IMG/VR virus record: IMGVR_UViG_3300045972_000714
Location: 1-28,638 of that record
From: a virus
Direction: 5' to 3' (one strand)
DNA length: 28,638 bases
Under the pieces are notes generated by a model. That model had not been told where the DNA came from. It did not search any database and worked only from the letters and a program-made list of their open reading frames with translations. Positions 1 to 28,638 of this stretch are shown here, one piece after another (within the stretch, counting starts at the first letter, position 1; each line of letters begins with the position of its first letter). The position numbers and the translations under genes were made by a program.

Positions 1-36
1 TGAAGCGCGCCGCTTGATCCTGGAGTAACCGCCACT

Positions 37-60
37 TGGTTCTGGAGCAAACCAGGACCA
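37..60 (-). terminator. hairpin directly after the last gene of the operon
   Basis: Two 9-nt arms (37-45 and 52-60) pair around a 6-nt loop with one G-T type mismatch, starting right after the stop codon of the last tail gene at 61-63. No T-run follows on the minus strand, so this is not a canonical intrinsic terminator. It could be a weak terminator or an RNA-stabilising 3' hairpin. The remaining bases 1-36 hold nothing I recognise as coding. Confidence 0.3.
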
Positions 61-666
61 TCACCGACAGGGACTATTCAGAGGCGCGCCCGGCCAGCCG
101 GTCTCAATGTCGATGGACCGCAGGCCCGCCACATCGACAGCGTCCTCAATCCGCGCCATCAGCTCTGCCTCATGGGCATAGCAGGCGCGAACATAGGCCT
201 CGACGGTCTTTGCCGCCGCGATCACCGCGGATGCGTCGAGGTCGATGAACCCACCTCGAAGTTTCCAGCGCACGGCGTAGGCTTCGCCGTCTCGCAGGGC
301 CATGTCGGCCCGCACCGCCGCGCCCACCAGCGACCCCCGGCTTTCCCGATCCGTCTCGATCATCTGCCCACCAACCGAGGTGCCCGCGGTTTCGGCTTGC
401 CAGCGGCGTTCGGCCAGCTTGGCGAGAAGGTCCTGGCGTATGTCCTGGGTGGGCCGATGGCCGAGTCGCCACGTCACGCTCGGCCCGCTGGCCCCTTCCT
501 CGGTGCTGGTGCCGATATCGATGGCAATGTCGAACAGTGGGTCAAATCCGGCGGGCAGCACGTCGCTCACCTCGCGATAGCCCAGCTCGGCTTCCAGCCC
601 GCTGGCCCCGCGGGCCTCAAGTTGCTCGGCCGACCACCGCTTTCCGTCTTTGTCGATGTAGAGCAT
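61..666 (-). CDS. DUF4376-domain phage tail protein
   Basis: This 201-residue protein ends the tail fibre region. Residues about 82-180 look like a DUF4376 domain, a module found on small proteins next to phage tail fibres: the segment runs from GGQMIETDRESR to the helix AEAYVR-like stretch, with RWKLRGGFIDLDA in the middle. The N-terminal 60 residues (MLYIDKDGKRW onward) are not recognised. I chose the ATG at 666 because GAGGAGGGG lies about 8 nt upstream; an upstream TTG at 684 would overlap that ribosome binding site. It follows the large fibre gene by 14 nt. By position it may be a fibre-associated subunit or assembly factor, as chaperones usually follow fibre genes, but no chaperone family signature is visible. 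Confidence 0.75.
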   Translation of the reverse strand: MLYIDKDGKRWSAEQLEARGASGLEAELGYREVSDVLPAGFDPLFDIAIDIGTSTEEGASGPSVTWRLGHRPTQDIRQDLLAKLAERRWQAETAGTSVGGQMIETDRESRGSLVGAAVRADMALRDGEAYAVRWKLRGGFIDLDASAVIAAAKTVEAYVRACYAHEAELMARIEDAVDVAGLRSIDIETGWPGAPLNSPCR

Positions 667-680
667 GTGGGGACCCCTCC

Positions 681-3005
681 TCAAAGGCTGGAGATTGTAT
701 TGGCGCCGAGACCTGTTGCGGCACTGACCGTCCGAGCACCCAGCGACGCGGCATTGGCCGCTGCGAAAGTCGCCGCCGGTGACGACAGGCCGGCCAGCAC
801 GAAGGTGGTGGACGCCATTGAAAGTTCCGCCGCCGCCGACCAGGACGCCCCCGAGTGGTTCGGAAGAGCCCCTGTCGCATTGCCCAGGGACAAATTGGTC
901 TCGAATATGCCGGACACGCCGTTGACGGCGACACCGGCGTATAGGTTGCCGTTTACATACGCCAACCCGGAGAAGCCCGTGCCCCCAGTCGAATGCGTCA
1001 GCTTCCGCTGAACGGCGACTGATGTGGCTGTGGCATTGAGCTGGGCCATGAAGGCATGCCAGATGCTGCCGTTATACATCTGGCCGTGGAGGTAGAGGCT
1101 GCCATTGGCGACCGTCATCTGCCGGACCGACATGCGTGAATAGCTGCCGCCTGCCGTCAACTTGTAGCACGAGACCAGCGCCATCGTGCTCGGGACCACG
1201 ACGAAGATGTAGACGTATCCCGACTGCCCTCCGTCGTCTAAGGCAAACGCCAAATTGCCATTGGGCAACGTTGTAAAGGCACTCGATTGGCAGAAGCCGG
1301 CAATGTCGCCCAGATCGACCGCGCTCATCGACCCGAAATTCTGATCCATCCGGACCAGAGTGCCGAACCAACTGCCGCCCTGCCGGTCGAAAAGACCCCA
1401 CAGATACGCGCCGTCCCAATACAGCCAGTAGCAGTTTCGGGCGGTGGTGGTGTTGGTCGCGGCCGACGCAAGGCATGTCCCGCTGGTGTTATAGCGTCGC
1501 AGCATATTGGCGACGGCGACGTAGACCTCAGAAGAGCTGGGCGCGGCAGCAAGGACCTTCCCGCTTGAATAGGTGTTCATGCCGGAAATGTCGTACCCCG
1601 TGGCCGATGAAAGGTCCGACGCGACAAAATTGAGCGTAAGGGTTCCGCCCCCGGTGTAGTCGTTGTTGGCGGTCAGGAAGGCCGTCCCTGCGCCGGTCAC
1701 CCGAATGGCGTCAGTCCGTGAGGCCCCGGTCATACCCGAGATGGAGCGGTAGTCGATTATGTTCGGCGTTGTGCCGGCAACCGATCCGCGCGCAACGTTC
1801 ATTGGACTGACACCGCCACCAAACACCAACACTTCGGTCCCGGAAATCGCGAACCCGCTATAGCTGCCTGACACCGTGTCAAAAAATGTGGTCGCAAACG
1901 CGGAAGCCGTGGCGAACGACACCGCGTTCGACCACCCCGACACTTCCGAACCGTCGCTGCCACGATAGCGGAACCTGACGTAATAAACGGTCGAAGTTTG
2001 CAGCGTCGCTGCCGGGATTTGAACCGAAGTCTTGTTCACCGCATCGGCCAGACTTTGCCACGCAGTGGTGGCGAAGGTATTCGATGTCGAAAGTTGCCAA
2101 TCGGTGTTCAGATGGGTGACCTGAGCGTCGGAACACGAATAGGCCGACGCCGTAATCACCGGCTGGTCCAAGACGCCCGTAGCCCCATTGGCCGGCGAGG
2201 TGATGGACGGCGTGGCGATGGTGCTGTTGATGGTCGTGAATGAAACTGTGGCCGACCAATCGCTCCATACCCCATCGGCGTTTTTGTGGCGGGCGCGGGC
2301 GTGGAACAGCGTATTTTTCGCCAATTCCGTTGTGCAAGTCCAGGACACCAGGGCGCCAAGCGTCGTGTCGACAACTGTACTGCCGAAGTCCGAGACGGTT
2401 GAAACCTGGATCTGTGTTGCCACGTGCGTAACGGTGTAAAGCGAGCCGTAGGCACTGGTGGTGATCGTCGGCCAGCGGCTGACACCGGTAGCGCCCGCCG
2501 CCGGAGCGGTAATGGCCGGACCGCGGACAGCAGGCAAAGCGCTGCCGCCGGCCATCCGGAACTCGCCGCCGACCAATGTCGCCGCAACCGCATCTCCTCC
2601 CGCCCAGGCGTTGGGCGACAGGGCGGCACCAGCGGCGGTCCTGACCGCCCTGACCCCAACCCCCGAGACATCGACCGTCGCGGGACCGGTGTTGGGCAAA
2701 GGGGGGACAAAGTGGATGGTGACGACACCCGAATATGAAGTAATGGGGGGCGATGGGGTCAGGATCAGGGCGTTGGCCGCGCCGCCAGCCGTGCCGCACA
2801 TCAGATTGGCCATCCTGGCCGTCGCCGCCGCGGCGGCGGCGGCGGTGAGAGCGCTCCCCTGGGCCGCCAGCCCATCGGCGAGCGCCTGCACGTCGGCATC
2901 GACCATGTCGAGCCCCTGCGCGATTCTCGCCGCGTCGGTGGCCGCTACGTTGGCGGGGTCCGGCCGGGGATAGCCCCGGTGTGCGGTGGTCGGGGAGCCG
3001 GCCAT
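681..3005 (-). CDS. tail fibre protein with two FN3-like modules
   Basis: This 774-residue protein is probably a receptor-binding fibre. Residues about 50-66 are an Ala-rich helical stretch. Two consecutive beta-sandwich modules of the FN3 type follow, at about 163-258 and 265-368. They start with the matching phrases ITAPAAGATGVSRWPTITTSAY and ITSPANGATGVLDQPVITASAY-like and end in WSDWSATVSFTT and GWSNAVSFAT. The remaining 400 residues are rich in Gly, Ser, Thr, Tyr and Trp and contain repeated short beta-like segments, which could be a propeller or beta-solenoid tip; that is inference. Its coding sequence uses more A and T than the rest of the operon, common in exchanged fibre genes. The start overlaps the stop of the upstream gene by one base (TAATG). 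Confidence 0.8.
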   Translation of the reverse strand: MAGSPTTAHRGYPRPDPANVAATDAARIAQGLDMVDADVQALADGLAAQGSALTAAAAAAATARMANLMCGTAGGAANALILTPSPPITSYSGVVTIHFVPPLPNTGPATVDVSGVGVRAVRTAAGAALSPNAWAGGDAVAATLVGGEFRMAGGSALPAVRGPAITAPAAGATGVSRWPTITTSAYGSLYTVTHVATQIQVSTVSDFGSTVVDTTLGALVSWTCTTELAKNTLFHARARHKNADGVWSDWSATVSFTTINSTIATPSITSPANGATGVLDQPVITASAYSCSDAQVTHLNTDWQLSTSNTFATTAWQSLADAVNKTSVQIPAATLQTSTVYYVRFRYRGSDGSEVSGWSNAVSFATASAFATTFFDTVSGSYSGFAISGTEVLVFGGGVSPMNVARGSVAGTTPNIIDYRSISGMTGASRTDAIRVTGAGTAFLTANNDYTGGGTLTLNFVASDLSSATGYDISGMNTYSSGKVLAAAPSSSEVYVAVANMLRRYNTSGTCLASAATNTTTARNCYWLYWDGAYLWGLFDRQGGSWFGTLVRMDQNFGSMSAVDLGDIAGFCQSSAFTTLPNGNLAFALDDGGQSGYVYIFVVVPSTMALVSCYKLTAGGSYSRMSVRQMTVANGSLYLHGQMYNGSIWHAFMAQLNATATSVAVQRKLTHSTGGTGFSGLAYVNGNLYAGVAVNGVSGIFETNLSLGNATGALPNHSGASWSAAAELSMASTTFVLAGLSSPAATFAAANAASLGARTVSAATGLGANTISSL

Positions 3006-6000
3006 TACAGGGCCACCACTTGAAGTGCCCGCACCCGCGGCCGGGAGACGATGCCTCCGGTCAGCGTCAGCCGGACGGCCGTCGCGTCGACGACGAAGGG
3101 CGACAGGCCACAGGTGACTTCCTGCCAGCCCTCGCCGATCGGCCCGCCACCGGTCACGGGCACCAACACCCAGCCGCCTTGCGCGTTTTTCGCCTCGACC
3201 TTGACCGAGGCCGTGCCGGCCAACAGGACCTCGCAGGCGACAATCAGCCGCGTCGCCCCCAGGCAGTCGATCTGGCGGGTGATATAGGTGGCGTTCTCCT
3301 TGACCACCCCCAGCACCGCCTGCACGCCGGGGTACAGCACCGGCGAGCGCAGATCGGTCCCCGTCAGCACCGCCTTGACCGCCACCGGCCCGGACAGCCG
3401 CGCCTGCAACGTCACCACCTGCCCGTTGACCACCTTCAACTGGTTGCCCGCCTGATCGGTGAACACCATGGTGATGTCGGTGTCGGCCGCCGGCCGCTCG
3501 ACACGGGCCAGGGCGATCATATCGCTGACCTGGGTGGCGGTGATGTTGCCAAGAGCCACTTCGCGGGTCGTTGCCGTAAACCGCGCGCCCAGCAGGCGGA
3601 AACTCAAATCACGGTCCTGGTGGGCCGTCCAGGTGCTGGCGTTGGAGCTGCTCAGCAGAACCCCCACCGCGTAAGGCTGCCTCGTGATCCAGGTCTGAGC
3701 GATGGCGTCGTATTTGCCCAACTCCGCCACACTCACGGCATGGCCCGGGTCATCGGTCAGTATGACCAGGGCGTATTCCACGCCTTCGTCACACCACAGC
3801 GGGCCCCAGACAATGCGGGTCGGCTGGCCGTCGGTGCGGATCTGCGACGCCGCGATCTCGCTGTCGGCCAGGATCACCCGCGATGGAAATCCGACGCTGG
3901 TCTCGCGGATCTGCACACGCACCGGCTTGGCGCCGACCGCGGTGAACCACAGATCGACGCCCCCGATGTGTCGCCCCTTGTCCAGCGCGAAGGTCTGGGC
4001 CAGCGGGTCGTAAAAATGCGTCTCAACCACGTCGACGACCCGTAACTGTCTGGTCTCGACGGTGCCGCTGCCGGTGAAGGTCGCGCTGCCATAGGAGCCG
4101 CCGGCCCCCAGCAGCTCAACCTTTTTGGTGCCCGTCGGGATACCGGCCGGGATGGTGAACTGCGTGCGCAACGCGCCGGCCTGATCGGCGGTGACGGCCT
4201 GGAAGGGAACGGAAACGCCGTCGAAGAGCAGGGTGGTCAGATGCTCTCCCGGCCCGAACCCCTTGACGGCCACCTGGATGGCGATCTGGCGCAAGGTCTC
4301 GGCCGGCCGGCGCGAGATGATGGCGGTGCTGGACTCCGTCCGGCGCAGCTCGTAGTGCAGGCCCGAGCCGTGGTAGCCGGGGTCGTTGACGCTGCGCTGG
4401 TCGAACTGGTAGTTGGCCGCCGCGCTGTCGGTCTGGGTCCACTGGTCGGCCGCCGGCGTCAGGGTGACCAGTGCCGGTAGTGGGTCGAACGCCTCGTAGG
4501 GATTGACCGGCATGCTGGTGGTGCGCAGCGGCTGGCTCAGGACGGCTTCCAGCACATAGGTCAGGACAAAGCGCTGATCCTTGCCGGTTGGCGCATCGGC
4601 CACCGTCGCCGTGATGGGCAGCGTCAACTCGCCCGCGACGATCGCCGCATCCTGCGCGACACCGGCGTCCCGCTGCTGCTCGTCCGCGAAGGCGTCGACG
4701 AAAACCCCGCGCTTGGCCGCCGGATCGCGGGCGCCGGCCCTGGTTTGAAGGCGGTCGTTGGCCACCAGCATGTGCAGCATCACGATGTCGGTGCGCATCT
4801 TTTCGATGTCGCTGAACGGCACGGATCGCAGCCCGTCGTTGACCACCGCCGGCGGATCCGTCGACCACCGCTGGGTTATTGTGGCCAACAACAGCACGCC
4901 GGCCGGGACCGGCGGCTTGGCCGGCGCCCAGGCGTTGGCCACGCCGCGGACCCGGCTGACCAGTCCTTCGCGGCTCAACACCAGGCGGTCGATGCGCGGC
5001 AGCTTCCAGCGGTAAGTCACCAGCACCTGAGTGCCCTGCACCGGTCCGGCGACTGTGAAGCCGGCCCCGTCCACCGCCGTCGGGGTCAGGCTGGCCAGGC
5101 GATCGTAGGTAACCGTGTAGCTGGACCCCACCGCCGGCTCGGAACCTTGAGGGGTCCAGTCCACCTGATCGGCCGTCAACAGATAGTCTGTGCCGGCGGT
5201 GAACGTGGTTCCCCCCTGCTTGACCAGGACAATCTGCACCACGCTGCCGTTCGCCAGGGCGTCCCTGCATCCGGAATACACCCCGTGAACGACGGTCTCC
5301 ACGACGCGCACCGTCGCCCGCACCGTGTCCACCGCCGCCACCGGCCCGTGGTTAAGGTCGATGCGCTGGCTGCCGCCCGTCGCCGCGTTGAAGGCGTGCG
5401 GCTCGACATCGACGCTCTGAAGGTCGGGGTCGTCGGGAACGCGCACTCGCAACGCCGCCTGGCGCATCACCTCATAGCCGTCGATGTGCGCCACCCCTTC
5501 GGCCACCGACCAGGCCTGCTCGCTCCCATCCTTTCCCTGATAGCTGACGGTCAACCCGGCGGAAACATAACACCCGCCGTTGCTTTCCCGGTCGTAGCGG
5601 GCAAGCGCGGCGGAGACGCCATCCATGGCCGGCGGCGGGGCGTTGCTCAGCAGGACGCCATGGTCGCAGCGGTACGCCACGTAGAACGCGCCGTCCTGAC
5701 CGTCCTGGTCCCACCCCCAGCGGGCCAGCAACCTGCGGCGGAAGGCACCGGGCTGCTGGTAGTTGTCGCTCTCGCGGATCGGGTCCAGCAACCCGGGGTC
5801 TTCCAGCGCGGTGATCACCGTCTCGACCAGCCGGATCCCCACGCCGACCAGCCGGTCGAGCGGGATGACCAGAGTGGCGGCATCCACCGGCCAGACATGG
5901 CCGGCGGCATAGACATCACTGACCTCCAGCGTCACCTGTCCGGTCTGGCTGTCGACATAGGGTCCGGCGCCGCGCACCACCGCGCCGTCCTTGAACAGGG

Positions 6001-6148
6001 CTTCCGCCAGACGGCGGGTACGATGCCGTTGAATGCTCTGGAGTTCGTTCAGCTCGGGGCCTTGCAGCACCACGCCTTCCATGAACATCACATCCTGGTA
6101 GCCAAGCCGGGGATCGAACCGATCAACATAGGTCGAGGGAAGGGTCAT
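3005..6148 (-). CDS. DUF4815-domain tail appendage protein
   Basis: This is a 1047-residue structural protein. The N-terminal region, from DRFDPRLGYQDVMFMEGVVLQ and ELNELQSIQRHR through the segment near GVAHIDGYEV, matches my knowledge of the DUF4815 family, large phage proteins found after the baseplate genes. The C-terminal part is beta-rich and has the phrase HFYDPLAQTFALDKGRHIGGVDLWF, typical of these proteins. It probably forms a fibre base or a baseplate-attached appendage. The start at 6148 has GGAGAT about 9 nt upstream, and the preceding gene stops 3 nt away. It lies between a small baseplate-region protein and the FN3 fibre, so these three genes together likely make the adsorption apparatus. 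Confidence 0.85.
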   Translation of the reverse strand: MTLPSTYVDRFDPRLGYQDVMFMEGVVLQGPELNELQSIQRHRTRRLAEALFKDGAVVRGAGPYVDSQTGQVTLEVSDVYAAGHVWPVDAATLVIPLDRLVGVGIRLVETVITALEDPGLLDPIRESDNYQQPGAFRRRLLARWGWDQDGQDGAFYVAYRCDHGVLLSNAPPPAMDGVSAALARYDRESNGGCYVSAGLTVSYQGKDGSEQAWSVAEGVAHIDGYEVMRQAALRVRVPDDPDLQSVDVEPHAFNAATGGSQRIDLNHGPVAAVDTVRATVRVVETVVHGVYSGCRDALANGSVVQIVLVKQGGTTFTAGTDYLLTADQVDWTPQGSEPAVGSSYTVTYDRLASLTPTAVDGAGFTVAGPVQGTQVLVTYRWKLPRIDRLVLSREGLVSRVRGVANAWAPAKPPVPAGVLLLATITQRWSTDPPAVVNDGLRSVPFSDIEKMRTDIVMLHMLVANDRLQTRAGARDPAAKRGVFVDAFADEQQRDAGVAQDAAIVAGELTLPITATVADAPTGKDQRFVLTYVLEAVLSQPLRTTSMPVNPYEAFDPLPALVTLTPAADQWTQTDSAAANYQFDQRSVNDPGYHGSGLHYELRRTESSTAIISRRPAETLRQIAIQVAVKGFGPGEHLTTLLFDGVSVPFQAVTADQAGALRTQFTIPAGIPTGTKKVELLGAGGSYGSATFTGSGTVETRQLRVVDVVETHFYDPLAQTFALDKGRHIGGVDLWFTAVGAKPVRVQIRETSVGFPSRVILADSEIAASQIRTDGQPTRIVWGPLWCDEGVEYALVILTDDPGHAVSVAELGKYDAIAQTWITRQPYAVGVLLSSSNASTWTAHQDRDLSFRLLGARFTATTREVALGNITATQVSDMIALARVERPAADTDITMVFTDQAGNQLKVVNGQVVTLQARLSGPVAVKAVLTGTDLRSPVLYPGVQAVLGVVKENATYITRQIDCLGATRLIVACEVLLAGTASVKVEAKNAQGGWVLVPVTGGGPIGEGWQEVTCGLSPFVVDATAVRLTLTGGIVSRPRVRALQVVAL

Positions 6149-6151
6149 GGC

Positions 6152-6634
6152 TCAGATCTCCTGCACAAATTCGAATACCTGACGCACGGAGCCCGATCTG
6201 TTGATGGTGACGATGTGCTCGATCGACAGCAGCGTGCCGGGGTCCACCAGGTCGGCGGGCGCGAAGTAGCGCTGGCCGGGCGGCAGATCTGGCCTGGTCG
6301 TGGTGCCCCCAAAAACCGCCACCTCACGGATCTTGCTGGCGGCCGCGTCGGCGAAATCGAAGGCGGCACGGACGTAGACGAAGTTGGTCGGGGTCTGCAC
6401 CCGGCGAAAGCGGCCTTGAGGGATGACGATCTCACCGGCCGGGTCGGGCAATACGAAGCCTTTGTCGTCGACGATGCGCCGGCCGACTTCGGCCAGCAGG
6501 CCGGTTGAGGTGATGTCTTCGGGAACCAGGGCGGTATCCCAGGCCGGGCTGCCGGTGCCCCAGCCGAAATGCAAGGGCTGCTGCACCAGGCCGATGGCCA
6601 TCAGCAGGCGGCCGGATCGGGTCAGGACGGCCAT
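6152..6634 (-). CDS. conserved baseplate-region tail protein
   Basis: This is a 160-residue protein starting MAVLTRSGRLLMA. Its start codon overlaps the gpI stop by one base (TGATG), which argues for this start over longer in-frame versions that would lie inside gpI. The body contains PLHFGWGTGSPAWD, PTNFVYVRAAFDFADA and ASKIREVAVFGGT, giving it the look of a compact beta-rich phage structural subunit. I do not recognise a named family with certainty. Its place between gpI and the DUF4815 protein suggests a connector between baseplate and fibres. It is clearly coding: tight spacing on both sides and a well-behaved protein composition. Confidence 0.8.
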   Translation of the reverse strand: MAVLTRSGRLLMAIGLVQQPLHFGWGTGSPAWDTALVPEDITSTGLLAEVGRRIVDDKGFVLPDPAGEIVIPQGRFRRVQTPTNFVYVRAAFDFADAAASKIREVAVFGGTTTRPDLPPGQRYFAPADLVDPGTLLSIEHIVTINRSGSVRQVFEFVQEI

Positions 6635-8124
6635 CAGGCTGTCTCCTCTTTCACGCCGATGCCGCCTGCGGCATCGGTCCAGGTGTGGGTGGTCCAGGGC
6701 AGCGCCGACCACAGGGGCCGGCAGGCACCGCCCAGGTGGCCGGTCAACGCGCCGGCCACGACCGCGCCGGGCCCACCGGCCGGGGCGGCCGACAGGCCGG
6801 CGGTCAGGGTGGCGGCGAAGCTCGCGGTGGCCACGCCGTCATAGCTGGCCAGCGAGGCGACTTCCGCAGTCGTGCCCAGCCGGCCGATGGGCGCGATGTC
6901 GGCCCACGGCACCGCTGGCCAAGGCGATTCCGGCCAGACGGCCAGCAACGGCCCGCCGTGGTGCGCGGCGAAGTCCGCCCGCGCGCCCGGCAGGTTGCGC
7001 CGCGCGGCACACGGCCGGCCCAGCACCGGCCAGCCGCGGTCGCGGCGGGCGGAACCGGAATGAATGGCGGTGGCCGCCAGGCCGGGGACCGCCAGCGGCC
7101 CGGCGCCGACCGTGACGGCCACCACCGGCTGAAAGCGCTCGTAAACCGGCGCCCGCACCAGCCCATAGCGGTAGCCGCCCAGCCGCGCCACACCCAGCCG
7201 TGGCGGTCCGCCAACCTGGGTGACGGTGCTGGCGCCAAGGCAGGCGTTGACATCGCCCAGGCGGCTGGCCCCCAGCAGCACCGCCGCCTTGGGAATTGAC
7301 TGGCTGGGACGGACGATGCGGCCGATGTCGAAGGACAGCCCCGGGCTGAACACCGTGTGCAACTCGCTGGTGCTGACACCCGACCGCCCCCACAGCCGGT
7401 TGCCAAGCCGCCACGCGCCCACCCGCAGGCAGTCGACGTAAAGCCCCTTGCCGCCCCATCCGTCGCTGCGGGCCGTCGCGATGTCCTGGAGCGGCCGGCC
7501 GACAACCGTCGCCCCATGGTGCAATCCGAAGGACTGGCGCACCCCGTCCAGCTCCACCCCGCTGTCCGAGCCCACAATCGCCCGCCCCAGCGGGTGCCGG
7601 CCCGACAGCACCAACGCCCGCAGATCATAGCCGTTGTAGATGCGCCGCAACCGCGCCCGGGCCGGCCCCCAGGCCTGGGCCGCCGCCAGCACCCGGGCGA
7701 CCTCATCCCGCCCGAGCACCCGGCCGCTGTCCATCTGGTAGCGCGCCCAACGGCCCTCCCGGCCGTCCTCTTCGATCTCCACACTCAGCCGCAACGCGCT
7801 GGCGATGGCGTGCTTGACGGCCCATGGCGTGCCTTTGAAACGGTGCAGCTCCCAGGCGTCGCGCACCAGCTCGCGCCGGGCCTGTTCGTCGACGGCCAGA
7901 TCCCAGCCTTCCACGCCCATGACGTGGAACTGCCACGCCAGATGCGGCAGCAAAGACGCGTCCACACCCGGCAGCCGGTAGACCAGCAGGCGGGGCAGCG
8001 CGTCGCGCAACACGCCGAACTGCTGGTCCATCGCGGCGGCGAAGGCCCTGAAACGCCCGTCGTCGATGCCCGGCGGCAGCGGCAGGCGGGTGCGGCTGAA
8101 ATCCGGATTAACCATCGGCGCCAT
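6634..8124 (-). CDS. I: P2 gpI-like baseplate protein with long C-terminal extension
   Basis: The first roughly 190 residues match the P2 gpI tail protein family: LPHLAWQFHVMGVEGWDLAVD, RRELVRDAWELHRFKGTPWAVKHAI, then RIYNGYDLRALVLSGRHPLG. Such proteins join the baseplate wedge with gpJ and carry the fibres. P2 gpI has about 176 residues, while this protein has 496, so some 300 C-terminal residues are extra. They are Gly/Ala-rich with repeated phrases such as LGASRLGDVN and VARLGGYRYGL. The start is either the ATG at 8124 (17-nt overlap with gpJ) or the ATG at 8115 (8-nt overlap); neither has a strong ribosome binding site, so coupling to gpJ is likely. Confidence 0.88.
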   Translation of the reverse strand: MAPMVNPDFSRTRLPLPPGIDDGRFRAFAAAMDQQFGVLRDALPRLLVYRLPGVDASLLPHLAWQFHVMGVEGWDLAVDEQARRELVRDAWELHRFKGTPWAVKHAIASALRLSVEIEEDGREGRWARYQMDSGRVLGRDEVARVLAAAQAWGPARARLRRIYNGYDLRALVLSGRHPLGRAIVGSDSGVELDGVRQSFGLHHGATVVGRPLQDIATARSDGWGGKGLYVDCLRVGAWRLGNRLWGRSGVSTSELHTVFSPGLSFDIGRIVRPSQSIPKAAVLLGASRLGDVNACLGASTVTQVGGPPRLGVARLGGYRYGLVRAPVYERFQPVVAVTVGAGPLAVPGLAATAIHSGSARRDRGWPVLGRPCAARRNLPGARADFAAHHGGPLLAVWPESPWPAVPWADIAPIGRLGTTAEVASLASYDGVATASFAATLTAGLSAAPAGGPGAVVAGALTGHLGGACRPLWSALPWTTHTWTDAAGGIGVKEETA

Positions 8125-9244
8125 CCGCCGCTATGGCGATATCCACCGCCTGACCGTCGGCCCACTGGTGGCCGGCCAGCACCTGGAACGCCGGCTCGTC
8201 GATCTCCACACGGTAAACCCCGGGCACCGACAGGGCCGCCACAATCTGGCTGGGCACCAGATCGCGCCCCAACCCGGCCCGCCGCTCGGCCAGCCAGGCG
8301 CCGGCCGCCACGTCCAGGGCGGCCCGTACGGTCGGCCGGTCCGTCCCCCGCCTCAGCACGACACGGGCACGCAACGCGAAAGTCACCCGCGTCGGCGCCA
8401 ACACCTCCACCCGGTCGGTGATGGGCCGCACCTTCTCGCCGGACAGGGTCGCGCTCACCAGATCGAGGAGCCGCCCGTCGGGCATCCCGCCGCCGGCCAG
8501 CTCCGGAGCGGTCAGGACCACCACCCGCACCAGCCCGGGCTCCGGCGACCACACGGCCACGTCGCGGATCGACGGATGGGCTGACAGCGCGTGCCAGCGG
8601 TAGGCCCCCACCGGCCCGGCCGAGCTGAACCGCTCCGGTGCCGCCTGGATGCGGGCGCGCAGCCGCTCGTCGTCCTCGCGCTCCGCCCCGCCACCCGTGG
8701 CCGAGGTGTTGGTCACCCCCGCCACCCCGGCCGGCGGCGAGCCGTCCAGCCGCGTCAGCGCCCCCGGCTGAAAGCCGTTGGCGCCGGCCCCGGCCGTGGT
8801 GGCCGTGAAGGTCGCCGTCGCCCGGTCCCGGCCGGCCAGGACCACCAGGGGCTGGTCTTGGGCGAACAGCCACGCGCCATCGGGTGTGCGCAGTCCCATG
8901 CCGGTCAAGGTGCGGTCGTGGGGGGCCGCTTCGGCCATCCTCACCTCGACATCGACCTGGGCCGGCCGGGCGCCGGCCCGCACCACCCCCGGCATCTGGC
9001 CCAGGTAGTCGAGCATGGGGTAGCGGGCGTAAGCCAGCAGGCTTTGCCGGCCCACCTCGTTCATCGCCATGCGCAACAACGTCACCTGATAGGCCATCCA
9101 GTCGATGAACAGCCGCTCGGGCTGGGCCGGCAGCAGCGCCTTGCCCGCCACCGCCTCATAGGTGGCGATCATGGCGGCGGCGATCTCCCGGGGGTCCTCG
9201 GCGATGAAGACCGGGTCCGGCAACGCGGCGTCGGTGGCGGTCAC
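8108..9244 (-). CDS. J: P2 gpJ-like baseplate wedge protein
   Basis: This is a 378-residue homologue of the baseplate J family, which forms the baseplate wedge with gpW and gpI. Family signs are the N-terminal VAGKALLPAQPERLFIDWMAYQ, ARYPMLDYLGQMPGVVRAGA, the middle GAGANGFQPGAL followed by TNTSATGGGAEREDDERLRARI, and a C-terminal beta domain. It starts at a GTG at 9244 that overlaps the gpW stop as GTGA; no in-frame ATG exists near this point and the protein aligns from here. The order W-J-I is the same as in P2. Confidence 0.9.
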   Translation of the reverse strand: MTATDAALPDPVFIAEDPREIAAAMIATYEAVAGKALLPAQPERLFIDWMAYQVTLLRMAMNEVGRQSLLAYARYPMLDYLGQMPGVVRAGARPAQVDVEVRMAEAAPHDRTLTGMGLRTPDGAWLFAQDQPLVVLAGRDRATATFTATTAGAGANGFQPGALTRLDGSPPAGVAGVTNTSATGGGAEREDDERLRARIQAAPERFSSAGPVGAYRWHALSAHPSIRDVAVWSPEPGLVRVVVLTAPELAGGGMPDGRLLDLVSATLSGEKVRPITDRVEVLAPTRVTFALRARVVLRRGTDRPTVRAALDVAAGAWLAERRAGLGRDLVPSQIVAALSVPGVYRVEIDEPAFQVLAGHQWADGQAVDIAIAADGADG

Positions 9245-9597
9245 GGCTTGACCTCCGTCCGCCGCACCGTGCCGTCGCCCTTCAGTCTCCATTCGATGGC
9301 GATGGTCCAGTGGCTTTCGTCGGCCGTCGCCGGTTCGGGCGTGACGCGCACCACCTCGATCCTTGGCTCCCACAACCGGATCGCGTCGGTCGCCTCGCGG
9401 ACGATGAAGGGAACGGCGCGCCGGCCCGGGCGGTCCAGGTGCTTCCACAGGTCGCAGCCGAACTGCGGCCGGTGGGGATCGGCCCCCTTGGGCGTGGTCA
9501 GGATGATGCCGATGCACTGGTCGATATCGGCGATGCCCTCGGCGAGGGCGCCGGGGGTGTTGAGTTTCAGTGACCAGTCTGTGGCGGTTGGCTGCAT
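9241..9597 (-). CDS. W: P2 gpW/T4 gp25-like baseplate protein
   Basis: This 118-residue protein has the gp25-like fold signature of P2 gpW: an acidic start ADIDQCIGIILTTPKG, then RPQFGCDLWKHLDRPG, a helix FIVREATDAIRLWEPRIEV and terminal beta strands with IAIEWRLKGDG. It is a core baseplate wedge component that attaches the sheath to the wedge. The start at 9597 has AGGATG about 7 nt upstream. A gap of 71 nt separates it from gpV upstream, one of only two real gaps in the operon. Confidence 0.9.
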   Translation of the reverse strand: MQPTATDWSLKLNTPGALAEGIADIDQCIGIILTTPKGADPHRPQFGCDLWKHLDRPGRRAVPFIVREATDAIRLWEPRIEVVRVTPEPATADESHWTIAIEWRLKGDGTVRRTEVKP

Positions 9598-9633
9598 AGG
9601 CGCATCCTGCGCGCGCGTGAAAGCCGGCGGTCA

Positions 9634-9651
9634 GTCCGACGCCCGTCGGAC
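9634..9651 (-). promoter_or_regulatory. 18-nt perfect hairpin in the gpV-gpW gap
   Basis: On the minus strand GTCCGAC, loop GGGC, GTCGGAC form a perfect 7-bp stem. It lies in the 71-nt gap between gpV (stop at 9669) and gpW (start at 9597). No T-run follows, so it does not look like an intrinsic terminator. It could affect mRNA processing or decay, or bind a protein as a DNA palindrome. A second hairpin with the same core is at 22349-22366. Confidence 0.4.
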
Positions 9652-9668
9652 CCTCACCGGCCGGCCCC

Positions 9669-10181
9669 TTAATGGCTGTGGTGGTTGGTGTTGCCGCCCC
9701 CGTCGATGACGCTGCCGCCCGCGTTGACATCGCCGGACACCGACAGGCTGCCACCCACTTGCCCGGCCCCGGAGGCGGACAGCGCCCCTTTGATGGTGAC
9801 ATCCCCGGTGATGAGGACGCCGCCGCCGGCTTCAACGATCACCTTGCCGGGCGTCTTCACGGTCAGCACGCTGGCCGCGCGGTCGTACAGGATCTCCGCC
9901 CCGTCCGCCCATACGATGTGCGTCTTGTCGATGGACTGGGATGGCGGCGGGTCGGCGGTGCTGAAGGTGGCGCCGATCACCACGCCCCCCTCGCCGCGTT
10001 CGTCCAGCAGACAGGCGACCTGGGTGCCGGTGTCCGGCAGCTCGTAGAACCGGTTGGCGCCACTGCCCGACGAGGTGACCTGCAACCAGCCCGACGCCAT
10101 GCCGTCGTCGCCGGGGAACTCCACGCGGACCCGGGCGCCCGCCGCGTCCACCTCTTTCACCACCCCGTGTTTAAGGCCCAT
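9669..10181 (-). CDS. V: P2 gpV-like baseplate spike protein
   Basis: This 170-residue protein forms the central membrane-piercing spike under the baseplate. It has the N-terminal OB-fold region (MGLKHGVVKEVDAAGARVRVEF, WLQVTS, YELPDTGTQVACLLDERGEGGVVIGA), then a repetitive beta-helix (VKTPGKVIVEAGGGVLITGDVTI, SLSVSGDVNAGGSVIDGGGN). It ends NTNHHSH. P2 gpV and Mu gp45 are known to bind iron at the spike tip through an HxH motif, and the terminal H168-S-H170 fits this. The gene abuts gpD with no gap. Confidence 0.92.
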   Translation of the reverse strand: MGLKHGVVKEVDAAGARVRVEFPGDDGMASGWLQVTSSGSGANRFYELPDTGTQVACLLDERGEGGVVIGATFSTADPPPSQSIDKTHIVWADGAEILYDRAASVLTVKTPGKVIVEAGGGVLITGDVTIKGALSASGAGQVGGSLSVSGDVNAGGSVIDGGGNTNHHSH

Positions 10182-11225
10182 TCAAGCCCCCTTTTTTCCG
10201 CTCTGTGCTGTGCCCTTGGCGCCCTTGGCGTCGCCGCCATCCTTGAACTCGATGCTGGTCGAATAGCCGCCGCTACGGTCGATGGCGTGCGTCGCCTTTT
10301 CCACCAGATAGCGCCCGTCGAAGGCGCCGAAGCCGTCCAGCCCGATCGTCACGCCGGCGGCCAGTCGCGGCTCGCCCACCAGCGAAAGGCTGCCTTCCCG
10401 CTTGGAGCGGTTGGCGTGCTCCAGGGCCGCCCGCGCCCGGGCCTTGGCGTGGCCAGGACTTTCCGCCCGCTCGTTCAGGCGCAACACGTCCTCACCATCG
10501 ACGCCCTCGTCTTCCGCCTCGCCGGCGATCAGCGTCTTGGTGTGCGGATCGTGGTGGGTCACCCTGGCCTTGCGGTAATGCCCGGCCGAGGTCAGCTTCA
10601 GGGTGCCGCCGCCTTGCCGGGCCATGGTGCGGGTGATGGTCAGCCCGGTGGCCTGGGCCTTCAGGTCTTCGACCTTGGCCATCACCAGATCGTTGCCGCG
10701 CACGGTGCAGACATAGCCGTGCTCCTGGGCGACGCGCTTCAGGAAAGCCAGATCGCGTTCGCGGTTCTGGGTCAGGCGGGCGACGGGCGTGGCCTCCACC
10801 TCGCCCCTGACCGTCAGCCCGTGGCGCCCGGCCACATCATCCACCACCGCCTTCAGCGTGGTCTGGTCGTAACCGGCGCTGCGCCGGGTCCGCAGGGCCG
10901 GCTTGACGCCGGCCGCCACCCCCTTGATGGCCAGCGTGTCCGGGCCGATGGAATACTCCAGCTCGTCGACCTGGAAGGGCGCGGTGGGCTGGAGCGGGCC
11001 GCCCTCATAGCCGAACCACGCCTTCAGACCGTCACCCTTCGCCGGCATCCAGTCGTTCAACCAGCGCCCGTCGCTGTTCTCCACCGTCAAGGACAGGTCT
11101 TCGGCCTCGCCGTGCAGGGCGTCGGTGTAGGAAATGGCGATGACAAACGGGGCGATGTCCCGTGTGATGTCCTTGCCGGCGATCTCGACGATCCACCGCG
11201 GCCGGGCGACCGTTACCGCTTCCAT
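10182..11225 (-). CDS. D: P2 gpD-like baseplate hub protein (late control D family)
   Basis: This 347-residue protein belongs to the phage late control gene D family, the hub that connects the tail tube to the spike (T4 gp27-like). Recognisable parts are ARPRWIVEIAGKDITRDIAPF at the start, DELEYSIGPDTLAIKGVAAG, the RRSAGYDQTTLKAVVDDVAGRHGL helix region, RLTQNRERDLAFLKRVAQEHGYV, and the C-terminal GRYLVEKATHAIDRSGGYSTSIEF. The start overlaps the gpX stop by 13 nt. The Lys/Gly-rich tail after residue 325 is probably flexible. Confidence 0.92.
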   Translation of the reverse strand: MEAVTVARPRWIVEIAGKDITRDIAPFVIAISYTDALHGEAEDLSLTVENSDGRWLNDWMPAKGDGLKAWFGYEGGPLQPTAPFQVDELEYSIGPDTLAIKGVAAGVKPALRTRRSAGYDQTTLKAVVDDVAGRHGLTVRGEVEATPVARLTQNRERDLAFLKRVAQEHGYVCTVRGNDLVMAKVEDLKAQATGLTITRTMARQGGGTLKLTSAGHYRKARVTHHDPHTKTLIAGEAEDEGVDGEDVLRLNERAESPGHAKARARAALEHANRSKREGSLSLVGEPRLAAGVTIGLDGFGAFDGRYLVEKATHAIDRSGGYSTSIEFKDGGDAKGAKGTAQSGKKGA

Positions 11226-11431
11226 GGCGGCAGCCCTCCGACGGCGACGGGCGCGGCATCGACGATGGGGATCAGCAACAGGATGCCACCCGGCAGCACG
11301 GGCACGACCGGCACGCCGGGGTTGGCCCGGACGATCCGGCCATAGTCATGCGCGTCGCCATAATAGATCCAGGCCAGCCAGTCCCAACGCTCGCCGTCCC
11401 GGGTGCGGTGCTCCAGGAACCCGGCGCTCAC
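11213..11431 (-). CDS. X: P2 gpX-like tail protein (LysM-type)
   Basis: This is a 72-residue protein with the typical tail protein X layout: EHRTRDGERWDWLAWIYYGD, then YGRIVRANPGV and PVLPGGILLLIPI. The family carries a LysM-like fold and acts at the tail end near the hub. In P2 the X gene lies in the head-tail region; in many other contractile tails, as here, it lies between U and D. It starts at an ATG that overlaps the gpU stop (ATGA) and runs 13 nt into gpD. Confidence 0.9.
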   Translation of the reverse strand: MSAGFLEHRTRDGERWDWLAWIYYGDAHDYGRIVRANPGVPVVPVLPGGILLLIPIVDAAPVAVGGLPPWKR

Positions 11432-11982
11432 GTGCCGCTCCGCGTAATGTAGCTGACCGAGACGTCATCGATATTGGTCCTGGTCTCCATCTGGACCGGC
11501 GATGCGGCCGGCCTGGTGGCGGCCTTGACGGCCGCCGGCTTGGGGCCGCTGCCGGACACCGCCGGCGGGCTGGGAAAGGTCTCGGGTTCGGCCGGCGTCA
11601 CATGCTCCTTGAAGACGATCTTGACCTGAAGCGCCGTCGGCTCGCCGTTGGCATTGGTCACCTCGTGGGTGACGGTGATTTCGCAGATCACATAGTGGCC
11701 CTTGTAAAGGCCGTTTCCGAACACCAGCGGCCAGGCCTTGTGCTCGCGCATCATGTCGCGCAGCCGGTCCAGCTCTTCGGCCGGGGAGCACATCCAGCTG
11801 TTGAGCATGACATCCAGCTTCAGCTCTTCGGCCTCGTCGCCGATGTATTGCAACACCGGTTTGCCTTCGATCACCGCGTGCGCGGCCCAGACCACCCTTT
11901 CCGAACCTTCAAGCTTATCGGCGTACGTGGGCAAGAACAGCTCCGTGTCGCCAATCACCGCCCAGGCCGCGTCCCCGCCCAT
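11428..11982 (-). CDS. U: P2 gpU-like tail terminator protein
   Basis: The 184-residue protein matches the P2 gpU family, with residues about 1-125 carrying the fold. Key stretches are LEGSERVVWAAHAVIEGKPVLQYIG, a hydrophobic-plus-acidic segment AEELKLDVMLNS, and REHKAWPLVFGNGLYKGHYVICEI; P2 gpU has the equivalent GKAWPLIEGSG-type phrase. gpU caps the tail tube. After residue 130 comes a Pro/Ala-rich linker and a short tail VQMETRTNIDDVSVSYITRSGT-like not found in P2. It starts 2 nt after the tape measure stop. Confidence 0.87.
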   Translation of the reverse strand: MGGDAAWAVIGDTELFLPTYADKLEGSERVVWAAHAVIEGKPVLQYIGDEAEELKLDVMLNSWMCSPAEELDRLRDMMREHKAWPLVFGNGLYKGHYVICEITVTHEVTNANGEPTALQVKIVFKEHVTPAEPETFPSPPAVSGSGPKPAAVKAATRPAASPVQMETRTNIDDVSVSYITRSGT

Positions 11983-11984
11983 GG

Positions 11985-14900
11985 TCAGTACCCCGTCCGG
12001 CTCTGGCGGTGCTGTTCTTCACGCATCGCCCGCACGATGTCGGGGATCTGCGCCTTCACCGCCTCGGCGACCGCCCGGCCATCGGCAGCCCCGCCGCCGC
12101 CCTGCACGTTGACGGTCAGCGACACCGACACCGGCCCGCCAGCGGCGGGACCGGCGCCCCCGGCGGCATGCTGACCGGCGGCGGCCCGCAACAGCGCGGG
12201 CGAGGCCAGTCCGGGCGAGGCCATGGCCGGCGAAGCCATGCCCGCCGGGCTGGCCAGCGCCGGCGGCGACAGGCCCGGTGCCGCCATCTTCGGGGCGTTG
12301 GCCATGGCCGGCGCGGCCATCATCATGACGGCCGCCGGCAGGGCGAAGGCGGCGGCGGGCTTCTGAATGGCCTGACCGACCCGGGCGACCGCGTCGGCGG
12401 CTTCGCCCACCTTCCCCAGGATGCCCAGGCTCAGCCCGTCCATGATGTTGCCACCGAAGCCGGCGAACACCCGGGAGGGCGAGTGGATGCCCAGCAGCCC
12501 CTTGAACCCGCCGGCGATGGACGATCCCACGCCGGCCACGGTGTCCACCACCGCCCCGGCCGCCGACACGATGCCGTTCTTCAACCCGGCCATCAGTTGC
12601 CGCCCCAGATCCACGAACAGGGTCGGCAGGCCCGACAGGGCGGACAGCAGCCGGCCCGGCAGCGCGGCGACGGTGGCGACCACGCCCGCCAGCGCCTGCC
12701 CCCAGCGCTCGCCCAGGCGCTCGGCGGCATGGCCGACATCGTCCACCGGCGCGATCAGGCGCATGGCCCAATCCCAGAGCCGGGCGAACCACCCGGCCAC
12801 CCGTTGCAAGACGCCGGAAAACGGCACGAACCGCCCGGCCAGACCGGCGATGCGGTCGATGGCCGGGGCCAGCGGCGCCAGCGTGCTGCGGAAGCCGCGC
12901 CACAGGCCGGTGAAAAAGCCGGCGATGGGCGCCCAGTATTTGTAAATCAGCACGGCGCCGGCGGCGATGGCCATGGCCCCCAGCACCACCGGGTTGGACA
13001 GCAGCGCCATCGTCATGCCGCGGACCGCGCCGATCACCACCCGGAACCCGCCGGCGATGGCGCTGAACGGCGCCGTCGCCAGTCGGACCAGCGCGGCGCG
13101 GGTCGGCAGGGCCGCCCAGGCCCAGGCCCCCATGGCCCGGACCCCGGCCCACAGCGAACGGGTCAGGCCGCGCACGCCGTCGGCGGCGGCCAGCATGCCG
13201 CCGCGCGCCCACGCCGCCATGCCGCGCGCCGCCGCCGCGATGCTCGCGCCCATCCACCGCCCCATGGCGGCGATGCCGCCACTCAAGGCCCGGGAAAGGC
13301 TTCGCAGGCCGTCCAGGGCGGCGGATGCGCCGGCGCGCGCCCATGCGGCCATGCCCCGGGCCGCCGACGCCACGCTGGCCCGCGCCCAGGCCGCGAAGGC
13401 CCGGATGCCAGCCATCGCGGCCCCCGGCAACTCCAGCAGCCGCAACCGGATGGCGCCAGCCGCCAGCCCCATGCGCATCTGCGCCAGCATCAAGGCCCGG
13501 CTCATGCCCTGGGCGGCTGTCGACAGCGCCGCGCCGGTGCCGCCCCCGGCCCAGGCCGCCATGCCCCGGGCCGAAGCGGCGCCGGCCGTCCAGGCCCAGC
13601 GGGTCATGGTCGCACCGCTTGCGGCCAGAGCCGCGCCAAGGGACCGCAAGGCCCCGAAAGCCGCCCCGGCCCCGGCGCGCGCCCAGGCCGCCATGCCACG
13701 GGCCGAAGCGGCGACGGCCGTCCAGGCCCAGCGGGTCATGGTCGCACCGCTTGCGGCCAGAGCCGCGCCAAGGGACCGCAAGGCCCCGAAAGCCGCCCCG
13801 GCCCCGGCCCGCGCCCAGGCCGCCATGCCCCGGGCCGAAGCGGCGACGGCGGTCCAGGCCCAGCGGGTCATGGCCCCCATGGTGTGGGCCAGGGCGCCGG
13901 CCAGCCCCCTCGCGGCCGATCCGCCGCCAAGCGCAAGGAGCTGAAGGCCGCGCCCGGCCAGCCGCGCCAGCCCCGTCGCCAGCCGGACGGAGCCTCCGGT
14001 GACGGCCACCATGCCACGGGCCAGCATCGACAGCGGCACGAGGGTCGCGGCGACGCCCCTCATCAGCGTGCCGGCCACCAGACCGGCGGCGCCAAGGCCG
14101 ACGGCCAGCGCGGATGTGGCGGCGATGGCCAGACCCAGCGGCTTGATCAGCTCGCCATTGGCCTCGATCCAGGCGCCGGTGGCGGCTGCGACATCGGCCA
14201 GCCGGTCGACCACGTCCTTCATTTCACCCGCGAACACCCCGCCCAGGCTGGCCAGCATGTTCTCGATGTTGCCCGTCGCGGTCTCCCACTTCGACGACAA
14301 GGTGGCCAGCATCTCCTTGGCGCGCTGGCCCAGCGCCGCCTGCTTCTGGAACTTCTCGGCCGCCGCGTTGTAGCCGGCGACGCCGCCCTTGACCAACACG
14401 GCCAGGGCCGTCATGGCGTTCTCGCCGAACAGGTGTTTGAGCACCCGCAGCTTGTCCTGGTCGTTCAGGCCGCGCAGCTTTTCAAGCTGCACCGTCAGGT
14501 TCTCCAGCCCCATGAACTTGCCGTTTTTGAAGAACTCAAGCTCGACGCCGGCCCCCTTCAGGATCCCGGCGATCTCGGCGCCCACCTTGCCGGTCAGCTT
14601 GTGTTGAAGGTCGGGAATATGGGTCATGGTCTCGCGCAGCGTGGTGCCCAGCTTCTCGCCCGAGATGCCAGCCTGAGAGAGCATGCCCGACAGGATGTAG
14701 AAGCTCTTGGACCCTTCCAGCCCGCCGACGCCGAGCTGGGAAATCAGCGGGCCGATATACCCCAGAGTGTAGGCCATCGACCCCGGCTCGATGCCGAAGG
14801 CGAACTTGCCGCGCTGGACCACGTCGACGAACTTTTCGAAATCGTGCTCGGCCACCCCCAGGCTCTCCTGGAAGGTGACCATGTGCTGGGCCGCCTCCTT

Positions 14901-15371
14901 CGACGACAGCTCGGGCATCAGAGCCTTCATGTGCGCCGTGGCGCTGAAGATGGCTCCCGCCACCTTGTCGGCGCTGATGCCCCCCTCGCGAAGAGTTTGC
15001 GCCATGATGGCGAAATCGGCGGTGGTCCCCGGCAGCTCGTTGCCGAGCTGGACCGCCTGCTTCATGACGGCGTCGAAGAATGGCGAGGTTTTGCCACCCT
15101 CTTCCATGAAGGCCACCTTCAGCCGTGTCAGGGCCTGTTCCTGGTCGGCGAAGCTCTTGATGGCCGGCAGGGCCGCCAGCCCCATGGCGGCGCCGGCGGC
15201 CGTCGCCTTGGCGCCCATCTCCTGAAGGTGTCCGCCCATCTCCCGCAGGCGATGGGCGGCGGCCGCCGCGCGTTCGACATTGGCGATGGCGCCGGCGATC
15301 TTCGCCAGCGGGGCGCTCAATTGATCCACCGCCCGCAGAACGATCGAGAAGTTGAGGCTGCCGCTGGCCAT
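11985..15371 (-). CDS. T: tail tape measure protein
   Basis: This 1128-residue protein sets tail length and is the scaffold for tube assembly. The N-terminal part (about 50-380) has the TP901-type tape measure core: FADQEQALTRLKVAFMEEGG, QAVQLGNELPGTTADF, MLSQAGISGEKLGTTLRETM, LRGLNDQDKLRVLKHLFGENA. A hydrophobic segment lies at about 408-435. Residues about 480-770 are Ala/Trp/Arg-rich with RGMAAWAR repeats roughly every 44 residues, two of them nearly identical (see the repeat at 13588-13871). The C-terminal part has GFKGLLGIHSPSRVFAGFGGNIMDGL, a conserved end motif of these proteins. It starts 3 nt after the E' stop. Confidence 0.95.
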   Translation of the reverse strand: MASGSLNFSIVLRAVDQLSAPLAKIAGAIANVERAAAAAHRLREMGGHLQEMGAKATAAGAAMGLAALPAIKSFADQEQALTRLKVAFMEEGGKTSPFFDAVMKQAVQLGNELPGTTADFAIMAQTLREGGISADKVAGAIFSATAHMKALMPELSSKEAAQHMVTFQESLGVAEHDFEKFVDVVQRGKFAFGIEPGSMAYTLGYIGPLISQLGVGGLEGSKSFYILSGMLSQAGISGEKLGTTLRETMTHIPDLQHKLTGKVGAEIAGILKGAGVELEFFKNGKFMGLENLTVQLEKLRGLNDQDKLRVLKHLFGENAMTALAVLVKGGVAGYNAAAEKFQKQAALGQRAKEMLATLSSKWETATGNIENMLASLGGVFAGEMKDVVDRLADVAAATGAWIEANGELIKPLGLAIAATSALAVGLGAAGLVAGTLMRGVAATLVPLSMLARGMVAVTGGSVRLATGLARLAGRGLQLLALGGGSAARGLAGALAHTMGAMTRWAWTAVAASARGMAAWARAGAGAAFGALRSLGAALAASGATMTRWAWTAVAASARGMAAWARAGAGAAFGALRSLGAALAASGATMTRWAWTAGAASARGMAAWAGGGTGAALSTAAQGMSRALMLAQMRMGLAAGAIRLRLLELPGAAMAGIRAFAAWARASVASAARGMAAWARAGASAALDGLRSLSRALSGGIAAMGRWMGASIAAAARGMAAWARGGMLAAADGVRGLTRSLWAGVRAMGAWAWAALPTRAALVRLATAPFSAIAGGFRVVIGAVRGMTMALLSNPVVLGAMAIAAGAVLIYKYWAPIAGFFTGLWRGFRSTLAPLAPAIDRIAGLAGRFVPFSGVLQRVAGWFARLWDWAMRLIAPVDDVGHAAERLGERWGQALAGVVATVAALPGRLLSALSGLPTLFVDLGRQLMAGLKNGIVSAAGAVVDTVAGVGSSIAGGFKGLLGIHSPSRVFAGFGGNIMDGLSLGILGKVGEAADAVARVGQAIQKPAAAFALPAAVMMMAAPAMANAPKMAAPGLSPPALASPAGMASPAMASPGLASPALLRAAAGQHAAGGAGPAAGGPVSVSLTVNVQGGGGAADGRAVAEAVKAQIPDIVRAMREEQHRQSRTGY
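13588..13871. repeat. 132-bp tandem duplication inside the tape measure gene
   Basis: Two full copies of a 132-bp unit (13588-13719 and 13720-13851) differ at only about three positions, and a third copy begins at 13852 but diverges after some 20 bp. The sequence before 13588 also matches the end of the unit. Each unit adds 44 codons in frame to the tape measure protein, encoding the MTRWAWTA to AALAASGAT segment. Older, diverged RGMAAWAR copies flank it on both sides. Confidence 0.95.
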
Positions 15372-15374
15372 GGT

Positions 15375-15835
15375 CTATTGCTTTTCCGCTTGCTTGATCT
15401 CTTCAGCCAAATCGTTCGCCCGCAAGGTCCAGAAGACGATGCGGCTGACCGGCCATTCCAGGATGTCGGACAGGCTGGTGCCGGCGAAGCGCGCCAGCGC
15501 CAGCATGTCGCGCGGGGTTACAAAGGGCCGGCGTCACCGCCGATCATGCCGACGATCATCGTCGCGTCGGCCAGCGGCAGTTCGCGCAAATCCTCGTAGA
15601 CCATCGGCTTGCCGTCGATCTTGCCGACCAGGGCGAACAGGGCCAGCATCAGCGTCACGGGGTTGGTGGCCCGCTTGCCGGCGATGTCGTAGGCCTTCTC
15701 CAGGTCGCGGCCCCTCGGGGGGCGGGTCAGGGTGGCGCGCCGGCCATCGGACAGAGTTTCGCCGTCGGCCCTGGCCTCTTTGGCCCCGGCCTCTCCGGTC
15801 TCGCTGGCGTTGTCACGGAGGGCGGTGTCGTTCAT
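15375..15835 (-). CDS. frameshifted tail assembly chaperone (E-E' fusion product)
   Basis: A -1 shift at the slippery site 15521-15527 lets ribosomes avoid the gpE stop at 15518-15520 and continue to the TAG at 15375. By my translation the extension is 48 residues, beginning VTPRDMLALARFAG and ending EEIKQAEKQ, giving about 153 residues in all. Programmed shifts between two overlapping frames just upstream of the tape measure gene are widely conserved in long-tailed phages, including P2 and Mu; the short and long products help the tape measure protein assemble. The extension has no start codon of its own with a good ribosome binding site. It has a Trp-rich middle (ILEWPVSRIVFWTL). Confidence 0.85.
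15518..15527 (-). promoter_or_regulatory. -1 programmed frameshift site (CCCTTTG-TAA)
   Basis: On the minus strand the zero-frame codons are GGC CCT TTG TAA. The heptamer C CCT TTG follows the X XXY YYZ pattern of -1 slippery sites, and the stop codon comes immediately after. Slipping one base back opens the 48-codon extension down to 15375. Confidence 0.82.
15518..15835 (-). CDS. E: tail assembly chaperone, short form (gpE-like)
   Basis: This 105-residue protein fits the phage tail assembly chaperone of the P2 gpE type. After a polar N-terminus (about 35 residues, rich in Glu, Ala and Gly) comes the conserved part: LTRPPRGRDLEKAYDIAGKRATNP, LMLALFALVGKIDGKPMVYEDLRELPLADATMIVGMIGG. It lies between the tube protein and the tape measure gene, the invariant place for this gene. 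It ends at a TAA right after a CCCTTTG heptamer, the site for making the longer form. It starts 4 nt after the tube protein stop, with a GGGAG about 9 nt upstream. Confidence 0.9.
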   Translation of the reverse strand: MNDTALRDNASETGEAGAKEARADGETLSDGRRATLTRPPRGRDLEKAYDIAGKRATNPVTLMLALFALVGKIDGKPMVYEDLRELPLADATMIVGMIGGDAGPL

Positions 15836-15839
15836 TGGA

Positions 15840-16361
15840 TCAAACTCCCAGTATGTTGCGGAATGTGGCGAGAAGGTCGCCGTCGGCGTCGGTCTTGAAG
15901 ATGTTGGCCAGCACGTCGATCTCGATGATGTCCTTGCCGCCCAGCGTCATCTTGACGTAGTGGGCGTGAAATTCGCTCTCGACCTCGGCCGGTTCGTGCT
16001 GTTTGAACTTGCCGAGCGGCAGCTTCTTGAAGCCCGCCGTCATCATCACGACCAGGGCGGTTTCGTCGGTCCGACCCTGGCCGGTGTAGGTCTCCACCGA
16101 TCCGCGCACCATCAGCTGGTGCATCTTGAACGGATTGGCGGCCGCGCCGAGGACGTCGGGGTAGAACGAGGTCCACTTGATCTTGCCTTCCAGCTTGTCG
16201 ATGCCGCAGGGCAGATCGAACTTGCCCACCAGGCCCAGGGCCTTGTGCTCCTTCATCAGGGCCTTGACATCGGGCAGGTCGATCTCTTCGGTCTTCCCCA
16301 GCAGGCTGGCGCCGTTGAGATAGACATTGGCGTTGGCGATACGGCCGATCTCGATGGCCAT
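15840..16361 (-). CDS. FII: P2 FII-like major tail tube protein
   Basis: This 173-residue protein (MAIEIGRIANANVYLNGASLLGKTEEIDLPDVK) is the tube subunit of the contractile tail. P2 FII is about the same length. Family-like stretches are FDLPCGIDKLEGKIKWTSFYPD, LMVRGSVETYTGQG, KKLPLGKFKQHEPAEVESEFHAHYVKM and GKDIIEIDVLANIFKTDADGD. AAGGAGGAA lies about 8 nt before the ATG, the strongest ribosome binding site in the window and in line with high expression. An 18-nt spacer separates it from the sheath gene. Confidence 0.95.
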   Translation of the reverse strand: MAIEIGRIANANVYLNGASLLGKTEEIDLPDVKALMKEHKALGLVGKFDLPCGIDKLEGKIKWTSFYPDVLGAAANPFKMHQLMVRGSVETYTGQGRTDETALVVMMTAGFKKLPLGKFKQHEPAEVESEFHAHYVKMTLGGKDIIEIDVLANIFKTDADGDLLATFRNILGV

Positions 16362-16379
16362 GGCGCGGGTTCCTCCTTG

Positions 16380-17870
16380 TTACGCCGCCGCCGCGTACAG
16401 GGCCTTCAGCCCGTTGACGTCGTAGCGGGACTTGTAGGTCAGCCGTTCCAGCGGAGACGGCGGGGTGAGGTCGTCGCGCAGGGTCAGGTGGCCGGCCGAC
16501 AGCTCTTCCACCGTGTTGTCGGCGACCAGGAAGAAGTAGCGGCCGGCGATCAGCGCCCCGTCGCCGATCAGCTTGCGCACCAGCCCGTTGACCGTGCCCA
16601 GGATGCTGTCGATGCGCGGCAGATCGAGAGGCTGATCCATGAACTGAAGGCTGGCGTATTCGACGCTTTCGTGGATCACGTCGAAGGTGCGGCGGATGGA
16701 GATGAAGTTGTCGGCCCAGGTGCTCGACGGGAACGCCGCCGACCGGTTGCCCCATATCCGGTAACCGGTGCCGAAGCTGTTGGCCACCGTGACGATCCCG
16801 GCCTCGTTGAGGATGTTGGCCTCACAGTTGGCGTCGTTGATCATAAAGCTGATCCGCCGCTCCAGCCCGGTGATGCCCTTGACCTCGTGGTTCGACGGGC
16901 TGACCCAGTAGCCTTCGGCCACGTCGGTTTCGGCCATGGTGCCGGCGATATAGCTGGACAGCGGCGCCAGCACCTCGCTGTCGGTGGCCGGGTCATAGCG
17001 CTTGACATGGGGGTAGCAGAGGATGGCGCGGGGCGAGCTGGTGGCGAAGGCGATGGCCCCGAACGGCCCCCGGCCGGCCAGCGCATCTTCCACCGTCACG
17101 CCGATCGGCGCGTCGATCAGCGCGTGCCCGCGCAGCCGGTCGGCGATGGCCACCAGCGCCGCTTCCACCGACGCCAGTTGCGACCAGCCCGGCGCGATCA
17201 GGTTCTTGGGGAAGAACCCCATCAGCTGGTAGGTGTCCAGCCACGCCTGCATGCCCGTGCGATGGCCGGCCGCATCGACGCCACCGATGATGTCGGCCGC
17301 CGTGACCTTGGTCAGGTCGGCGATCTCCATCGCGCCTTGCGCCGTCGCGCCGGCCGGGATGGCGCCGGCCGGCAGGCGGGTGACGATGCCGGCGGCGCGG
17401 TCCAGCGTGTAGTCCGTCCCCTCGACCCAGGTCGGCGGGCCATTCTGGTTCAAAGGATCGGCGGCGCCAGCGCCGGTCAGGGTCGGGGTCAGGGTCAGGG
17501 ACAGCACGTCCGCATGCCCCAGGGCCAGCGTGCCGTCGGCGGCGAAGGCGGTGGCGGCCAGCGTGGCGGCCGATTTGTGGCGGGCCGGGTCGAAGACGTT
17601 GACCACGATGACCACACCGCGACCCTGGGCGCGGATGGCTTCCAGCGCCGACGGGATGGAGAAGCCCGGCCGCTCCGGACCGAAGCGCCTGACCGCGTCA
17701 AGGTCCGACAGGATCAGCGCCAGCTCGTTGACGGTGGCCTGACCGGCCTCCACCAGATGGATGGGGGCCGCGCCCACCAGGCCAATGACGGCCGACTTCA
17801 CCATCTTGACCGGGCGCGGGCCGGTCTTGATCTCGATGGTCTCGACGCCGTGCAGGAAATTGGCGGCCAT
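16380..17870 (-). CDS. FI: P2 FI-like tail sheath protein
   Basis: This 496-residue protein is the contractile sheath subunit. Its closest layout is P2 FI rather than Mu L: FLHGVETIEIKTGPRPVKMVKSAVIGLVG at the start, LNEAGIVTVANSFGTGYRIWGNRSA in the middle, then FDVIHESVEYASLQFMDQPL and DDLTPPSPLERLTYKSRYDVNGL near the end. I chose the ATG at 17870, which overlaps the upstream stop by one base (TGATG) and has GGAGGGG about 8 nt upstream; an ATG at 17891 would add seven residues and overlap that site. Confidence 0.95.
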   Translation of the reverse strand: MAANFLHGVETIEIKTGPRPVKMVKSAVIGLVGAAPIHLVEAGQATVNELALILSDLDAVRRFGPERPGFSIPSALEAIRAQGRGVVIVVNVFDPARHKSAATLAATAFAADGTLALGHADVLSLTLTPTLTGAGAADPLNQNGPPTWVEGTDYTLDRAAGIVTRLPAGAIPAGATAQGAMEIADLTKVTAADIIGGVDAAGHRTGMQAWLDTYQLMGFFPKNLIAPGWSQLASVEAALVAIADRLRGHALIDAPIGVTVEDALAGRGPFGAIAFATSSPRAILCYPHVKRYDPATDSEVLAPLSSYIAGTMAETDVAEGYWVSPSNHEVKGITGLERRISFMINDANCEANILNEAGIVTVANSFGTGYRIWGNRSAAFPSSTWADNFISIRRTFDVIHESVEYASLQFMDQPLDLPRIDSILGTVNGLVRKLIGDGALIAGRYFFLVADNTVEELSAGHLTLRDDLTPPSPLERLTYKSRYDVNGLKALYAAAA

Positions 17871-18109
17871 CAGACATCCCCTCCCTTCCACGCCGGCAGG
17901 CCGGCGGCCTCGGGCGCCAGCGGGGCTTGCGCCGGCGCCGGTTCATCCACGCCCACCAGATGACCCAGGGCGACCAGGGTGGCGACGTAGGAGCTGTCGG
18001 CCAGGTCGTAGACATGGCCCGGGTGGAAAACGATCTCCTCCGGGCCGCCGTCCGGGCGCCGCAGCGTGGCGCCCGTCGCCTCCCGCCCGGCGAAGCGATA
18101 GCGCTTCAT
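17870..18109 (-). CDS. 79-residue small phage protein before the sheath
   Basis: This short protein (MKRYRFAGREATGATLR) lies between gp37 and the sheath gene, where Mu has the small gp38. It starts at an ATG overlapping the gp37 stop (ATGA) with AAGGGGA a few bases upstream, and its stop overlaps the sheath start. The phrase IVFHPGHVYDLADSSYVATLVALGHLV could be a small beta-barrel or LysM-like unit; the last 25 residues are Pro/Ala-rich. I cannot place it in a family. Longer in-frame starts would run through gp37 and are not believable. Confidence 0.7.
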   Translation of the reverse strand: MKRYRFAGREATGATLRRPDGGPEEIVFHPGHVYDLADSSYVATLVALGHLVGVDEPAPAQAPLAPEAAGLPAWKGGDV

Positions 18110-18681
18110 GGGTTTTCCCCTTGCTTTGAGACATCGATATCCGCGTCGCCGGACGCGCCGCGAAGATGGAACCGGATGCGGTCGAGAAGCGGGCGTCGAT
18201 CGTCCTCGTCCTGCTGCACGAGGACGGCGGCGCAGCGCAGGGCGATGGCGTAGTGCCAGACCCCGTCTTCCCGATCCCGCATCCCCTCGTGTGTCGGGTG
18301 GAGACGGCCCGAAGCCGCCGCCAGCCGCACCCCGGTCAGGCAGGCCCGTACCGCGTCCAGCAGGCCATAGGCCCCGCCGTGCGCCCGCAGGTCGCGCGCC
18401 AGGATGTGAACCTCCCAGCTCGGGAAACGGTCGGCCACCACCACATCCAGCGCCTTGGGCGGGCCGAACTCGCTGCCAGTGTAATGCACCAGCAGCGCGC
18501 CGGTCCGGTGGGTGAAGCGGTAGCTGGCGATGTCGTCGGGGCACCCCTGGACGGCCAGGCCGGGAAAGGCCGTTTCCAGGACCTGGACCAGCTCGGCCTC
18601 CATCGCCTCAATGGTGCCCGGGATGGTGCCCGGGATGACGCCCAAGATGACGCCGGGAGCGATGGTCGCGGGGGCGTTCAT
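18106..18681 (-). CDS. Mu gp37-like protein (DUF1834)
   Basis: The 191-residue protein resembles the gp37/DUF1834 family of Mu-like phages, thought to act at the head-tail junction. Matches are MEAELVQVLETAFPGLAVQGC, YRFTHRTGALLVHYTGSEFG, SWEVHILARDLRAHGGAYGLLDAVRACLTG and the C-terminal WHYAIALRCAAVLVQQ. The ATG at 18681 overlaps the gpG stop (ATGA). The family homology begins only near residue 25, and the first 25 residues are encoded by a 12-bp repeat, so initiation at the ATG for M27 is possible. Confidence 0.82.
   Translation of the reverse strand: MNAPATIAPGVILGVIPGTIPGTIEAMEAELVQVLETAFPGLAVQGCPDDIASYRFTHRTGALLVHYTGSEFGPPKALDVVVADRFPSWEVHILARDLRAHGGAYGLLDAVRACLTGVRLAAASGRLHPTHEGMRDREDGVWHYAIALRCAAVLVQQDEDDRRPLLDRIRFHLRGASGDADIDVSKQGENP
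18611..18658. repeat. four 12-bp tandem repeats at the start of gp37
   Basis: Units of 12 bp at 18611, 18623, 18635 and 18647 (plus-strand ATGGTGCCCGGG twice, then ATGACGCCCAAG and ATGACGCCGGGA). They encode the four-residue pattern PGVI/LGVI/PGTI/PGTI near the N-terminus of gp37. Being a multiple of three, copy changes would keep the frame. Confidence 0.9.
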
Positions 18682-19211
18682 GCCATGTCCTCCCCGAAGT
18701 GCCGGCCGAGGATCCGCAGGCTGGCGCCCCGGTCGGCGGCGTTGAAGCCCAGGTAGGGCCGGGCCGCGATGGTGACCTTGCGGCCCCGCCCGGCCTTGCC
18801 TCCCAGTTGATGAATGCGGGCGTAGACGAGGTTGGAGCCGACCTCCACCGACTGGCCGTCGGCGCGGAAGGTGACCGACTTAAACAGCCGGCCGCTGTCC
18901 AGCAGGGCCTTGGCCCCGTCGACGCGGCGTTCGGCCCGCGCCGTCAGCTTGACGTACTCCACACCCTTGACCTTGCCGCGCTCCGCGATCTTGCGACCCC
19001 GGCCGGCCCGGCCCAGCAGGGTGGGGAAGCTCAGCGGAGCCCATGCCTTGCCGTCGGGATCCCGCTGGTCTTCGAAGCGGTGCTGGGTCCCGGTCAGCAT
19101 CATGCCGCCGATCTCCGTGAAGGCCGGCCGCAGATTGCGGGCCTTCAGCACCAGGCCGTCCAGCCGGTGGCGCAGCTCGTCGTCGCGGACCTCAATGGAG
19201 ATGCCGGCCAT
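18678..19211 (-). CDS. G: virion morphogenesis protein (Mu gpG/P2 gpS-like)
   Basis: This 177-residue protein belongs to the phage virion morphogenesis family (Mu gpG, P2 gpS), which acts in head and tail completion. Clear family signs are LRPAFTEIGGMMLTGTQHRFEDQRDPDGKAWAPLS, a conserved block in this family, then LLDSGRLFKSVTF, VEVGSNLVYARIHQLGGKAG and the end ARPYLGFN. In Mu, gene G lies between F and the protease; here it lies between gp36 and gp37. It starts one base after the gp36 stop with AAAGG upstream. Confidence 0.93.
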   Translation of the reverse strand: MAGISIEVRDDELRHRLDGLVLKARNLRPAFTEIGGMMLTGTQHRFEDQRDPDGKAWAPLSFPTLLGRAGRGRKIAERGKVKGVEYVKLTARAERRVDGAKALLDSGRLFKSVTFRADGQSVEVGSNLVYARIHQLGGKAGRGRKVTIAARPYLGFNAADRGASLRILGRHFGEDMA

Positions 19212-19212
19212 G

Positions 19213-19683
19213 TCAGTAGCCTTTCAGGGCGTCGCGGCCGAACGGCACCTCGCGCCCTTCGGCGAAGACGGCGCCACCGGTATCCCCGCCAGCCCCGCCG
19301 CCGCCAGCCCCGCCCCCGCCATCCGGCGAGCCGTCGCCAGGCAGGCCCAGGGAGATGGTTCCGTCCGCCACCCGCCTCAAAAAGGCGATGGCGTGCTCGT
19401 AGCGCCTGGAGATGTCCTCAATGTCGCGATCGCGCTGAAGGGTGGCGAGGTTGTAGACCGCAACGACACAGGTGAGGCGCACGATGACCTCCGGCACCGG
19501 CGACAGCGGCGTGGTGTGCCGCCGGGCCAGATAGCCGTTGACCTCGGCCGAAGCGTCGGCCAGCGCGACCGCCAGGGCCGTCTCGTCGGGGTCGCGCCCG
19601 TTGTCGGTGGTCAGCTCGGCCAGCCGGTGCCGGTCGTAGCGCTTCAGCAGGTCGTCAACCGTCGCGTAGGCCATGGCGCTCAT
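19213..19683 (-). CDS. Mu gp36-like protein (DUF1320)
   Basis: This 156-residue protein matches the gp36/DUF1320 family of head completion proteins: YATVDDLLKRYDRHRLAELT, ALADASAEVNGYLARRHTTPLSPVPEVIVRLTCVVAVYNL and SRRYEHAIAFLRRVADG. After residue 120 follows a Gly-rich linker (GGGGAGGGGAGG-like) and a short tail. The start at 19683 overlaps the upstream stop (ATGA); MAYATVDD at residue 4 is an alternative. Confidence 0.92.
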   Translation of the reverse strand: MSAMAYATVDDLLKRYDRHRLAELTTDNGRDPDETALAVALADASAEVNGYLARRHTTPLSPVPEVIVRLTCVVAVYNLATLQRDRDIEDISRRYEHAIAFLRRVADGTISLGLPGDGSPDGGGGAGGGGAGGDTGGAVFAEGREVPFGRDALKGY

Positions 19684-19922
19684 GTCCCGGCGGGCTTCTT
19701 GGGCTCGGCCGCCGGGGCGGCCGTCGGGGTGGCGATCTCCATCGCCACCAGCTTCGGCTCGGTCATCAGGCGCGCGACCTCACCCTCGGTGAAGGTGCCC
19801 GGGGGGTGGTCGACGGGTGCCGGGGGGTGAAGCCGGCCGCAGCGGCGGAACCCGCCCTCCGGCCGGGCGGTGATGCGCAGTGTCCCATTGAAGGGCTTGG
19901 TGTCCTGGGGCTTGTCGGCCAT
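19680..19922 (-). CDS. FluMu_N-domain protein (Mu gp35 position)
   Basis: This 80-residue protein has the small domain found at the N-terminus of proteins in Mu-like prophages (FluMu_N): LRITARPEGGFRRCGRLHPP, HPPGTFTEGEVARLMTEPKLVAMEI. In these phages it follows the major capsid gene, as here. Its role is unknown; a capsid-associated or head-completion role is inferred from position. GGAGG lies 8 nt before the ATG. The last 15 residues are Ala/Pro/Lys-rich. Confidence 0.88.
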   Translation of the reverse strand: MADKPQDTKPFNGTLRITARPEGGFRRCGRLHPPAPVDHPPGTFTEGEVARLMTEPKLVAMEIATPTAAPAAEPKKPAGT

Positions 19923-19937
19923 GGGTCGGGCCTCCGA

Positions 19938-20840
19938 TCAGTCGAGCCAGGGGGTGGTGAGCACCTTGGCCGAGTTGCAGTAGGGATTGTCCGCCCCGTT
20001 GGCCAACCGCTGGACGGTAAGGCACTCGAAGGCGGCTTTCTCCAGCACGTTGGGCACCACCAGCAGGTCGCCCGTGATGTTCAGCGGCAGGCCGTTGTCG
20101 CCCCGGAAGCCCTGGAGCGTCGTGCGGACCTTGGCGTAGGCGTCCAGGGTCAGCGGCTCGCGCGAGGCCACGGCCAGCTGCCACAGGCCGACACCGGCGG
20201 CCGAACGCCCATCCACGCCGTAGACGAAGACACCATCGTCGAACACCTTGGGGTCATCCAGGCGTGCCCGGCTGATCAGGTTGTAGGGGCGCCGCTTCTG
20301 ATGGATGAAGGGCTTCATCACCTTGCTGGTGCACAACAACATCCACAGCGGCCGACCGGCGTCGTTGCCGGGGAAGTAGTTGGCCACCGAACGAAGGCCG
20401 CCGTTGGGATCGGCGACGGGGTGATCGGTGTCGAAGAAGTACTGACCGTCGTAGCACACCACCTCGTCGGCCCGCCGCGCCACCTCCCACACCAGCACAT
20501 CCGGATGCATCCGGGCGTCCTGGCCCAGCTGCCCGAACACCGGCGTGTAGATGCCGAGCTTGTCGTCCTCGAAATGTTCGCGCTCGACCGAGACCGTGTT
20601 TTCGAAGGTCCGGTTCTTGATGGTGAAGCCATGCGTCTTGAGGTTCTGGTAGACGCGCGGACCGACCCATTCGCGGAACTGCGTGTTCTGCCCCAGCCAC
20701 GGATAGACTTCTTCCGCCGTGGTGGAGGTGGTGCACGAGGCGATGCGCTCATAAGTCGGCTGGGTGTTGGCCTGCCACTGCTGGAAGACGGTGTTGTAGC
20801 CGCGAAAGGCGGCGGCGAGGTTTTCGGCGTTGATGAGCAT
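19938..20840 (-). CDS. T: major capsid protein (Mu gpT-like)
   Basis: This 300-residue protein is the main head subunit of the Mu gpT family (Mu T is about 305 residues). It begins MLINAENLAAAFRGYNTVFQQW. Further family-type stretches are EEVYPWLGQNTQFREWVGPRVYQNLKTHGFTIKNRTFENTVSV, VCYDGQYFFDTDHPV and PYNLISRARLDDPKVFDDG, and it ends with the phrase DNPYCNSAKVLTTPWLD. The ATG at 20840 has AAGGAAG about 9 nt upstream; earlier in-frame codons lie in the preceding gene. Confidence 0.95.
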   Translation of the reverse strand: MLINAENLAAAFRGYNTVFQQWQANTQPTYERIASCTTSTTAEEVYPWLGQNTQFREWVGPRVYQNLKTHGFTIKNRTFENTVSVEREHFEDDKLGIYTPVFGQLGQDARMHPDVLVWEVARRADEVVCYDGQYFFDTDHPVADPNGGLRSVANYFPGNDAGRPLWMLLCTSKVMKPFIHQKRRPYNLISRARLDDPKVFDDGVFVYGVDGRSAAGVGLWQLAVASREPLTLDAYAKVRTTLQGFRGDNGLPLNITGDLLVVPNVLEKAAFECLTVQRLANGADNPYCNSAKVLTTPWLD

Positions 20841-20853
20841 GGGGCTGGCTTCC

Positions 20854-21261
20854 TTAAACGATTTCGACCCAGACGCCCCGGCCGTCCACGCCCATGACGC
20901 GGCCGGCGGCGGACCGGGTGCCGCCGCCATCGGTCAGGGCGACGGTCTGGTCATCGACGATGTGGACGGTGCGGCCGATGTGGACGGCCGTGACGGCATC
21001 CGCCGCGCCGGCGCTGGCGAAGCTGAACACGCCGCGCGAGACCTTCACGGGGATCGCGCCATCGGCGCCGTCGGTGTTGTCGGCGGTGGCGTCGGCCCGG
21101 CCGGCGGCCATCAGGCCCGTGCCGGTAAAGCCGGGCCTGGCCACGCCGGCCTGGAGCACGACCAGCGCACCGGCGAAGATTTTGGCGCCCGCCGCCACCG
21201 GCCAGGTCCAGTTGCCGCCGAAGCGGGCCTGGGTGTCGCGGGGTCCCGTCAGCGCGGCCAT
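20854..21261 (-). CDS. capsid decoration/cement protein
   Basis: This 135-residue protein lies between the scaffold/protease and the major capsid protein, where long-tailed phages keep the head decoration gene. The N-terminus TWPVAAGAKIFAGALVVLQAGVA and the beta-rich pattern that follows (IPVKVSRGVFSFASAGAADAVTAVHIGRTVHIVDDQTVAL, RVMGVDGRGVWVEIV) are typical of the DUF2190-like cement proteins. I chose MAALTGPRD at 21261: GGAGGGG lies about 9 nt upstream and the protease stops 2 nt before it. Confidence 0.82.
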   Translation of the reverse strand: MAALTGPRDTQARFGGNWTWPVAAGAKIFAGALVVLQAGVARPGFTGTGLMAAGRADATADNTDGADGAIPVKVSRGVFSFASAGAADAVTAVHIGRTVHIVDDQTVALTDGGGTRSAAGRVMGVDGRGVWVEIV

Positions 21262-21263
21262 GT

Positions 21264-21854
21264 TCAGGCCCCTCCCACGGATGTCTTGGCGAAAGCGTCC
21301 GGCGCCAGCCCGAGCTGGGCGCACACCGCCAGATCGGCCGGGCTCAGCGTGGCGTGGGCGGTCGCGGGCGGCTTGTCGGCCGCGCTGGAGGCGCCCGGCG
21401 CGACGATGACCGGGGCCGCCTTGCGCCACAGCTCGAAGCCGGCGGGATCCTTGGCGGCGTAGGCCAGCGCCCAGTCTTTCATGGCCGGGCTGGCCTTCCC
21501 CTCGGCCATAGCGGCGACGACGGCCTGTTCGGCGGTGCCGGCGGCGATCCGGGTCTTGACCTGGGCCAGTTCGGTGGTGACGGCGGTGAACTGGGCCATC
21601 GGCACGAAGTGAGCCGGATCGGGCTCGCTGGCGCCGGTGGCCAGGCCGCTATTACTCAAACCTTGGGCGTGGGCGGCGATCTGGTCGGCGGTGGCGGTTC
21701 CGTCCAGCTTCAGGCTGGCGGCGATCTTCGCCAGATCGGCCTTGTGGGTGGCGGCCACCGCCGTCATGCCCTGGGCATGGGCGATCACGGTGTCGGCCGT
21801 CGCGGCTTCGGCCATGCCGAAGATGGCGATCAGCCGTTTCAGGAACTCGTCCAT
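21264..21854 (-). CDS. Z: internally started scaffold protein (Mu gpZ-like)
   Basis: An ATG at 21854 in the protease frame (residue 165, MDEFLKRLIAIFGM) has GGAGGG about 4 nt upstream, at 21858-21863. It would give a 196-residue Ala-rich helical protein matching the C-terminal half of the protease-scaffold fusion. In Mu and many other phages the scaffold is made separately by such an in-frame internal start so that it is in excess over the protease. The position just after the NNPNLELTA protease core and a Gly-rich joint fits this. Confidence 0.78.
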   Translation of the reverse strand: MDEFLKRLIAIFGMAEAATADTVIAHAQGMTAVAATHKADLAKIAASLKLDGTATADQIAAHAQGLSNSGLATGASEPDPAHFVPMAQFTAVTTELAQVKTRIAAGTAEQAVVAAMAEGKASPAMKDWALAYAAKDPAGFELWRKAAPVIVAPGASSAADKPPATAHATLSPADLAVCAQLGLAPDAFAKTSVGGA

Positions 21855-22346
21855 AGACCCTCCGTTGGGCGCCGCTGCCGCGACGGCCGTCAGTTCGAGA
21901 TTGGGGTTGTTGACCAGGCCGGCATGCTCCAGCCGCAGCACCGCGCCGGTCTTGGCGTCAAAGCGGAACACCGGCGACAGGAAGCGCCACTCCCTGGCGC
22001 AGACGGCCAGGGCGCCCCGTTCGGTCCACTCCACCCGCCCCCAGATGCCGTCGGCCCGGGCGTCCATGCCGACGATCCAGCCGGAGGCCGGGGCCGTTGT
22101 GCCCATCTCGTGCTTCTTGAGGAGCTGGTGGTCATAGTCGATAGGAAGCGGCCGGCCTTCGGCCGCGAAAGCGGCGACCACCGCCGCCGGGTCGGCCAGG
22201 GTGTAGGGGCCGCGTCCGTCGCGACCGCGAAACGTGCCGGCGGGAATGAGATGGACCCATTCCGGCGGAGTGTCGGGCAGCGCGGTCGAGTGGGAGGCGA
22301 GGAGCGTCGTCATGGCGCCATCTGGCACCGTTGACGCGCGCGCCAT
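21264..22346 (-). CDS. I: head maturation protease with C-terminal scaffold (Mu gpI-like)
   Basis: This 360-residue protein has the Mu gp32-type prohead protease in residues about 25-160: EWVHLIPAGTFRGRDGRGPY, PLPIDYDHQ at 67-73, GWIVGMDARADGIWGRVEWT, EWRFLSPVFRFD and NNPNLELTAV. Residues 165-360 are Ala-rich and helical, as in scaffold proteins, and end in ALVVCAQLGLAPDAF-like sequence. In Mu the scaffold Z is made from an in-frame start inside the protease gene, and a start with a strong ribosome binding site is present here at 21854. The first ATG (22346) sits 2 nt from a hairpin; M12 is an alternative. Confidence 0.93.
   Translation of the reverse strand: MARASTVPDGAMTTLLASHSTALPDTPPEWVHLIPAGTFRGRDGRGPYTLADPAAVVAAFAAEGRPLPIDYDHQLLKKHEMGTTAPASGWIVGMDARADGIWGRVEWTERGALAVCAREWRFLSPVFRFDAKTGAVLRLEHAGLVNNPNLELTAVAAAAPNGGSMDEFLKRLIAIFGMAEAATADTVIAHAQGMTAVAATHKADLAKIAASLKLDGTATADQIAAHAQGLSNSGLATGASEPDPAHFVPMAQFTAVTTELAQVKTRIAAGTAEQAVVAAMAEGKASPAMKDWALAYAAKDPAGFELWRKAAPVIVAPGASSAADKPPATAHATLSPADLAVCAQLGLAPDAFAKTSVGGA
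21858..21863 (-). promoter_or_regulatory. ribosome binding site for the internal scaffold start
   Basis: GGAGGG on the minus strand inside the protease gene, followed 4 nt later by ATG at 21854. A near-perfect Shine-Dalgarno at this spacing within a coding region is unlikely by chance and supports separate production of the scaffold. Confidence 0.75.
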
Positions 22347-22348
22347 CA

Positions 22349-22366
22349 GCCCGACGGAGGTCGGGC
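22349..22366 (-). promoter_or_regulatory. 18-nt perfect hairpin next to the protease start
   Basis: On the minus strand GCCCGAC, loop CTCC, GTCGGGC form a 7-bp stem that ends 2 nt before the first ATG of the protease (22346). No Shine-Dalgarno is present in front of that ATG. The stem could limit ribosome entry, or the palindrome could bind a protein. It shares the CCGAC-N4-GTCGG core with the hairpin at 9634-9651. The rest of 22367-22500 shows no convincing gene. Confidence 0.4.
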
Positions 22367-22509
22367 CGGGCGGAGCGGGGATGAGCGTGAACGGGCGGGA
22401 GCATAGAGCATCCGGCCCCCGTGGTCACCTCGATCGCGCGGCCCGGTGCCGGGATGCCCCTGGCGGCTCCCAGGTCGCTTTAATTTTGTCTTTAAAAAAT
22501 TCGCCGGGG

Positions 22510-22677
22510 GCTGGGTGGCCCAGCGGCCCGGGCCGCCTCTCCGCGCATTGAAACGCGACGGCGGAAAGCCCATAGTGAAGGGGTGGCCGCGTGACAACCG
22601 GGTAAATCGCACGTCCGGTTGGGCGGGGGCGCAAGCCCCGGCTCTTACGAGGAAAGTGGCGTACCTCCTCGCGGCCA
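22510..22677 (+). ncRNA. structured RNA candidate, HEARO/OMEGA-RNA-like
   Basis: Read on the plus strand this stretch pairs almost throughout. Stem A: 22510-22515 with 22519-22524. Stem B: 22530-22533 with 22568-22571, continuing as 22534-22537 with 22560-22563 across a GAAA bulge and 22542-22545 with 22554-22557. Stem C: 22584-22591 with 22670-22677, eight perfect pairs that enclose three hairpins, 22595-22601/22615-22621, 22626-22630/22635-22639 with a GCAA tetraloop, and 22649-22652/22664-22667. The GTGAAGGGGTGG stretch before stem C and the overall layout recall stand-alone HEARO RNAs, now known as guide RNAs of IsrB/IscB nucleases; that match is from memory. No nuclease gene is nearby. 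A degenerate group II intron end (a CGCACGTCCGGTT stretch resembles domain V) is the alternative. It lies opposite to the late transcript, just after the gpF stop. Confidence 0.5.
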
Positions 22678-22678
22678 T

Positions 22679-23977
22679 TCAAACCTTTCCCTCGACGACT
22701 TCGTACCGGGCGACGGCCAGATCGGCCGGCTGGACGAGGCCGGCCGTGCGCACCGTGTTGGTGATCGCCGTCACCCGCTCCCCGCCCATGCGCGCCTTGT
22801 CCTTGAAATCCACCCGCACCACCACCTTGCCGGTTCCGCCGTCGGTTGGGTTGAAGACATAGAGCAACGCCGGGTCCTGGCGGTCGTAGAGCACGGCGGC
22901 CGGATGGGCGACGATCGACGGCAGGCGCCGCACGTCCTCCGCGCCGATCGGCGCCGACTTGGCGGACCGCAGCAGGTGCAGGATATCCCGGTCGGCGATG
23001 GTGACCACGCCCGAGGCCGGCACCCGGCCCGCCCGGGCCAGATGGTCCAGCACCGGCCGGCTGAGCACGCCGATGGGGTAGCGGTCGCCCACCGCACGCC
23101 CGGCCATCGCCCCGTCCACCCAGCGTTCGAAATCGCGCACCAGGGCCGGCAGCACCGCCCTGGCGCTTTCGGCCTGGGCCGATGCCGCCAGTTCGGGCGG
23201 CGCGTCGATCAGGCCGGCGTTGAACACCCGGGCCATGTGCTCGTTGAAGGGCGTTTGACCGACGGGATAGCCAAAGGCCGGATCAACCCCGAAGGGCACC
23301 TCCGACACCTGGCCGGTCCGGGGGTTTTGGTACAGGGTGGTGGCGGGCTGGCCGTCGGGCGGGTCCGGCCAGTCATCCGCCACCGCGTGGCCGTAACGGT
23401 CCAGGTCATCCTGGCCGAGCTGCTGGAGCGAGCACCGGCACCGCCAGCCGCAGGGCGGCGTGTGGGAGGCCCAGGCCGGATGACCCATCGGCAGCACCGT
23501 GCCGTGCCAGCGCCGGTGCTCGTCCCGGGTGCGGCCGTCCATGATGGCGACGTAGCGCAGAAACGGGCGGTGTTCGCGGTTGGCCTCGAACTTCGCCCAA
23601 TGCCCGGCGGCATAGGCCGTGCGCATGTTGACATCGAAGATGGTGCGCAGCCGGCGCGGCGTTCCCAGCTCGACCTTGCGGGTTTCGCCGGTCTTGGGGT
23701 CCGTCGCCAGTTGCCAGCCCGTCCAGTTGTGGGCCTTGAGCTGGGGCAGGATGGCTTTCTTCCAGTCCTGAAAGGACATCCCTTCGGCCAGGGCCTTTTC
23801 CAGCGAGCCGTGGATGTCTTTCAGCAACTGGACCTGCATGGCCTTGGCGACGGTGAAGGCCGTGGCGTGCTGCTCCTGCCAGACATCCTTGTAGGAATAG
23901 CCCGTCAGCAGGTTGAAGCCCTTGGCCCGGAAAAAGGCCAGGGCTTCGTCAAAGGGCAGGCCGCCGGGGGTGGTCAT
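22679..23977 (-). CDS. F: minor head protein gpF with extra C-terminal domain
   Basis: This 432-residue protein is the Mu gpF-type head morphogenesis protein, a minor capsid component placed next to the portal. The first 200 residues hold the family core: ALAFFRAKGFNLLTGYSYKDVW at the start, IFDVNMRTAYAAGHWAKFEAN, GRTRDEHRRWHG at 148-159 and PPCGWRCRC at 174-182. Residues about 303-432 form a separate domain (LSRPVLDHLARAG, RLPSIVAHPAAVLYD, LLYVFNPTDGGTGKVVVRVDFK, ERVTAITNTVRTAG) resembling the PBECR-type nuclease-fold modules attached to phage head proteins. The start overlaps the portal stop (ATGA). Confidence 0.93.
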   Translation of the reverse strand: MTTPGGLPFDEALAFFRAKGFNLLTGYSYKDVWQEQHATAFTVAKAMQVQLLKDIHGSLEKALAEGMSFQDWKKAILPQLKAHNWTGWQLATDPKTGETRKVELGTPRRLRTIFDVNMRTAYAAGHWAKFEANREHRPFLRYVAIMDGRTRDEHRRWHGTVLPMGHPAWASHTPPCGWRCRCSLQQLGQDDLDRYGHAVADDWPDPPDGQPATTLYQNPRTGQVSEVPFGVDPAFGYPVGQTPFNEHMARVFNAGLIDAPPELAASAQAESARAVLPALVRDFERWVDGAMAGRAVGDRYPIGVLSRPVLDHLARAGRVPASGVVTIADRDILHLLRSAKSAPIGAEDVRRLPSIVAHPAAVLYDRQDPALLYVFNPTDGGTGKVVVRVDFKDKARMGGERVTAITNTVRTAGLVQPADLAVARYEVVEGKV

Positions 23978-25704
23978 CGGGTCTTATCGCCGCCACCGCC
24001 GCCGCTACCACCGCCATCGCCGCCACTCAGGCCGGCGCCGGCCGTTCCGGCCACATGGGCGAAGAAGCCGGCGCGGGTCAGGGCGCCTTGAAGCCGCGCG
24101 CTGTCCATGGCCCCGATCAGCCCGACCAGACGTTCCTTCAACTCGTCGGGCGTGGCGGCCTTCTCGACCGCGTCGGAAATGGGATCCATCAGCGGTGCGA
24201 CCAGGGGTTCCCACCTGTCACCGCCCAGCAAGGCGCCCAGGAAAGCATCCACGGCGTCATGGTCGCCGTCCGTGCGGGCGGCGTGGGCAGCCTCATCCTC
24301 TTCAAGATCCTCTTCGGGCGCATCGTCGGCGTCCGGCTCGCCTTCATCGCCGCCCGGTCCGGCCGGGCCGGGCTTACCGGGGCCGGTCTTCGGGGCCGTC
24401 GCTGCGGCGGCCAGCAGATCCTCGCCGTCCTCCGGATCCGGGATGCCCAGTTTCGAGCGCACGAAACCCTGTCCGACCTTGCCCCCCAGCCGCACCACGC
24501 GGTCAACGGCCAGGGTGAACGTATCGGGGTTGACCACCTCGGACTGGCCAAGGCGAATGCGCGGGTAGCGCTCCTGCGGCCCCATGTTCAGGTCGATCGC
24601 GGGGCGCACCAGGTCGCGGTTCAATGTGCCCGCGATCTGTCTGGCGTCGGACATCTGGATGTCCGTCCGCACGTCGTTGTGTTCCCGGCCCACGGCATGA
24701 CCACCGGCGATGGCGTCGGTGGTGGCCGTCTGCCCCAGCACCGCCTTCGAGACCTGCTGGTCCAGGAAGCTGGCCAGCTGCTGAAATGCCTCGCCACCGC
24801 CGCCCTTGCCTTCGATCCCCCGGATGAACTCCACATCCATGGTCCGGGGGATGATGGCGGCGGCGTCGGCGCTGATATTGCGGACGGCCTTCAGCAGCAC
24901 CGCCTTGTCGGCCGGGGTGGCATTGGCGTCGTACTTGCCCAGCCGGAACGGTTGGCCGTACACCGCGACGAACGACACCCAGTCCTTCAGGTCCCAGTTC
25001 TTGAACAGGTAGGTCCATGCCGCCGCCCGCGCCAGGCCGGCGCGGATCGGCAGGCCAGATTTGGTTTTGGGCTTGTGGGTGATGAACTTGAAGGGCGGCA
25101 GCGCCACGGTCCCGGGCTGCAACGATCCGTCATCGGCCGGAGCGGCGCCCGTCTCGCCCGGGCCGCCGCGAAGCCGCAAGGTCCGACCGTCCCGCTGGTC
25201 GAACACGAACCACCGGGGATCGCGCCATTCCAGTCGCGCCGGGGCCCACAGTTTGCCGGCCACGTCCCAGATGATCTCCACCACCGAATAGCCTTTGCCC
25301 AGGCCGTCCAGCAGATCCACCAGCTCGTCCTGCAGCTCGTCGCGCTGAAGGATGTCGTTGATCAGGCCAGCGGCGCGCTGTTCATCCTTGGACGGCCCGG
25401 CCGGCTCCACCGTGACCTCCAGCTGCGCCACCGCCAGCTTGCGGGTTTGCAGCACCGAACGGTAATGAAGGTCCTTCTCCTCCATATCTTCGGCCAATTC
25501 CAGGAAGCGGGCGGTGTCGCCCCGTTCGGCGTCCAGAAGGATCTCGGCCAGCGTCCAGGGGGTCAGGCCGACCGACGGGTGTTCGGACCAGATGGGCCGC
25601 AGGCCGGCGATGGTCGGCGTGGCGATCTCTTCGGTCAGATCCTCGCGCCGGGGGGGTGCCACCTTCATGGGGCGTCCCAGGTGGTCGACAAGCTTGGGGG
25701 GCAT
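23974..25704 (-). CDS. portal protein (Mu gp29-like, DUF935)
   Basis: This 576-residue protein is the DUF935 portal, the ring at the head vertex through which DNA enters and leaves. Family stretches are PSVGLTPWTLAEILLDAERGD, FLELAEDMEEKDLHYRSVLQTRKLAV, LLDGLGKGYSVVEIIWD, GLARAAAWTYLFKNWDLKDWVSFVAVYGQPFRLGKYD and QQVSKAVLGQTATTDA. Residues about 452-472 are strongly acidic, and the last 20 residues are a Gly/Ser-rich tail; both are likely flexible. The start overlaps the terminase stop by one base (TGATG). Confidence 0.95.
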   Translation of the reverse strand: MPPKLVDHLGRPMKVAPPRREDLTEEIATPTIAGLRPIWSEHPSVGLTPWTLAEILLDAERGDTARFLELAEDMEEKDLHYRSVLQTRKLAVAQLEVTVEPAGPSKDEQRAAGLINDILQRDELQDELVDLLDGLGKGYSVVEIIWDVAGKLWAPARLEWRDPRWFVFDQRDGRTLRLRGGPGETGAAPADDGSLQPGTVALPPFKFITHKPKTKSGLPIRAGLARAAAWTYLFKNWDLKDWVSFVAVYGQPFRLGKYDANATPADKAVLLKAVRNISADAAAIIPRTMDVEFIRGIEGKGGGGEAFQQLASFLDQQVSKAVLGQTATTDAIAGGHAVGREHNDVRTDIQMSDARQIAGTLNRDLVRPAIDLNMGPQERYPRIRLGQSEVVNPDTFTLAVDRVVRLGGKVGQGFVRSKLGIPDPEDGEDLLAAAATAPKTGPGKPGPAGPGGDEGEPDADDAPEEDLEEDEAAHAARTDGDHDAVDAFLGALLGGDRWEPLVAPLMDPISDAVEKAATPDELKERLVGLIGAMDSARLQGALTRAGFFAHVAGTAGAGLSGGDGGGSGGGGGDKTR

Positions 25705-27338
25705 CAGAAGGCTCCCTGTTTGAACCGGCCGCGGTCGCGTTCTTCCTCGGCCAGGAGGGCGTCGGGGGTGTCGGGGAGGCGGCCGGGTTCGGCGCGCTGG
25801 CGCGGCACGCCTTCGTAGTCGTAGGAAACCGGCTCCTGGCTGGCGGCGAAGTCGGCCAGCACGGCGGCAACGCCGGCGTCGCCGTGCCGGCCGCCGCCGT
25901 CGGCGCCCTTGGTGCGGGCCGGTGGGATCAGCGGCACGCCACGGATCACCTCAAAGGCGGTGACATCGGTCAGCACGTCGCGGTCAAGCGGCAGGTCGAA
26001 GTCTTCCGAACCCAGGTGGGCCTTGAATGGCGGCACATGCGCGGCATACCAGGGCTGGGACAACTGGATCTTGTGGATGCAGGCCCCGTAGCGCTGCCAC
26101 GTCACCTCGGCCAGATAGGAGCCGGAGCCGCCGGCGTCCATGGCGCCGCCCCACAGCCGGGGCAGCCGGTCGACGACGAACCACAGGATCTGGCGTTGCT
26201 GGGTGTGGGGGGTGTTGCGCAGCTCGGCCACCAGGCGGGTGCGGCGCCGTGTCAGCGCATCGATCTGCAAGGCCCAGATCACCGTCAGGTCGCAGACCCG
26301 GCCGAAGTCGACGCCGAAGGTGCTGGGCATGGTGGGCAGCCCGCACAGCACCGGCAGCAGGGCGTCCCGGCACCAGGCTTCCGCCGCCGCGTCGCGAACA
26401 TGGTCGGGCTGAAGGGCGAAGCCGTCGTCACAACTCCAGCGGCACACCGGAATGCCGGGCGCCGCCCGGGCCTGGGCCAGGGCCAGCGGAATGTACTTGC
26501 CGCCACTGCGGCGCGGGATGCACAGCAGCTCCTCGTCGGCGCCGTCGCCATAGATGGCGAAGATCTCCGCCCGCCACGCGGTTTCCGCCTCCGGTGACCA
26601 GGGCCGGCCGGTGACCAGACAGACGCGGCGGTACAGGCCGTCGGCCAGCGCGTCGTCGATGGTGATCTTCAGCAGCGTGCCCGGCCGGGTGCCCTGGCGG
26701 ATCTCTTCGCACAGCCCGTTAAAGGCGTTTTCAACGCCATTATGCGAGCTGATCACCAGCACCTTGCCGCCCCAGATCAACAGGGCCAGCGCCGCTTTCA
26801 GCAGCTCCGGCAAGTCATCGACGAAGGCGGCCTCGTCGATGATGACGCAGCCCTGGCGACCGCGAAGACTGCGGGGCCGGGATGACAGGGCGACGATCTC
26901 AAAGCCCGAGGCGAAAGAGATGCGGAAGGCCAGGATCTCCCGATCGTCGCCGTCGGGGAACAGGACTTCGTCGACGGCGGCGGCGGCCATGTTGAAGGCT
27001 TTGGCCCAGGCGCCGGCGGTGTCGATGAACTCCCTGGCCATATCCAGGGAAAAGCCGATGTAGAGCGCGTCCATGCCACCGGCGGCCTTTTCGGCCGCCG
27101 CCGTCAGCACGGCGTCGGCCGCCACGCCCCAGGTGGCGCCGATGCGCCGGCTTTTCTCCACCACGGTCAGGGCGTTGGTGGCGGTGGCGGCCAGGATCCG
27201 CTGCTGGTAGGGCAACAGGACGGCGGGAAGCCGGTCGGAACCGGTGGCGCCAGCGGCCGCGACGGCGCCCAGCACCCGGGCTTCGCGGGCCGCCCGGGCC
27301 GCCCGGGGCGACAACGGGCTCACACCTGGCCGGCTCAC
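25704..27338 (-). CDS. terminase large subunit (Mu gp28-like)
   Basis: This 544-residue protein is the DNA packaging motor. The ATPase half shows a Walker A-like EKSRRIGATWG at 61-71, Walker B VIIDEAA with the acidic pair D168-E169, and a coupling motif VLVISSHNG at 193-201. The nuclease half has FGVDFGR with D344, AMDAGGSGSYLAE with D401 and RHGDAG with D487, the expected three acidic positions for the RNase H-like fold. Mu-type terminases package by headful after transposition. The start overlaps the DUF3486 stop by 4 nt. Confidence 0.95.
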   Translation of the reverse strand: MSRPGVSPLSPRAARAAREARVLGAVAAAGATGSDRLPAVLLPYQQRILAATATNALTVVEKSRRIGATWGVAADAVLTAAAEKAAGGMDALYIGFSLDMAREFIDTAGAWAKAFNMAAAAVDEVLFPDGDDREILAFRISFASGFEIVALSSRPRSLRGRQGCVIIDEAAFVDDLPELLKAALALLIWGGKVLVISSHNGVENAFNGLCEEIRQGTRPGTLLKITIDDALADGLYRRVCLVTGRPWSPEAETAWRAEIFAIYGDGADEELLCIPRRSGGKYIPLALAQARAAPGIPVCRWSCDDGFALQPDHVRDAAAEAWCRDALLPVLCGLPTMPSTFGVDFGRVCDLTVIWALQIDALTRRRTRLVAELRNTPHTQQRQILWFVVDRLPRLWGGAMDAGGSGSYLAEVTWQRYGACIHKIQLSQPWYAAHVPPFKAHLGSEDFDLPLDRDVLTDVTAFEVIRGVPLIPPARTKGADGGGRHGDAGVAAVLADFAASQEPVSYDYEGVPRQRAEPGRLPDTPDALLAEEERDRGRFKQGAF

Positions 27339-27946
27339 AGCTTGAGCCCCAGGATCTGCGCCTTGATGTTCTGCACGGTCTCGGCCGTCAGCCCGGCCTT
27401 GCGGGCTGTCTTCTCGACCACGGCGGCTGCCTTGGTCAACGCTTCCTTCTGGATCTGGAGCGTGCGCTCGGTGTCCAGCTTATTGGCGGCCGCCAGCCGG
27501 TGCAGCGTCTGGCCAAGGAACATCAGCTCCTCGGGGTCGAGGCTGGCGACCTGACCGTCTTCGTTGACCAGCAGCTTCAGCGTGATGGAATGCATCAGCT
27601 CGATGTTGAGCCGGGCGGCGCGGCTTTCCGGCTCGTCGCCCAGCTCGCGCACCAGGGCCTGGGCCACCTCGCGCGACCGGCGCAGCTCGGACCCGACCGC
27701 GTCCAGTTGTTTGGTGTAGCGGCCCAGGGCGGAGCGCGAGACATCGACCTGAAGTTCCCGCAGCTTGTCCAGGATCTCGTCCAGGGTGCGACCCTGGTCG
27801 CGCAGGCCGGCGATCAGCTCGCGAACCTCGGGGGGCAGACGCCTGACGGTGGAAGGATGGCCGCCTTTCGCGCGGGCGGCACCACGGTCTTTCGCGCGGG
27901 CTGCGCCACGGTCTTTCGCGCGGGCGGCACCGGGTGGGGATGCCAT
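27335..27946 (-). CDS. DUF3486 protein, likely terminase small subunit (Mu gp27-like)
   Basis: This 203-residue protein starts MASPPGAARAKDRG, at an ATG 5 nt after the gp26 stop. Upstream in-frame starts would overlap gp26 in a shadow frame and are rejected. Residues about 30-85 (TVRRLPPEVRELIAGLRDQGRTLDEILDKL, VSRSALGRYTKQ) look like a helix-turn-helix, and a long helical part follows (LNIELMHSITLKLL, EELMFLGQTLHRLAAANKLD, TERTLQIQKEALTKAA). It immediately precedes the large terminase, as in Mu; a DNA-recognition role in packaging is inferred. The N-terminus holds a 24-bp tandem repeat. Confidence 0.9.
   Translation of the reverse strand: MASPPGAARAKDRGAARAKDRGAARAKGGHPSTVRRLPPEVRELIAGLRDQGRTLDEILDKLRELQVDVSRSALGRYTKQLDAVGSELRRSREVAQALVRELGDEPESRAARLNIELMHSITLKLLVNEDGQVASLDPEELMFLGQTLHRLAAANKLDTERTLQIQKEALTKAAAVVEKTARKAGLTAETVQNIKAQILGLKL
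27866..27931. repeat. 24-bp tandem repeat in the N-terminus of the small terminase gene
   Basis: Copies begin at 27866, 27890 and 27914 with period 24; the third is incomplete. They encode the eight-residue unit AARAKDRG twice followed by AARAKGG. The segment is basic and probably disordered. Copy number changes would keep the reading frame. Confidence 0.9.
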
Positions 27947-27951
27947 GGGCG

Positions 27952-28260
27952 TTACCCGCGTCCGGGCCGCTGAACGCCGGGGATGCTGGCGAAGCCGGCG
28001 GCCACCTCGGCGCCCCGGTCCGACAGGCTGGCGACGATCAGGGCATCCAGCGCCTGGACCCGGACCAGTCCCTGGTCGGCCAGCCAGGAGAGTTCCGTGC
28101 GAACCTGATCGCGCGACGCGCTGAAGCCCAGCGAACGCAGGCACGTCGCCAGGACGCTGTCGTTGGCGCACGAGCCCTGGGTTTCGTTCAGCAGGCGCAA
28201 CAGGGCCAGCCTCAAACTCTCCCGCCACGCTTTCGCGATATGATCGCTCAGGTCGGCCAC
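27952..28260 (-). CDS. Mu gp26-like winged-helix protein
   Basis: This 102-residue protein starts at a GTG (28260) with GAGG about 7 nt upstream. The sequence WRESLRLALLRLLNETQGSCANDSVLATCLRSLGFSASRDQVRTELSWLADQGLVRV has the helix pattern of a small winged-helix domain, followed by a short beta hairpin and LSDRGAEVAAG. It matches the family found before the terminase genes in Mu-like phages (Mu gp26 position, VpaChn25_0724-like). Its molecular role is not known; DNA binding is inferred from the fold. Confidence 0.85.
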   Translation of the reverse strand: MADLSDHIAKAWRESLRLALLRLLNETQGSCANDSVLATCLRSLGFSASRDQVRTELSWLADQGLVRVQALDALIVASLSDRGAEVAAGFASIPGVQRPGRG

Positions 28261-28261
28261 A

Positions 28262-28638
28262 TCACCCTCGCACGCTCAAGGCCGACAGCGCGGCGCTGGA
28301 AAGAACCTGGCCGTGGGTCCGGGTGGTGTCTTCGACACGGTTCAGCAGCTCGCGAACCCCGCTCAGATCGGCTCGCGTCACCTTCAGCTCGCCGGCCAGC
28401 TCGGCCATCATCACGCGCAGGGCCGCGACATCGGCGGCGCCGGGCAACTGGCCCATGCGCAACTCCAGCGCGGCCACGCGCGCGTTGAGCTGCGCCCGCG
28501 CCTCCACCTCCTGGGACAAGGCTTCCGCCTGGGCCTTGGTGGCCGTGTGGATGTCTTCGATAGTGGCCAGCCCGGACCGCAGCGTGCCGCGCAACGCCGG
28601 GGCCACCACCAGCGTCAGCAGGATGCTGATGAGGGGCA
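28262..28638 (-). CDS. DUF2730-like membrane-anchored coiled-coil protein (partial)
   Basis: The frame is open to the right edge, so the N-terminus is missing. The first visible residues, PLISILLTLVVAPALRG, form a membrane segment, followed by about 100 residues of heptad-like helix (IEDIHTATKAQAEALSQEVEARAQLNARVAALELRM, VRELLNRVEDTTRTH). One N-terminal helix plus a coiled coil at this place fits the DUF2730 proteins of Mu-like phages (Mu gp25 region), which precede gp26. A GTG inside the segment at 28609 would cut the helix and is unlikely to be the start. The role is unknown; proximity to lysis genes in Mu is only suggestive. Confidence 0.75.
   Translation of the reverse strand, partial: PLISILLTLVVAPALRGTLRSGLATIEDIHTATKAQAEALSQEVEARAQLNARVAALELRMGQLPGAADVAALRVMMAELAGELKVTRADLSGVRELLNRVEDTTRTHGQVLSSAALSALSVRG

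What the first reader, a model, noticed from the sequence alone, without database searches (positions are those of the whole stretch)
22349..22678. Structured RNA, possibly a stand-alone HEARO/OMEGA guide RNA, inside a prophage late operon
The only gene-free stretch over 300 nt in an otherwise packed operon folds on the plus strand into five stems, including an 8-bp closing stem around three hairpins and a GCAA tetraloop. Such density of perfect pairing is not expected by chance, and the minus-strand reading frames there give Arg/Pro-rich non-protein-like sequences. The layout recalls HEARO RNAs, the guide RNAs of IsrB/IscB nucleases, which often occur without the nuclease gene. If correct, the 5' flank, including an AT-rich stretch at 22479-22501, would supply the guide. 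An OMEGA-type RNA antisense to phage head genes could serve transposon homing, phage-phage exclusion or regulation. I could not find an NTGA-type site directly at the right end, which weakens the assignment.
Basis: partly seen in the sequence, partly recalled or inferred. Interest (0 to 1): 0.78.

Follow-up and report, generated by a model that had tools for sequence, protein, structure and literature searches.

The report
Probable RNA antidote to phage toxin
Next to the gene for a phage head protein that ends in a predicted RNA-cutting toxin, this phage carries, on the opposite strand and behind its own promoter, a four-armed RNA that follows this toxin domain from phage to phage and is missing where the toxin has lost its catalytic residues, so it is probably the RNA antidote that protects the phage's host.

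Summary
It has a 9-bp closing stem, three hairpins and the GCAA loop. It is not HEARO or a group II intron. Related sequences show it is a conserved RNA (23 of 28 pairs covary over 25 sequences) with its own sigma70-like promoter (22548-22576). It lies antisense to, and abuts the stop codon of, a head gene (MuF, 22679-23977) whose C-terminal domain belongs to the predicted PBECR/MuF-C ribonucleases.

The RNA follows that domain, not the phage. It sits beside MuF fusions, a portal-2H fusion and a polymorphic-toxin-like protein that shares only this domain. Of 19 viral loci found by the protein domain alone, 16 have it (11 distinct RNAs). Two of the other three carry tRNA-like RNAs in the same place. 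In six isolated Mu-like phages, RNA presence matches the active site: B3 and AFS-2018a intact, RNA; Mu, D108, JBD67, Ps60 His lost, none. Orphan and tandem RNA copies also occur.

Best reading: an RNA antidote, type III-like, to a virion-injected RNase, possibly a tRNA-like decoy. No activity was tested. I found no description in the papers searched.

The parts
22583..22678 (+). Antidote-type RNA (type A): closing stem 22583-22591/22670-22678; hairpin 1 22596-22601/22615-22620 with conserved loop GTAAATCGCACGT; hairpin 2 22621-22644 with GCAA loop 22631-22634; hairpin 3 22649-22652/22664-22667 with conserved loop AAAGTGGCGTA
   Evidence: Covariance model R1 built from 5 sequences, R2 from 25; 23 of 28 pairs covary, score 0.582 against 0.153 shuffled. 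Window scores 95.1 bits, E 7.8e-20; it is a seed member of R1. GU:AC = 37:10 gives + strand.
22548..22576 (+). Sigma70-like promoter TTGAAA-N17-CATAGT; predicted start at or next to the first base of the closing stem
   Evidence: Best site in the 100 nt upstream, 0 of 200 shuffles as good; same placement in 27 of 33 related RNAs, about 4 expected.
22679..23977 (-). MuF minor head protein with C-terminal PBECR/MuF-C predicted RNase domain (the presumed toxin)
   Evidence: PF04233 E 3e-20; MuF_C weak in this protein (E 0.15), E 6.3e-6 for the best member of the aligned family, PBECR2 E 4.9e-4; His, Arg, Lys and C-terminal Arg-Thr conserved.
22682..23167 (-). C-terminal PBECR-like domain, about residues 271-432 of the MuF protein
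   Evidence: Only part shared with the 768-aa non-MuF protein next to the RNA in G116. AlphaFold pLDDT 92.7, pTM 0.87; best PDB matches BrnT Z 5.7 and 7vd7 toxin Z 5.3.

Best explanation
The locus is a toxin/RNA-antidote cassette. The MuF head protein carries a C-terminal PBECR (BECR-fold) endoribonuclease that is packaged and injected with the phage DNA. The + strand RNA is made from its own promoter, so it can be expressed in the lysogen while the late operon is silent. It folds into a four-way cloverleaf, binds the RNase and blocks it, protecting the lysogen and the cell that builds the toxin-bearing virions, and presumably making the lysogen immune to related incoming phages. I think it occupies the enzyme as a substrate decoy. 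In other subfamilies of the same domain the RNA in this place is openly tRNA-like (canonical T-arm), which suggests the toxin attacks tRNA or a tRNA-shaped RNA. Shown here: a conserved structured RNA, its strand, its promoter-like element, its linkage to the domain, and the match between RNA presence and intact catalytic residues. Inferred: RNase activity, injection, binding, inhibition, decoy mechanism.
For: (1) The RNA follows the domain. Of 19 viral loci found by the protein alone, 16 have the type A RNA antisense and abutting or slightly overlapping the toxin stop (11 distinct RNAs). In 385 Alphaproteobacteria, the two non-centre genomes with a close domain (G116, G277) are two of the three with the RNA. 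New RNA hits in G722 and G822 also lie next to the domain. (2) The N-terminal half changes while domain and RNA stay: MuF, portal-2H, another head protein, and a 768-aa polymorphic-toxin-like protein sharing only the C-terminal domain. MuF proteins without the domain (L007, L010) have no RNA. (3) RNA presence matches catalytic integrity in six isolates: B3 (LHVLRDAK; RNA E 7.7e-10) and AFS-2018a (LHALRDSK; tRNA-like RNA) against Mu, D108, JBD67, Ps60 (His lost; next gene overlaps the stop). (4) Own promoter. (5) Covariation. (6) Orphan or arrayed RNAs without toxin, and tandem copies. (7) tRNA-like RNAs in the same place beside G350, G664, L071/L072 and AFS-2018a domains. (8) PBECR is a predicted phage RNase, inactive in Mu (PMC5512222); fold resembles BrnT.
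Against: No expression, binding or toxicity data. The fold resembles RNase toxins only at modest Z (5-6). The type A RNA lacks a T-loop, so tRNA mimicry rests on other subfamilies and a possible loop-loop contact. A few domain loci (L043, L080) have only a doubtful RNA. No terminator was seen at the RNA 3' end, so processing or read-through into the MuF antisense strand is unexplained.
Confidence: 0.72

Rival explanations
1. The promoter makes a cis-acting antisense transcript that represses the late head genes or the toxin mRNA in the lysogen (type I-like or transcriptional interference); the structure only stabilises the transcript.
For: The RNA points into the MuF gene on the opposite strand, abuts its stop and has no visible terminator.
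Against: Structure, junction and two loops are conserved rather than complementarity to the mRNA; orphan RNAs exist without the gene; the RNA is absent where the gene is present but the domain is dead.
Confidence: 0.12
2. The RNA is a cofactor, activator or cargo of the RNase (for example packaged with it in the head), not an inhibitor.
For: Obligate pairing with catalytically intact domains is also expected of a cofactor.
Against: Orphan copies and arrays without any toxin are expected for immunity, not for a cofactor; own promoter apart from the late operon.
Confidence: 0.09
3. The element is a DNA recombination or cassette-exchange site acting as folded single strands, like attC, which explains why domain and element move together.
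For: Swaps of C-terminal domains with the element, and arrays in G410 next to a RAYT-like gene.
Against: Promoter placed 4-12 nt upstream in 27 of 33, GU:AC bias 37:10, absence when the domain is inactive although the gene is present.
Confidence: 0.04
4. A HEARO/OMEGA guide RNA or a group II intron remnant.
For: Gross shape; 14.4-bit group II match.
Against: Below threshold, no HEARO match, no IscB/IsrB gene seen in the neighbourhoods examined, different conserved linkage.
Confidence: 0.01

Closest known systems
Type III toxin-antitoxin systems (ToxIN, CptIN, TenpIN)
   Same: Predicted endoribonuclease toxin paired with a structured, sometimes tandem RNA proposed to bind and inhibit it.
   Different: Toxin of BECR/PBECR type fused to a virion protein rather than a free ToxN-fold protein; RNA downstream, on the opposite strand, with its own promoter; four-way cloverleaf rather than the ToxI pseudoknot; no activity shown.
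MuF polymorphic toxins (Jamet et al. 2017, PMC5576092)
   Same: Temperate-phage MuF protein with an exchangeable C-terminal domain; Proteobacterial MuF C-terminal extensions with no recognised immunity partner.
   Different: Their immunity partners are proposed to be small proteins encoded downstream; here the partner would be an RNA.
PBECR / MuF-C domains (Iyer et al. 2017, PMC5512222; Pfam PF18819, PF18810)
   Same: The C-terminal domain belongs here by sequence and predicted fold.
   Different: An associated RNA was not found mentioned in the passages of that paper that were read.
tRNA and tRNA-like structures
   Same: Cloverleaf of closing stem plus three arms; in sister subfamilies a canonical 5-bp T-stem with a TTCRANT-type 7-nt loop.
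   Different: 9-12 bp closing stem, variable arm in the anticodon-arm position; not called by ARAGORN or Rfam; type A lacks the T-loop.

Membership tests
HEARO / OMEGA RNA (RF02033) | Match to the Rfam covariance model | tested here: not met
   No match at gathering score or at E up to 10
HEARO / OMEGA RNA (RF02033) | IscB/IsrB gene or remnant nearby or in relatives | tested here: inconclusive
   Homologue neighbourhoods show PBECR-domain genes, no IscB/IsrB seen; no dedicated IscB/IsrB search was run
Group II intron | Domain V/VI match | tested here: not met
   14.4 bits against a gathering score of 40, E 2.8
PBECR / MuF-C RNase domain | Sequence match to Pfam MuF_C or PBECR models | tested here: met
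   4 of 19 aligned members match MuF_C (best E 6.3e-6), 2 match PBECR2; the window domain alone does not reach E 0.01
[quoted passage not shown]
   His in LHLLRSAK and Thr in NTVRTAG of the window; nearly invariant in A8
PBECR / MuF-C RNase domain | BECR-like fold | tested here: inconclusive
   Best matches BrnT Z 5.7 and 7vd7 Z 5.3, next 2.4; Foldseek gives nothing below E 0.001
Type III toxin-antitoxin system | Structured RNA genetically linked to the toxin | tested here: met
   16 of 19 viral loci with type A RNA; orphan RNAs exist
Type III toxin-antitoxin system | Toxin of the ToxN/AbiQ family | not tested
   No direct comparison with ToxN made; the domain matches PBECR families instead
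Type III toxin-antitoxin system | RNA neutralises the toxin by direct binding | not testable with these tools
   Needs co-expression and binding assays
Polymorphic toxin / immunity pair | Same C-terminal toxin on different N-terminal delivery parts, together with the immunity element | tested here: met
   MuF, portal-2H, other head protein and 768-aa protein all followed by the RNA
tRNA | Recognised as tRNA by ARAGORN or Rfam | tested here: not met
   Window has no Rfam match; tRNA-like relatives not called

The most novel reading that the evidence does not exclude
RNA-based immunity in polymorphic-toxin and phage-effector warfare: a large class of virion-injected PBECR ribonucleases is neutralised not by immunity proteins but by cloverleaf, tRNA-mimicking RNAs carried behind the toxin on the opposite strand, which bacteria can also keep as orphans and arrays to resist phage-delivered toxins.
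Probability: 0.45. Interest if true: 0.93.

Novelty: new variant of a known kind. Interest (0 to 1): 0.85.

Why it matters
Jamet et al. (PMC5576092) found that Proteobacterial MuF proteins often have C-terminal extensions of unknown role and could not say whether they are toxins. A dedicated RNA that is present only with intact catalytic residues suggests these domains are active and that their missing immunity partner is an RNA. This would widen RNA antitoxins to a second RNase fold and a new delivery route, and tRNA-like versions point to the target. Pseudomonas phage B3 is an isolated phage in which this can be tested directly.

Tried and rejected
HEARO and group II intron: Rfam scans negative or sub-threshold. 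A small protein in the gap: the 110-aa ORF has no Pfam match, and the same DNA shows pair covariation across relatives. Close MuF relatives of the window in viral contigs by the whole protein: none. BLASTN in phages gave only noise, but one plasmid (Rhizobium lusitanum) gave the first homologue. Loop-loop pairing CGC/GCG between hairpins 1 and 3 is present in 27 of 28 RNAs with a fourth pair varying C-G, A-U, G-C; a few rows of that table are regex artefacts and the compensatory cases are only two, so it stays a suggestion. Foldseek against PDB found nothing significant. Viral scans with the diverged domain types gave no new loci. PADLOC: no match. Paper searches found no report of an RNA linked to MuF/PBECR; bioRxiv and subscription papers were not searched.

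Full report
What is there. The window is a Mu-like phage contig with its head genes on the minus strand: large terminase candidate 25704-27338 (by position; no Pfam match), portal 23974-25704 (PF06074), MuF 22679-23977 (PF04233), protease/scaffold 21264-22346 (PF10123) and major head protein 19938-20930 (PF10124). The described cloverleaf is present on the + strand, but only its last 96 nt (22583-22678) form the conserved element. Energy z-scores are modest, so the case rests on comparison.

Finding homologues. BLASTN of the gap against plasmids gave one hit (E 1e-7), in a Mu-like prophage on a Rhizobium lusitanum plasmid, at the same place after MuF. Pattern scans added Rhizobium paknamense, Agitococcus lubricus (a gammaproteobacterium) and a metagenomic contig. 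A covariance model (R1) from these five found further copies in Alpha- and Gammaproteobacteria. In 25 aligned RNAs (seed members included), 94.3% of pair cells are standard pairs, 23 of 28 pairs change on both sides, and the covariation score is 0.582 against 0.153 in shuffles and at most 0.114 with slid partners. That alignment was fitted to the model, but the five-sequence MAFFT alignment used to build it already gave 0.668 against 0.206. G-U pairs outnumber A-C mismatches 37 to 10, so the folded strand is the + strand, opposite to the head genes.

Own promoter. In 27 of 33 RNAs the best sigma70-like site of the 100 upstream bases has its -10 box ending 4-12 nt before the closing stem (about 4 expected; the weights of the matrix are from general knowledge). 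In the window it is TTGAAA-N17-CATAGT at 22548-22576. The RNA therefore probably starts at the foot of its closing stem and is transcribed independently of the late operon.

What it is linked to. In genome G116 two tandem RNAs sit, in the same orientation and place, next to a 768-aa protein that is not MuF and shares only residues 271-428 of the window protein (79.9 bits). MuF proteins of RNA-less phages (L007, L010) align only over the N-terminal part. So the partner is the C-terminal domain. Searching viral contigs with that domain alone gave 19 loci; 16 have the type A RNA antisense and abutting or slightly overlapping the domain's stop codon. Several are near-duplicates; 11 RNAs are distinct. 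Diverged domains on a different head protein (G186) and on a portal-2H protein (G193) have weaker RNA matches (E 0.0013 and 0.0038) at exactly the same place and orientation. In the Alphaproteobacterial sample, leaving out the centre genome, the RNA is in 3 genomes and the close domain in 2 of these (chance by simple counting about 4e-5). Two genomes later found by the RNA model (G722, G822) have the domain next to it.

What the domain is. Four aligned members match Pfam MuF_C (best E 6.3e-6) and two match PBECR2. Iyer et al. [quoted passage not shown] The window domain keeps these residues. The AlphaFold model (pLDDT 92.7, pTM 0.87) has as its two best PDB matches the ribonuclease toxin BrnT (Z 5.7) and a Salmonella toxin (Z 5.3), well above the rest (2.4), though such Z values are not proof.

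Natural controls. Among isolated phages with this domain, Pseudomonas phage B3 keeps the catalytic motif and has the RNA (E 7.7e-10, NC_006548 about 18968-19059, minus strand), whereas JBD67 and Ps60 of the same genus (LVPLVKA in place of LHVLRDA) have no RNA and the next gene overlaps the stop. Mu and D108 have also lost the His and likewise have no gap. Pasteurella phage AFS-2018a keeps the motif and has a tRNA-like RNA there.

tRNA-like sisters. In diverged subfamilies the RNA in the same place has a canonical T-arm: the G350 paralogues (GTCAG-TTCGAGT-CTGAC in four read in full, the fifth masked upstream), G664 (GTGGG-TTCAAGT-CCCAC), L071/L072, and AFS-2018a. G350 and G664 also share a D-loop-like GATGGGNAA. 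ARAGORN and Rfam call none of those tested tRNA. In both types the arm in the anticodon position is the variable one, while the D- and T-arm positions are conserved. In type A the loops of hairpins 1 and 3 carry CGC and GCG and may kiss, which would resemble the tRNA elbow; the evidence for this is thin. A further type (B; L055, L077) resembles type A with an insertion in hairpin 3 and is recognised by eye only.

Orphans. The RNA occurs without the domain in G312, in the metagenomic contig L003/L038 (where a protein of the same N-terminal family as in G116 has a different C-terminus) and as a partial array at contig ends in G410. RNA without toxin but rarely intact toxin without RNA is the pattern expected of immunity; the incomplete assembly of G410 is a caveat.

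Interpretation. The cassette works like a type III toxin-antitoxin pair and like a polymorphic toxin with its immunity, with the toxin built into the virion and the antidote an RNA on the opposite strand. Inhibition, injection and the tRNA-decoy step are inferred. It is not filed as a type III member, because neutralisation could not be tested and ToxN relatedness was not tested.

Limits.

Noticed in passing
L036:11828-12138 and L037:1-347 (G410 contigs C53 and C3): Partial array of at least four RNA copies with differing loops, interspersed with GGTGCGCGGTGCGCACCCTACG repeats and next to a RAYT-like transposase ORF, with no toxin domain found in the genome: perhaps a chromosomal antidote array.
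   Followed up: partly
NC_006548 (Pseudomonas phage B3) 18980-19078: The annotated 33-aa hypothetical protein B3ORF34 lies over the antisense RNA and is probably not a gene.
   Followed up: partly
L045, L048, L049, L050, L051 (genome G350): Five stand-alone PBECR-like genes, each with a tRNA-like RNA (T-arm seen in all) antisense at its stop codon.
   Followed up: partly
L072:4270-4357: Rfam sRNA-Xcc1 match (59 bits, E 1.9e-8) on the minus strand of a viral contig, about 1.3 kb downstream of the domain gene.
   Followed up: no
L014:1530-1610: Long perfect palindrome (GTGGAGCGCTCTTTCGGG...CCCGAAAGAGCGCTCCAC) just upstream of the RNA promoter in Rhizobium paknamense; possibly a terminator.
   Followed up: no
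L038:1855-5111 and L033:7683-10313: Two related polymorphic-toxin-like loci with the same N-terminal family and different C-termini; one keeps the RNA as an orphan behind another toxin.
   Followed up: partly
window 22313-22346: By alignment with relatives the protease/scaffold gene probably starts at the ATG at 22313, not 22346, which makes the gene-free gap longer.
   Followed up: no
L039 and L014 (G001 contig C2, 286958-287058 and 329376-329471): Two Mu-like prophages 42 kb apart in one Rhizobium genome, each with its own domain and RNA with different loop sequence.
   Followed up: no
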